Origin: Mesomycoplasma ovipneumoniae
GTDB lineage: Bacteria; Bacillota_I; Bacilli_A; Mycoplasmatales; Metamycoplasmataceae
Direction: 5' to 3'
NCBI GenBank assembly: GCA_009756935.1
Contig: VZDP01000003.1
Location: 38,541 to 102,540 of the forward strand
Length of the DNA: 64,000 bases
Positions 1-64,000 of this stretch are shown one piece after another. Below the pieces are notes generated by a model. The model was not told where the DNA came from, did not search any database, and was given only the letters and a program-made list of their open reading frames with translations. The position numbers and the translations under genes are program-made. The first letter of the stretch is position 1, and each line of letters starts with the position of its first letter.

Positions 1-449
1 AAAATCTCCAAATTTTTTAAAATGTTCTCTACTTTTTCGTGCATAAATTTATTATTTTCATCATTATCATGATCCAAACCTAGTAAATGATAAAGGCTAT
101 GAGCAAAAAGGTATGAAAATTCGCGTTTTTCAGTATGATTATAGTCTTTTGCCTGTTTTTGAATTTTTGATGGTGTCATAAAAATTTCGCCTAAAAAATG
201 AATTTGCAAATTATTTTCTTCAATTTTCAAACCACTTGGGAATGATAAAACATCAGGAACATAGTCTTTATTTTTGAATTTAAGGGCTAGTTTTTGGGCC
301 TTTTCTTCACTTATTAGCATTAAATCTAGATTAATTTCACCTTGTAAATTTTCATTTTTTGCAAAAATTTCAAAAATTTTTTTAAACAACTTTAAAAATT
401 TAAACTTAACCTTACTTTGATTCTCAAAATTAATTAGAATTTTCACCAT
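1..449 (-). CDS. ybeY: Endoribonuclease YbeY (rRNA maturation), C-terminus cut by window edge
   Basis: The minus-strand frame from the ATG at 449 begins MVKILINFENQ and runs off the left edge. It carries the UPF0054/YbeY zinc signature as AHSLYHLLGLDHD (H-x3-H-x5-H), preceded by a VPDVLSFP block that matches the family's DVLSFP motif. YbeY is a single-strand-specific endoribonuclease acting in 16S rRNA 3' maturation and ribosome quality control. About 149 residues are visible, close to the usual 150-170, so little is missing. It lies 17 bp downstream of the accessory gene ending at 467 and may be co-transcribed with it. The family call is firm because all three metal ligands are visible. Confidence 0.9.
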   Translation of the reverse strand, partial: MVKILINFENQSKVKFKFLKLFKKIFEIFAKNENLQGEINLDLMLISEEKAQKLALKFKNKDYVPDVLSFPSGLKIEENNLQIHFLGEIFMTPSKIQKQAKDYNHTEKREFSYLFAHSLYHLLGLDHDNDENNKFMHEKVENILKNLEI

Positions 450-466
450 TTACATTTAATTTTATT

Positions 467-868
467 CTATTTTGTAAAAAGATCTAAAAAATTACCTGTA
501 TTTTTTAAGAAAAGAACGGCTGGCAGTTGAGTTTTTGGTTTTAATAACAGTGATTTTGTGAACTCAATAACAAATTCATTCTGTTTTACATTAACAATTT
601 TTGTAATTTCAAGTCTAACTACTCGGTCCTGAAATTGAAATTGGGCAAATGAATCTTTATCCATTAAATAATATATGTCTGAATTTACTGTCGCAAATGT
701 TTTATGTTTTTCATCAATTTCTAAAATAAAATTAACGGTCCTGTAGGTTTTTATCTGAAAAAAATAGTAAAAACTTGCGCCCATCAAAATTAGCAAAAAG
801 ACACTAATTATCATTGTTATCTTATTGTTTTGATATATCTTTGATGTCAAAAGTTTCTCCTTGGTCAA
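467..868 (-). CDS. Small membrane-anchored accessory protein of the C39 ABC exporter
   Basis: This 133-residue protein starts at the ATG at 868, so it overlaps the last 47 bp of the exporter gene (822-2861) in another frame. Residues ~17-37 (TMIISVFLLILMGASFYYFF) form one hydrophobic segment followed by a ~95-residue beta-rich, probably external tail, with no cysteine near the membrane. The topology and position recall a shortened HlyD-like (membrane-fusion) adaptor encoded next to a peptide exporter, but it lacks the long coiled-coil hairpin of a true HlyD. I do not recognise the family; function is inferred only from topology and translational overlap. Confidence 0.6.
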   Translation of the reverse strand: MTKEKLLTSKIYQNNKITMIISVFLLILMGASFYYFFQIKTYRTVNFILEIDEKHKTFATVNSDIYYLMDKDSFAQFQFQDRVVRLEITKIVNVKQNEFVIEFTKSLLLKPKTQLPAVLFLKNTGNFLDLFTK

Positions 869-2861
869 TTACATATCTTTTTGAATGAGAGATCTCGATA
901 AACATTGCATTTTTTTGGTAATTTGAGATTACTTTCTTTAAAAATTCAAAATTTTTTTCATCGATGTTTTCAAAAGCTTCATCTAATAAAATTAAGTCAA
1001 AATCTTTGGTTAAAAGTTGCAAAATTGCGATTATTTGCTTTTGACCGCTAGAAAAATTTGAGCCATTGTTAACAAATTTTGAGTCAAGGGAAATTTGCCA
1101 TTCATAAAGCATTTCCTGAATGTCAAATCGTTGAAAATTATTAATTAAATTCTGAATTTTTTCAGGATTTTCATTTGTTATAAAAGAAAGAACGCTAATA
1201 TTAGGGAAATAATTTTGCGATTTTATGTAGCAAATTCGCTTACGCAACTCGTTTTGGTCATAATATTTTAAATCAAGATTATTAATTAAAAAATCACCGT
1301 TATAAACAATTTCCTGATTTAAAAGTCGTAAAAATGTAGACTTTCCGCTTCCATTTTTTCCAATTATGTGCAAATTTTCTTTTATTTGCATTTTTTCAAT
1401 ATAAAAAAGTGTCTTATTTTTATAATAACTCACGCTTAAATCTTTTAATTTTATGTCCGAAATTTTTTGGTGATATTTACCGGTTGTTTCTTTTTCAATA
1501 TTGAGCACAAAATTTAAAAGCTCAAATTCCTTTAAAAAAATCGGCAAATTAGTGACTATATTAACAAATGAAGAAAGCGGATTAATAAAAAAGCTAAAAA
1601 AACTTAAAAAAAGTAGTAATTCGCCAATGGATAATTTATTATCAAAAATTCAAAAAGAGGAAATAACCACAATTAAAATCGGCGCTATTGAAAAAAGAAA
1701 ATTATTAAAACTTGATAAATAACTCTCTTTTTTCCAAATATTGAATTCTGTCTTTTTATAACGGTAATATTTTTCATCAAATTGATGCTTTAAATTTTTA
1801 TAAACATCATCACGCTTTAAATTTTCAAGGGAAAAAATCATGTCATTTGTGCTTGTCAAACTATTTAGTTGATCTTCCATTAAAAATTGGTGATTTTTGG
1901 AGATACTTTTTCGCACAATTATGCTAATAAAAAGGTAAATTATGCCTATTCCAATAATTAAGCCCAAAATTTTAATGTCTATCCACAACAATATAAAAAA
2001 TGAAATTAAAAAAGTAATAACTTCGTTGAAAATATGATAATAAAAACTGGCAGAAAAAGCTGCAAAACTTGGAATTAAATTAATCCTTCTAATGTAATCA
2101 TGATTGTCTAATTTTAAAAGTTGAAAATTTTTACCTGTTTTTAGAGCGTTAAAAAAACGATCAAAAATATCTTTTTCGATTTTTAGTTCAATTTTATGAA
2201 TATATATTTTTTTAATAATGTCCTGTAAAATTCGCCAAATTACAATCCAAGCAAAGAAAAGACTCACTTTTATGACAAGACCTAAATCTTGTTGGGGCAA
2301 AACCTTGTCAATTATTGTTTTCATGAATAATGAAGATAAAAAATTACTAACTGCAGTTATAAAAAATAAAAAAATAAGATATCAGTTACTTTTTGACTCA
2401 AGGAAAAACCACCAATTATTCCATGACTTATCTTTTATTTTTGATCTTTTATATTCAGGATCTTTTTGGGCAAAAATTACAACATTTTGGAAAATTTTTG
2501 CCATTGTTTCAGCTTTGATTTTTACTTTTCCTTTTAAGGGATCGATAATTTCAAATTTTGATTTTTTTACTTTTGTCAATAAAACATAATGATTTAAATC
2601 CCCAGTTTTAATTAGAATAATCGTTGGTTTTACGATGTCTAAGGTTTTTAAATTCTCATAAGGACCACCGTAAGATTCAAGAATAATTCCAAATTCCTTT
2701 GCCAATCGCTCTAAATTAGCGATGTTTATCCCGTCATTTGAATAAAAAGCTTTTGTTTTTAAAGAGTTTATTGATATTTTTTTATCATAAAAGAAATGAT
2801 AAATTGATTGAAGAACCGCCAATCCACAATCTTTTAAATCCTTTTGCAAAAATACTTTCAT
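822..2861 (-). CDS. C39-peptidase ABC exporter (bacteriocin/peptide processing and export, PCAT type)
   Basis: One 679-residue protein with UGA read as Trp. Residues 1-130 are a C39 papain-like peptidase: oxyanion Q6, catalytic C12 in DLKDCGLAVL, H91 in LNHYVLL and D107 in IIDPLKG. A multi-span ABC membrane domain follows (~160-420). The nucleotide-binding domain has Walker A GKNGSGKST, Q-loop region KSQNYF, signature FSSGQ (variant of LSGGQ), Walker B LILLDEAF and H-loop ISHSK. This order is that of peptidase-containing ABC transporters, which cut a leader after Gly-Gly and export the mature peptide in one step. No peptide gene is adjacent; a double-glycine candidate lies at 28661-28936. The accessory gene 467-868 overlaps its 3' end. 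Confidence 0.9.
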
Positions 2862-2936
2862 CTTCTGCCCTAATTGTTGTAAAATTAATTAAAATATTAA
2901 AAAATAGAAAAATTTAGGAAAAACTAACAAAAAATT

Positions 2937-4133
2937 ATGGAACAATACAAATTTAATCGAATTTTCTTAATAGTAACTGATTCGCTTGGAATTGGGGACG
3001 ATGGTTTTCAAGACGTTTTTGGCGATTCGGGCGCAAATACTTTATATTGTGTTTCAAAAACTGGTGAATTAAGAATTCCTTTTTGAAAAAAAATGGGAAT
3101 TTCTAATGTGGCTAAAATCGAAAATAGTGGCAAAATAAATAAAGAACCACTTGCTTATGTTTCAAAAATTATCGTAAAATCAAATGCAAAAGACACCCTC
3201 GCGGGTCATTGAGAAATGATGGGAATTGAAACTGTTCAGCCTAACCCAAATTTTGATCAGGGTTTTCCTAATGAACTAATAAGAGAGCTCAAAAAAGCCT
3301 TTGATAATCGAGAAATTATTGGCAATAAATCAATTAGTGGGACTGTAATTTTGTCAGAATTAGGACAAAAATCTATCGATGAGGGCAAAATAATTGTCTA
3401 TACCTCACCTGATTCCACTTTACAAATTTGTGGTCATGAAGAAACATTAGGGCTTGAAAATCTATATCGCTATGCAAAAGCTGCAAGAAAAATTTGTTCT
3501 TCAAGGCCAGAATGAAACGTAGCTCGCGTTATTGCTCGCCCTTATATTGGTCAAAACGGAAAATTTACACGCACTTTTAACAGACATGACTATGCAAACA
3601 CACCGCCAAAATCAATTCTTGATAGATTACAGCAAAAAGGAATTGAAACTATAGGAGTCGGTAAAATTGGCGATATTTTTTCAAAACAGGGACTTGATAA
3701 AATTTTTGGACCTGACAGTGATGAAAATAATATGGATATCGCAATTGATATTGCCTCCAAATCCACAAAAAATCAATTTATTTTTGTGAATTTGGTCGAA
3801 TTTGACTCAAGTTATGGTCACCGTCGCGATATTATGGGCTATTGTCAAAATTTAAATAATTTTGACATTAAACTAGCAAAATTAGTAAATACACTAAAAG
3901 ATGATGACTTATTAATTGTTTCTTCTGATCACGGAAATGACCCTTGTTTTCCCGGCACAAATCACACACGCGAGGCTTTACCACTAACAATTTTTTCAAA
4001 AAAATTCACATCAAAGTCCAAAAAATTAAAAAATCCTGTTGATTCGCTTGCAACTATCGGAAACATAATTGCCAGAAATTTTCAAGTTGAGCTAGCGGAA
4101 ATAGGTGAAGATATTTTTGACTCTTTAGAATAA
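2937..4133 (+). CDS. deoB: Phosphopentomutase
   Basis: This 398-residue protein interconverts ribose/deoxyribose 1-phosphate and 5-phosphate in nucleoside salvage. Alkaline-phosphatase-superfamily metal sites are visible in order: VTDSLGIGD near the N-terminus, DSGANTL, DTLAGHWEMMG, and the C-terminal SSDHGNDPCFPGTNHTRE block. Several in-frame TGA codons are read as Trp, for example in AGHWEM. The ATG at 2937 follows an AGGAAA ribosome site and the start matches the family. It is transcribed away from the divergent C39 exporter (76 bp gap), so the two probably have back-to-back promoters. Length is normal. Confidence 0.96.
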
Positions 4134-4257
4134 TTATTCCTTGAATTTACAGTTTTAAATATTTTAATTTCAGAATTTTTCCAATAAAAGGGCTAAATAA
4201 TTGCTACAAATTCTTTTTAATATATTGAAAAATGATAAAATTTTATTAAATTTAAAG

Positions 4258-4281
4258 TATAATTTATTATTTTTTTATAAT
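4258..4281 (+). promoter_or_regulatory. Candidate promoter(s) of the nusB-rluB operon
   Basis: Two TATAAT hexamers (4258-4263 and 4276-4281) lie 55-80 bp upstream of the nusB ATG in the 202-bp gap after deoB. No clear -35 is seen, as is normal for mycoplasmas. The rest of the gap is plain AT-rich DNA. Confidence 0.5.
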
Positions 4282-4335
4282 TAGTCAGATTTAAACTCAA
4301 TTATCTAGTCAGCAAAAGCAAAAAAGTGGAATAAA

Positions 4336-5130
4336 ATGAATCATTTAAACAAAAAAAATTCGGCAAAAAACCAAAAATATAGGAATAAGAAAAAAAATAC
4401 TCTTCCTTATTTTGATCTAGAAGCAAAGGAATTTGCACACGTTTTACAAAAGCAACGCTCTCTTTTTGTAAGTTCGCTCGACTGTAATAGTTCTAAAAAT
4501 TTACCTGGTATTTCAAGTCAAAATGACACTCAAGATGGGGTAAAAAATTGTGACATCTTGAGTGCTCCAAGTTGTCAACATAACAGTAATTTAATGAAAA
4601 TAACCTATGAAAATCGAGCTTTTTGCTCAAATAGTCAGTCAATAAATTACCAATATAAGCATACTAAAATCTCTGAAGACGACGAAGAAAATAGTTGCCT
4701 TGAGTTTCAAAGTCTATCCAAACAACGAATTAAAAGAATGGCTAATATTTCAATTATTTATGGCTCACAACTTTTTGATCAAAATATTGACATTGATGAA
4801 ATAAAAAATAAGTATTTTGAAGTCACTTTTGATCAGTTGAAAATACTTACTTTTGTCAAGAAAAACTATGTTTTTTTGAAGAAAGTCATTACTTTACAGT
4901 TAAAATCTAATTGAAGTTGAGATAGAATGTTGCCATTAATTCGATCAATTTTGCTTTTGGGAGCTGCTGAATTATTTTTCCAACCACGCCGAATTATTTT
5001 TAATGAGGCTATTGAAATCACTAAAATTTTTAGCATTGAAGGTGGCGATGAATTTAGTTTTGTAAATGCTGTTTTGCAAAAAGTATACAATTATTATGAA
5101 AACAAGAATCTTCTTAGACCTCAAAAATAA
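4336..5130 (+). CDS. nusB: Transcription antitermination factor NusB with long N-terminal extension
   Basis: This 264-residue ORF has a NusB RNA-binding fold in its C-terminal half: RIKRMANISIIYGSQLF (near residue 133) opens the domain, and DRMLPLIRSILLLGAAELFF, NEAIEITKIF and FVNAVLQKVY are the classic C-terminal motifs. NusB binds boxA with NusE in rRNA antitermination. Residues 1-130 are a polar, low-complexity extension with several cysteines, absent from ordinary NusB (130-150 residues). Two TGA codons at 4912-4920 encode Trp. The next gene overlaps by 35 bp. The start at 4336 is the only upstream ATG in frame after the promoter, but its ribosome site is weak, so the extension needs protein evidence. 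Confidence 0.85.
4527..4564 (+). repeat. 11-bp perfect inverted repeat inside nusB extension
   Basis: CACTCAAGATG (4527-4537) and CATCTTGAGTG (4554-4564) are exact reverse complements separated by 16 bp. In RNA they would form a stable stem within the 5' part of the nusB coding region. Confidence 0.7.
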
Positions 5131-5557
5131 ACATGAAATAAAAAGTCATATCAAAATTGAGACTAAATTTTGAAAATATAAAAAAATACTTGGAAAAAAA
5201 TTTAAATTTTTATTTTATAACCTTTCAAAAATTTTAGAAATTAGTGTTTCAAATCAACAATGTGCTCAACTTGATTTAAAATTAGTTAATAATATTTACA
5301 AAGTTGAAAATTGAATTTCATGCATGAAACAGTTTTTAAACTTAAATTTATTTTCAAACTTAAGAATTCATAAAAATTTAGCAATTTTTTTGTTTTATAG
5401 TTGACAAATTTACCTACAAAGATTTAAATTCAGACAAAAATTATTCGATTTTGAAGACCGTCGAAGAGATGCTTTTAACAATTTATCGCTTGAATGAATA
5501 AAAACTGATCCAAATTTTAATATCAAACTCATTGAAATTTTAAGGAGATGAAAATAA
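5096..5557 (+). CDS. Hypothetical protein between nusB and tlyA
   Basis: An open frame of 153 residues (UGA = Trp at several positions) starts with ATG at 5096, overlaps the nusB end by 35 bp and stops directly before the tlyA ATG at 5558. It is basic and rich in Phe, Leu, Lys and Asn, has no clear membrane segment or signal peptide, and has a polar middle (FEDRRRDAFNNLSLEW). The tlyA ribosome site AAGGAGA (5542-5548) lies inside its last codons, suggesting translational coupling. I do not recognise the family; the operon position among RNA-modification genes is the only clue. Confidence 0.65.
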
Positions 5558-6271
5558 ATGAACCTACTTAGCAAAATTCTAAGCATGGGTTTTGAAAAAG
5601 CTGAATCATTAATTAAAACTGGTCATGTAAAAGTCAATAATAAAGTATGCCTTCTGCCAGCATATAAAATTAAAAATTTAGACCAAGTGACAGTTGAAAT
5701 AAAGGAAAAATATGTCTCCCGTGGCGCCATAAAATTGCTTTGAGCTTACGAAAAATTCGGACTTGATTTTAATAACAAAATTGTTCTAGATATTGGCTCT
5801 TCTAAAGGTGGTTTTACACAAATTTGCCTTGAAAAAGGCGCAAAAAAAGTTTTTGCTCTTGATTCAGGTTTGAATCAATTAGATTATTCTTTAAGAATTG
5901 ATCCTAGAGTTTCAGTAAAAGAAAAAACCAACATTAAATATGTTACAAGCGATTTTTTTGATGAAAAAATCGACATAATTGTTTGCGATGTTTCCTTTAT
6001 TAGTCTTAAAATTGTTATTAGTGTTGTAAAAAATCTGTTAAAAAAAGGGCAAAGTTTTATTGCTTTATTTAAACCTCAATTTGAGGCTAGCTCAAAATAT
6101 GTCCAAAAAGGTGGTTATGTTTCGCCTGAATTTCACGAGTTTTTAATTAACAGGCTGGTTGAATTCGCTAAAAATGACTTTGATTTTGTTAATTCAACTA
6201 AATCACCAATTAAAGGACTAAAATCAAAAAATATCGAGTATTTTTTGCATTTTATCAAGAAAAATGACTAA
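5558..6271 (+). CDS. tlyA: TlyA-family rRNA 2'-O-methyltransferase (hemolysin-like)
   Basis: A 237-residue protein with an N-terminal S4 RNA-binding domain (residues 1-60: AESLIKTGHVKVNN, then VSRGAIKL) and a FtsJ/RrmJ-type Rossmann methyltransferase (LDIGSSKGGFTQICLEKGAKKVFALDSG; CDVSFISL). The family methylates ribose in 16S/23S rRNA using SAM; the hemolysin name is historical. Conserved GYVSPE and FKPQFEA match TlyA. The final 8 bp overlap sufS. The start is fixed by the strong ribosome site at 5542 and by homology. Confidence 0.92.
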
Positions 6272-7409
6272 TTATAAACAATTTTTTCCTTTTTTAAATA
6301 AGGTAACTTATTTAGATTCTGCGGCAATGACGCAAAAACCAATATCTGTAATTGAAAAAATTAACCATTTTTACACAAATTGTGCAGTTAATACACACTC
6401 ATCAAATTCAAAAATCGCCTTTGAAAATTTACAGATTTTAAACCAAACTCGCGAAAAAATTGCAAAATTAATTGATGGTTTTGCCGAAGAAATTATTTTT
6501 ACTTCTGGAACAACAGAATCAATAAATCTTTTTGCTAACATGATTAAAAAATCCATAAGAAGGGGAGATGAAATTTTACTTTCACCCTTAAATCATTCTT
6601 CAAATCTACTTGTTTGAGTCAAAATTGCTCAAAAGGTGGGCGCAAAAATTGTTTATAGCACAAAAATAGTTGACAAAATTTCACCAAAAACGGCTGTTAT
6701 TGCTATAAGTCAAGCAAATAATTCAATTTTAGTAAATCTAGATTTACCTAAAATTTGAGAAAAAGCTATAAAAAACGGCGCTTTTGTAATAAATGATGCA
6801 ACACAATCAATAAACTTTCAAAAAGTTAGCATGAATTTTTGCCACGCATTGGCTTTTAGTTCTAATAAATTTTACGGACCAACTGGATTAGGTGTGCTTG
6901 CAATAAAAAAATATTTGATAGATTGACTAGAACCTGTAAAATTTGGAGGGGGCATAATTCGAAAATTTGACAGCAAAAATTTACTTTTTTATAATGATTA
7001 TCGCAAATTTGAAGCCGGGACACTAAATTTTGCTGCAATTTGGGGCTTAAATGCTGCTATTGATTTTATAAATGAAATCGGGATTGAAACTATTTATAAA
7101 AAAATTAAAATTTTGGCCGACTATTTATATGAAAAATTAGAAAAAATTGATGATATTGAAATTTTTTCAAAAAAAGGCGACCATATTATAATTTTCAATA
7201 TTAAAGGTTTTAGCGCTCAAGATGTTGCTTCATACCTAGGAAATAACGATATTTATGTTCGAAGCGGGAATTTTTGTGTACCGTTACTAAAAAAAGTGCT
7301 AAAAAATGATAGTTTCATCAGAGTTTCGCTTGGTTTTTACAATGATTTTGCTGATATTGACGACTTAATTACCAACCTAGAAGAAAAGAGGTTTTTAGAT
7401 TTTGTATAA
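6264..7409 (+). CDS. sufS: Cysteine desulfurase (SufS type)
   Basis: A 381-residue PLP-dependent class V aminotransferase. Visible features are SGTTESINL, the His block LNHSSN, NDATQS (PLP Asp), the Schiff-base lysine K202 in SSNKFYGPTG, and the catalytic cysteine C338 in RSGNFCV, the short-loop SufS/group II arrangement. It takes sulfur from L-cysteine and passes it to the scaffold encoded immediately downstream (8-bp overlap). Several TGA codons encode Trp. Together with sufU it forms a two-gene iron-sulfur or thio-modification system with no SufBCD in the window. Confidence 0.93.
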
Positions 7410-7824
7410 TGATTTTATTATTCGACGAAATATTATTGTCGATGCTAATGAAAAATTCAAAGAAAAAAAACGAATTTGTAAGTCAACAAGCTCTGAGATG
7501 AATAATAACTGTGACGATTGGGCTCAGTTAGACTTAGAAATTATTGGTCAAAAAATTAAAAAAATACAATTTTGCGCTTCAGGTTGTACACTTTTGCTCG
7601 CAAGTTGTTATTTATTTGAAAAAATTTTAATTAATAAAACCATAAGTGAAGCGCAAATTTTGCTTGAAAATTATGAAGAAATGATTAAATCTCAAAAAAT
7701 TATCCCAATTTTAGGAGATTTAAATGCACTTTTTATGGTTAAAAGTCACCCAAACCGAGTAATCTGTATTAAACTACCTTTGTTTTTGTTGCAAAAACAA
7801 ATTGAAAATCATGAAAACAGTTAG
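7402..7824 (+). CDS. sufU: SufU/IscU-like sulfur acceptor or Fe-S scaffold
   Basis: The 140-residue frame opens with TTG at 7402, preceded by AAGAGG, and overlaps the sufS stop. It keeps the three scaffold cysteines: NNNCDD (normally NPxCGD), CASGCT and HPNRVICIKLP (SufU consensus ends in R-x-x-C). The first motif has Asp-Asp instead of Gly-Asp but keeps the conserved Asp. Its partner is the upstream SufS. Its last 14 bp overlap rluB. Assignment is from the cysteine pattern and gene order; the sequence is divergent. Confidence 0.85.
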   Translation: MYNDFIIRRNIIVDANEKFKEKKRICKSTSSEMNNNCDDWAQLDLEIIGQKIKKIQFCASGCTLLLASCYLFEKILINKTISEAQILLENYEEMIKSQKIIPILGDLNALFMVKSHPNRVICIKLPLFLLQKQIENHENS

Positions 7825-8509
7825 AATTCATAAATTTTTATCGCAAATGGGAATTGCCTCCAGACGAAAAGCCGAAATATTAATCAACGAAAAACGAATA
7901 AAAATTAATGGTAAATTTGCACAAATAGGCCAAAAAATTTCTGACCTTGATGTTGTTGAGTTTGACGGTCAAAAAATAAATAAAAAACCAAAAATCGTCT
8001 GATATGCGCTAAATAAACCAAAAAATTATATTACAAGTCGAACTGATCCACAAAATAGGCCAACAATAATGGAATTTTTTGATAAAAATTCCTATTTGTT
8101 TCCAGTAGGCAGGCTGGATTTTGAAACAACCGGACTAATTTTGGTAACAAATGATGGCGAAATTAGCAATAAATTACTTCATCCTAGTTCAAAAATTCAG
8201 AGAACATATTTAGTCAAAACTGATTTTAATTTAAATGATGAGGAAATCAACTTTTTGAATAACAATGAAATTTATTTAGATAATGTAAAATCTGTTCAAA
8301 AAGTTCAAAAAGTTGCCTCCCGGACATATATTGTCAAAATTTGGCAAGGTTCAAACCATCATGTTAAAAAAATTTTTATATCTGTTTCCAAAAAAGTTCT
8401 TATGCTCCGAAGACTGAGTTTTGCAACTATTGAACTTGGAAATTTAAAACCAGGTGAAAAACGTAAACTGTCTCAAGCCGAAATTTTGTCACTAAAGAAC
8501 ATTTTTTAA
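7811..8509 (+). CDS. rluB: Pseudouridine synthase RluB/RsuA family
   Basis: A 232-residue enzyme: an N-terminal S4 domain (IHKFLSQMGIASRRKAE, residues 4-20) and the catalytic motif GRLDFETTGLILVTNDG with D103 as nucleophile. The IQRTYLV and HHVKKI blocks are typical of RluB-type 23S rRNA synthases. ATG at 7811 gives the usual start; an in-frame TTG at 7802 is less likely. It overlaps sufU by 14 bp and closes the overlapping nusB-rluB run. Confidence 0.92.
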
Positions 8510-8564
8510 CAAATTAAATTTTAGCTAAGCAACTATTATATATAATTATCAGTGTAATACTTAA

Positions 8565-9068
8565 ATGAAAAACGATTCAACTATGGAAAAAAATAATTTT
8601 GTAATTGTTAAACCAAAGAAAAAATTTTTTAATAAAAAAACCTTTTTATTTGGTTTGTCAGCTTTAGTCTTTTCAATTGCCGTAACAGTTTTTATTCTCT
8701 TTACTTTTATTTTTAGGTTAGTTGATGTTGAAGGTAACTCGATGTTTCCAACTCTACAACACGGGCAAAAAATTTTTATTAATAGAGTAAAATCACCAAA
8801 AAGAAACGATATTGTCGCTTTTAATTACAAAGAAATAGTTTTAATTAAAAGGATTTTAGGACTGCCAGGGGATAAAATAACTGTTAAAGATAATGAAATT
8901 TACATAAATGATAAAAAAGTTGCAACTTTTATCAAAAGTGCAACTTTTTTGTTCGATGGAATAGTGCCTGAAAATAAATTTTTTGCTGTTGGTGATAATT
9001 TGGAAAACAGTAGCGACAGCCGAGATTTTGGATTTTTTGATCTAGGTGATGTCATTGGAATTTTATAG
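8565..9068 (+). CDS. sipS: Type I signal peptidase
   Basis: A 167-residue membrane protease. It has one N-terminal transmembrane anchor (~residues 27-50, FLFGLSALVFSIAVTVFILF) and Gram-positive-type boxes: catalytic Ser in VEGNSMFPTL, general-base Lys in LIKRILGLPGDK, and VGDNLENSSDSRDFG near the end. It cuts signal peptides of secreted proteins outside the membrane. The start at 8565 gives a 27-residue cytoplasmic tail; ATG at 8583 is the alternative. It sits 55 bp after rluB and may have its own promoter in that AT-rich gap. Confidence 0.94.
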   Translation: MKNDSTMEKNNFVIVKPKKKFFNKKTFLFGLSALVFSIAVTVFILFTFIFRLVDVEGNSMFPTLQHGQKIFINRVKSPKRNDIVAFNYKEIVLIKRILGLPGDKITVKDNEIYINDKKVATFIKSATFLFDGIVPENKFFAVGDNLENSSDSRDFGFFDLGDVIGIL

Positions 9069-9127
9069 GGGTTAGTGCTACTTTATATAAATTTGTTAAT
9101 TCATAAATATAGACAACTGTTAAAATA

Positions 9128-9176
9128 AAAAAATATAATTTTTTTACAAAATATTATGAAATTATATTTTTTTATT
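9128..9176 (+). terminator. Putative terminator after sipS
   Basis: An AT-only inverted repeat (AAAAAATATAATT...AATTATATTTTTTT) ends in a T-run and separates sipS from the protease-lipoprotein region. AT-only stems are weak, so this is moderate evidence. Confidence 0.45.
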
Positions 9177-9205
9177 TTTTACTTTCTTGTTTTTGAAGAT
9201 CATGA

Positions 9206-9249
9206 TATAATTTGTTAAAAATATAAGAACAAATTATAAGGAGAATTTA
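9206..9249 (+). promoter_or_regulatory. Promoter and ribosome site in front of the decayed protease
   Basis: TATAAT at 9206-9211 is followed by AAGGAG just upstream of an ATG at 9250. It probably drives lipoprotein A (9533-11029) through the pseudogene. Confidence 0.5.
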
Positions 9250-9546
9250 ATGAAGGTAACAACCAATTTTATCTGTTTTGGCAATTTTTGCAGATCATAG
9301 TGATTTAACCAAAAACAAAATGGGTTATTTTGAAGATTTGAAAAGCATCGGTCAGGCACTCCTAATTTTAAAAATATGTTAAAAGCTAGCAAAAATACTT
9401 ACTTTATTGGAAACTAAAAGAAATTAGAAAAAGCAGAAAAAGCAGGTTACTATCAGATTTATATCAAAAAATTTAAATTTGTAACTTTTGATAATTCTGT
9501 TGAAGATAAATTAGCACTTCCTTATTTGGTTAATGATGAAAAATAA
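9250..9546 (+). pseudogene. Remnant of a subtilisin-like (S8) protease
   Basis: This stretch matches two separate parts of the intact protease at 11463-13568. The segment around 9285-9400 corresponds to about 12895-13005 (DHSDLTK...GYFE...KNMLKAS) and about 9445-9546 corresponds to 13465-13568 (the VEDKLAL end). Some 450 bp between them and everything upstream, including the catalytic core, are missing, and small indels shift the frame. It ends in the same overlap (...GATGAAAAATAA) with its lipoprotein as the intact copy does. So it is a decayed first copy of the module. Confidence 0.85.
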
Positions 9547-11029
9547 ACTAATTCTTACTAAATTTTTGGGAACAACCCTTTTAATTCCGGCATTTTTTTT
9601 AACTTCCTGTGGAAATTTAATTACTTTTATTACTAAACAGATTTTTAACATAGATGACGGAATTAACAATCCAGAAAATTACAATTCTTACTATTTTTTA
9701 AATTTACTAGCAAAACATTATGAAGAATTTAATACAAAAAACGGTACTTTTCCAGCCCTAAATTTGTTTTATAATCAACCAGAAAAACAACGGGACAACA
9801 TTTGATTCCTTCGCGAACCTGATGATCTAATAATTGAAAACTTAGAACAATTTCAAAAAAATATAGTTGATAGAACTGAAGAAATTATAAAAAATAATCC
9901 TAATTTTGCAAATGTTAATACTTCTGAACTCAAGTCAGAATTTGAAGACAAATTTCTAAAAGGAGAACTTCTTGAAAAAGTCTTAGAAAAAAACAATATT
10001 ATAATAAACGAACATGTTAGATATTCATCGACAACTCGTGTTACCTACTATTATTTTGAAGAAAATGGTTTTTCAAGCATTACAGCCACAAGATTTGTAC
10101 CAGATTATGTTATAGATTCAAAATTAATTGAACCTGACAGAGTTTTTGATGATTCGCCTTTTTTTAATGTTATAGTCTATCCTAAAAATAAAACAATCAC
10201 CTTTAGGGACATTGACGAAGGAATTTACACCGACGATAATGATAACATTATAGATTATAAAGAACAGAAAAAAAAGAAAATATCAATTGAACAAGAAGCT
10301 AGAAAAATTTATAATAAGCTAGCAAAAAGGTACAATTTGCCAAAAAACAAGATTAGTACTTCTTCCCCCTTTTTTATGTCTAGTATTATCAATTTTAGCC
10401 AAAAAATTAATAATATTAAAACTTTAAAGCCAAAAATTCTTGATTTAATTACAAATAAAATTAATCCTTGATCTAACAGTTTTTTACCAAAAAAACATGC
10501 TATTATTAAAAATATTGACGAATTTAAGACAACAATTATTGACCGAATTTTAAAATTGGATCCTAAATTAAAAATTGACCAAAATGATCTAATTTCTGAT
10601 TTTCAACAGAAATTTTTAAAGGGCGAAAAACTTAATGAATTTCTAAAAAATAATAATATTTTTATTTACGAAACTTGAGAGCGAATTGGTTATGAACCAT
10701 TTTGAGGAAGTGTTCTCCAGCCCATATCGACTCCTACTAATTTTTCAAAAAGAGTAGAATGAGAAAAATTGGTTCTTAGAAAAACAGAAAATAATAATAT
10801 TTTTTTGACAACAATTTTTCAAACGGATTTAGCACAAAATTTTATTACAATCCCTGAATCTAGTTTTCAAAAAGCGGCCTTCCAAATCTTGGCTTTTCAT
10901 AAGAATAAAAATATCGTTTTTGATAAAAACGTTAGTCGACTTGAACTAATTGAAGATTTAAAAAACAATTATTTAGATAAATATGAAGAATCAAAAAAGA
11001 AAAAATGACTAGATAAAAATTACATATAA
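9533..11029 (+). CDS. Lipoprotein A of the protease-lipoprotein module
   Basis: A 498-residue protein (TGA = Trp throughout). The signal ends in a lipobox LTSC at about residue 27, so it is probably lipid-anchored on the cell surface. It is ~80% identical by eye to the protein at 13558-15009. Two related segments are present: NLEQFQKNIVDR...KFLKGELLEKVLEKNNI and later NIDEFKTTIIDR...KFLKGEKLNEFLKNNNI. This suggests an internal duplication. No known domain is recognised. It overlaps the protease remnant exactly as lipoprotein B overlaps the intact protease, so the pair probably acts together. Start is ATG 9533 or 9536. Confidence 0.85.
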
Positions 11030-11034
11030 GTCTG

Positions 11035-11190
11035 AATTAGTAGAAAAATCAGGCAAATAGTTTTTTTCTATGATTTTGACTGCACCACTTTTGCTAATTT
11101 TTTCTCTCATGTTCATTTTAAAAGATTTGGATAAATAATTTACCTAATATAAAACTTGGGCTTTTATATGATAAGTAACTTTTAAGGACC
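11035..11190 (-). mobile_element. Decayed 3' end of the IS3-type element
   Basis: Sequence from the AGTAGAAAAATC block to about 11190 aligns with the 3' end of the IS at 62644-62800 (same orientation): the terminal block, the TGATTTTGACTGCACCACTTTTG core, and the end of the transposase gene with point changes and indels. Only ~155 bp remain. The 11190-11460 stretch that follows contains no gene. Confidence 0.75.
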
Positions 11191-11322
11191 TGGTTTAATT
11201 TTATTTTCTTTTTTATGGCAAAAGGTCAATAATTTATTGTGAGAATTTTAAAATTTTTTAGAATATTGAAAATTATTAATAAATAAAGCTCATGATTATT
11301 AGTAATAATTTGTTAATAAAAG

Positions 11323-11430
11323 TATAATGATAAAATATTTATTTAAAAGTATAAGTCGGGTTTTCAATAAAAAAATTAAAGTGATAATAAAATGAATATA
11401 ATTAAATTAAAAAGCCAAAAGATGTTATAA
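11323..11430 (+). promoter_or_regulatory. Candidate promoters of the S8 protease-lipoprotein B pair
   Basis: TATAAT at 11323-11328 and again at 11425-11430 precede the ATG at 11463 by ~135 and ~33 bp. The second is the better placed. Confidence 0.45.
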
Positions 11431-11462
11431 TTTTTATAAATAATTTTAATTGGGTGTGAAAA

Positions 11463-13568
11463 ATGAAATTAGCAAAATTTAAAAAAATAATTTTATTATT
11501 GGTGTTTTGACCATCAATTTTTTTAATATATCACTCTTTTCTTATAAATTTTGATACTAAAAAATATTGATATGCTTCAAATTTTAGTAATAAAATCGAT
11601 ATAAGTGAGCCTTTTGCCAAACAGTTAAGTAACTCGCCAAAAATTAATGATTTTGATAATCAATTCGAATTAAAACTATTGTTAAACCCTGATTTCTTGA
11701 GTACTGAGTCTAAAGAAATTAATAATTTTAATCTTGAATTTATTAAAAAAATAGAAAAATCAGGATTAAAATTCAAAGAAGCTAAGAGCAGTAAAATATT
11801 ACCAATTGTATGGTTTTATTTTGATACCGAGAATGATAGAGAGTTTTTTGTAAAAAATTCAATGGAAAACTCGTTCATTAGTCGTTACATTGTATATAAA
11901 AATGAAGGAGATAAAAAAACAAAGCCTTTAAGTTGGTTTCATTATAATAATCAATTTCTAAATGGTTACAATTATTATTTACCTAAATATTTATTTCCTA
12001 AAAGTCAAATTGACAAGTTTAAAGAATCAATGTCAAAAAATATTAAGATTGTTAATTTTGAAGAACAGGCTAATAAGGATAAATTAACTTACAAATCACC
12101 ACAAACAAAAGTTGGTGCAATCGAAGTTGAGCATGAATTTAACTATGATTTTAAGAGTTATTTTAATGATAATAACATTCATATTAACGACTTGGGATCT
12201 ACTAATAAGTGAATTAAACCAATTACAACGAAGTATGATGAAAACGAACCATATCATTCAACTTTAGTATCGTTAATATTAGGTAGTAAACTAGGTATTG
12301 ATACCAAGTCAACTTCCTATTTGTCTATATTTACTACTAACAGTCAGTGACAAAAAGCAATTGAATGAATGGTTGAAACGAATAATGTTAGGGTAATAAA
12401 TCACAGTTATGGGGCCACAGGAAAAGATTTTTACGATTATAAAGAAGACGCCTTTTTTCTTGATTTTTTAGCAAGAAAATATGGTGTTATTAACGTTTTT
12501 TCAGCTGGTAACGGTGCAATGGAATATTCTGATGAGAAATACGAAGACCACCCTTGAATAGATAAAAAAAAATTATCTTTAAATTCTATAGTTGTTGGCG
12601 CACTCGATGATAATTCTGAGCCTTGAAAAATTACCAAAAACAAAATTGCTGACTATTCAAATTATAAAACTGGCCAAGAATATTATGAATTGGCCAAACC
12701 TTTAGTCGTCGCTCCCGGGCGAATTTATAATCCTGTTACTAATCATTTTAAGGATGATTTTGTTAATGGAACTAGTTTTGCAGCCCCTATTGTCACTGGT
12801 TTAATATCAACATTCCTAAGAGAAAAACCAAATTTAGATAATGATGATAATAGACTAATAGCATTAAAAGCGATTTTATCTGCTTCAGCAATTTCACCAG
12901 ATCATAGTGATTTAACTAAAAAGAAAAATGGTTATTTTGAAAAATATGGCTCAGGCACTCCCGATTTTAAAAATATGTTAAAAGCTAGTGAAAATACCTA
13001 CTTTATTAGTGACCAAAAAAAATCAGAACATGAAACAATTTTTACTAGCAAACCATTCTGAGTAAATTCAAACGACAAAATTAAAGCTTCTTTGTCTTGA
13101 ATGTTTAATGCCGGTCTTTTAAAAAATAAAGTAGCCGTGCCTGACAAGAGCAACTACGTAAGTTGATGATGATTTTTAACACCTTTTACTCCGATTGGTT
13201 TACCAGTTGCAGGCGCCGCTGCTATTTTAGATGCTAAATCTAAGATTAACCAACATAAAAATGACTTTGACAAATGGTTAGAAACACATATTAATTCTGA
13301 ACGTTTAAAATTAAAAGCTACTAAAGAAAATCAAAATGGCAATTTTGTTTCAGATTATGATTTGTATTTGCAAAAACTTGATTCAAATAATAATTGAGTT
13401 GATGTTTCTTGGTCAACAAGCTCTAAAAGCAATGATGAATTAATTGATTTTAAAGCGGAAAAATCAGGCCACTACCGGCTTTATGTGAAAAAATTTAAAT
13501 CTGTAACTTTTGATAATTCTGTTGAAGATAAATTAGCACTTTCTTATTTGGTTAATAATGAAAAATAA
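11463..13568 (+). CDS. Subtilisin-like (S8) serine protease, membrane-anchored, Glu in place of catalytic Asp
   Basis: A 701-residue protein with an N-terminal hydrophobic segment (KIILLLVFWPSIFLIYHSFL) that should anchor it outside the cell. The S8 core is clear: H265 in EPYHSTLVSLILG, oxyanion N350 in VFSAGNG, SIVVGA, VVAPG and S438 in NGTSFAAPIVTGL. The strand that normally carries Asp (VxVIDTG) reads VGAIEVE, giving Glu221. A second hydrophobic stretch near residue 570 (FLTPFTPIGLPVAGAAAIL) may be membrane-associated. The stop overlaps the lipoprotein B start by 11 bp, so translation is coupled. It probably processes host or mycoplasma surface proteins; the substrate is unknown. Confidence 0.88.
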
Positions 13569-15009
13569 ACTAATTCTCACTAAATTTTTGGGAACAACCC
13601 TTTTAATTCCGACATTTTTTTTAACTTCCTGCGGAAATTTAATTCATTTTATTGATAAAGAAATTTTTAACAAAGATGACGGAATTAACAATCCCCAAAA
13701 TTACAATTCTCACTATTTTTTAAATTTACTAGCAAAGCATTATGAAGAATTTAATGCAAAAAACGGAACTTTTTCAGCCTTAAATCTGTTTTATAATCAA
13801 CCCAAAAAGCAGCGGGACAAATTTTTATTCCTTGGCGAACAAAGTAGAATAACAATTGAAAACCTCGAACAATTTCAAAAAAATATTGTTGATAGAACTG
13901 AAGAAATTATAAAAAATAATCCTAATTTTGCCAAAATGAATACTTCTGAACTCAAGTCAGAATTTGAAGACAAATTTCTAAAAGGAGAACTTCTTGAAAA
14001 AGTATTAGAAAAAAATAATATTATAATACGCGAACGTGTCAGATATTCAAGGCCAACTCGTGTTACCTACTATTATTTTGAAGAAAATGGTTCTTCAAAC
14101 ATTACAGCCACAAGATTTGTGCCAGATTTTGTTAAAGAAGGAGAATTAGTTCAACCCGATGTAGTTTTTAAAGATTCGCCTTTTTTTAATGTTATAGTCT
14201 ACCCTAAAAATAAAACAATCACCTTTAGGGATATTGATGAAAAAATTTATGCTGGTGATAATGATAAAATTATAGATTATGAAAAGAAGAAAATATTAAT
14301 TGAAACAGAAGCTAGAAAAATTTATAATAAACTCGCAAAAAAGTACAATTTGTCAAAAAACGAGATTAGTGGTTCATCCCCCTCTTTTATGTTTAAAATT
14401 ATCGATTTTAGCCAAGAAATTAATAATATTAAAACTTTAAAGCCAAAAATTCTTGATTTAATTACAAATAAAATTAATCCTTGATCTAACAGTTTTTTAC
14501 CAAAAAAACATGCAATTATTAGAAATATTGACGAATTTAAAACAACAATTATCGACCGAATTTCAAAATTAGATCCTAAATTAAAAATTGACCAAAATGA
14601 TCTAATTTCTGATTTTGAACAAAAATTTCTAAACGGCGAAAAACTTGATGAATTTCTGAAAAATAATAATATTTTTATTTACGAAACTTGGGAACGAATT
14701 GGTTATGAACGATTTTGGGGAACAGTCCTGCAACCCATATCGCCCCCTACTAATTTTTCAAAAAGGACTGAATGAGAAAAATTGGTTTTTAGAAAAACAG
14801 AAAATAATAATATTTTTTTGACAACAATTTTTAAGACGGATTTAACACTAAATTTTAATACAATTCCTGAATCTAGTTTTGAGAAAGTTGCCTTCCAAAT
14901 CTTGGCTTTTCCCAAGAATAAAAGCATTGTTTTTGATAAAAACATTAGTCGACTTGAACTAATGGAAGATTTAAAAAACAATTATTTAGATAAGTATGAA
15001 GAAAAATAA
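13558..15009 (+). CDS. Lipoprotein B of the protease-lipoprotein module
   Basis: A 483-residue paralogue of the protein at 9533-11029 with lipobox LTSC (~residue 26) and the same two related internal segments. It differs mainly in loops (for example after RYSRPTR). It is translationally coupled to the S8 protease, so protease and lipoprotein are likely co-expressed on the surface. TGA codons encode Trp (NPWSNS, RTEWEK). No known family is recognised. Confidence 0.87.
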
Positions 15010-15047
15010 AAAGAAAATGCAAAAGAAAAAAACCATATATAAGTTTA

Positions 15048-15090
15048 AATTAGTAGAAAAATCAGACAAATAATTTTTTATTTATAGTTT
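15048..15090 (-). repeat. IS3-type terminal fragment
   Basis: TTAGTAGAAAAATCAGACA and the following T-rich block match the 3' terminus of the local IS. It sits in the same position after lipoprotein B as the longer relic after lipoprotein A, so it appears to be part of the duplicated module. Confidence 0.6.
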
Positions 15091-15136
15091 GTGGTAAAAA
15101 CTCTTTTGCATTTTAAGCAACCATTTTATAGACTTC

Positions 15137-15221
15137 TTTTACTTCTAAAAGTAAAAAACCTAAAAAGCATAAAGTTAAAATCTAAAATAATAAACTTGCT
15201 TTTGCTGTGCAAAAAGCAAGT
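15137..15221. terminator. Bidirectional terminator region between lipoprotein B and rbgA
   Basis: Two hairpins: TTTTACTT/AAGTAAAA (15137-15157) and ACTTGCTTTT/AAAAAGCAAGT (15194-15221). Both are A/T-flanked and lie between convergent genes. Nothing else is seen in 15010-15293 apart from the IS fragment. Confidence 0.5.
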
Positions 15222-15293
15222 AAAACAAGTTGTTTTTGCATCTAAATTAATACAATAATTTAGATATTTTTAAAAATAAATTATCTAAAAAAA

Positions 15294-16112
15294 TTAATCT
15301 AGTGTGATTTTTTGTCTACCAATATGCATTAAAAATCACTTTCGGCAACGAGGCAAATCTAGACCGCTTTTATTTATAAAATTTTTATTTTTGCATAAAA
15401 TCAACAAGTTTTCTTCAATTTCTGAATCAATTAGCGAGGGTTTTAGTTCTAAATCTGTTATGAAATTTGGATATTGTTCAGAAATTATTTTGTATGCTTC
15501 AATAAAAAGATCACTAATATTTAGAATTTCTCACCTTATCAAACCAATAATAGCTAATTTTACGGCTAAAATTTGATCGTCCATTTTTGGCAATAGGATA
15601 CCTGGGGTGTCAAGAAAAAGAAATTTATCATAGCTAATTCATTGATTATTTCTCGTTATTCCCGGTTGGTTTCCTACTTTTAGCTGTGATTTTGTGATTA
15701 AATTTATTAGCGTTGATTTTCCAGTGTTAGGTACTCCGACAACAAAACATTTTAGACTTGGCGAAAAAAATTTAGTTGAATTTTTTTCTTGTTTTATTTT
15801 AAAAATTTTATTTAAATATGATATAATTTCTAATCTAGCTGAATAATCTCGCAAATTTACAAAGAGAACAAAAAATTTTTTATCCGTAAAAAATTTTTTT
15901 ATTTTAGTGAATTTGTTTTTATCAGCTAGATCAATTTTTGTTACTATTACTAGTGTCATTTTTTGCTTTGCAATTTGCAAAAAATTCTCATTTAGACTAG
16001 AAATAGGACATCTCCCATCCACAACTAAAATAAAAAGATCTGCTATTCGCGCTTTATTTTCTATGTCATTTATGCTTTTTGCCATATGGCCTGGAAATCA
16101 ATTTATTTTCAT
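15294..16112 (-). CDS. rbgA: Ribosome biogenesis GTPase RbgA/YlqF
   Basis: A 272-residue circularly permuted GTPase: G4 (TKIDLAD) precedes G1 (GVPNTGKSTLIN), then the G2 area (QPGITRNNQW) and G3 (DTPGILLP). The N-terminus MKINWFPGHMAKS is the family signature. RbgA acts in late 50S assembly. TGA codons encode Trp, and the real start is ATG 16112, not the internal ATG at 16085. It faces the lipoprotein module; the tRNA array starts 51 bp beyond its start in the opposite direction. Confidence 0.94.
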
Positions 16113-16148
16113 GCAATAAATTATAAATCTTTTTATTAAAAAAGTGGT

Positions 16149-16154
16149 ATAATT
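16149..16154 (+). promoter_or_regulatory. -10 element of the tRNA array
   Basis: TATAAT (GTGGTATAATTG) lies 10 bp before tRNA-Arg. Another TATAAT precedes tRNA-Pro near 16304. Confidence 0.6.
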
Positions 16155-16163
16155 GTAAATTGT

Positions 16164-16240
16164 GGTCACGTAGCTCAGTAGGATAGAGCACGAGCCTTCT
16201 AAGCTTGTGGTCAGAGGTTCGAATCCTCTCGTGATCGCCA
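16164..16240 (+). tRNA. tRNA-Arg (UCU)
   Basis: 77 nt, acceptor GGTCACG/CGTGATC, anticodon TCT in CTTCTAA, encoded CCA. Confidence 0.95.
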
Positions 16241-16316
16241 TTTTTTTATTTTTAAAAATAAAAAAAATAAATAAAAAAATTTTGCTTTTTCAAAAAATAG
16301 TGTATAATTATTAATT

Positions 16317-16393
16317 GGAGAAGTAGCTCAGCTTGGCAGAGCGCTACGTTTGGGACGTAGTGGTCGCAGGTTCAAATCCTGTCTTCTTCACCA
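16317..16393 (+). tRNA. tRNA-Pro (UGG)
   Basis: 77 nt, acceptor GGAGAAG/CTTCTTC, anticodon TGG in TTTGGGA, encoded CCA. Confidence 0.95.
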
Positions 16394-16396
16394 TTT

Positions 16397-16473
16397 GGGG
16401 GGGTAGCTCATCTGGCTAGAGCGCCTGTTTTGCACGCAGGAGGTAGAGGGTTCGACTCCCTTCCTCTCCACCA
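16397..16473 (+). tRNA. tRNA-Ala (UGC)
   Basis: 77 nt, acceptor GGGGGGG/CCTCTCC with G-U pairs, anticodon TGC in TTTGCAC, encoded CCA. Confidence 0.94.
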
Positions 16474-16475
16474 TT

Positions 16476-16552
16476 GGCTCTATAGCTCAGTTGGTTAGAG
16501 CGTCCGGTTCATACCCGGAAGGTCATGAGTTCGAATCTCCTTGGAGCCACCA
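16476..16552 (+). tRNA. tRNA-Met (CAU), elongator
   Basis: 77 nt, acceptor GGCTCTA/TGGAGCC, anticodon CAT in TTCATAC, encoded CCA. Assigned as elongator by order in the cluster and by stem sequence. Confidence 0.85.
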
Positions 16553-16582
16553 ATTTTCATATAATATATAACAAAATCGCCT

Positions 16583-16658
16583 GGATCTATAGCTCAGCGG
16601 TTAGAGCATCCGGCTCATAACCGGTTGGTCATTGGTTCGAATCCAGTTAGATCCACCA
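16583..16658 (+). tRNA. tRNA-Ile (CAU, lysidine-modified)
   Basis: 76 nt, acceptor GGATCTA/TAGATCC, anticodon CAT in CTCATAA. The CTCATAA loop, TTGGTC variable region and place after tRNA-Met match Ile2, whose C34 becomes lysidine. An elongator Met identity cannot be fully excluded. Confidence 0.75.
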
Positions 16659-16662
16659 AAAT

Positions 16663-16753
16663 GGGCAATTACCCAAGTGGCTGAAGGGACTAGTCTTGAA
16701 AACTGGCAGGGGTGTGAAAGCCCGCGGGGGTTCGAATCCCTCATTGCCCGCCA
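16663..16753 (+). tRNA. tRNA-Ser (UGA)
   Basis: 91 nt with a long variable arm, acceptor GGGCAAT/ATTGCCC, anticodon TGA in CTTGAAA, encoded CCA. Confidence 0.95.
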
Positions 16754-16780
16754 TTTATTTTAAAAAAAAAATCTTAACAC

Positions 16781-16855
16781 AGCGGAGTAGAGCAGAGGTA
16801 GCTCGTTGGGCTCATAACCCAAAGGCCGTAGGTTCGATTCCTACCTCCGCAACCA
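16781..16855 (+). tRNA. tRNA-fMet (CAU), initiator
   Basis: 75 nt with stem GCGGAG/CTCCGC, an unpaired first base (A1/A72) and three G-C pairs in the anticodon stem (TTGGG-CTCATAA-CCCAA), all initiator traits. Confidence 0.92.
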
Positions 16856-16856
16856 A

Positions 16857-16932
16857 GGTCTAGTAGTAAAGTGGTTAATACGCCTCTCTGTCACGGAGGA
16901 GATCGCGGGTTCGATCCCCGTCTAGACCGCCA
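16857..16932 (+). tRNA. tRNA-Asp (GUC)
   Basis: 76 nt, acceptor GGTCTAG/CTAGACC, anticodon GTC in CTGTCAC, encoded CCA. Confidence 0.95.
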
Positions 16933-16933
16933 T

Positions 16934-17009
16934 GGCTCCGTAGCTCAGTTGGTAGAGCAACGGTTTGAAGCACCGTGTGTCACTGGTTCGATTCCTGTCG
17001 GAGCCACCA
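16934..17009 (+). tRNA. tRNA-Phe (GAA)
   Basis: 76 nt, acceptor GGCTCCG/CGGAGCC, anticodon GAA in TTGAAGC, encoded CCA. It is the last member of the array. Confidence 0.95.
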
Positions 17010-17051
17010 TACCTAATTGCAAGCTCCAATAATTTATAAGTAGTTATAATA

Positions 17052-17079
17052 AAAATGTCGTAGATTACGGCATTTTTTA
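17052..17079 (+). terminator. Terminator of the tRNA array
   Basis: ATGTCGTA-GAT-TACGGCAT followed by TTTTT: a clear stem-loop with a T-run. Confidence 0.8.
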
Positions 17080-17172
17080 ATTTTTAATTTTTTTTTAATA
17101 TTTTTTAGTTAAAAAAAATATTTATCTTGTAAAATTTAGTATTTATTTTTATGTAGAGAGAAGGTATTAACA

Positions 17173-18063
17173 ATTTTTTACCAAAATCCGGATTTTTATC
17201 TTTCCCTTACTGTAAATTTACTAATTTTCCTTTTAATTATTCTAGCAGTTCCGGTTTTAATAGTATTTTTGATTGCAATTGTTAAACCGCGAATTAAACG
17301 AACGTCAAATATTTATCTCTATTCACTCAGCACCGGTCTCTTGTTAATGGTTGCAACAGTTGGACTTATGCAAGAAGGGTTTAATGGCGCTGAAAATTTC
17401 GCTCATAGCTATGGTGATCTAGAAAATTTATTTAAAATTCTAATAATTGGCGGTGGCTCAATTTTAGGTCTGACAAGTGTTTTTATTGCCCGTTGATTTT
17501 TTATTCGCATTTTTAAAAAAGATTTGCATCTGGATCACAAACAGCACGATCATAGCGATCATATTGTAAATTTTTCTGACATTGACAGTCCAAAATCTGC
17601 TTGACTTGCAATTTTACTTCTACTTTCACACCGAACAATTGATGGATTTATACTAGGATCTGTCATTGCCAGAGTGACTGCAGGAGAGGAAGTTAATTGA
17701 TATTTAATTGGAACTTTTGTTGCTCATATGTTAATTGAAATTTTAATTATTCACTATCGGCAAGTTCAATATGGTCAAAGTATCAAAAAGTCCGTAATTT
17801 ACAACCTAATTACAACGTTAATTTTAATTCCAATTATTGTAATAGGTGCTTTTTTGAATAGATTTTTTATTCAAACTGGTTGACTAATTCCATTTTTCAA
17901 TGTTTCTGGTGGAGCAATTTTGAGTTTTGTGGTAATAATCGAATTAGTTCCTGAATTTATTCACCTCAGGAATAATTCCTCAAAACAATGGCATATTTCG
18001 CTTATTCTTTTTGCAGCCGGAATTGTTTTTGCTTTAATTCTTTTAACTCTTCACCAACACTAG
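17173..18063 (+). CDS. ZIP-family metal transporter
   Basis: About 296 residues with ~8 membrane segments. ZIP-like metal-site segments are LLLSHRTIDGFILGS and FVAHMLIEILI, and there is a His-rich cytoplasmic loop (HDHSDH), all typical of divalent cation (Zn/Fe/Mn) import. No ATG, GTG or TTG occurs in frame next to the good ribosome site AGAGAAGG (17157-17164). The frame stays open upstream, so translation probably starts at ATT 17173 or TTA 17167; the first TTG in frame (17269) would delete the first membrane helix. Trp is encoded by TGA in several helices. Confidence 0.8.
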
Positions 18064-18118
18064 TTTTTGAATAGTGTAACTTAATTTAGCAAGTTTTTTG
18101 CAAATTTTTAGAAAATTT

Positions 18119-18143
18119 CGAGCCTTACAAAGCTCGTTTTTTT
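18119..18143 (+). terminator. Terminator after the ZIP transporter
   Basis: CGAGCCTT-ACA-AAGCTCG followed by a run of T. The rest of 18064-18462 holds a weaker ATGCTGTA/TACGACAC stem near 18215 and AT-rich DNA with no gene. Confidence 0.75.
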
Positions 18144-18462
18144 ATTTTTTAAAGGAATTTTCTTGAATTATTAGGACCAAAATTTTAACTATTACAGTTT
18201 TAGTTTTATTATAAAAATGCTGTATTTTACGACACTTTTTTAGTTGAGTGCTGTTTTTTATCTAAGGTTTGAATTTCAACTTTCGGTTCAGATTATTTTT
18301 GTAATCAAAACTAAATTGACTATTATCTAAATTAAAATATTTTTTTAATTATGTTGGCATACATAATTAAAAAAATTTTCGAAGTTTTTCAACCAAAAAT
18401 TCAAAAAAAGCCGCAAATTATGGTATAATTTTAAAATTAGTATTGCTTTTAAAAGGAAATAT

Positions 18463-21018
18463 ATGATTGAGGACAATAAAAACCATAAAGATAACGAAGA
18501 AATCAAAGAAATTGATTCTAGCTTAAATAGTGACGATGACAAATCGGATGACTCAGACAAAATTTACGAAGTTAAACCAACAATTTTAGAAACAGTAACT
18601 GACAATATTGTTCCAATTAAAATCGAAGATGAGATGAAAGTTTCATTTCTTGATTATTCAATGTCAGTTATTGTTTCAAGAGCTCTACCTGATGTTCGTG
18701 ATGGACTAAAGCCTGTTCATAGACGAATTTTATACACAATGAGTGAACTTGGAATAACTTCAGGAACTAGTTATAAAAAATCAGCTAGAATTGTCGGTGA
18801 TGTTCTTGGAAAATATCACCCACATGGTGATGCTTCTGTTTATGATTCAATGGTTCGAATGGCTCAACCTTTTTCACTACGCTACCCGCTTATCGATGGG
18901 CATGGTAATTTTGGTTCAATTGATGGCGATGAAGCTGCGGCAATGCGTTATACTGAGGCACGACTATCAAAAATTTCTAATAAAATGATTGAAGGTATTA
19001 AAAAAAATACTGTAAATTTTAGGCCTAATTATGATGCAAGTGAAATGGAACCCGAAATTTTACCAGCAAGATTTCCAAATTTATTAGTTTCAGGGGTTTC
19101 TGGAATTGCTGTTGGGATGACCACCAAAATTCCACCGCATAACTTAGGCGAAATTATTGAAACTTTCATTACTTTTGCAAGAAATCCAAATATTGACATT
19201 AATGAATTAATTGAGACTCTTCCTGGTCCAGATTTTCCAACAGGTGCAATAATTTCAGGGAAAAAAGGGATAAATCAAGCATATTTAACCGGAAAAGGTA
19301 CTTTTTGAATTAGATCAAAAGCAAAAATTGAACACTTAAATTCAGGTAGATCACGAATTATTTTTTACGAAATTCCTTATGAAGTTAAAAAACCTTCTAT
19401 TATCGAAAAGGTTGCTTTTTTAGTAAAAAATAAGAAAATTCTTGGAATTAAAGATATTCGTGATGAAAGTACTCGGCACGGAATTCGTGTTGTTTTTGAT
19501 ATTAAAAAAGGATTTAATCCTGAAGTTATTTTAAATAAACTTTATCACAGCACCGATTTACAAATTAGTTATTCAATAAATATGCTTGCACTTGTAAAAG
19601 GTGTGCCAAAATTAATGAATTTAAAGGAAATTTTATCTCATTATCTTGAACACCAAAAAGAAATTAATCTTCGCGCACTGAACTTTGACCTGGAAAAAGC
19701 TAGCGAAAGACTTAATATTTTAAGCGGTTTAAAAATTGCTATTGAAAATATTGACAATGTAATTGCTATAATAAAATCTTCAAGCTCAGACCAAATCGCT
19801 CAAGAAAGATTAGCTCAAACTTATAATTTAAATCCTGTGCAAACAAAAGCAATAATTGACATGCGTCTTGGTCGGCTAACTAGTTTGGCAATTGAAAAAT
19901 TAATTGGCGACATTGAAAGTCTAAAAATCGAAATTGACGAAATTAAATCAATAATTGAATCACCTGAAAAACTAATTGAATTAATTATTACCCAACACAA
20001 AGCAACCGCTGAACAATTTAGTGATCCACGAAGATCTGAAATTATTACCGAAATTATACGACTTAATGAAGAAGATTTTATCCCTAATGAAAAAGTCATT
20101 ATTTCTCTGACACAAAATAACTATGTAAAAAGGTTAAATTTAGAAGAATATAGGCTACAAAATCGTGGTGGCTTTGGTGCCTCAGTTTCAAATTTATACA
20201 AAGATGACGAGCTAAAATCTGTTTGCATTACAAACACCCACAGCGATCTTTTAATTATTTCTTCACGGGCTAAAATTTTCAAACTTCGGGCTTACCAAAT
20301 TCCTGATAGCTCAAAACAAGGAAAAGGTCTCCCTTTTTTAAATCTTGTACATGTACAAAAAGATGAAAATATTAGCGCTTTAATTCCTTGAAATCAACAA
20401 TACAAAGATCATTGACTTATCACAGTTTCTGCTTTTGGTTATATTAAAAAAACGGAACTTTCAGAGTTTAGTTATATTCCAAAAAATGGAAAAATCGCTT
20501 TAAAACTTGTTGAGGGTGATTATTTAAAATCAGCCTTTATTGTGCCAGCAAATTCTGAAATCAATATTATTTTAGCCTCATCCCAAGGACTTGTAAATCG
20601 TTGACCAATTAAATTATTACGAAATACCGGTCGGGCTTCAATCGGTGTTAAAGGAATTGCTCTTGAAGAAGGACACGAAATAGTTGGCGCTTGTTACACC
20701 TTTGGCAATGATTTTGTCTTTAATTTAAGTAAACATGGTTATGGGAAAAAAACTCCTGTTGAAGAATATCGACTAACCGGAAGAGCAACTAAAGGACTAA
20801 AAGGTCTAGACGACGAAAAGGCTGGTGATCTTATTTTTGTCGGCACAATTGGGCCAGATCAGGAAGCAATAATTATCACTAAAAGAGGTTTTGCAATTAG
20901 AATTGATCTTGATAGCGTCCCAATAATTAGTCGTAGGACAAAAGGGGTAAAATTAATTAAACTCAAAGGTGAAGACGAAATAAGTTTTGTTACTTTAATT
21001 AAAAAAGAAGCAAATTAG
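18463..21018 (+). CDS. gyrA: DNA gyrase subunit A
   Basis: An 851-residue protein. Catalytic Tyr163 lies in AMRYTEARL. The quinolone region reads [33 protein letters not shown] is the conserved core end, and the GyrA-box QNRGGFGAS opens the C-terminal DNA-wrapping domain, separating it from ParC. Gyrase introduces negative supercoils with GyrB. An acidic, Ser/Asp-rich tail of ~55 residues ([15 protein letters not shown]) precedes the conserved start [23 protein letters not shown] 18463 follows AAAAGGAAA. Trp TGA codons occur, for example at FWIRSKA. It is monocistronic here. Confidence 0.97.
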
Positions 21019-21154
21019 TCTATCAATTTTTGGCAAATCGCTAATAAATTCACAGTTGAAGAAAATTTAAGTAGATTAAAATTACAGAATCTAAGACTTT
21101 AAAATCCTAATTTTGAATTTTACAGTGTAATTTAGACGCTGATTTAAAGTCTTA

Positions 21155-21552
21155 AATTCATCCCTTTGTCTTAATTTTTGACATCCAACTGGCAAACACA
21201 AGAAAAATAACTATCAAAGAAAAACACTGAATTTTAAATCTAACCATAATAAAAGAAAAAATACAACTACTATTTAAACTCAATGTAAATAGAAAACTCG
21301 TTTTTATTCGCAGCGAGCCTAAAAAAACATATGAAGTTTTGAAAGAACAATAACCAAAAGCCCTAAATTTATAGATTTCTAAACGGTTAAATTTAAGGCA
21401 TTCCATCATATTTAAAAATATAATGGATAATTCGCATTTTCTGATTTTTTACGGCAAAAACATAATTAATTCTCCCTTAATTCAATATCAAAATTTATTA
21501 ATTCATTCTTAGTGAGGTTTATTATAACACAATTTTATTTTAGACCAAGCAT
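21155..21552. repeat. Dispersed repeat, left part (interrupted by the IS)
   Basis: This block is repeated at 47040-47526 and 62330-62625 (same orientation) and 34690-35050 (opposite). Shared marks are AAATACAACTAC, AAGGCATTCCATCATATTT and the 19-bp site TTTATTTTAGACCAAGCAT. The minus-strand ORF inside it has different stops in different copies, so I do not call it a gene. Nothing else is seen in 21019-21155. Confidence 0.8.
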
Positions 21553-22952
21553 TAAGTTAATATATTAATTTCAGACACATTCAAAAAAGGTGTGTTAAAA
21601 TGAAACAATACAAATTTACAGTTGAAGACAAATTTAAATACATTAAAATTGCCGAATCTAAAGGGCTAAAAAACGCAATTTTGGATTTTGCAGAAGAATT
21701 TAGAGAAATTTACAAAAACAAATCTAAAAGTAAAAAAGCGGATAAAGAATGAATGTTTCATATATACGCTAATAATTTGATAAGAAATTGGCAAAAAAAG
21801 TTTTATAATAATGATATGAAAAGTTTAATTAGTACTCGTGGAAAAATCAAATCTCCACGCAAACCAAAAAAGAAATATACAATTAACGATCTTTCCGAAA
21901 ATGATCGTGGAATTTATCAAGAAATAGTGGAGAGGGTTCTTAAAAGATCCGGAATTGACCCCGCAATTATTCTTGAGGAGCTCAAAAAATTAAAACAAGA
22001 ACAAGAGAAAGATAAAGATAAAATCGAAAATTGCACTAGAATTTGTAGCGTTTTTAACGTTAATCGCACTTCTATTTATGAGAAAATAAGGGTGAAAAAA
22101 CCACCAAAGAAAATGATTTATGATGAAGACTTACTTGAGTGAATTCGTGAAAATTTCTATTTATATCGAAAGGTAAAAGGCCGCGACATCCTATATAATA
22201 TTTACATAAATCAGGGAAATTATGTAAGCACGTACGTGTTTCAAAAACACTACGAATTTTTAGGATTAAAATCAATTACTTATAAAAAGCAAGGAAAACC
22301 GGCACCAAAAGAGAAAAAGTTTACACGAATTTGGACTGAAGATCATATCAAAGGTGAATTTAGCTCAGAAAATTTTGGTGAAAAATGGTTTGCTGATATT
22401 AAATTTATCAAAATTAACAACGAATGATTTTACCTACACTCAATTATTGAAACAAAATCCAATTACTTGCTCAATTTTTCAATTTCTAAAACAAGATTTT
22501 CAGAAGAAACTATAAACTTAGTAAAACAAACAATCAAAAAGTATAATATTAAACCAAAATTTTTCCATTCAGATCATGGCGTGGAATATGCGAACTACAA
22601 ATTTGCTAATTTTTTAAAGCAAAACAATATCCAACAATCAATGTCACCAAAAGGTTATGCCCTTGCAAACCGGCCTATTGAATATTTTTATGCAGTTTTT
22701 CAACGCGAATTGCTTAATATTGAGGGCGAAAATTTTGAAAATGTGGCTATTGCTTATCAAAAAATAAGTGAATTTATTGATTGGTATAACAATGAAAGGC
22801 CTCAAAGTTGCTTATCATATAAAACTCCAAGCTATTATATGAGGTAAATTATTTGTCCAAATTTTTAAAATGAACATGCTAGAAAAAATTAACAAAAGCG
22901 GTGTAATCAAAATCATAGGTAAAAAACTAATTGTCTGAGATTTTTCTACTTA
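21553..22952 (+). mobile_element. IS3-family (IS150/IS1138-like) element, copy 1
   Basis: A 1400-bp element with imperfect inverted ends (TAAGT...TCAGACA on the left; the reverse complement TAAGTAGAAAAATCTCAGAC on the right). It is flanked on both sides by the same 19 bp, TTTATTTTAGACCAAGCAT (21534-21552 and 22953-22971). A second near-identical copy, inverted, starts at 62644. Confidence 0.9.
21600..22847 (+). CDS. IS3-family transposase, single ORF
   Basis: A 415-residue protein in one frame with no orfA/orfB frameshift. The N-terminal ~135 residues are helix-turn-helix and basic linker (SPRKPKKK). The C-terminal rve integrase core has Asp in WFADIKFIK, Asp in FHSDHGVEY and Glu in NRPIEYFYAVF, followed by WYNNERPQSCLSYKTPSYY. 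TGA encodes Trp near residues 51 and 181. The copy at 62750-63997 differs by only a few residues (for example PKGY versus PKGN). Confidence 0.95.
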
Positions 22953-23115
22953 TTTATTTTAGACCAAGCATTTTTTTTTTTTTTTTTGCAAAACGGTAAT
23001 TTTAAAATTATAAAAATTAATATTTTAACCTAAAAAAAACCCGTATTTACGGGTATTTTTCCATATTTATATTCACTAAAAAGTGAATTTTTGCCTAAAC
23101 TGGGAAACTCAGGAA
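22953..23115. repeat. Dispersed repeat, right part
   Basis: It resumes the repeat interrupted by the IS: the 19-bp site, a run of 17 T (22971-22987), an ACCCGTA/TACGGGT hairpin and CACTAAAAAGTGAA, matching 47508-47665. The end CTAAACTGGGAAACTCAGGAA resembles other repeat ends in the window. Confidence 0.75.
23032..23060. terminator. Hairpin/terminator inside the repeat
   Basis: ACCCGTA-TT-TACGGGT flanked by A-run and T-run, so it could work on either strand. A degenerate version occurs near 47590-47610. Confidence 0.65.
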
Positions 23116-23226
23116 TAAAATACTGAAAATCAACTAAAACAATACAATCAAAATCCTGAATAAAAAGCAATAATCTTAATTTTTTGCCTAATTTAGGTGC
23201 ATTTAGATAATATCCTTAAAAAACAT

Positions 23227-24294
23227 TTATATTGAATCTTGTTTTTCAGACTTAATTAGATTAGCATCAAAAAATCGCTTTTTGATGCGGCGATATGTTC
23301 ACTCAATAAATATAGGTTCTAGGATAACGGGTAGTAGAAAAATGGGAACAATAACAGTTCCTAATGTTGAAATTTTTAACCAAAATGTTGGTTCATCAAG
23401 AAGAAAATGATTAAAGCATAGAAAAATTGCTAAAAAAAGAAAAATTCAAATTGATAAAATATAAAAAAATAAAATTTTAAATAAGTAGTAGAAAAACTTT
23501 TTTCTGTTAAAATTTTTTTCATTTTTATTAAAAATTGAAGCAAAAATAAATGTATAAAATCAATAATAGTTCTGCATCTCAGCTACAACCCAGTCAAATT
23601 CACTAATTTCCTTGCGGTTCCTTAACTTAATATTACGATATTTAAAAGAACGTCTAGTATGCTTAGGGGAATTAATTGCTTCTGTAAAAAGGCTAATTAT
23701 TGGGTAGTTATGTTGATATTTTCAACAAATTTTTCTGGATTTCTTCCTCTTTTTTTTACAATTTTTAGTGTCAACAAGAACAGAATTTACAAAAGATTCT
23801 AAACTAAAATTTTGTAAAAATTCAAAGGTTATACTTTTATTTTTCAAATCATACTTTCAGTATAAAAATTTCTTAAAAAAGTAAATAACAAATTTTGCTC
23901 AAAAAGCATTTAAAAAAAATCCAAAAAACGCAATGAAAGAATATATCACCACATTCATAATATTCGGAAATCAAATATTATAGTCATAAAAATAATTATC
24001 TTTATTTTCAAGGCTAAAAATAAAATTTTCACCAAAAGTAAAAAAATGAACTCTGTAAACAAAAATTAACACAAATAATGATATGGTCAAAATGATTGAA
24101 AATAAATGAAGAATTAAATAGAAAAGTCGCGAAATTAGTCTGGTTTTATAGTAAAAAATCGGCTCAAAACTGTTATATTCTACAAGTAAATCGAACAATT
24201 TATAATAGCTGTTAGTGCCAAAAAATGGGATAAACAAAATTCAATTGTTGAATTTTAAATTAAAAAATTTTTCTAAACTTTCTTTCTTAAACAT
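23227..24294 (-). CDS. Hypothetical multi-span membrane protein
   Basis: A 355-residue frame (UGA = Trp) starting at ATG 24294 (MFKKESLEKFF). Hydrophobic stretches are seen near residues 50-75 (LILHLFSIILTISLFVLIFVY), 110-135, 245-275 (FFYYLFKILFFYILSIWIFLFL) and 285-310, and a basic cytoplasmic loop (KKKRKKSRK) lies in the middle. No signature motif is recognised. The shadow start at 24237 is TTG; the ATG is better. It is isolated between a repeat and the ribosomal-protein block. Confidence 0.7.
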
Positions 24295-24475
24295 TATCTA
24301 ATTAAATTGGTTAGCCTCTATTTTTATACAAATTTCAAGTTGCATTTTGAATTATATCAATTATACTAACTGTCCTTTAAATTTGCTTGAACTATATAAA
24401 ATTATTAAATTAATTTTAACATATTTAACTAATATAAAAAGAATAAATCTCAATGAAAATAAATTAATAAAAAAT

Positions 24476-24510
24476 AGACACACCTTTTTGATGTGTCTAA
24501 ATTAATGTGT
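24476..24510. terminator. Hairpin resembling the IS left end
   Basis: TAGACACACC...GATGTGTCTA forms a stem followed by AT-rich DNA. Its reverse complement resembles the IS left end (ATTTCAGACACATTC...GGTGTGTT). It may be a terminator of the membrane-protein/rpmB interval or a scar of an IS. Confidence 0.4.
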
Positions 24511-24560
24511 TTATTTCTTTATTTTTTAAGGTAGTTTTATTCTATTTAAAATTTCAGATT

Positions 24561-24755
24561 TTAAATTTTTCCTCATTTTTGTAAGGTTTTTTTGGTTTTA
24601 GCTGAAACTTTAATACGAACTTTTTGCCCTGAGGCAGTTTTTAGTACTATTTGTTGTAAATTTAAATTAAATTTACGTTTTGTTGCATTTAGGGCGTGAG
24701 AACGGTTATTTCCGCTCATTGGTCCACGTTGTGAAATTGGGTCTTTTCTTGCCAT
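24561..24755 (-). CDS. rpmB: 50S ribosomal protein L28
   Basis: 64 residues beginning [33 protein letters not shown], the standard L28 N-terminus. The frame continues through one TGA (Trp) to end QKWGKI. AGGAGG lies just upstream of the ATG at 24755. No Cys zinc pair is present, as in many Firmicutes C-minus paralogues. Confidence 0.96.
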
Positions 24756-24782
24756 TTTTTTCCTCCTGTGATAAGAAAGGGA

Positions 24783-25139
24783 TTATTTTTGACCTTTTTC
24801 TAAAGCAATTTTAATGATATTATCAAATTCAGTTTTGCGACTAATTGCCATTTCAGCAAGCATTTTACGATTAATTTCAATGTTTGCAAGTTTGATTTTA
24901 TGCATTAATTGCGAATATGAAATTCCTTGGTCACGAGCTGCAGCATTTATTCTACTAATTCATAATTTTCGAAATTCACGTTTACGCTGTTTTCGATCAC
25001 GAAAAGCATAGGTTCAAGATTTAATTACTGCTTGTTTTGCAACTTTAAATCCGATTGATTTATGCCCTCAATAACCTTTTGCTAATTTTAATCAACGACG
25101 GCGACGCTGGCGCGTTACACTTCCACCTTTGACTCTCAT
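24783..25139 (-). CDS. rplT: 50S ribosomal protein L20
   Basis: 118 residues: [25 protein letters not shown], then [39 protein letters not shown], all canonical. L20 is an early 23S rRNA assembly protein and, in Firmicutes, represses the infC-rpmI-rplT operon by binding its leader. Third gene of that operon, 61 bp after rpmI. Trp codons are TGA. Confidence 0.97.
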
Positions 25140-25200
25140 AATAAAATTTCTCCTTTTATATAATGTAGTTTCAAAAAATTTAGTGAATTCTTTGAATTAA

Positions 25201-25395
25201 TTAAATTAGTTTTTTTATTCTTTTGTAATCTGAAGGATCGATTAAAGTAGCTTTTCTTGATTGGCGCTTTTGTTTTGTAGATTTATTTTGCGCTAAATGT
25301 GAGCGATATGCATGTCCGTGTTTAATTTTTCCGGTTGCAGTAACCTTAATTCTTTTTTTCAAAGCTGACTTTGTTTTTAATTTGATTTTAGGCAT
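25201..25395 (-). CDS. rpmI: 50S ribosomal protein L35
   Basis: 64 residues: [33 protein letters not shown], the L35 signature, ending [10 protein letters not shown]. Its ATG overlaps the infC stop by 8 bp. Middle gene of infC-rpmI-rplT. Confidence 0.97.
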
Positions 25396-26041
25396 TTTTT
25401 TCCTTATTTTGAATTTCTTCGTATTCTAAAAGTTCTTTTAGCTGTTTTGAAGAAGTGAATTTAGGTAGTTTTTTGCGATCACGTTCAAGATGCATAACTA
25501 AAAAATTACCGTTTTGTGAAATTTCCTTGCTTTTTTTGGCAATGTATTTCAATTGATCAAAAAATATCTCAAGTGTTATTTTACCTTGATCAATTCGGGT
25601 AATTTCACGACCACGAAAACGAAGAGCAATTTTTACACGGTCGCCATCAAGAATAAACTCTCTAGCTTTTTTTGATTTTACAAGAATATCTTGCTTGTTA
25701 ATATTAAAACTAACCCGTATTTCGCGGTTATTAGTAAAGGATTGCTTTTCCTTTTCTTCCTTTTTTTTCTTTTTTATGTCGTATCGAAACTTACCATAAT
25801 CAAGAATTTTCGCTATTGGAACTTTTTGAACTTTTTCATCTTTAGTTTTTACTTCTTTAATTGAAATTAAAACTAAGTCAAGTCCTTTGGATTTTGCAAG
25901 TTCAAGCGCTTCTTTAGTCGGAGTTTTTCCAATTTTTTCATTGTCAAATCCAACTAAAAAAACGTTAGGAAACATGATATTTTCGTTAATTTGGTGATCT
26001 TGTTGTGGCTTTCTTTGAAAAAGATTTTTAGGATTCAAAAT
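25388..26041 (-). CDS. infC: Translation initiation factor IF-3, AUU start
   Basis: 217 residues: an N-terminal domain with [14 protein letters not shown] and a C-terminal domain with [52 protein letters not shown]-3 checks start-codon pairing. There is no ATG in frame: reading upstream gives TTG (26038), ATT (26041), then TAA. A GGAG site sits ~10 nt before the ATT. infC is known to use AUU for autoregulation, so the AUU start is preferred over TTG. First gene of the infC operon. Confidence 0.92.
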
Positions 26042-26099
26042 TTAAATTTATCTCCATTTTCAATGGTTTTTACTATGTTTATACAAAAATCTTAAAAAG

Positions 26100-26225
26100 T
26101 ATTAAATTATAATTTAAACAAAAAAATAATAATCTTTGTTTGCTAGGTAAACCCAAGATCTTGCGATCTTCAGGTGAGAGCAAATCTACTTTCTGCAAAT
26201 AAAAATTTGCATTATAATTATACTT
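26100..26225 (-). promoter_or_regulatory. Structured infC leader (L20-leader-like)
   Basis: Between infC and pyk, the minus strand has TATAAT elements near 26211-26223, a GCAAAT-AAAA-ATTTGC hairpin (26195-26210), GCTCTCACC, a perfect AAGATC-GCAA-GATCTT hairpin (26155-26170) and a closing pairing of TTTGCT with AGCAAA around it. This compact nested fold ~100 nt upstream of infC is what an L20-responsive leader should look like. I infer the function from position; no covariation check was possible. Confidence 0.6.
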
Positions 26226-26267
26226 AATTTTTAAATTTTCAAAAGCAAATTTTTAAAAATTTAAAAA

Positions 26268-27704
26268 TTAATAAACAAATTGCACCATTTTTTCGTTTTC
26301 GACAACTAAAAAGGTGTCTCCTTTTTCGGCTCCAAATGGTTTTAAAACATTACGCGCTAAATTAAAATCACTTTTTATTGCGTTAAATTCGGAAATAGAA
26401 TTAATTGAAACAAAAACTGAAGATGTTATTCCAAATCCTGAAATTAATTTTTCATTATTTACAACACCAATAACGGCGGTATTTGGACGAAACTTAGCTA
26501 TTGCTTTTAAAAGTTCACCAGTTCTTGATAGAACAACAGTATATTTTATTTCATTTTCATAAGCAAGGTGAGCTAATTTGTGAGCAATTTTTGCTCGAGG
26601 ACCTTTTGAGTTTTTAGTAATTACTGCCAACTGTTTTGTATAAAAAAGCTTATTATAAAACTCTTTTTCTGCTCTTTTATTAATTACAGCCATAACCTGA
26701 ACTGACTCAACAGGAAATTGTCCTTGGGCTGACTCACCAGACAGCATTGTCGCATCAGCACCTAATTCAGTTGCTCAATAAACATCAGAAACCTCAGCAC
26801 GAGTTGGTTGAGAAGATTTTTCCATTGAATCAAGCATTTGTGTTGCCACGACAACAGTTTTGCCTGCAAAACGACATTTTCTAATTATTCTTTTTTGCTG
26901 ATATGGAACTTCTTCATAAGGAACTTCGAGTCCTAAATCACCGCGGGCTACCATAATTCCATCAGATAACTCGATAATTTCATCGATATTTTCAAGACCT
27001 AATGTTGATTCGATTTTTGAAATTATTTGAATGTGAGAGCCACCGTTTTCATCTAAAAGTTTACGTAATTCCTTAACATTTTCAGCTGAATTCACAAACG
27101 ATGCAGCAACATAATTAATATTTTCTGAAATGCCAAAAAGCACATCGTTAATATCTTTTTGAGATAAAAAAGGTAATGAAAAAGGAACACCAGGCATGTT
27201 TAGGCGCTTATTTGGTTTCAAAATGTGAGAATTTTTTGTCTTTACAACAACTTTTCCATCTTCAATTTCAACAACTTCTGATTGTAATTTTCCATCATCA
27301 AAAAGAACTCTGTCGCCAACTTTTAGGTCTTTGTCAATTTCGTGTGAAACAGTTATTACTTGGTCAGTTCCTTCAAAATTTTCATAAGAATCTTTATCAG
27401 TTAGGACAGTTAAATGTTGATTTGCAAGAATTTTTTGCGAACCATTAAGAATTTTACCTACACGGATTTCAGGTCCTTTTGTGTCAAGCATAATTGAAAT
27501 TGGAATTTGAAGTTCTTGCGAAGCTTTGCGAGCATTTTCAAATTTTTGGCGCTGTTCTTCGTATGTTCCGTGAGAAAAATTAGCCCGAATTACGCTAACT
27601 CCAGCTAAAACTAGTTGTTTTAAAACTTCATAATCTTGGGTTGATGGGCCGATTGTCGCAATTATTTTCGTTCTTTTTGAAATATAATTTTTCATTGCAT
27701 TCAT
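26268..27704 (-). CDS. pyk: Pyruvate kinase
   Basis: A 478-residue glycolytic enzyme making ATP from phosphoenolpyruvate. Motifs: [28 protein letters not shown], the active-site [19 protein letters not shown] and [20 protein letters not shown]. The C-terminal alpha/beta domain is complete, but there is no extra phosphohistidine domain. One TGA encodes Trp ([18 protein letters not shown]). Start is ATG 27704, or MKNYIS at 27695. The 226-bp gap to infC holds the leader above. Confidence 0.97.
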
Positions 27705-27793
27705 GATTTTTGTTTGTGTCCTTGTTTTTAGTTTTAAAATTGTTGAAAATATATAAAAAATTATTTATAATTATAATATCAAACTAAAAAATA

Positions 27794-28585
27794 TTAGCAA
27801 ATTTTTAATGTTTTTTTCAAAAAATCAGGCCCTGAACCTTCAAAATGAAGATTTTTATCTATTTTTGACTTGTTAATAAAAATTTCAAGCTCTTTTTCAG
27901 TTTGAAAATGAGGCGAAATTAAGTTTATAGTCTCTAAATTTTCTCAATTGAATGATAAGAAAATTTGGCTAACTTCAAAATTCTCAACAATAATTTTGAA
28001 GTTATTTTCAAATTGGTCAAAATTTTTAAAAAAATCAAATTTGACTTTATAGAAATTCAACAACTTACTTTCATTTTTAAAAGAAAACTCACCAAAAATA
28101 TCAATTTTTTTTGGTGAGTTTCCAACAAAAGAGTAAATATCAACATTAATTTTGTTTGAATTAAATTTAATGGTTTGGATTGCATTGTCAGCAAATGAAT
28201 CAGACTTAATTTGGCTAACTCATTCAGGAATTACGAGGTTTTCAATTTGATTACTTGCAAAAACTGAGCTATTTAATACAGTTACTTTTTCAGGAATTTT
28301 AATATTTTTTATTAAATTAGATTCAAAAGCTGAGTCTAAAATAATTTCAACATTTGAGCCAAAAACTACTTCGTCAATTTTATTTAACATGAAAGCAGAC
28401 TCGCCGATTTTTAAAAGTGAATTTGGCAAAATTAGTTTTTTTATTTCTAAATTCATTCCTGAAAAAGCAAAATCACCAATTTCTTGAAAATTAAAGGATG
28501 ATAAATCCAGAATTTTTCCTTGCAAAAATTCTGGATTTTTAATTATTTTTGATGCTTCATCGCGGGATAATGTGAAAACTTGCAC
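27794..28585 (-). CDS. BspA-type leucine-rich-repeat protein
   Basis: 263 residues starting at a GTG (28585) after TTTAGGAAAAAA. It carries LRR_5/BspA-like repeats of ~23 residues: FQEIGDFAFSGMNLEIKKLILPNSLLKIGESAFMLNKIDEVVFGS, LDSAFESNLIKNIKIPEKV, NSSVFASNQIENLVIPEWV, SDSFADNAIQTIKF. No signal peptide or membrane helix is visible, so it may be intracellular. The C-terminal ~90 residues are non-repetitive. It is divergent from the double-glycine peptide at 28661. Such repeats usually mediate protein binding; its partner is unknown. Confidence 0.75.
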
Positions 28586-28660
28586 TTTTTTCCTAAATTT
28601 TTCCTTTTTTAGATGTTTTTTAGCCTTTTGACTAACTTTGGGTGAAAGGAGATACAAATA

Positions 28661-28936
28661 ATGAAAAAACAACCAAACCAAAATTTCGTTAAATTAAGCG
28701 AAAAAGATAAATATGAAACGGGCGGAGCTGGCGCTTTTGCTGTTATTTCAAATGTGGCAACCGCAGTTGGAAAAATTGCACCTGCTTTATTGGGAGTTGC
28801 CGCTGTTTATCGAACTTTTACAACAGGATCTGGTGAAATTAAAGGTCAAGATCATACTGTAAAATGAGATGACTCAAAACTTGCTAAAGCAGAAGCAGAA
28901 AAAGCACTAAAACAGCCAATTTATTTTATTTATTAA
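28661..28936 (+). CDS. Small peptide with double-glycine leader (candidate exported bacteriocin-like peptide)
   Basis: A 91-residue ORF with an excellent ribosome site (AAAGGAGAT) before ATG 28661. The first ~22 residues end LSEKDKYETGG, which fits the leader consensus of C39-processed peptides (hydrophobic-Ser...Gly-Gly). After Gly-Gly comes a Gly/Ala-rich hydrophobic stretch (AGAFAVISNVATAVGKIAPA continuing to LLGVAAVY) and then a charged tail ending PIYFIY; one TGA is Trp in VKWDD. The predicted mature form is ~69-70 residues. A C39 exporter is encoded at 822-2861. I infer it as a substrate; no bacteriocin homologue is recognised and no immunity gene is obvious. Confidence 0.6.
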
Positions 28937-28962
28937 CTTAATTATTAAAGAATTTTAAATTA

Positions 28963-30033
28963 CTATTTATAAATTAATTGTTCATTTTCTTCTTGGCCAA
29001 ATTCTAAAATAAAAGCCTCGATTAAATCAGTTGCAGCCTTAATGTCAGAAATACTAATTAGGCCATATGTTGAGTGTAAATAGCGCTGTGGAATCGAGAT
29101 GCTAACTGTAGAAGTCCCGTAACCTGAATATTGGAGTTCTTCTGCATCAGTCCCTCCACCTTGAGAAACATATCGGTAAATTGGTATGTTTCTTTCTTTA
29201 GCAATTCGAAAAATGATGTCAACAAGTCTTGGATCCATCAATGCGCCACCATCGGCAATGTCAATAGCAACTCCGGCTCCTAATTTTTGCACGCCAGGAA
29301 TTGCATCTTCGGTATCATGCGCAGCACCTGTGTCAATTGCAAAAGCAACATCAGCTTTAATCATTTTTGCAACCATTTTTGCACCACGTGAACCAACTTC
29401 TTCTTGAACAGTTCCTACTAAAATTGGGTTAGATTTTAAATTTTTATTATGCAAACGGTGAGCAAGTTCGTCAATTACAACAACTCCAGCACGGTTATCA
29501 ATCGCTTTTGATGCAAAATAATCTTGATTGTGCATCAAAAAACTAGGGTTACTAAAGTAAATTCTGTTTCCTATTTCAATTGAAAGATCTTGGGCTTCTT
29601 TTTTTGATCTAAAGCCAAAATCAAAATAAAGATCTTTTACCATCAAAGCTTTTTCAATTTTGTTACGTTCCATAATGTGAATGGAAGTATGACCAGCAAC
29701 ACCGTAGAATTCTTGGCCTAAAGAGTTTATTAACTTAAATTTAGCACCAATTACAGCATTTCCTCAAATACCACCAACAGATTTTACTTTTATATAACCT
29801 TTTTCGGTAATATCTAAAACAATGAAGCCAACCTCATCCATATGTGCTGCAACAACTATTTTAGGTCCAGAATTTTGCTTTTTTTGTTGCATAATCAATG
29901 ACCCAAAACCGTCACGAGAATAACTTAGATCAAGATTAGCGGTTGACCTTTTTAATTCAGCAACAATTTCATCCTCATAACGGGACATTCCATCAATATC
30001 GCAATATTTTTTTAATTTTTCTAATATTTGCAT
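28963..30033 (-). CDS. M42 family glutamyl aminopeptidase / endoglucanase-like
   Basis: A 356-residue metalloaminopeptidase. M42 hallmarks: IVVAAHMDEVGF (metal His/Asp), KAIDNRAGVVVI (bridging Asp), GTVQEEVGSRGA (catalytic Glu-Glu), FAIDTGAAHDT and the C-terminal RYLHSTYGLIS (metal His). These enzymes form 12-mer shells that trim peptides in the cytoplasm. TGA is Trp at GGIWGNAVIG. ATG 30033 is the start. It is convergent with the double-glycine peptide gene (26-bp gap). Confidence 0.93.
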
Positions 30034-30079
30034 AACAAATTCCTTTAAACGTTTTTGATATAAAATTATACACTTTTTT

Positions 30080-30739
30080 CTATAAATTCCAATTAATTTG
30101 CTCTTTATTTTTTAGTTCTAAAAAATCGTTCATTTTTTCAAAAACTCTTGAATTTTCTAGCGATCTCCAAAAACCAAGAGGCGAAGGGTGTGAATAAAAA
30201 AACACTTTTTGAGCAGAAAAGTCCACATTTTTAAGGCAAGTTTTAGCTTTTTGACCTAAAATTAAAAAGACAATGTCTTTTTTGTTTGACAGAATAAAAT
30301 TTATTAAATTAAGACTAAAAGTTTGTCACCCTATTTTTTCATGCGAATTAGGGCTTGATTCTCTGACAGAAAGAACTGTATTTAGCAGTAAAACCCCTTG
30401 TTTTGCTCAATTTTGCAAATTTCCGTCTGTTTTTGAAAAGTTTGGATATGATTTTTTTATTTCAGAAAAAATATTTTTAAGCGATGGTGGTAAAATTTTT
30501 GCTCGACTGGAAAAAGCAAGTCCATCTGCTTGTCCTTTTTGATGATAAGGGTCTTGACCGACAATAACTATTTTTAAATTTTCAAGACTTGTTAGCTCGA
30601 TGGCGCGAAATAAGTCTTGTTTTTGCGGGTATATTTGGTAATTTTTGTATTCAATTTCTAGTGTTTTTTCAAGCTGTTGGAAATAAGTTTTTTTTCTTTC
30701 TTGTTCTAAAAAAGCGGCAAAAGTTGGGCTAGATTTCAT
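30080..30739 (-). CDS. ung: Uracil-DNA glycosylase
   Basis: A 219-residue family 1 UDG that removes uracil from DNA. It shows the water-activating loop VGQDPYH, the PPSLKN loop, LLNTVLSV and the leucine loop HPSPLGFW. The length is normal. It is followed by the M42 peptidase gene 46 bp downstream on the same strand. Confidence 0.96.
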
Positions 30740-30792
30740 AGGTCAAATTATAACAAACTAAAAAAATAATTTTTTTGCTTTTTTAATAAAAG

Positions 30793-30900
30793 TGGTATAA
30801 TTTCTTTGTTTATTTTGTTAAACCATCCCATACCAAAAAGGTTAAAATCTAAATAATATCAGTATTTAGTGCCTTTAGGATGATTATTCATAGGAGCATC
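30793..30900 (+). promoter_or_regulatory. Promoter and structured leader of rplU
   Basis: TATAAT (30793-30798) is followed by ~100 nt with a CTAAATA...TATTTAG hairpin (30850-30870) and complementary AAAAGG/CCTTTA blocks before the AGGAGC ribosome site. Its position fits an L21 autoregulatory leader; the fold is only eyeballed. Confidence 0.45.
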
Positions 30901-30902
30901 TT

Positions 30903-31202
30903 ATGTTTGCAATTATTAAAACCGGTGGTAAACAGCTTTTAGTTGAAAAGGATCAAACAATTTTTATTGAAAAAATTGATAAAAACGAAGGTGAAAACGT
31001 AATTTTCACAGATGTTCTTTTTATTAATGGAAAAATTGGAACTCCTTTTGTTGAAAATGCAACTGTTGTTGGCGTTGTCGAAAAACAAGGCCGTGGTAAA
31101 AAAATTGTCGTTTACCGTCACAATCCAAAATCAACTCACAAACGTAAATTAGGGCACAGACAACCCTTTACTCGCGTAAAAATAACAGAATTGAAGGGAT
31201 AA
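30903..31202 (+). CDS. rplU: 50S ribosomal protein L21
   Basis: 99 residues: [20 protein letters not shown] and the C-terminal [23 protein letters not shown] are diagnostic. It binds 23S rRNA and is co-transcribed with rpmA 8 bp downstream. The usual intervening Prp protease gene of Firmicutes is absent. Confidence 0.97.
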
Positions 31203-31209
31203 TTTAGAA

Positions 31210-31464
31210 ATGGCAAAGACCAAAGCTGGTGGTTCTACCAAGAATGGCCGTGATTCGATAGGTCGTAGACTCGGTCAAAAAATCGCTGATGGACAATTTG
31301 CGCTAACTGGTTCAATAATTTACCGTCAAAGGGGAACTAAAATTTACCCTGGATTAAATGTTGGAATTGGTGGCGATGATACTTTATTTGCACTTGCTGA
31401 TGGAATTGTAAAATTTCATAAAACTAGAAAGCGCAAATATGCAACAGTTATTGTTAGCGATTAA
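31210..31464 (+). CDS. rpmA: 50S ribosomal protein L27
   Basis: 84 residues: [29 protein letters not shown]. The N-terminus begins directly with the mature sequence and lacks the cleavable extension of most Firmicutes L27. This agrees with the absence of a prp gene beside it. Followed by a terminator. Confidence 0.97.
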
Positions 31465-31470
31465 AATTTA

Positions 31471-31503
31471 AAAAAGCTGACACTTTGGGTGTTAGCTTTT
31501 TTA
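31471..31503 (+). terminator. Terminator of rplU-rpmA
   Basis: AAAAAAGCTGACAC-TTTGG-GTGTTAGCTTTTTT: strong stem with T-run. Confidence 0.88.
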
Positions 31504-31535
31504 AATTTTCAAATGCAACAAAAAGGAGAATTCTA

Positions 31536-31868
31536 ATGTCAAGACACTTTATAAAAGACGAGTTTGATATGATTTATAAAATTTACAATGAATTTGAATT
31601 AAAACAAACAATAAATTATATAAATGATATTTCGCCAGATACAAATTTTATAACCAAAAAACATCTAGATCTAAGAACCAAAAAAATTATTCGATGCTAT
31701 AATAATGGTATGCAAGATCAATTATTAAATAAAAAGGGTGCCAACAAAAAGCCGGGCAGTCGCAAACCTAAAAAACAAATTGAACCTGATTGAAACGAAT
31801 TTACAATAGAAGAATTAATAGAAATAGCTAAGAGATATTACGAAATAACTAAAGATAAATCAGAATAA
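31536..31868 (+). CDS. IS3-family orfA-like fragment (HTH and basic linker)
   Basis: 110 residues with an AAGGAG site before ATG 31536. The protein resembles the first part of mycoplasma IS3/IS1138-type transposases: helix-rich start, RCYNNGMQDQLLNKKG, basic GSRKPKKQ linker and FTIEELIEIAKRYYEITKD, where the catalytic ORF would normally begin. No rve domain follows; instead the convergent restriction gene ends 23 bp away. It is either a relic of an IS or a retained small DNA-binding protein. Confidence 0.6.
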
Positions 31869-31891
31869 GGAAAACTTATTGAACCAAAAAA

Positions 31892-33103
31892 CTAAATATT
31901 CCCAGAATTTCTTAAATAGAGATTATCTAAAATATCATCAGTAATTTTTTCTTTTGGAAGATCGGTAATTTGATTAGATATATGCTCGCATGTTTGTGGT
32001 GAGTTGCAACACTTAACCACCAATTTTCCATTTTTGGAATCTCATGTAAATTTATTTCTATCAAACTGAGTATGTGAGTTTTTATCTAAAGCTATTAAAT
32101 TATGAGCTTCTGTGATTTTTTTAACAAAGCGTTGCACTTGATCACTGGTAAGATTATAGCTTTCCCTATTTACTAGTTTTACTATTTTTTCTTTAATTCT
32201 TTCAACTGGGAAAATATGTGCCCTGTCTAAATAAATTTGTTTATCCAAATCAAGAATATTAATAGAATCTATCTTAATTTTTTGAATTTTTGTTCTTTCT
32301 TTTTCTACTAAAGAATTAATTTGATCTAATGATAAATACTTTTTAATTTCTGCTAAAACTTTCTTACCACTTTCAATACTGTGTTTATTGCTAATGAGTT
32401 TTTCTAATGATTGATAAACTTTGTAAAGTTTTGAATTTTTAGGAGCATCTTTAAATCTATCAAAATAATTTTTATCATCTAATAAATCATCATCCTTATA
32501 AATACCATCATATTCATCATATTCATCATATTCATCATTATTATTTTTAAAATCAGAATAATATGTGAAAAAGAGTGCAAAATAACTGATATTTTTATCA
32601 AAATTTTTCTCATCATCTAAAATAATAGGAGCATTTTTAGGTATAAATAATTCTCCGCCTGGGTTGGAACCATAGATAAATTTATATAAATTTTTAATTG
32701 TGGTTAAAAAATTTGGTTCTCGTAATAGTTTATTTAAGTGTACAATTTCATCATTATTTAATATTTGTAAATCATCTTGATTATAAATTTTAGATCTAGG
32801 TGGTCTATCTTTTTGAACAACTTTTTGCTCAAGACTATTAAAAAACTCTTCCCTTTTTTTATAATAGCAACAACTTGTTTTATTAATTTGCTTTTGTTCA
32901 TGGTCTTCATGTTTTTCTCTATGACTTTGAGTTACTAATTTAGACATGACACAACTATTAATTTGAATATAAAAATGATGAATTACTAAACTTTCAATAT
33001 CATAAACAAAAAATATTTCCCCTTTAAATTGTGGTTTATCTTTGTTTTCTGAAAAGTGTTTGCTTTGAATTTTTAATTTACTTCATCTCAAAGTTGCACT
33101 CAT
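31892..33103 (-). CDS. HNH restriction endonuclease (type II), partner of the cytosine methyltransferase
   Basis: A 403-residue protein. The HNH-type nuclease site is read as DRAHIFPVERI ... AHNLIALDKNSHTQFD (H...N...H). A CC-x5-C pair (KCCNSPQTCEH) follows and could bind zinc. A highly acidic tract of repeated DEY units (NNNDEYDEYDEYDG) comes from a 9-bp tandem repeat at 32507-32540. It starts 3 bp after the methyltransferase stop, so its translation probably depends on ribosomes finishing that gene. Specificity cannot be read from sequence. Confidence 0.8.
32507..32540 (-). repeat. 9-bp tandem repeat in the endonuclease gene
   Basis: CATCATATT repeats about 3.5 times. The unit is a multiple of three, so copy-number change alters the acidic DEY stretch without frameshift. 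Confidence 0.8.
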
Positions 33104-33106
33104 CTA

Positions 33107-34317
33107 TTACTCCTTTTCTAAAAGCAAAACAATTTTTTCAAATAGTGCTTTTAGAACTTCGATAGATATTGAATTACCAGCTAAAAATATTATAGATTTT
33201 GGTGGAACTAAATTTGTTTTATAAATTTTATGAGCATCACATTCTGTAAAACCCATATATTTAAAGGACTCGTAAAAATTTATTTCTCTTATGTAGTTTT
33301 CTTGAATCCAAAATTTAAGTCTAGAGTTAGCCCCTGATGCTGTAAGTGTTGGTCCGAAAAAGTCAGGATAATAAATATAGTTTTCAGAATTAAATTTAGT
33401 AAAATTAATAATTTCCCTTTTCTTAATTCTTGAGTTTGTTATTCTAGGGGTTGTTAGTTGATATTTAAAAATTTTGCTAGCTAGATTTTCTTCATTTGGT
33501 AGATGAGTAAAATCTAAAATCTTCTTTAAATTATTGTTATGTTTTATTGGGGTTGGTCATTCAAATTTTTTATTAGTCAACCAAGAAACCATGAAAACTC
33601 TTTGTCTATTTTGAGATGAACCAAAATCAGTAGAGTTTAAAATTTTTCATTTACTTTGGTAGCCTAAAGTTTTTAAAAAATTAATTCAATTATTAAATTC
33701 AGCACGAAATTTTTGACTAGCTAAATTTTTTACATTTTCCATCAACAAAACTTTAGGTAAATTATCTAAATTATTTTCTAAAATTCTTTTAATTTGCCAA
33801 AGTAGCCCGCTTCTTGTTGAAGGATTAAGACCTTTTTGCAATCCTTGTGTCGATAAGTCTTGGCAAGGAAAAGAATAAGTAAAAATATCTATATTTTTAG
33901 GTATTTGATTAACTTGATGAATATCTGAATATCAAGGATAATAATTATTTTTGCTGTTCTTAGAGATGAGAGAGAGAGAGAGAGAGACGGATTATTGAGC
34001 ATTTTTAAAAAATAAGGATAAATTTTACGCAATTTATCTTCCTTCATTTTTTGAAAATAATTTTTAGACACTAAATTTTTGCTATCTATTGAAAGGCTTA
34101 ATGAAGAAAGTTGATCAATAATTACTTCTATTGGCGTTTTTGTATCTGCTGGTAAGACTTCATAATTAATAATTTGATAAGAAATAATAGCGTGAATATA
34201 TCACTCAATAATTCCTAATGATTCAACTTCAAAATTTAGAGTTTTTCCTACCAATTTCAGTGCACGCAATTGCGATCCTAGACCAGCAAAAGCTTCAAAA
34301 ATAGTTATTTTTTTCAT
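33107..34317 (-). pseudogene. C5-cytosine DNA methyltransferase, frameshifted at a (GA)10 tract (phase OFF)
   Basis: From ATG 34317 the frame has motif I (FEAFAGLGSQLRAL). It runs into a Ser-Leu stretch encoded by ten TC units (33968-33987 on the plus strand) and then stops at 33889. One frame over, the rest is intact: motif IV with catalytic Cys (SFPCQDLS), motif VI (LLMENVKN), motif VIII (QNRQRVF) and motif X (GNSISIEVL), ending at 33107. The total is 1211 bp, two more than a multiple of three, so nine repeats would restore a 402-residue enzyme. It is therefore better read as a phase-variable gene in the OFF state than as a decayed one. Confidence 0.88.
33968..33987. repeat. (GA)10 dinucleotide tract, slippage switch of the methyltransferase
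   Basis: Ten perfect GA units (TC on the coding strand) between GAT and CGG, located before the catalytic motif. This is the exact point where the reading frame is lost. Confidence 0.95.
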
Positions 34318-34531
34318 AAATAACCTTTCTTCAAAAATTACTTTATATTATAACGCGTAATAAAAACTTAAAGTAAATTCAAAGACTATAGAAATCGTAA
34401 ATTTTACAAAAAGTGTATAAATTTATAGCAAATTTTTAAAAAAACCAGGCCAAAAAAAGTTGACAGTAAGGAGTTGGCTTTTTTGTCCGAGCTTATTTTT
34501 TAATTTTGTTTATTTTTTAGAGTAAAAATCT

Positions 34532-35172
34532 AAAAAAATTAGTTAGATCAGCCTAAATTTTTAACTCCTGAGTTTGACAGTTTGATGGCAAAAATTCGCT
34601 TTTAGTGAATGTGAATTTGCAAAAAATACCCGTAAATGCTTGTTTTTTTTAGGCTAAAACCTTAATTTTTATAGTTTAGAAATTAACCTTTTGAAAAAAA
34701 TGTTTGGCCTAAAATAAAATTATGTTATAATAAGACTCACTAAGAATAAATTAATAAATTTTGATATTGAATTAAGGGGAAATTAGTTATGTTTTTGTCA
34801 TAAAAAAATTAGAAAATGCGAATTATCCATTATGTTTTTAAATATGATGGAATGCCTTAAATTTACCCGTTTAGAAATCTTTGAATTTATGGCTTTTGGT
34901 TATTGTTCTTTCAAAACTTCATATATTTTTTTAGGCTCACTGTAAATAAAAATGAGTTTTCTATTCGCATTGAGTTTAAATAGTAGTTGTATTTTTTCTT
35001 TCGTGATGGTCAGATTTAAAATTTAGTGTTTTTGCTTTGTAGTTATTATTCCTGAATTTGCCAAAAAAGTTAAAAAAGTGCCCAAAAAATCGGACACTTT
35101 TTTAAGATTATCTCACCAAACTGGGAAGATCAGGAAAATGCAAAAAAATTACTTAGATCAGCCTAAATTTTT
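34532..35172. repeat. Dispersed repeat flanked by a 31-bp duplication of the pgi 3' end
   Basis: 34532-34562 and 35142-35172 are identical at 30 of 31 positions; the right copy is the end of pgi. Between them lies a 579-bp inverted copy of the dispersed repeat family (compare 47040-47665), with ends sharing TCCTGA and CAGTTTG. It contains a GTGCCC...GGACAC hairpin with T/A runs near 35085-35105. The rest of 34318-34532 is AT-rich with no gene. Confidence 0.75.
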
Positions 35173-36438
35173 CACTAACTCTTTTTTGTAATCTTCAACA
35201 CCAGGTTGATTAAATGGATTAACTCCGAGCAAATAAGCCGACATTGCGCATGCTTTTTCAAAAAACATTACTAAATGACCGAATGTTTTTGGCGAGCTAT
35301 CTTCAACTTGAATTACAAAATTAGGGTTATTTCCTTGCTCTGAATGCGCTAGTGTTGTTGCTAAAAATGCTTGATAATTAATTTCATTTAAGGTTTTTCC
35401 TGAAAGTGTGTTAATTTTTGTTTCAAAAGTTGGCAACTTTTTAATTTCAATGTCAAATTTTGGTTTCTTTATATAAATAATGGTTTGAAAAAAATTTTTA
35501 GTTCCAGATTGAATAAATTGACCAAGTGAATGCAAATCTGTAGTAAAAATTGCAGAAGCTGGAAAAATTCCTTTTAAATCTTTTCCTTCAGATTCGCCGA
35601 AAAGTTGTTTTCACCACTCATTAAAATACATTAGAAATGGCTCATATGAAACTAAAATTTCAGTTTTATAGTCGTGATTTTTGTAAAGCAAAAAACGAGA
35701 AAGTGCGTATTTATAGGCTAAATTTTCTTCAACAAGCTCTTTTGAATAACTCTTGTGTGCTTGTTTTGCTCCTTCAATTACCTCAAAAACATCAATTCCA
35801 GCAAATATCATTGGAAAAAATCCAACAGATGAAAGAACGCTAAAACGGCCACCAATTGAGTCAATAACTTCAAATGTTTCAAAATTATTTGCTTTTGCTA
35901 TTTCTAAAAGTTCGCCAGATTTAAAACCCGTTGTAACAAAAGTTCTATTTTTTGCTTCTTTTTCACCAACTTGATCAACTAAAAATTGGTATAAAATTTG
36001 AAATGTAACTGCTGGCTCAATTGTTGATCCAGATTTGGAAATAACATTAATTGCGAATTTTTTTGTCTTTAAATATTCAAGTTTTTGGGCTAAATCCGTT
36101 GATGATAGCGAATTTCCTAAAAAAATAACCTCGGGTTTATTGTCAAAAGGACCAAGACCACCTGTAAAATCAATAGCAGCTTTTGCTCCCAAATATGAAC
36201 CACCAATTCCAATTACAACTAAAATATTAATAGAGTCTTCATGTAATTTTTGGATTTTTTGCTGCATTTTTTTGATTTCATCAAAATTAACAGCAGAACT
36301 AGGAAAATCATTTCACCCTAAAAAATTAATATCAGGACTAGATTTTGAATTAATTTTTTCGTGAATTTCAGCAACTTTTTGTTGAAATTCACTATAATTC
36401 AGGTTTATTTTTGACTTTATTTCTAAACTTAGACTCAT
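35149..36438 (-). CDS. pgi: Glucose-6-phosphate isomerase
   Basis: A 429-residue glycolytic enzyme. Motifs: VIGIGGSYLGAKAAI, NVISKSGSTIEPA, DSIGGRFSVLS, catalytic Glu in the QGNNPN region, and the C-terminal SAYLLGVNPFNQPGVEDYKK. TGA codons encode Trp, including the third-last codon (KNLGWSK). ATG 36438 follows GAGGAG and overlaps the S1-protein gene by 47 bp. Its 3' end is partly duplicated downstream (see the repeat). Confidence 0.96.
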
Positions 36439-36751
36439 AATTTATTTGCTCCTCGCATAATTTTTGTAGATTTTTAAATCCTGATTGAGTTTCTAAAAGA
36501 TGTTCGGCTTCATTGTAGTAAATTACTCTACGGGTATCTAAAAGTGATGCTTTTTTGTTAAAATGAGAAATTGTCTCAATTTTTAAAATAAGTTGTTGGC
36601 CTATTTGGTAATAATTATCAATTTTTCGACCATTTGTTAGTTGTTTTGCATCTAAAAAAACAACGCCATCATAGCCATCAGGCATTGAAACCCAAAAATA
36701 TTTTTTATGTAGAGATTTGATTTTACATAGTACTTTGTCACCGATATCCAT
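36392..36751 (-). CDS. S1-domain RNA-binding protein
   Basis: 119 residues with an N-terminal S1 fold (residues 3-75: GDKVLCKIKSLHKKYFWVSMPDGYDGVVFL, IGQQLILKIETISHFNKKASL). The tail is polar and ends in basic residues. Single-S1 proteins of this type (general stress protein 13-like) bind RNA or ribosomes; the exact role is unknown. It is translationally overlapped with pgi. Confidence 0.8.
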   Translation of the reverse strand: MDIGDKVLCKIKSLHKKYFWVSMPDGYDGVVFLDAKQLTNGRKIDNYYQIGQQLILKIETISHFNKKASLLDTRRVIYYNEAEHLLETQSGFKNLQKLCEEQINYESKFRNKVKNKPEL

Positions 36752-36989
36752 AATTTTACTCGCTTTTTATTGTTTTTGTTTAATCAAATAAATTTACTTG
36801 CATTATTTTAGAAATTTTACCAAAAACTCCCAATTATATTAATTTTTTTAGTGCTGTATTGTTTATTTTTGCTTGGTCCGAAAATCTTCAATTGGCAAAA
36901 AATGCTATAAATTACCAGCTTGAATGATTTTTTGGGCGTTAATATCACCAATTCTATCAACTGAAATAAATTGTGAATTAATGAATTTT

Positions 36990-37250
36990 CTTCTTCCTGG
37001 GTTTACCAGTTTGATGGCAAAAATTAAGACAAAGGGTTAAATTTAACGCATCAAATCAGCGATCATATTTAAAAATAGCGATGAGATTTCTAGTGATCAA
37101 AATATTTGAAATAGGCATGATTTCTACTTTGATATCTTAATAAATCAGTAAAAAAAGGTAATTAACTTTTGCTAAAAAAGTTAAAAAAGCATAGAAAGTC
37201 CGAGATTTTTTTAAAATTATCTCATCAAACTCGTAAACTCGGGAAGACCC
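36990..37250. repeat. Short, degenerate dispersed-repeat copy
   Basis: It begins TTCCTGGGTTTACCAGTTTG and ends with the inverted form (CAAACTCGTAAACTCGGGAA). It shares AAAATTAAGACAAAGGG with the 21160 region, and GCTTGGTCCG near 36870 recalls the IS target site. The 36752-36990 stretch has no gene. Confidence 0.55.
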
Positions 37251-37260
37251 AAAGTAAAAT

Positions 37261-37341
37261 AAATTAGTGGAAAAATTAGCAAAAGTGGCACAATCAAAAC
37301 CATAGATAAAAACTAGTTATCTGAATTTTTTCTGCTAATTT
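37261..37341. repeat. MITE-like element, copy 1
   Basis: 81 bp with inverted ends AAATTAGTGGAAAAATTAGC and GAATTTTTTCTGCTAATTT. The core (AAAAGTGGCACAATCAAAAC) matches the 3' untranslated end of the IS3-type element and the element at 60476-60558. Confidence 0.7.
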
Positions 37342-37350
37342 TAATAATTT

Positions 37351-37728
37351 TTACCCTTCAAAAAGTCAAAATGTCAGCGATGTTTTTGGGAAATAAAGAA
37401 CCACAGGAATAATGACATAACCTAGAAAAAGAAATAAGAGTGGTAGTAATCAAACAGCAGCATCTTCTTGAAAAAGTTCTTTATATAGATTCACATTTAA
37501 TTGGTCTCAATAATAATATCCAGCAACTAATCAAAGTGGATATCATGTAAATATAAAATGCAATGCTGTAAAAATGAAATAAAATATTAAAAAATATTTT
37601 CATTTTTTTGGATTGATTTTTGATTCTGAATTATTAGAGTTATCAGAATTAAATAAAAACACTTCCAAAATTATATGAGAATAATATCTTGGTAAATAAC
37701 CTTGTGCATGTCATAAGGGTGTGTTCAT
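37351..37728 (-). CDS. Membrane protein, probably truncated by IS256
   Basis: A 125-residue frame (UGA = Trp, very Trp/Tyr-rich) with two or three hydrophobic segments (YFLIFYFIFTALHFIFTWYP, WLLPLLFLFLGYVIIPVVLY). Its ATG (37728) lies at the IS256 boundary and no ribosome site precedes it. It is probably the C-terminal piece of a longer membrane protein cut by the insertion. No family is recognised. Confidence 0.5.
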
Positions 37729-37730
37729 AA

Positions 37731-39092
37731 TCTTGTGTTTTAAATTTTTATGGATTTTTCAAATAGAAATGTAATCTAATTTAATTTTACATTATTTAAC
37801 CGGTTAGGGAAAATAATTTCTAATTGTTTTTTAATCATGAATCAATTTCTTACCTTTTGTCATTTTGTAGATGCGTTTTGGAGAGTTAAATAAGTTATTT
37901 TTGAAAGGTAATTTACACTTTGAATTCCGCCTTTTGTTTTTGTATTTTTCCTAATTATTCTATTCATTGACTCAATTAAATTTGTGGTATAAATTACTTG
38001 CCTCAATTCATATGGATATTTAAAAAATGTCGTTAGTTCAACGAAATTTGTATACCAAGACTTGATAATTGAAGGATATTTTTGGCCTCATTTTTCCGCA
38101 AATTTATCAAGATTTTGCATTGCAAATTCTTGATTAGCCGCTTGATAAATCTTTTTCATATCAAGGACAAACTCTTTTTTGTCTTTGTTAGAAACTTTTA
38201 AAAGCGAGTTTCTAATTTGGTGAACAACACATTTTTGAACATCTGTTTGCGGGAAAACCGCTTCAATTGCTTGAGTAATTCCACTTAGATTATCGCAAGA
38301 AATTATTAGAACATCTTCCAGCCCGCGAGTTTTTAGTTCGCTAAAAACATCAAGTCAATTACTTGCTGATTCGGTATTTTTAATCCAAAATCCCAGTGCT
38401 TTTTTATTTCCGTCCCAATCAATTGCAAGAATAAGATAAAGTGATTTTTTGACAAAAACACCGTTTTCTTTAACATTAAAAAACATCCCATCAATGTACA
38501 AAATTGGATAGGAATTCTCAATTTTTCGCGATTTTCACTTTTCAATTTCAGGCAATAATTTGTCAGTAACTGAAGAAATTCAGGCATTACTTATTTCTTT
38601 TTTATAGATACTTTTTATTGTGTTAACAATATTTTCATATGACATTCCTGATGCAAAAAGTGAAAACACTTGCTCTTCGATATCGCCTAAATTTGTTTCG
38701 TATTTACCGAGTAATTTGTTCTCAAAAGTGCCATTTCGATCTCTTGGTATTTTTAGATGAAAATTATTACTATTAAAATTCACAGTTTTACCCGAAAATC
38801 CGTTTCGCTTATTTGGCCTATGCACGCCTTTTTTGCTTCGGTTACTTTTTTCATAGCCTAAATGTTGGCTTAATTCCGCCCTTAAGAGCGCCTCAGTAAA
38901 AGTTTTAAACATATGCGAAATTTCGTTGTGAAAATCTTCTTTTTTTATTTTTTTATAATCAGCGTATTTGTCAACAAGTTTTTTAGCTTCTAACTCAAAT
39001 GGGGATAATGTTTTTTGCTGTTTTTTCATATTTTGGTCCTTCATAATAAATTTTATCAAAATAAATTTACTTTAAAAACACAAAATATTTAA
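37731..39092 (-). mobile_element. IS256-family insertion sequence
   Basis: The boundaries are estimated from the inverted motif TTGTGTTTTAAA at both ends (around 37732 and 39088). The element carries one intact mutator-type transposase. Genes on both sides are truncated and do not belong together, which indicates a deletion at the insertion. Confidence 0.75.
37776..39044 (-). CDS. IS256-family (mutator type) transposase
   Basis: A 422-residue protein starting at ATG 39044 (MKDQNMKKQQKTL). DDE residues: Asp in PILYIDGMFFNV, Asp in LIISCDNLSGI and Glu in YTTNLIESMNRIIRKNTKTKGG. The C-HQIRNSLLKVS block is also conserved. Trp codons are mostly TGA. It appears intact. Confidence 0.95.
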
Positions 39093-39332
39093 CATTACCC
39101 ATGAAATTCCTAAAAATATTCAATAATTACAACTTTCAATTGTAAGATCAATTGCCTCGAGTGTATATTTGTCATTACCTTCATATTTTTTTGAGACATT
39201 ATTAAGAACAATTTTGGCACCTTTTGTTTCTTCTTGTTGTTGGCCAATTTTTGCAACCATTTTATTTAAATCAATTTGATTTAAATCCAAATTAAGATCG
39301 TCAAGTTCAAAAAGTTTTTTATTTTTTTCCAT
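39072..39332 (-). pseudogene. Stump of the sugar ABC importer ATPase
   Basis: 86 codons. After an unusual 45-residue leader, the first ATPase strands appear (AKIVLNNVSKKYEGNDKYTLEAIDLTIES), the MsmK/UgpC start. The reading then leaves homology (SCNYWIFLG...) and stops inside the IS256 end. Walker A and everything after it are gone. Its ATG is 3 bp from the malG stop, so it was the last gene of the importer operon. Confidence 0.85.
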
Positions 39333-39334
39333 AA

Positions 39335-40270
39335 TTAACCTTTAACCGCTCCTTCAGAAAGTCCGCCAATTATGTATTTTTGTAAATACATAAATAAACC
39401 AAGCGCAGGAAGAGCTGCAAGTAAAGCCCCAGCTGCATAAGCACCAGCATTGACATGTTTTGGCTCAACATTAATAAAAGTTTCAAGCCCGACTGCAAGA
39501 GTTAAGTCTTGAATATTGAAAAGCACAAATCTTGGTAAAATAACATCAGTAAATGGTGTTAAAAAAGATCAAAGGGCAACCATAATTATTGCAGGTCGTA
39601 AAACCGGTAATAAAATTTTGAAAAAAACACCAAAATTCGAACAGCCATCAATTTTTGCTGAATCATCAAGTTCGCGGGAAATACTATCTAAATAAGCTTT
39701 GAGCATAAAAGTATTTCCAGAAACAGCCCCACCTGAGTAAATAATTACTAACATAAATATCGGTGAAATTCCGCCGATTTGCCCAATTTGGACTAAAATA
39801 TAAAGAAAAATTAACGAAGAAGTTGCCGGAATCATTTGCAATAACATAATTATTGTCAAAGAATGTTTTGAACCTTTAAAGCGAAAACGTGAATAAGCAT
39901 AACTATTTAGTGCAACGGCGGTAGTTGAAATAACCATCGTTAAAAGTGCAATTGTTAGCGTATTTCCGTACCAAGAGAAAAAATAAGACCGTTCAGAAGT
40001 AAATAAATAAGTGAAATTATCAAAACCAAAAACAAACGGTGTAATTGTAATAAGTCGAGTATTAGCAACATTAAAAGTGGCAATAACTAGCGAAACTATT
40101 GGAAATAAAACAACAACAGACCAAGAAATTAAAATTAAATAATTAAGAAAAATTCAAAGTAACTCAATTGGCTTAATATCGCGTTCATCACTTAAATTTA
40201 GACGTTTTTTTGGACTAGCATTTTTGGCAACAAACTCATAACTAGCAATTTTTGACACTAATAAGTTCAT
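39335..40270 (-). CDS. Sugar ABC transporter permease (MalG/UgpE type)
   Basis: A 311-residue inner-membrane permease. Six hydrophobic segments; the EAA loop that contacts the ATPase reads ELDDSAKIDGCSNFGVFFKILLPVLRP. AAGALLAALPALGLFMYLQKYIIGGLSEGAVKG is the conserved MalG-like C-terminus. The ribosome site overlaps the end of the MalF gene. TGA encodes Trp in several places. Confidence 0.93.
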
Positions 40271-40274
40271 AATT

Positions 40275-43200
40275 TTATCTCCTTTGCATTGATTTTATAA
40301 AACCACGAAGGGCAAAACTAATACTAATTAGCGCTGCCAGTGTTGAAAGTGCGGCGGCAAAAGCTTGGTGTCCATCAATTTTTATTCCTTGAGTTGTTAG
40401 TTTAAACACTCAAGAAATAATAATGTCAGTTGAGGCCTCACCAAATGGGGAGGCATTTGCATAAGCTGGCCCACCGCCTGTGAAAATCGAAATTGTTGTA
40501 AAGTTATTAAAGGCACCGACAAATTGTCCAATTAACATTGGTGCAATTCCCAGAAGTAGTTGGGGAAGCGTTAGTTTTCAGAAAATTTGTGACTTTGAAG
40601 CCCCATCAACGGCGCCAGCTTCGTAAATTTCACCCGAAATTGCCTGCAGATTTCCGGTAACAAGCATAAAAATAAAGGCATAACTAATTCAAGTCTGGAC
40701 AACAATCAGTAAAACTCGGGCCGTACCAATTTGGTTTAGTCAAGAAATCCCGTCTTTAATAAGTCCTAAATTAATTAAAATTAAATTAATATAACCTTGT
40801 GAATCAGCGGCAAACATTGAACGAATAAAAGACAAAGAAACAAACGCCGGCACTGCTCAGGGTAAAATAAATATTAAGCGAAAAATCTTTTTACCTTTAA
40901 TTCGGGAAGAATTTGTTAAAATTGCAATTAAAATTCCTAAACCAATGGGAAATAGCGTTGATAAAACTGTCCAAATTGCTGTTCAACCAAGAACTGAAGC
41001 TAGCGATTGAAACAGTCCAAGTTGGCGATAATCTCACCATTTTCCTCATTGTTTAAGTCCAACTCAATTAACAGTCTGACCTGGGGCAGCATGATTGTAG
41101 CCATAATCAGTAAAAGAAATTAAAACTGAAGTAATTATTGGCGCTGCAACGATAAAAATCATTAAAGCATGACCAATTAGTGAAATCATTCACGGAAATC
41201 CGGTAGTCTGTAGTCACTGTTTTGAATAGAGTCATTTTCCCGGAACAACGCCAGCTTCCATTGCTTTTGCAATTCTTCAGGCCGAAATTGCCCCAATTAG
41301 AAAGTAAATTAGCACAAAAGCCATTAAAATTACCGACAAAACACCACCAAAAAGATAAAACCGTGCATCAGTAAAAATACCATCCCGAGGCGAGTGTAAA
41401 TTTGCACCTAAGTCAGCAAAGCCCGGAATTCCACCCATTTTTGACCAGTAAGCCCCAAATGAAAAAGGAATTATAAAAGCATAAGAAATTATACTAACAA
41501 CTGAAAGTAAAGATCCTTTGATAAACTGACGAAATACAAATAATTCAGCAAGTCCTGGGAAGATTAAATTCAAGAAAAAGCTAATAAAACGGACGTTTTT
41601 TATTGTCTCAACAGGATAAGACTTTAGTGCTTCATTTGCTTTTGATTCATAAATTTTTTTGTTAACTTTTAGTTCGTTAAAATAACGGTAATTATTTGTT
41701 TTGAGAATTTGTTTGAATTTTGTTATTTTTGAGCTCAAAAACAGCGTTCTTTTTTGGTCAGTTTTTGCAATTTTTGCTTGTTTTTGCAAGTTTTTAAAGG
41801 CTGTTTTGGCAATTTCGTTTTGCTGGAATCTTTTTTTATTTTTTGCGACACTCTCAACATAATTTTGCTTAATTTCACTGATTTTTATTTTAATTTCTTC
41901 TTGCTGAGTTTTAAAATCTGGACTTGATTTTAAAACTTTTAGCTCGTATTTTGCAAGAATTTTTTCATTTATAAACTTTATCCGTGTCTTAAAGTCTTCG
42001 ATTGTTTTTTCTCTGGTTGCCCAACCTAGATCCTGAAGATAATGCCCTTTGTATGAATATTGTTTTAAATATTTAGCTTTTTGGAGCAAAATTTGCCATT
42101 TTAGGCTTGATTTTGCCAGTTTTTTTATTAAAAAACTACCATAAAAACCAAAATAGTGACTTTTAATTAAATCAAAAAGTTGTGCATTTTCATCTTTTAA
42201 TTTATGGAAAAAATCTAGCTTATCTTTTAAAATTTGACTGTGATTTTCTAAGGAAATATCTAAATCTGGAATTTCAAAATTTTGATTTTTTTGAATGGCA
42301 TAAAATAATTTAATTGCCTGATCAAGGAAATTTATTTTTGTTTGGGACAAACTAAAGGCAAGATATTTTTGTTTTTGAGCACTAATTTTGCTAATTTGGG
42401 AATTAATTTCGTGCTTAAATTCATTTAGTTTGCTAATATTTTTGGACTCAAAAGCGATAATTTCTTGCTTTTTTTCGCTAATTAATTCCTTTTGGGCTGC
42501 ATTTTGCTGATTTGCTTGCTGTTTTAGGAAATCAATTGCATTTTTATAACTATATTCCAAAGAAATTATTTTCTGTTTTGCTTTGAGTTCTAAATTTGCT
42601 TTTCTTTTTTTATATAAGTCAGTTTGTAACTGTTTGGTTTCAGTGTAATTTTTTTTAGCCAAAGCCGATTTTTTTAAAAGTTCTTCTTGTTTTTGTTTGA
42701 TTTGCTGATAAAAATTGACAAAAAAATCACTTTTTAGTTTGGATTGAACTAAGAATTTTTTGCCGTCTTTATCAAGCAATTGGTTAATTTTGTTTAGATC
42801 AAAGTCAAAATCTTGGTATTTTCTAACATAATTTAGGCAGACTTGGAAAATGAAGTGCTTTTTTATTAAGTCAACTTCAGATTCTAAGGTTGATTTTTTT
42901 GTTCTTTCAAATAATTCAACTTTAACCTGCAGGCTATCTTCTGTTTGGTTGAGTGATTTTGAAAAATCCTTAAATCAACTGCGAAGATTTTTAAGCTCTT
43001 TTTGGATTTTTTTAATTTCAAAGCTGAGCAATTTTTCAACTGAAACTGCAAAATTAAGCTTAATATAAGCGTCTTTGAGAACTTTTAGCTCATTTTTAAA
43101 GGCGATTTTTTGACTATGCAATTCGCGCTTTAGATTGTCGCGAATTGTTTGCCTGGCCCGTAAAAATAGCTCTTTTTCAATGTTTTCTTGAATTTTGATC

Positions 43201-43337
43201 TTATCTAAAAATCTTGAGTGAGTAATTTTTGCACTATGATAATAAGATTTTAGCGTTTTAGCCTCAATATCAATAATCGTGTCAAATTTCTTGCCATAAT
43301 AATTATAGAGTTGTAATTTATGCATTAAAACCGCCAT
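40275..43337 (-). CDS. Giant MalF-like sugar ABC permease with coiled-coil N-terminal domain
   Basis: About 1020 residues in one frame. Residues 1-~580 are almost entirely Lys/Glu/Gln-rich helix (for example KKIQKELKNL, AQKELISEKKQEIIAF) with coiled-coil character. Then come two hydrophobic segments (FISFFLNLIFPGLAELFV and VILMAFVLIYFLIGAI), a Gly/Pro linker, and a normal MalF-type permease with the EAA loop EIYEAGAVDGASKSQIFWKLTLPQL and ALRGFIKSMQRR end. Ordinary MalF is 300-500 residues. It overlaps the preceding gene by 20 bp. Start is ATG 43337 or 43325. Confidence 0.88.
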
Positions 43338-43824
43338 TTGCTAATTTGTATTTTGTAATAATTCGTTTAAGTCGGTAAATGTAGACTGAATAAATCAACA
43401 CAAGAACAATCAACCCACAAAAAATAGAGATAAAAATTCCGCTTATTAATTCAGCACTATTTAATTTTTCAGCTCCTTGAAAATAAGGATAGCCGGCCAT
43501 TGAACCAAAGATAAAAATCCAAAAAAAGTAGAATAAATAGCCAATTTTTACTTTTGAATAAGCCAAAAAAAGGTAGACTCCAAAGAAAATCACAAATAAA
43601 TTTGTCCCAATATAAGCACTTAATTTTCCGGCTGCTAAATTTGAGGCTAAAATTTCACGCTGATCTTCCAGATTTGTTTTATTTATTTGGTCTAAATGTG
43701 TCCCAAAAACAAAAGGGATTAAAATTCAACTAATAAGTGCAATTGACAAAAAAGCACTTAAACTAATTAGCAAATAAAAATGTGACTTTGGGATGTTGAT
43801 CTTAAATTTAAAAACAGGCCCCAT
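43318..43824 (-). CDS. Hypothetical membrane protein of the sugar importer operon
   Basis: 168 residues, four predicted membrane helices (FYLLISLSAFLSIALISWIL, LFVIFFGVYLFLAYS, GYLFYFFWIFIFGSMAG, GIFISIFCGLIVLVLIYSVY). No known motif. It lies 2 bp after the binding-lipoprotein gene and overlaps the MalF-like gene, so it is almost certainly part of the importer. Confidence 0.75.
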
Positions 43825-43826
43825 TT

Positions 43827-46292
43827 TTAACTAAAATTTACAATAACCCTGCTAGTTCCTTGGTTTGCAAGAAGAATTTTTTTGTAGTATTCAATTGCAA
43901 CTTTGTCAAAAAATATTTTGGCAAAATCTTCTTCGTTTTTAATTTTGCCCAAAACACTTTTGTGGAAAACTTCTGAACCAAAAGTTTGATCATTTCAAGC
44001 ACCCCAAACTGTTGAACTAAATTGTGGATTTGAGCGATCAAAACGGGAATTATCGGTATTAAGAATTCCAACACCTTGATTTTGAATTGTCTTATCTGAG
44101 TCAATTACGTTAAGAATTTTGTCAAAACTTTTTGATTTTAAGTATTCACTAATAATTTTTTCAGCATCACCTAGGGTGTATTTGTCAACAGTTTGGCCTG
44201 ATTTTGTGGTAGTTTTTTGTGCTTTTGTTTGCTTAATTGTCTCAGGACTAACAAATGAGCGAATTAGGGCAGCACTAACATAATTATTTAAATAAGCACG
44301 CGCAATTTTTTCAATTGTTGCATCATCGGCTGGAGTTTTGGCAATTAATTTTGCTTTTTCTTGAATTTCTTTAATTTCAGCAGCAATACTTGCCTCAAGT
44401 TTTGTCAGATCGTGATTATTGTCAAGAATTAATTTACTGTATTTTTCAATTTTTTGGTCTTTTTCAGATTGTTCATCACCATTTGCGCCAAAAAGGAAAG
44501 CCTCAACTTTACGAACATGAGCGGTAGTATCACTTTGGGAAATATCAAGATCATATTTTCCAGCTTTTGCATCTTTAATTCCAACTTTGAAAAAACTTTG
44601 GTCAATTTGTCAGCTCTCACCATTTCCGGTGAATTTAGATAAATCTGTTTGACCAAAAATTGTTGCCAAAGTGTTACGGATTGCTGCAAATTTTTGGTAT
44701 TTTTCAATTAATTGATTAATTTTATTAGCACTCTCAACTAGGCTTGGATCAAGATTTTCTGTTTCAATTCTTGCCCCAAAAGTGAGATAATTTTCTTCTG
44801 AGCTAGCATCTGGATTCGTTGTTTTGTCTCAATTTGACTCAACTGTTTGGTTAATATATTTTGGATTTGCTGTTTTTTGAATTTGGGCATTTATTGCATT
44901 TTCAATTTCAGTGTCGTCTGTATATCCTAAGTCTTTTTTAAGTGTTTCAAATTTCACACTAAGAGGTTGATTAATTTTTTCAACTTCCTGTTTGATTTGA
45001 TTTGTTAGCGCTTTTACAAACGGAATTTTTGAATCATCTTGGAAATAAGCAGTGTTTGTTTTAGCCGAAAACATTATTTTAAAAAGATCATTTAGGGCTT
45101 GTTTTCGTTCAGGAGATGATGAATTATTTCTTGAATTGATCAAAAAAGATCATGAACCTAAGGCTTGTTTAAAATCAGTTTCATTTGTTGCTTTTGTAAT
45201 GTTAAAAAAAGACTTGGCATTTGCAGATTTTTCTGAGTTTTGTACATCTCAAGTTCCAATAATTGCAAATTTTAGTTTCTTTTCTTTCATTAGCCGAAAA
45301 ATTGTATTTTGGGTAACATTCATATCAGATTTAATAATTTGTGCTAAATCTGCCTGTGAAATTCCCTTTTTCGACCAAATTGAATTTTTATAATCAACTT
45401 CACTTTCATAAGCAGCCTTAAAAACTGGGTAGTAAATTTTTGCCACTGATTTAAAAGCTTCACGGAAATACTGCTGGTATTCATTGTTTTCTGGTTTTAA
45501 ATTAGAATCAACAACCGGATCAATATCGCTGTGAAGAAGACCAGAAGTAAACTGATTATTTTTAGTATATAATAATTTTGACATTAAATTCAACGGTTTT
45601 CCGTCTTCGTCTTTTAGATTTTCGCGCTGAGCAATTTTTTCAAGGGCACCGGCAAGAACACCATTTCCGTACCAAAAGTCTTGGATTCTAAACAGACCTT
45701 CGCCTTTTTCAACAAGTTCAGCAAGTGAATCTGTGTCTGGATTTTGCAAAATTGTCCGGGTTTGGTCTTCATTTTCTGTTGAGGCTAGCACAATTCCTTC
45801 TTTGTTATGTTGAATTCCAACAAATTCTGAATGGACTCTGTTATCTTTTAGACCAAATACAGTCCCGAAATTTCTCATATTTTCTTTTTCAGTTGCTGTG
45901 GCACCAATTTGGGCTGTAATTTCATCAAATAAATTAGGTAAAAAATCATTAAGATAAGAAACTGCCCCACCTTGGACTAAATCGGTAATTCGGTCTTGAG
46001 GTGCATAAAAAATATCGGGCGTATTGTTTGTGTCTGTGTGTCCAACTGTTGAAAAATCTAGTGCTGAAAAGACATTTTTGGAAATAGTTCTAATTTTAAA
46101 GCCGTTTTTTGTTGCTGAATCAGTTTTGTTAAATTCTTCAATATTTTGTTTTCAATAATTTGTCTGGGCTGGGTCAACGGCGACAATAATTTCTTTATTA
46201 TGTGCAAATTCGTTTACAGGACCCCCACAAGCTATTAAGGCAATTGGGCTAAAAGAAACCATTCCAAAAATTGATTTTGTTATTTTCTTCAT
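43827..46292 (-). CDS. Sugar ABC transporter substrate-binding lipoprotein
   Basis: 821 residues with lipobox ALIAC (Cys ~22) after a short signal, hence a surface lipoprotein. The first ~350 residues look like a family 1 solute-binding fold (EIIVAVDPAQTNYWKQNIEEFNKTD, DIFYAPQDRITDLVQGGAVSYLNDFLPN, KLKFAIIGTWDVQN). The long C-terminal part is specific to mycoplasmas. GAAAGGAAT precedes ATG 46292. First gene of the importer operon; the substrate is not determinable here. Confidence 0.87.
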
Positions 46293-46324
46293 GATAATTC
46301 CTTTCAAAAAAAACACTTTTACAT

Positions 46325-46669
46325 CTATTTAAAAACAATTTTGTGTTTATAAAAGCCAAAAACTGAAATAATTAAGCTAAAAAAGCTAAAAAAGGGAAAA
46401 ACATTAGTAAAAATTGACAAAAATACTACCCATTTATAATCTTCAGTTTTTGAAAGAATGTAAATCAAGTGAATACATAAGAAAATATTGACAACTCAAG
46501 CTGTTATGCTAATAGATATTATGAATTTTCAAAAATAACTACTAAATTCGTTAGATAAAATTAGACTTCAATTTTCGGAAATTTTCCATTCATATTTTCC
46601 AAAAGCTAATAAAACTAATACTCAAAAAGTAGAAATTACAAAATTTTTTATAAAAACAAATAACTTGTT
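46325..46669 (-). CDS. Membrane-protein frame without a usual start, in +1 relation to the XRE gene
   Basis: An open frame of ~114 residues (UGA = Trp) with three hydrophobic segments (FVFIKNFVISTFWVLVLLAF, FIISISITAWVVNIFLCIHLIYIL, VVFLSIFTNVFPFFSFFSLIISVFGF). It overlaps the 3' part of the XRE gene and has no ATG/GTG/TTG start. It may be the membrane half of an HTH-membrane protein separated by a frameshift near the A/T-rich codons at ~46640-46660, or a gene with a rare start. Confidence 0.4.
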
Positions 46670-46844
46670 CTACATTACATTGAAGTGCTTCGCATATCTT
46701 TTCAATATTTCTAAGTGATATATACTCATTCTTTCCCATATTAGCTATGCAATTTGTTGTTAAATTTGCTTTTTCTAATAAATCTTTTTTATTCATATTT
46801 CTTGATTTCAAAAGATTCCATAATGGCTCATACGATATGTTCAC
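46551..46844 (-). CDS. XRE/Cro-type helix-turn-helix regulator
   Basis: 97 residues from GTG 46844, preceded by AGGGGA. Residues 1-64 are a compact HTH_XRE of the small mycoplasma/Firmicute type: ISYEPLWNLLKSRNMNKKDLLEKANL, TNCIANMGKNEYISLRNIEKICEALQCNVEQVI. The C-terminal 30 residues do not look like family sequence and may be out of frame. It may regulate the divergent surface gene or the sugar importer; nothing in the sequence decides this. Confidence 0.7.
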
Positions 46845-47039
46845 ACAATCCCCTATTGCCTTTTTATACTGTTTAATTATAGCAAAAAACTTGAGTTTCC
46901 TCAAGTTCCTAAATTGTAAGTTCAAGCGCAACATATACACTTAACTTACAATTTAGGTCAAAATGCCTTGAATACTAAACCAGGACAAAAAAATTAACAC
47001 TAAGGTTGGTTTTTTTGGTTTATTTTGGGGGTTTTTTAA

Positions 47040-47665
47040 CTTTTTTGGCAAACTCAGGAAAAATAACTATCAAAGCAAAAACACTAAATTTTAAATCTAA
47101 CACTCACGAAAGAAAAATCTACTTATTAATCAAATAAAGCAAACTAAAAAAGCTAAAATTTTAACTTAAAAAGCAAAATTATTAAATTTTTAAACTACTT
47201 TTTTAGTTTAAAACACTAACAAAAATCATAAAAAAATACAACTACTATTTAAACTCAATGCAAATAGAAAACTCGTTTTTATTTACATTGAGCCTAAAAA
47301 AATATATGAAGTTTTGAAAGAACAATAACTAAAAGCCCTAAATTTATAGATTTCTAAACGGTTAAATTTAAGGCATTCCATCATATTTAAAAATATAATG
47401 GATAATTCGCATTTTCTGATTTTTTTATGCCAAAAACATAACTAATTCCCCCTTAATTCAATATCAAAATTTATTAATTATTCTTAGTGAGATTTATTAT
47501 AACATAATTTTATTTTAGACCAAGCATTTTTTTTTTTTTTTTAAAAGGTTAATTTTAAAATAATAAAAATTAAGATTTTAGCGTCAAAAAACACGGATTT
47601 ACCGGGTATTTTTGCATATTTATATTCACTAAAAAGTGAATTTTTGCATCAAACTTGTCAAGTTA
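47040..47665. repeat. Dispersed repeat, uninterrupted copy (empty IS site)
   Basis: It carries the same blocks as 21155-21552 joined directly to those of 22953-23115. TTTATTTTAGACCAAGCAT (47508-47526) occurs once and is followed by 16 T. It thus shows the pre-insertion form of the copy split by the IS. No gene is seen in 46845-47906 apart from this and the hairpin below. Confidence 0.85.
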
Positions 47666-47730
47666 TGATACTAAAATGTTTAATTACTAAAAATATTTTT
47701 TTATTTTCTTTGGATCTTAAAGTATTTTGT

Positions 47731-47839
47731 TATAATTAAGACATACTATTGAAATATCTAGTAAAGTCTAAAATTTATTTTACCTATCTATTTTTTATTT
47801 AAAGAAACAAAGTTGAAATAATTTCAAGCTTTGTTTTTT
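47731..47839 (+). ncRNA. Candidate small RNA or attenuated leader upstream of the surface-protein gene
   Basis: TATAAT (47731-47736) lies ~65 bp before a near-perfect ~16-bp stem (AAACAAAGTTGAAAT / ATTTCAAGCTTTGTTT, 47805-47836) with a T6 tail. That is a complete promoter-terminator unit ending 68 bp before the gene at 47907. It could be a ~95-nt RNA or a leader that limits read-through. Confidence 0.4.
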
Positions 47840-47906
47840 GTCATTAATAGACAAAAAAATGGTAAAATTAAAACAAAATCTGTATTATATAAAAAGAGGA
47901 GTAATT

Positions 47907-49787
47907 ATGGCTGAAAATCTAACAAAAAAAGAGAAAAAATTAATGAAAGCAACTAAAAAACGTGCAATCATACTTTCACTGCTTGCCTTTGGTGGTCTTA
48001 GTATTGGTTCACTCAGTTTTCTTCCTTTCCTTTTAAAGTCTTGAAATACACTTCAATATAATATTGTTGATTTTAAACATATTAATCGTGATAATATTGG
48101 TTATGAACTTGAATTTGCCCTAAGTGATTTAGATTCATATAAACTAAATTATCAAGATTTAAATGTTGACTTTACAGCTGATGAGCAAGGAAAAGACGTA
48201 ATTGTTTCACACAAAGCCATTTATGATGAATTTAGTCGAACTTGACGGCTATCTTCAAATTATAACGGTCTTAGTTTTGGAAAAAGATACTATCTAAAAG
48301 TTTATCTTGATGATAAAAAGCAAAAAAGATTTTCTGCCAAAAAAGTAATTGCCTTTGGTCAAAATGTTACCAATTTTGTCGATACTCCACCTGCAGTTTC
48401 AACAATTAATTTTCAAACCAAAACTCCTTCTAGTGCCTCAGTTTCACTAAAATTTGCCGACGAGGCTGCTAATCTTGAGGGTAAAAAAGTTGCCCTAGAG
48501 TATTATTATGTCCTAAAAAATCAATCAGCACCCACTGATGTGCTCAGCAATTCCCAGGAAATTCACACTTCTTATGTCGATTCAGCAACCGTTAAAAACG
48601 GAGTGGCTGAATTTAGCCTCGAAAATCTTCACCCGGGAATGGATTATAAAATTAGTGCAATTCGTTATGTTGACAGTTCTGCCCCAGCTAGTGACATCCC
48701 GCTTGTGCCAATGCAAAAAATTGCCCTAGCTCCAGAGATTAACTACGAACAAGATGCCCAAAAAGAAAAACTTTTTGAAGCAACAACAGGCAAATATAAT
48801 TATCGTGCTGAGTCTTTAATTGACCAAAATTTAAGTTTTGACTCAAAAAGACTTACAGTTAATTTTTCAACTCTGGACTCAAGCCCTAATTTGGAAAACA
48901 AGCCAATAAAACTAAACTATACAAATATTTTAACAGGCCAAAAATTCAGTGTCAGTTCATTTTTTGCCGCTAATTTAGCAAGCTTTGACCTTAGTAATTT
49001 AGCTCCAGGGTCATCTTATCAAATTGAGAGTTTTGAGCTTGAGTCTTCTAAAGTTGAATTTGGCCAAACTTTTATTAAAAACTTTCATACACCAGCGGCA
49101 ATTGTTGAGTCAAAAATTGCAACCGGAGCGACTTTTTCTAAAGTTGACTTATCTGTTGTCTCAGTTGATAATCTTGAGGGAACAAAAGCGCATTTATATT
49201 TAGATGACAGTTCAATTCTGCCAGTTAGTGGTGTTTTTAGAAAAACTGACGAGACAAATTCTTACCAAATTAGCTTTGAGCCAAAAGGGCTAACCAATAA
49301 AACAAAGTACGGTCTTAGCAAGGTTGTTTTTGATGGCCTAAGTCCAAATTCTGTTTTTGCCAAAAACAGAGATGGCTATGATTATTTAAATTTAGCTTGG
49401 GACAACAGCCTTGAGACTGGCTCAGCAAGTCGTAATTTTATTACTTCAATTTCAGATCTAAAGACTTTTATTAAATTAGAGCCAAAAATTCTTGCCTCAA
49501 AAGTTGAATACACTTTTGGCTTTGGTCTTGATTCATCTTTTTTAAACGACAAAGAGCTTTATTTATACTATCACAAAAAAGATGAGCCCCAAAAAGTCTA
49601 TAAATCAAAAGCAAGTATTCCTCAGGGTTCAGAGATTAAATTTGAACTTGAAAACTTTGAGAGCTCAACAACATATAAACTTGAGAAAATAGTTATTTCT
49701 GACTATCCAGAGGTTGCGGTAGCAATCAATTTTGATCAAAATAAAAAAACCCAGCAAAACTTACCTTTTGATGAGTTCCCAAATTAA
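47907..49787 (+). CDS. Large surface protein with repeated beta-sandwich-like modules
   Basis: 626 residues. An N-terminal membrane segment (AIILSLLAFGGLSIGSLSFLPFLL, residues ~20-42) follows a basic tail; the rest is outside. Modules of ~110-130 residues recur, each with a strand such as VNFSTLDSSPNLENKPIKL and an ending like LSNLAPGSSYQIESFEL, LENLHPGMDYKISAI, LENFESSTTYKLEKI. This looks fibronectin-III-like or like the DUF1410 modules of ureaplasma surface proteins. The ATG at 47907 follows AGAGGAG. Likely an adhesin or host-interaction protein. Confidence 0.75.
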
Positions 49788-49816
49788 AAACATAAATGCA
49801 ACACATAGATATTTTT

Positions 49817-49842
49817 GAAATCGCCGTTTGGCGATTTTTTTT
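49817..49842. terminator. Terminator between the surface-protein gene and the IS30 transposase
   Basis: AAATCGCC-GTTT-GGCGATTTTTTTT: strong stem and T-run. Confidence 0.85.
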
Positions 49843-49847
49843 AAATC

Positions 49848-50843
49848 TTAAATAACTAAGTTATCATTAAAGACCTCTAAAGCGGATTTTCAATTAAAAA
49901 TTTCCCTAGGCATTGAGTTAATTTTACTTATAGTATTTTGTAAATCATCATCACTAATTAGGTTAAAATCAAAACCTTTTGGATAAAACCTTCTAATTAA
50001 TCCGTTGGCATGCTCATTGGAACCTCTTTGAAATGAAGCATATGGTTCTGCTTTATAAATTATTACTTTTAATCAATATGCCAATATCGCAATTTCCTCA
50101 AATTCAATCCCATTGTCACAAGTGATAGTTTTGATATGTAAATTATTTTCATTTGCAAGATCTTTGATGGCTTTATTGATGGTTCTGGGATTTTTGTTTC
50201 GCACTTTTTTAGCAAATAATTTTCTAGTTTTTCTTTCTACTAAAGTTAAGATATTATCATGTCCGCTAGCCTTTTTGCCAACTACTAAATCTAGCTCTCA
50301 ATGTCCAAAATCTTGCCTAGAATCTATGGATTTATCACGTGCTCAAATGGGTTTTACATAACCTTCTGGAACTAATCTTTGCACGGCATTTCTGGTTCTT
50401 TTTCCGCCTTTTTTGTAATATTTTCTGAGTCTGTCACTCCTAACTAATACCCATTTATTAGTTTTAATTCAGTTAAAAACAGTCTTTAAAGATGGTCTTT
50501 CAATGTCGGGAAAATTTTCTGCTATATAAAAATATGTCGCCTTAACTCCGTGGACTTTTTTGTCATATTTTACTGCAAAAATTTTGCTAAATTCCTCATA
50601 TTTTCCTAACACAACAAATCTAAAATAATACCTATGATAATATCTTTTTCGCCTTTTTGTTATTGCCAAATTAGCTTCATAAATTCCATATTCATTTAAA
50701 TTTCTTTTAATTTCTCTTGAGACAGTTGAGGGTGCAACATTAAGTTGCTTAGCAATAAATCTAATACTTTTGTTCTGCTGCAATAAAAACTCAATTTTTA
50801 CTAAATCTTCAAAACTAAAATGTTTAAATTTTCTTTTTTCCAT
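49848..50843 (-). CDS. IS30-family transposase
   Basis: 331 residues. The N-terminal HTH_38 (KHFSFEDLVKIEFLLQQNKSIRFIAKQLNVAPSTVSREIKRN) is diagnostic of IS30. The DDE core has Asp in GHWELDLVVG, Asp in TCDNGIEF and Glu in QRGSNEHANGLIRRFYPKG. TGA encodes Trp. Intact. Confidence 0.96.
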
Positions 50844-50925
50844 GATACTCCAAGAATAAAAAAATGCAAGTATAATATTATTATACCATACGTTGCATTT
50901 TTATCTTCGATTTAGGAACTAAAAA

Positions 50926-51060
50926 TTCTCAAAATTTTTAGTTTTTATTTTTTATTTTTTTCTTAAAATAATACGCACTTTATATATTTCCCGAGTTTCC
51001 CAGTTTGATGAGATAATCTTAAAAAAGTGTCCGGTTTTGGGCACTTTTTAACTTTTTTGG
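50926..51060. repeat. Hairpins and a dispersed-repeat fragment downstream of pheT
   Basis: AACTAAAAATT...AATTTTTAGTT (50926-50955) and AAAAAGTGTCC...GGGCACTTTTT (51025-51050) are stem-loops with T/A runs and could terminate pheST. A repeat end (GTTTCCCAGTTTGATGAG) and a truncated repeat reach the pheT stop. Confidence 0.55.
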
Positions 51061-51170
51061 CAAAAGTTAATTACCTATTTTAAAACACTGGCAAAAATCA
51101 ATTTATGGATAAAACAACAAAAATCATAAAAAAAAATACAACTATTTAAACTCAATGCAAATAGAAAAAT

Positions 51171-53327
51171 TTATTTATAAAATTTATCTATTTCCTGACA
51201 AACCTTGTCAGTTCCAGTTACTCTGTAAGTAATTTTCTGGCGATTATTAATTATAACATAATCTTTTAATTTTATTGAAAAAATTTCTGGAATTTTTTTA
51301 ATAACGTCTAAATAAGTGTCAGGAATATCATTTTTATCTAAAGATAGCGTAATATCTCGATATTTAAGTTGCGAATTATCATATGGCTCGAACTTAACAA
51401 GTTTATTTTTATGTTCAAGATCAATTTTTGAAACGATTATTTCAAGAAAATTGATGTTTTGGTAGTCATATTTTTCACTTATTTGTCCAACTCAGCCAAC
51501 TAAAGTATTATTTCAATAAATAAATTGGGACACTGAAGGATTTAGAAATTCAGATTTGGCCGGCTTAAAACTAAAGTTATCACTGTATAAAATTTTTAAA
51601 TGATCTTTTAGAGTTTCAAGATTATAAACTGTCGAAGCCATGGCAAAAACTTGATGTTTCTCGGAGACACTACCTGTTTCATAAAGACTAATATCAATCA
51701 TTTTTCGCTTAACATTATATTTTACAATTTTTGCTAACTGTCAGGCGAGTGAATATCTAATTGTTGTGTGTTCTTGGGATGTATAAGTTGTTAAGGTTTG
51801 AGTTTTTAAATTTAATGGATTAAAATTTTCTGACTGAGAAATTAAAAGGAACGAATTAGCTTCAAAATAACCTAAAGTTTTTAGTTGAATTGGTTTTGGA
51901 TCAACAACAGAAATTGATCGCTCTACTTTAGCTAATTTTTTGTTTCCTAATTTTTCAAGTCCGTAAAATCTAAGAAAATCAGCGGAATAATCGGCAAAAA
52001 ATTCAATGTCAACACGATAAAACGGTGCTAAAAAACTGTCAGAATTAAAATTATAATAGATTTTCTGAAGAATTGAGTTAATTTTTTCAAAATCTTTTTG
52101 CTCAAGTTCAATTCCTAAAATATTTTGGACTTCTTCAAGTCCAAAATTAATGCTAGGTCTTTGGTCAAATTGATTTTTGTCAAAATTAATTGGTGCAGAA
52201 AAATTAATTCCGTGTTTTTCAAGGAAAAATTCTAGAAAAATAAAGCTTAAAAGTGTTGTTCCTTGACTGTAATTTTTTGCCAATTGTCTTGCTGAGGGAC
52301 TGCTTAAATTAAAATTATGATTAATTTGCCTAATTTTTGCTGAGTCAAATTTAGGCATTATTAAGTATAAATTTTGATCTTTTTCTATTGGTTTTTGGAA
52401 TATTTCCGGAATTAGTATTAATTCATCATTGTTTCAAAATTGAAAAGTAGCAAATGAGTCTTGAATTTCAGGTAATTTTGTTTCTTGATAAGTTAATTTA
52501 ATTTGGTTTTGATCTTTATTTGTTTGTAAAAAATAAGATGGCTGACCTGTGTAAATTAAGACAAAATTAGCAAAATTTTGGTTTAAATCAGCAATTTTAA
52601 CACCTGATTTTAAAAGTAAAAAAATATCTACTAAGCCAAGATTAGGAACTTTTTCAATCTCAATAGCAGCAACTTTTGACTCATTTTTTTTAGTAATAAT
52701 TTCTAAATTTGATTTACTTTTGCTGTCAAAATTTAGTTTGTCAAACTCCAAATCCAATTTTGTGCCAAAAAAAGCAGCAAGTTCAATTGCTATTACTAAA
52801 TAAGAATTTGCATCAGGCCTGTTTCATAAAAGTTTGATATCTAAAATTAGGTCAGATAATTCTAAAATTTCAAGCGGATTTTGTTTTAGATCAAAAATTG
52901 GATCAAAAACAAGCACTCCTTGGTCTAGTTCTGGACTTAAAAGTTTAGTGCTAAAACCTAATTCACTAGCTGAAACTAGCATTCCTTCAGAAATGTGACC
53001 GCGTAATTTTTTAGCTTCAAAAGTTATTTTTCCATTTGTTGAACCAGGAACAAAAGCTAAAACTTGCTTGTCTTTTTGGACATTTTTTGCTGCAGTTTGA
53101 ATTTGTCTTATTTTGTCGTCAAATTGAACTTGACAAATCAGTAAATTGTCAGCATTTTCATTTTTTTTAACTTCTAGAATATTTCCAAATTTTACGCCGG
53201 AAATTTCGTTTAGTTTTGAAATTTTATCAACTTCAAAACTAAGACTAATCAAAGCATCAATCACTTTTTCGTCGCTAATATGATCAATATTAGCTATTTT
53301 TTTTAATCTTCTTAATGAAAAAAGCAT
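51171..53327 (-). CDS. pheT: Phenylalanyl-tRNA synthetase beta subunit
   Basis: 718 residues: an N-terminal tRNA-binding (EMAP-like) domain (GVKFGNILEVKKNENADNLLICQV, ISEGMLVSASELGF), B3/4 editing region, B5, and the core with FYRVDIEFFADYSADFLRFYGL and SQEHTTIRYSLAWQLAKIV. The C-terminal anticodon-binding domain (KYRDITLSLDKNDIPDTYLDVIKKI) is present. ATG 53327 follows AGGTAA; the earlier TTG (53342) is less likely. It lies 8 bp after pheS. Confidence 0.96.
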
Positions 53328-53335
53328 TTTTTTAC

Positions 53336-54016
53336 CTATCAAAATTGTTTTAAAAAACGTAAATCATTTTTATAAAATTCACGAATATCACTTATTCCGA
53401 ATTTAATAGCAGCTAGTCTTTCAATCCCAATTCCAGCGGCAATTCCGTAAATATTTTTATCAGTAAATCCGGCATTTTTCATAACTTTTGGGTGTAAAAG
53501 TCCACATCCTAAAACCTCAATTCAACGCCCTTGATAAAAAATATCGACTTCAAAAGAAGGTTGCGTAAATGGGAAATATGATGGCCTAAAACGAGTTTCT
53601 AGTTTTGTTTCAAAGACAAATTCAAGCAAATCACTAAGCAATCCTTTAAGATGTGAGACAGTGTATTTTCCGGTTGCAACTAAATCTAATTGATTAAATT
53701 GATGAGAATGAGTTGAGTCTTCTTCGTCGTTTCGAAAAACTTTTCCAAAAGAAAAAAAAGCCCGTTCTTGATTAGGATATTTTGCAATTGCTTCAATTGA
53801 AACACCAGTTTTATGAGTTGCCAACAAATTTTCGTTATCAAAAACAAGACTTTGAGTTGGGTCAAAAGCAGGGTGAGATTTGTCAATATTTAGCTTTACA
53901 AAATTTTTCTCAAAAGTTGTCAGTTCATCAGATTTAATGTGTTCAAAACCGTAGATAGATAAAAAATCAGTTATTCTTTTAGTTAAAAGTGATATTAAAT
54001 TAAGTGAGTTTGGCAT
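53336..54016 (-). CDS. pheS: Phenylalanyl-tRNA synthetase alpha subunit, catalytic domain only
   Basis: 226 residues instead of the usual ~330-350. It starts directly with the class II core (PNSLNLISLLTKRITDFLSIYGFEHI). Motifs are complete: KSHPAFDP, THKTGVSIEAIAKY, FGKVFRNDEEDSTHSHQFNQLDL, RPSYFPFTQPSFEVDI, WIEVLGCGLLHP, GIGIERLAAIKFGISDIREFYKNDLRFL. The N-terminal coiled-coil arm that contacts tRNA in PheS is missing. No open frame upstream supplies it. The last codon is TGA (Trp) before TAG. Confidence 0.92.
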
Positions 54017-54249
54017 GATCTAAGAATTTTATGTTTTAAAATATTAAAATAGAAAGAGATTTAAATTAAATAAGGTAAAATTATAGCATAACTTACTTAA
54101 ACAAAAGCAAAATTTTATTTACTTTTTTAGCAAATAAAGCAAAAAAGTTGCTAATTTTCTTATTTTATGTTTTAAAAATCAATTTGCTTTTATTTTTAAA
54201 CATAAAATTAATAATAATAGCACTTCTATGCCAAAAGGTCAAAATATGC

Positions 54250-54276
54250 TATAATTTATTAATTTATTAATTTATT
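54250..54276 (+). promoter_or_regulatory. Promoter and AATTTATT tandem repeat before the P97-like gene
   Basis: TATAAT (54250-54255) runs straight into three perfect 8-bp repeats AATTTATT (54253-54276), 20 bp before the start codon. TTTAGGAG (54281-54288) is the ribosome site. Repeat-number change would alter the spacing of this leader. Confidence 0.6.
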
Positions 54277-54296
54277 AAAATTTAGGAGTGTGGACT

Positions 54297-57200
54297 ATGA
54301 ATTCATCAAGTTTAGCAGCCAAAATTAAAAAAAATAAAAGAAAAGTGTTAATTTTGTCATCATTTTTCACAGGATTAGCTTTTGTTGGAATAACAGTCGG
54401 AATTAGTTTTACATTTAAATATAACGGAAAACATCCGCGTGAAGAAGTGCAGCAATTTGTAAAGAAAGTAAAATATGTTGCATTTAATCCTGAAAAAATA
54501 AGCAAAAATAGCGATTTTTCTGCAATCAAAAGTTTATTATTTGACGGAAATGCTCTTAAAAACACGATTAAACTTGATGAGTATTTGATTCCTTATTATT
54601 TTAGTGAAGATTTAAATCAACTTGTTAAATTTGAACAGCAAAATGAAAAAACTAACTCACCAGTTTTAGACTTTGTTGATTTAAATTTTGATGATTTAAA
54701 TCAAAATTTTATTATTAAATTTAGAGCAAGACAACAAATAACTAACAAAAATTTTGCACAGTCAGATTTTGTTTTATACCCTGTTTCTTTTTATGACTCA
54801 AGAAAATTTTTGAAAGCAGATTTTAACTTTGCGCTGCAAAAAATTACAAAAAAAATAGAAGATGCAGTCTCAAATTTTAATACGACAATATCGAATTTTT
54901 CTGAGGAAAATTCGAATTTAGCGCAAAATAATTTATACCGTGCTTCAGATTTTGCCGCTAAAATTAATTCTAGTCAAAATTCTTCTGAAGTTGAAAAAAA
55001 TTTAGGTCAAATTTTTCCAAAACTTACGGATTTAATTTCTTCTGTTAAAAATTCAAAAGAAAATTTAATTCCTGACACAAATGCCCAAATTTTCGATATA
55101 AATTTTGCAAAAGATGCCACAACCAACCAATTTGTCAGCGTTCAAAACAATATTGTGACAATGTTTTTGCAGGCTAGTTTGACTCAGTCGGCACTTGATC
55201 AATTAGGCGATAATTTTGAAAATAATGGAAATAAAATTATCAACATAAACCTTGAATCCAAAGATAAAAAATCAATATTTTTGGATGTTAATGATTTTTT
55301 TGCAAATGTTAAACTAAAACCGTTAATTTATAATACAGAGGAAAAAGACAATAAACTTCTCATAAGCAAGCAAAATCCTTTTGATTTTTTTGCAAAAATA
55401 AAATTTGAATCCAACCCCTTTTTAAAAAATTCAAACATTAAAGACTTGATAAACCCGTTGTTGGCTGAAAATTTATCTTTAGATTTTGGTAATTTTAATA
55501 ATTCAATCCTTTCAGATAAGCAAGGTATTGATTTTATTTTTGGCACACCAAATGCAAAACTAATAAATGACAACGGTAAATATATTATCGAATTACCGTA
55601 TAAAATTGTCTTAAATGAGTCTTTTTTTGATAATAATTCAAACGAAATTATCAATGAAAAGGAATTAATTTTAAGAATTGAAGGCTTTGGTTTGCCTATA
55701 AATTCTAATGTTTCTCCTGGAAGTGGTTTTGCTAATTTTTCTATCCCTGGAACACAAAAAGGGATAATTTATCAACAAAATCCACTTTTTGACAATAAAA
55801 GTGCTAATTTGTCGCAATTTATTTCAACTTTTGGCGAACCTGTTTTTGCAAAAGTCCCGCTAAATAAAGAAGAATTAGACAATTTATTGCTAAAACAGGA
55901 TTATAAAGCCTTGGCCGATAAATTGAGTTTGCCTTCATCTTATAATTATAATTTTGATAACTTTGAGGCAAAAGTTAGATCTTGAGCAGGCAAAACTTTG
56001 ATTCCTAGCTTGGATGATATTTCCCGTTTTAAAAAGTTTGAAACAACAACTAGTATAAATTCCGCAAATTCATCTGGAAATTTGGCAGTTAGTTCTTTAG
56101 TTTCAAATACTTTTTTTCAAAATCCATCTGATGTAGCTGCTTTTTTTGCAAACTATATTCAACAGGAACCAAATAAAATTGCTAAAACATTTTTTGAATT
56201 ATCTAAATATTTTGGACTTCTTGATCAAAACCGTTCTTCTTTGCAACTTTTTGACGATGATTTGCAGGAAGATATCTTTAAAAAAGCAGCAAAAATTAAT
56301 CTTAATAACAAAAACATTCAAGTTTTAAGCTTTAATAATCATTTTGAAGATGTTTTTAATCAAGGCTTTTTTTCAACATTATTTTTACCTCAATCGATAA
56401 AAACTGGAATCGGTGATTTGGAAAATAAATCAACCTCAGATGTTTTAACCGCATTGAAAGATCAAGAAATTTTTAAGGAATCTAACACTAATTTTGATCT
56501 TAATCAAATAAGGGAAAATTACAAACAAAGTATTCAGCTTTCCACTCTTGCTGATGTTTTATTAGCTTTTTATTTAAAAGCAGCCCAGTTGAGTAATTTT
56601 TTGGCATGAGAAAAAATAGATACAAACTTAAATTATGAAATAGTTTTTAAAAAAGGCAATGAAATTTCAATGCAAACGCTTGATCAAGAAATTAAAAAAA
56701 TAACAGAACCACCTAAATCTGAACAAGAAAGTGAACAACCAACTGAAGGGTCTGAATCGACTGAACAAACTGAACAAACTGTACAGTCTGAAGGAGATCA
56801 ACAGTCTCAACAGCCCCAAGAATCTCCGCAAAATTCACCAAATAATCCAAATTATGAATATTTAACGCTAAATTTTTATTACAATATTGGGGATCAAAAT
56901 ACTAACAAATTTTCTCTTCAAACACCTGTTAGAAGAATTTTAATTAATTTATCTACCGAAAAAATTGATCCAAAAGTTTCAAATCAAGAAAAACTTAATT
57001 CTCTAGCAGACTCAATTCCTTCTGAATTATTGAATTTTGAAGTAAATGATGATACATTTAACAAAATTTCTCAACCCCAAACTAACACAACTGGCCAGGG
57101 AAATGATCAAACTTCACAAACTTCACAACTTTCATCATTAGAGACCAATCTTACTAATTTGAAAAAAACTAAAGAATATTTTTCAAAACCACTAGAAAAT

Positions 57201-57425
57201 GCCCAACTAAGATTTGACATATTTCCTAGCTTTGAAAATTCAATAAAAACAGACACAATAAATTTTTTGCTAACAGTTTCTATTCTTGATAAAAATCCTC
57301 AGACTCAAACTTCCGACCAAAATAACACAAATCAACCCGAAGTTTTAGCCTCACGCAGTTTAAAAATTTCAGTAAAAAAATCAAATAATTCTCAATCATC
57401 CACTTCAGGTCAACAATCAAACTAA
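54297..57425 (+). CDS. P97-family adhesin-like surface protein
   Basis: 1042 residues. A short basic N-terminus and one membrane segment (VLILSSFFTGLAFVGITVGI, ~18-38) precede a long Asn/Lys/Phe-rich ectodomain of the kind seen in P97 paralogues of the hyopneumoniae group. The C-terminal part has a low-complexity region rich in Gln, Glu, Ser, Thr (SEQESEQPTEGSESTEQTEQ). The lysine-rich R1 cilium-binding repeats of true P97 are not seen. It is followed after 10 bp by a P102-like gene, the standard two-gene operon. ATG 54297 has the better spacing from TTTAGGAG than GTG 54288. Confidence 0.85.
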
Positions 57426-57435
57426 CGAGGTCAAA

Positions 57436-60400
57436 ATGAAAAAGTTCTTCAATTTTAAGCATTTTTCAAGTAAAACATCAAATATAGTTATTGGAATTTC
57501 ATCTTTAACAATAGTTAGCGGGCTTGCCATTTCAATTCCTTTAGGAATTTATTCTTATAATCGTTCTTACTATCAAAAATTAAATGAAGAAATTCAAACA
57601 TTGAGTTTAGATCAAGAACAAAATCCTTTTAAAAATGGGCTAGCTGGTTTGTTTGATAATTTGACAGTTAAAGATAATTTTAAAAATTTAACCGCATTTA
57701 CCGCACTAAATTTGGCAAAAAGCAAAATTTATAATTTTGACCTTTTATCACTAATAGATCTTGATAAATTATATGAAAACGAATATCAAATTACTTATGA
57801 TTTGGTAAATGCACAAGTTAGTGGAAATTCGATAAAAAATATTGTCTTATTTTTAAAGTCAGAAAATGACAACCAAATTTTTTCAAAAGCAATTGATATC
57901 AAAAATTTTGCTGATGAAAATAAAGTTGTTGATTTTTCAAAATTTGAAATTGATGAAAAAAAGTCATCAATTAATATAGACTCAAAAAATTTAATTAGTT
58001 TTGCTGAATTTAAAACTAAAATTCAAGCTAGTTTTAGCGCGGCTCAAGAAACAGAAAACCAAAAATTTATTGCATTTGAAAAAGCGCTTTTAGCACTCAA
58101 AGGAAGTTATAATTTTATAAATAATTTAGGAAATCCGTCCTTTATTCGCAATGGTTTGACTCTTGAGCCAGCAATTGTTGATAATAATCTTAGTTTTTTT
58201 TCTGAAGCCGGCAAAAATTATCTTAATTTTGAGTTAATTGACGGGGATAAAAAAACTCCAATTCAGCTTGAAATAAAAGGAATTGCTACTGATCAAGAAA
58301 TTGAATCAGAAATAAAATCCTGAATAAATGATGAGTTAATTCCTGAAATAAAATTAAAACCTCAAATCCAGCAAAATCTTGTTAGCAAAAATTTATCACT
58401 TGGATCATATTTGTATTCAACTCAAGATGAAACAAACAACTCGCTGTCAAAAAATTTTTCAGAATTATTTAATTACACCAGTAATGAATTTAGTCTAAAC
58501 ACTAATAAATTAAAAAATTATTTCGTAAATATAGATGTTATTCTTAAAAATTTGTCTGAAATTAGTGAACAAGATCGCCTAAATTTAATTAAAGACGGAA
58601 AAGTTCGCCTAAATTTAAGCGGAACCTTGACAAAAAGAGACCATCAAAAATTTATAAAAATTTTAGATTTTAAATTGGACACTGATATTAAACCTGATCT
58701 AAACGAATTTTCACGTATTTTTGCAAGGAATTTACCTCAAACTAAATTGCAAGATTTTTCTTTACCCAAAGCTTCAAATATGCCAGCGCTTAGTTCGGAT
58801 AAATTGGTTCAAATATTTAATGAAATTAAGGAATCATCTAGTCAAATTGACACCAAAAATCCTAATGAAAAATTAGTTAGTCAGCTTTATTTGCTTGATT
58901 TTGGTAAAAATCCAAGCAAAGATTCGCTTGAAGAGTATAAAAAAGAGTTAATAGAAATTTCAGAAAGTTCAAAATCTCAAGCAATTCAAGCCCAAACTTT
59001 TTCAGATTTAGATGACCAAAAAAGTGAAAATAAACCATTAACTTTAGGAAAATCTATCTGAAAAGCTTTAAATTTACAGCATAATTTTATTTCGCTTGAT
59101 GTCAGACCAGAAATAAATTTTGAAAAACAAAGCGATAATTTTGTTATTGAATTTTCATTGGTTTCTACTAAAAACAACGAAAAATTAGCCTCTTCAAAAA
59201 TCCAGATTAATAATGTTTTAAGTTCGCAACAAAGTGCTTTTGATGTTGCTTCCAAATTTTATCCAACCTTTTTCCTTGACGGAAAAGCTAGTTTTTCACA
59301 AACTTCATCAACTGAATCACTAAAAATTCAAGACTTATCTGATAATGACATTCATTTTCAGGATAGTAATTCTGTCGAAAATAAGCTAACCCACAATGGT
59401 TTTGAAATCAAAAAAGCCTTTAAATTCATGGATAATTCGCCAAAAACCGAGAATACTTCTAGTTCAACCGAGCAACCAAAAACAAATCCCGCCCCATTTT
59501 CACGAGTCAATTCAGGAGTTGTTTACTTAGCTTTTAGACCAAAAAATATTAACGATTATAAAAAACATTATTTACTTTCAGATTCAAATGGTAGTGGACT
59601 TTTCATTCAAAAAGTTGGAAGATCTAAATATGTTGAAAAATCAAAACCAATTGAAGGGAAAATTGGAGGTGGTAAGGTTGAAATTAATCCCAGTCCTTCA
59701 ATAGATACCAAACAGGCTGATGCAAAAATTGACGAATATGTTATTGGTTTTGATTTTCAACAAGTCGAAGATTTTAAATCGTATAATAATCATTTTCGCC
59801 AGGGTCAAAATTCACTACATTTAGGATTAGAATCATTTTCAACTTCTTTAAAAGAAAAACAAGCTGTTGTTCTTGGTCATAATTCTTGAAATATAAAAAA
59901 TAGGTTTTTTTCGGCAGATATAAATGAAAATTCTACTGGATTTCCGCCTAATTCTGAATATCGCCCATCAATGGAAATTGCAAATCGTACCGATGAAAGC
60001 CGTTTTTTTTCACAGGAATTTCGAAATTCTTCACCATTTGTTGGCCAAAAAATTAATCCAATAATCGAACAAGACCAAGATATTCTCCTTGAAATTATTA
60101 AAACCCCATGATCTTTTGAAATTACAGCTTATTCTTCGTCAAATAATCAACTAAATTCGCCATTTTCAGTTAGCTTAAATGCTAAAACAATTTATAATAT
60201 AAACCATTTAACTCACGAGTGAACTCCATTTCCTAATTTTTTCAATCTTGATTGAGCTCAAATTGGCCCTAATCCTGAAAAAATGACAACTGATACTGCC
60301 TCAGATGGATCAGATTCAACTCAAACTCAAAATCAAAAATCAAATGCTTCTATAATTCTTAAAGGTCTTGCTGTTTATAATGATTCTCAATTGACTAGCC

Positions 60401-60462
60401 CTTTAGGAAAACCAGCTCGCGAAGAAATCAAACGTTCCTTTATTAATGCATATTTAAAATAA
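57436..60462 (+). CDS. P102-family surface protein
   Basis: 1008 residues. N-terminal membrane segment (NIVIGISSLTIVSGLAISIPLG, ~14-35), then a large ectodomain with repeated Phe/Leu-rich segments (NLISFAEFKTKIQASF, FSEAGKNYLNFELID). Conserved end HEWTPFPNFFNLDWAQIGPN and ASIILKGLAVYNDS. GAGG precedes ATG 57436. In the hyopneumoniae group, P97/P102 paralogues are surface proteins that are often proteolytically processed and bind host ligands; here this is inferred from gene order and architecture. Confidence 0.85.
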
Positions 60463-60475
60463 AATCTTTGCACCT

Positions 60476-60558
60476 AAATTAGTAGAAAAAATTAACAAAA
60501 GTGGTGAAATCAAAATCATAGATAAAAAACTAGTTGTATTAATTTTTTCTACTAATTT
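60476..60558. repeat. MITE-like element, copy 2 (perfect 19-bp inverted ends)
   Basis: 83 bp bounded by AAATTAGTAGAAAAAATTA and its exact inverse TAATTTTTTCTACTAATTT. The core AACAAAAGTGGTGAAATCAA matches the 3' end of the IS3-type element. No coding capacity. Confidence 0.85.
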
Positions 60559-60590
60559 AATCAAACTTTTATTTTAATGGCAGCAAACTT

Positions 60591-62273
60591 ATGATAAAAA
60601 ATAATAAAGAAATAAGAAAATTGAAAACATTTTTAATTACTTCCAGTTCAATTGTTACGCCTTTAAGTGCTGTGGCCTTTCTAGTTGCTTGCCATGAAAA
60701 AGAACAACCAAAAGTAACAAAACCAAACAAACCAAAAAAAGAGATAGAAACAAAACCAAACACTTCATCAGATAGTACAAAAGAAACAATAACTACTCCA
60801 TCACAAAATAACCCGCAAAATGGCCAACAGGATTTTGCCCCTCATTTCAATCCGAATTTTATACAAAGAGGAATAGAAAATGCTAAACGCTTAAGAGAAC
60901 AACAAAAGCAAGAATTAGCATCTAATTTAGCAAAACTAACAGAAACGCAAGCATATGAAAAGCTAAAAAACAGAACTTTTGCAATCGCTTTCAATAGCGT
61001 TGACAAAACAGATGAGAGCAATCCTAATCATGTTGTCAAATATGAGCCGACAGGAACAGGTTGATTATTAGATGCTGCTTACAATGAAAACAAGACGGAA
61101 GTAATGTTGTATATTGCTACAAATGCTCACGTTTTTGCCAGATCTTTTAACACTTTAGATTCAAAATATAAAGACACTTTCCCTGAATATTTTACTGAGC
61201 CAAAGAATGGCGAAAAAGTAGATAGCTTTATTATTGGTGTGCCAAAAAAAGAAGCTAACATCCAAGCAATTGATAATAACTCAAGACCAGATGCAAACAA
61301 TACTCCCGTTTACTTTATTAACAAGCAATTAGGAGAAGGGAGTGAGATTGGTATCGAAGGAATTTTTGATAATCCGAAAACTGTCTTTGTGGCTTTAAAT
61401 ATTTTTGATGATCAAACAAATGAGCAACTAAAACAAACATCAACCACATCTCCTAGTAGTCAAAAAATAAACAATGGAATTGGTAAAGATTTTGCCGTTT
61501 TTGGACTAAAAGTTAATTTAGCAAAATTAGATGACCTCATTTCAAAAAATGATGCAAACAAGGAAAATTTTCAATTATTCAAAGAGCATATCGAAAAGGC
61601 AATTGTAGACATCGAGCAAGATATTGCTAAGTTTCAGACACAACAGTATCCAAATCATGACAAAAAGGCAGTACCTTATATAAGTTATGATTATACCTCA
61701 ATTTATCAAAAAGGTATTGCTGAGCCAGAAAAATTAGGAATTAGCGAATCTGGCGTTTTATCTCCTAATACCACAAAACTTTATTTATTAGGTTATCCAA
61801 GCCTTGATGGACAACAATTTTTGATGAGAAATTATCCAAAAAATTTAACTAACAAGGCTTTTGCGATTTCCAACGATAGTTTTAGCAATGGTTTAGCACT
61901 AAATGACATCCTCAGCCCTAACAGAAGTTATTCTTCTTTTGGCTTTATAACCTTTATTGAAAATAGTGGACTGTATTATGGAGCCTCTGGGTCGCTCGTC
62001 ATTAACGATTATGGCTTACCTGTTGGTATTTATTCTGCTGTTCAAACCAGAGGAGGTAATTTAGACATTAGTGGCAAAGCTGGTTATACTCCTTTTGTCC
62101 AAATTGCTGATTTTGACTCTTATGGACTAAGACACAACTTAATTGATGGTACAAATAAAAAACTGTTTCCCAAACAAGAAAAATCATATCGACAGAACTT
62201 AAAAAAATTATCTGAAAATGAAGGCGAATTTAAAGATTTTCGCAAAACTTTATTATTTCCAGATTTTACTTAA
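60591..62273 (+). CDS. DUF31-type (MIP-like) lipoprotein serine protease
   Basis: 560 residues. The signal ends in LVAC (Cys ~35), then a Lys/Thr/Pro/Gln-rich stalk to ~90. The trypsin-like mycoplasma peptidase (DUF31) core shows His180 in IATNAHVF, Asp300 in IGKDFAVFGL and Ser466 in YYGASGSLV, with the LYLLGYPS and GLPVGIYSA blocks. In other mycoplasmas this family includes the immunoglobulin protease MIP, which works with the binding protein MIB. No MIB gene is seen here. It lies after the P97/P102 pair, separated by a MITE-like element. Confidence 0.85.
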
Positions 62274-62329
62274 TTTTTCAAAAGTTAATTACCTATTTTA
62301 AAACACTGGCAAAAATCAATTTATGGTAA

Positions 62330-62643
62330 AACAACAAAAATCAAAAAAAATACAACTACTATTTAAACTCAATGCAAATAGAAAACTCGTTTTTATTTAC
62401 ATTGAGCCTAAAAAAATATATGAAGTTTTGAAAGAACAATAATTAAAAGCCCTAAATTTATAGATTTCTAAACGGTTAAATTTAAGGCATTCCATCATAT
62501 TTAAAAATATAATGGATAAATTTAAATATATAATGGATAATTCGCATTATTTTATTTTAATACGACAAAAAACATAATAACCCCCCCTTAATTCATATCA
62601 AAATTTATTAATTCATTCTTAGTGATTCTTGGTCTAACATAAA
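62330..62643. repeat. Dispersed repeat copy next to IS copy 2
   Basis: It shares AAATACAACTAC, GCATTCCATCATATTT and TTAATTCATTCTTAGTGA with the other copies, and has a local duplication of AAATATATAATGGATAA (62500-62540). It ends at ATTCTTGGTCTAACATAAA (62625-62643), the inverse of a 17/19 match to the IS target site. Confidence 0.75.
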
Positions 62644-64000
62644 TAAGTAGAAAAATCTCAGACAATTAGTTTTTTACCTATGATTTTGATTGCACCACTT
62701 TTGTTAATTTTTTCTAGCATGTTCATTTTAAAAAATTTGGACAAATAATTTACCTCATATAATAGCTTGGAGTTTTATATGATAAGCAACTTTGAGGCCT
62801 TTCATAGTTATACCAATCAATAAATTCACTTATTTTTTGATAAGCAATAGCCACATTTTCAAAATTTTCGCCCTCAATATTAAGCAATTCGCGTTGAAAA
62901 ACCGCATAAAAATATTCAATAGGACGGTTTGCAAGTGCATTACCTTTTGGTGACATTGATTGTTGGATATTGTTTTGCTTTAAAAAATTAGCAAATTTGT
63001 AGTTCGCATATTCCACGCCATGATCTGAATGGAAAAATTTTGGTTTAATATTATACTTTTTGATTGTTTGTTTTACTAAGTTTATAGTTTCTTCTGAAAA
63101 TCTTGTTTTAGAAATCGAAAAATTGAGCAAGTAATTGGATTTTGTTTCAATAATTGAGTGTAGGTAAAATCATTCGTTGTTAATTTTGATAAATTTAATA
63201 TCAGCAAACCATTTTTCACCAAAATTTTCTGAGCTAAATTCACCTTTGATATGATCTTCAGTCCAAATTCGCGTAAACTTTTTCTCTTTTGGTGCTGGTT
63301 TTCCTTGCTTTTTATAAGCTATTGATTTTAATCCTAAAAATTCGTAGTGTTTTTGAAACACGTACGTGGATACATAATTTCCCTGATTTATGTAAATATT
63401 ATATAGGATGTCGCGGCCTTTTACCTTTCGATTTAAATTGAAATTTTCACGAATTCACTCAAGTAAGTCTTCATCATAAATCATTTTCTTTGGTGGTTTT
63501 TTCACCCTTATTTTCTCATAAATAGAAGTGCGATTAACGTTAAAAACGCTACAAATTCTAGTGCAATTTTCGATTTTATCTTTATCTTTTTCTTGTTCTT
63601 GTTTTCGTTTTTTGAGCTCCTCAAGAATAATTGCGGGGTCAATTCCGGATCTTCTAAGAACATTCTCCACTATTTCTTGATAAATTCCACGATCATTTTC
63701 AGAAAGATCGTTAATTGTATATTTCTTTTTTGGTTTGCGTGGAGATTTGATTTTCCCACGAGTACTTATTAAACTTTTCATATCATTATTATAAAACTTT
63801 TTTTGCCAATTTCTTATCAAATTATTAGCGTATATATGCAACATTCATTCTTTATCCGCTTTTTTACTTTTAGATTTGTTTTTGTAAATTTCTCTAAATT
63901 CTTCTGCAAAATCCAAAATTGCGTTTTTTAGCCCTTTAGATTCGGCAATTTTAATGTATTTAAATTTGTCTTCAATTGTAAATTTGTATTGTTTCATTTT
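62644..64000 (-). mobile_element. IS3-family element, copy 2 (5' end beyond the window)
   Basis: Inverted and nearly identical to 21553-22952. Its 3' terminus (TAAGTAGAAAAATCTCAGAC) starts at 62644. By comparison with copy 1 the 5' end should lie about 44 bp past the window. Confidence 0.9.
62750..63997 (-). CDS. IS3-family transposase, copy 2
   Basis: 415 residues, complete, single frame with the same DDE motifs (WFADIKFIK, FHSDHGVEY, NRPIEYFY). It differs from the copy at 21600 at only a handful of positions (for example ENVLRRSG versus ERVLKRSG). The intact frames and close match suggest recent transposition. Confidence 0.95.

What the first reader, a model, noticed from the sequence alone, without database searches (positions are those of the whole stretch)
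28661..28936. Double-glycine leader peptide and C39 exporter: a candidate mycoplasma bacteriocin/peptide system
The 91-residue ORF has a strong ribosome site and a leader ending LSEKDKYETGG, followed by a Gly/Ala-rich hydrophobic region. This is the architecture of class II bacteriocins and quorum peptides. The window also encodes a complete C39 peptidase-ABC exporter (822-2861), the enzyme class that cleaves at Gly-Gly. Mycoplasmas are not known for such systems. The two loci are ~26 kb apart, so the link is inferred from the matched leader and protease.
Basis: partly seen in the sequence, partly recalled or inferred. Interest (0 to 1): 0.85.

Follow-up and report, generated by a model that had tools for sequence, protein, structure and literature searches.

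The report
Mycoplasmas' missing double-glycine secreted peptide
This short mycoplasma gene encodes one member of a small-peptide family found in 131 of the 135 related genomes searched, and it is likely the cargo that mycoplasmas' known but cargo-less peptide-cutting exporter would trim and release, probably as a signal between cells rather than as an antibiotic.

Summary
In detail: 28661-28936 (+) is a real, conserved 91-aa gene, and 822-2861 (-) a complete C39 peptidase-ABC exporter (NCBIfam NF045998). The peptide belongs to an unannotated family, normally one copy per genome, in 131 of 135 genomes of the window's taxonomic family (127 by profile, 4 divergent ones by eye), with relatives in other families of the order. 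Where the leader's P2 Gly is lost, the C39 residue beside the catalytic His has changed too (29 of 31 species, against 0 of 55 with Gly), although this is essentially one evolutionary switch. In another family exporter and peptide are mostly lost together (49 both, 8 neither, 3 discordant). A 2019 minimal-cell paper states that mycoplasma C39 exporters have no candidate double-glycine substrate; this family is one. 'Bacteriocin' is poorly supported: near-universal gene, unlinked to the exporter, no immunity-like neighbour seen. A remote relative, MG220/RrlA of M. genitalium, is reported to act in a sigma-20/recombination feed-forward loop, and all 15 genus genomes searched carry a sigma-20-like factor. 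A secreted, pheromone-like signal is my preferred but untested function.

The parts
28661..28936 (+). Peptide precursor gene, 91 aa
   Evidence: homologues; purifying selection
28645..28651 (+). Shine-Dalgarno AAAGGAG, 9 nt before ATG
   Evidence: Sequence; SD-like match of 6 or more bases in 108 of 125 relatives (my start choice favoured an SD)
28661..28729 (+). Predicted double-glycine-type leader, residues 1-23, ending G22-A23 (L12 at -12, T20 at -4)
   Evidence: Register from the family; G001 has S21 but keeps G22-A23; cleavage site inferred
28730..28933 (+). Predicted mature peptide, residues 24-91 (68 aa)
   Evidence: Inferred from register; predicted long helix 23-54 in model m4a1ef88188b7, mean pLDDT 74
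28829..28870 (+). Conserved GEIK...VKWD segment, residues 57-70, predicted beta-hairpin
   Evidence: G58, K61, K68, W69 in at least 90% of 97 rows; strands 57-61 and 66-70
822..2861 (-). C39 peptidase-ABC exporter, NF045998 (Mbov_0121 family), 679 aa
   Evidence: best PDB sequence matches are an 'ABC-type bacteriocin transporter' and ComA
2442..2861 (-). C39 peptidase domain (about residues 1-140) with Q6, C12, H91, D107
   Evidence: Each conserved in 87 of 91 aligned exporters; the other rows are the broken or split G100, G058, G034, G045 and, at C12, G077 with Phe. Catalytic roles are from knowledge of the C39 family
30903..31464 (+). rplU (L21, 30903-31202) and rpmA (L27, 31210-31464), the commonest downstream neighbours of the peptide gene in relatives

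Best explanation
The ORF at 28661-28936 encodes the precursor of a small peptide that the C39 exporter at 822-2861 is predicted to cut after Gly22-Ala23 and release, and the mature 68-residue peptide likely works as a secreted signal rather than as a bacteriocin. Steps: (1) peptide and exporter are real, conserved genes (shown). (2) The exporter's C39 domain would bind the leader helix through residues -12 and -4, cut after the small P1 residue and export the rest (inferred from family conservation, joint loss and the co-change of P2 with the residue beside the catalytic His; my probability 0.85). (3) Outside, the hydrophobic helix and the conserved GEIK...KWD hairpin would act on the same population, feeding an alternative-sigma/recombination programme like the one reported for the remote relative RrlA in M. 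genitalium (inferred; probability about 0.4; no receptor sought or identified).
For: Family: 127 of 135 genomes at E <= 2.7e-6, one such match each, plus divergent copies in G124, G133, G134, G135, so 131 of 135. Exporter over cut-off in 122 of 135. Leader: of 125 extracted ORFs P2-P1 is GG 66, GA 21, PG 20, VG 6, AG 5, AA 2, GS 2, SA 1, TG 1, PS 1; -12 is L/I/M/V in 123 (my register score favours such residues). Library models of double-glycine bacteriocins ring weakly (PF10439 in 5 of 97; TIGR01847 in 1 of 97). Homology beyond the leader: hhalign A3-A5 97.8%, E 8.2e-13, through the KWDN motif. Coupling: in family f6 49 both, 8 neither, 3 discordant; in f11 10 of 10 lack C39 and 9 of 10 lack a peptide match at E <= 0.5, the tenth having 0.135; residue 92 beside H91 aromatic in 55 of 55 P2-Gly species, not aromatic in 29 of 31 others. 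Signal: the member in G146 (contig 580076 bases) lies beside mraZ, which fits MG220, and PMC9262362 calls mg220 RrlA, needed for sigma-20 activation in a feed-forward loop; sigma-20-like ORFs in 15 of 15 genomes of the window's genus; a dprA-like ORF after L21-L27 next to the peptide in 38 loci (one checked, PF02481).
Against: No cleavage, export or activity was measured. The P2/residue-92 co-change is one switch (1 independent pair on supported branches, 3 on all), and distance correlations do not single out the C39 domain. Discordant genomes: G169, G178, G132 (peptide, no C39 found), G174, G090, G125 (C39, no peptide found), broken exporter with intact peptide ORF in G034, G045, and a full-length exporter with Phe in place of C12 in G077, whose peptide is intact. 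-7 is Lys in the window; LahT did not process Leu-7 changed to an acidic or basic residue (PMC6363468 passage). The RrlA link rests on 36 columns, leader and start of core (95.2%, E 2.6e-8), which a shared leader type alone might give; P0001 itself hits no NCBIfam family, and the review lists RrlA as transmembrane. The sigma-20-like factor was not detected in 96 of 135 family genomes, including all 24 of genus g6, though 131 of 135 carry the peptide.
Confidence: 0.7

Rival explanations
1. The mature peptide is a class II-like bacteriocin that the exporter releases to inhibit competing mycoplasmas or other bacteria.
For: Leader and Gly/Ala-rich hydrophobic core resemble class IIc bacteriocins (PF10439 weakly in 5 of 97 relatives); several f6 copies begin the core like GGAGVSGALLNGI; the exporter's best PDB sequence matches are named bacteriocin transporters.
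Against: Near-universal in the family, conserved sequence (pN 0.014-0.038), no immunity-like neighbour seen, not within 10 kb of the exporter in any of 71 genomes measured; bacteriocin loci are usually variable and clustered (recalled).
Confidence: 0.2
2. The exported peptide is a structural or host-directed surface peptide that stays in or on the membrane after cutting; signalling plays no part.
For: Long predicted hydrophobic helix; conserved aromatic C-terminus (PIYFIY in the four full-length sequences); the review lists RrlA as transmembrane.
Against: The reported feed-forward role of RrlA in sigma-20 control (PMC9262362) is regulatory. The fold search says nothing either way (no PDB match with E <= 0.001).
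Confidence: 0.25
3. The ORF encodes a small membrane protein that is never cut or exported; the leader-like N-terminus is coincidence.
For: Hydrophobic helix right after the motif; one clade lacks P2 Gly (PG, VG and others); a few genomes keep the peptide with a broken, undetected or Cys-less exporter.
Against: Leader features held over the order while cores diverge; joint loss in f6; a C39 residue change goes with P2.
Confidence: 0.08

Closest known systems
Streptococcus ComC (CSP) / ComA / ComX competence pheromone circuit
   Same: Double-glycine-type leader, C39-ABC exporter (ComA is among the best PDB sequence matches), an alternative sigma factor in the genus, a recombination gene, dprA, near the peptide in 38 loci
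   Different: Peptide and exporter genes unlinked; mature part about 60-70 aa with predicted helix and hairpin, not a short CSP (recalled); no receptor identified; [quoted passage not shown]
MPN313 family NF045747 / RrlA (MG220) of Mycoplasma genitalium
   Same: Short double-glycine-type precursor in a genome with a C39 match (G146); hhalign 95.2% over leader and start of core; 7 of 97 relatives of the window's peptide match weakly
   Different: P0001 itself does not match NF045747; core and C-terminus differ; no proof of orthology beyond the leader
Class IIc bacteriocins (PF10439) with C39-type exporters
   Same: Leader type, Gly/Ala-rich hydrophobic core, exporter class
   Different: Near-universal rather than accessory gene, no immunity-like neighbour seen, no linkage, P2 Gly replaced in one clade
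Mbov_0121 family exporter NF045998; JCVI-syn3A gene 0401
   Same: The window's exporter is a full NF045998 member (740.3 against 500 bits); 0401 is described as a C39 transporter (PMC6609329 passage)
   Different: PMC6609329 gives 0401 a tentative lipoyl-peptide role because no double-glycine substrate was known; here a substrate family is proposed (0401 and syn3A were not examined)

Membership tests
NF045998 Mbov_0121 family exporter | Score over curated cut-off over the full length | tested here: met
   740.3 against 500 bits, residues 6-673
NF045998 Mbov_0121 family exporter | C39 catalytic Gln, Cys, His, Asp | tested here: met
   Q6, C12, H91, D107 in the window; each in 87 of 91 aligned rows, exceptions being four broken or split genes and G077 (Phe at 12)
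Double-glycine-leader peptides | Leader with hydrophobic -12 and a tolerated -4, and GG/GA/GS at -2/-1 | tested here: met
   L12 at -12, T20 at -4 (V-4T processed by LahT, PMC6363468 passage), G22-A23, in the inferred register
Double-glycine-leader peptides | Hydrophobic -7 | tested here: not met
   K17 at -7 in the window; -7 is variable in the family
Double-glycine-leader peptides | Cut and exported by a C39 transporter | not testable with these tools
   Comparative support only
Class II bacteriocin | Immunity gene and/or exporter in the same cluster | tested here: not met
   Window neighbours: LRR_5 protein, M42 aminopeptidase, ung, rplU, rpmA; exporter within 10 kb in 0 of 71 genomes measured
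Class II bacteriocin | Killing or inhibition of related strains | not testable with these tools
   No assay
MPN313/RrlA family NF045747 | Score over curated cut-off (100 bits) | tested here: not met
   P0001: 0 families; even in f3 only 3 of 95 genomes are over the cut-off
ComC/ComA/sigma-X type pheromone circuit | Alternative sigma factor in the same genome | tested here: inconclusive
   Sigma-20-like ORF in 15 of 15 genus genomes, the G006 copy over Pfam cut-offs for sigma-70 region 4; but the window's own assembly is not held, and 96 of 135 family genomes showed none
ComC/ComA/sigma-X type pheromone circuit | Membrane receptor for the peptide | not tested
   No receptor search made

The most novel reading that the evidence does not exclude
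Mollicutes, among the smallest free-living cells, keep an ancient order-wide peptide-pheromone circuit: one C39 exporter, one double-glycine peptide and, in many lineages, a sigma-20-like factor, which switches on recombination and DNA exchange across the population, as ComC/ComA/ComX does in streptococci; RrlA (MG220) of M. genitalium is its already-studied but unrecognised pheromone.
Probability: 0.3. Interest if true: 0.95.

Novelty: new variant of a known kind. Interest (0 to 1): 0.82.

Why it matters
It proposes the missing substrate for an exporter kept in most mycoplasmas of this family (122 of 135 genomes over cut-off); in the minimal-cell model such an exporter was given another tentative function because no double-glycine peptide was known (PMC6609329 passages). 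It also suggests why motif scans missed the family: genes unlinked to the exporter, often a TGA-coded Trp, and P2 Gly lost in a whole clade. If the peptide is a signal, the question of what turns on sigma-20 and DNA exchange in mycoplasmas becomes directly testable.

Tried and rejected
Bacteriocin cluster: looked for recurrent neighbours within 1.5-2 kb of the peptide in 127 relatives and in the window; the recurrent groups that I could name were housekeeping genes, none immunity-like; smaller groups were not examined. Independent co-evolution: the P2/residue-92 match looks overwhelming if species are counted (Fisher 7e-21) but is one switch on the tree. Mirror-tree: peptide distances correlate 0.39 with C39, 0.42 with TMD, 0.36 with NBD (partial given NBD: C39 0.21, TMD 0.23), so the C39 domain is not singled out. 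Fold search: no PDB match with E <= 0.001, best E 1.6. Promoter scan near chance (4 sites, shuffles 2.6); two terminator-like sites, one upstream (28503-28538) and one inside the gene. G090 hit at E 0.0038 and G002 hit at 0.21 rejected: both lie in long unrelated ORFs. Two of the 127 ORFs (G025, G029) were mis-framed by my script and left out of the 125 counted; both read GG by eye; G025 was added back. Rows left out of the residue-92 count: G100, G058, G034, G045 (broken or split) and G090 (no peptide). Rows left out of the bit-score comparison: G085, G100, G108 (below cut-off). f3: A7 gives 77 of 95 at E <= 0.1, many weak, so no co-loss test was made there.

Full report
1. The observation. 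Window 28661-28936 (+) encodes, with TGA read as Trp, MKKQPNQNFVKLSEKDKYETGGAGAFAVISNVATAVGKIAPALLGVAAVYRTFTTGSGEIKGQDHTVKWDDSKLAKAEAEKALKQPIYFIY behind AAAGGAG. The exporter at 822-2861 (-) has C39 peptidase, ABC membrane and ATPase domains and is a full NF045998 'Mbov_0121 family peptidase domain-containing ABC transporter' (740.3 against 500 bits). P0001 hits no Pfam or NCBIfam family. A protein search found 4 relatives (95, 75, 73 and 75% identity); two carry organism names, Mesomycoplasma flocculare and M. hyopneumoniae, both 'hypothetical protein'. The one match among named genome contigs was M. ovipneumoniae SC01, 92%; the window's exporter is 99% identical over 520 columns to that of G012, whose peptide-bearing contig has the length, 121923, of that SC01 contig. 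The window is therefore M. ovipneumoniae or a close relative (inference). Between the window and 7 near relatives pS is 0.13-0.22 and pN 0.014-0.038: a real, conserved protein.

2. Family-wide distribution. P0001 alone found matches in 27 of 58 genomes at E <= 1, among them 15 of 15 of the genus. A 23-row profile found a match at E <= 2.7e-6 in 127 of 135 genomes of the taxonomic family, one such match each; second matches, in six genomes, were E 0.0038 or worse. G124, G133, G134 and G135 carry divergent copies, recognised by eye through a shared KGE[IV]E...[LI]RLKWDS segment (G134's E is only 0.24). Not found: G002, G004, G090, G125. The exporter is over cut-off in 122 of 135. G004 has no C39 match; G002 has a weaker C39 match (1.2e-10) but no NF045998 match over cut-off. 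G132 has the peptide but no C39 match (75% complete assembly).

3. Anatomy. Of the 127 matches I extracted 125 ORFs (two mis-framed, both GG by eye). The leader is about 20 residues: F/L at -15, L/I/M/V at -12 (123 of 125), mostly I/T/L/V at -4, then P2-P1: GG 66, GA 21, PG 20, VG 6, AG 5, AA 2, GS 2, SA, TG, PS 1 each. The register was picked by a score favouring such residues, so these counts describe rather than test. In this register the window's P2-P1 is G22-A23; G001 has S21 but keeps G22-A23. Lys at -7 does not fit. After the leader come a hydrophobic stretch, a GEIK...KWD segment (G58, K61, K68, W69 in at least 90% of 97 rows), a polar linker and, in many members, an aromatic C-terminus. 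AlphaFold2 (mean pLDDT 74.1, pTM 0.37): helix 23-54, strands 57-61 and 66-70, helix 72-83. The PDB fold search gave 71 matches at E <= 10, none at E <= 0.001.

4. Order-wide relatives. With a 97-row profile 259 of 320 genomes of the order have a match at E <= 0.5, many weak. Profile-profile comparison joins them to the window's family through the KWDN motif (97.8%, E 8.2e-13, 65 columns). In family f3, 77 of 95 matched at E <= 0.1; the f3 profile's match to the window's family covers 36 columns, leader and start of core (95.2%, E 2.6e-8). PF10439 (Bacteriocin_IIc) and TIGR01847 ring weakly in 5 and 1 of 97.

5. Is it the exporter's cargo? (a) Joint loss: in f6, C39 and peptide are both detected in 49, both missing in 8, peptide only in G169 and G178, C39 only in G174; Fisher p 1.5e-7, uncorrected for ancestry. 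(b) In f11, 10 of 10 lack C39, and 9 of 10 lack a peptide match at E <= 0.5, the tenth having 0.135. (c) Residue 92, next to H91, is Y/F in 55 of 55 species with P2 Gly and not aromatic in 29 of 31 without (exceptions G031, G055); on the tree residue 92 changes once and P2 three times, with 1 independent pair on supported branches. In genus g11 the NF045998 score splits too: mean 710 for 27 GG species, 575 for 30 others. Q6, C12, H91 and D107 are each present in 87 of 91 aligned exporters; the exceptions are the broken or split G100, G058, G034, G045 and, at position 12, the full-length exporter of G077 with Phe. Against: G034 and G045 (possibly G003) have broken exporters with intact peptide ORFs; G077 would have no catalytic Cys yet keeps its peptide; G058, G085 and G100 have split exporter frames, real or assembly error; peptide-distance correlations do not single out the C39 domain.

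6. Context. Within 1.5-2 kb of the peptide in 127 relatives and the window, rplU-rpmA lie downstream in 56 relatives (55 on the same strand) and, about 2 kb away, in the window; a dprA-like ORF follows in 38, all among these (one copy checked, PF02481 7.6e-18). Peptide and exporter are 17 kb or more apart in all 71 genomes measured, a selection of the 135 with both on one contig; median 215 kb. Window neighbours: infC, pyk, an LRR_5 protein, M42 aminopeptidase, ung, rplU, rpmA, a MAG4270-family putative restriction endonuclease and a dcm pair.

7. Function. NCBIfam NF045747 (MPN313) matches 7 of 97 family members weakly and G146 over its cut-off. G146's contig is 580076 bases; its peptide gene lies beside mraZ (PF02381 4.8e-44), and a protein with a sigma-70 region-4 match lies between osmC and a PEP-utilising enzyme (ptsI by my reading). 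Its C39 match at 493130-493516 agrees with the place of MG_390 in PMC5745988 (passage). I take G146 as M. genitalium, the peptide gene as MG220 and the sigma-like gene as MG428 (gene order and genome length recalled). PMC9262362 (passages) names mg220 RrlA and says that rrlA and rrlB are necessary for sigma-20 activation, that their loss gives severe recombination defects and that sigma-20 raises their transcription in a feed-forward loop; the primary paper is not held. The MG428-like protein finds weak matches in the window's genus, and a profile finds it in 39 of 135 family genomes, 15 of 15 of the genus at E 5.6e-19 or better (the G006 row was in the profile; two of the 39, G060 and G134, are doubtful). 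A loop of exported peptide and alternative sigma factor is what a pheromone circuit looks like, hence the preferred reading. It is inference: no receptor was sought, no activity is known, and 96 of 135 family genomes showed no sigma match.

8. Literature. PMC6609329 (passages) says no double-glycine peptide candidate was found in JCVI-syn3A, consistent with C39 proteins without apparent candidates in other mycoplasmas (it cites Dirix 2004, not held), and gives gene 0401 a tentative lipoyl-peptide role. Searches listed no paper that by its title or opening abstract is about a mycoplasma double-glycine peptide or pheromone; I opened passages of few of the listed papers, and subscription papers are mostly not covered. 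[quoted passage not shown]

9. Verdict. Exporter-cargo pair: likely (0.85). Signal: preferred (0.4) over other secreted roles (0.25) and bacteriocin (0.2).

Noticed in passing
window 27794-28588 (-): BspA-type leucine-rich-repeat protein (LRR_5) divergent from the peptide gene, with a match far below cut-off to the HupY/LrrG adhesin model
   Followed up: no
window 33107-34317 (-): DNA cytosine methyltransferase in two ORFs (NF045953 N-terminal subunit plus a dcm part) beside a MAG4270-family putative restriction endonuclease at 31892-33103
   Followed up: no
window 37776-39059 (-): IS256-family transposase
   Followed up: no
G230, G241, G290, G293, G303, G310 and G291, all family f3: Two adjacent peptide matches in tandem, unlike the single copy elsewhere; possible two-peptide versions
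   Followed up: no
L315:7808-8323 and L323:1429-1968: Sigma-20 (MG428)-like proteins reach beyond the M. genitalium group into Mesomycoplasma and several other genera
   Followed up: partly
L299 (G045) and L297 (G034): Broken exporter genes in genomes with intact peptide ORFs
   Followed up: partly
L275 (G077): Full-length exporter with Phe where the catalytic Cys of the C39 domain stands elsewhere
   Followed up: no
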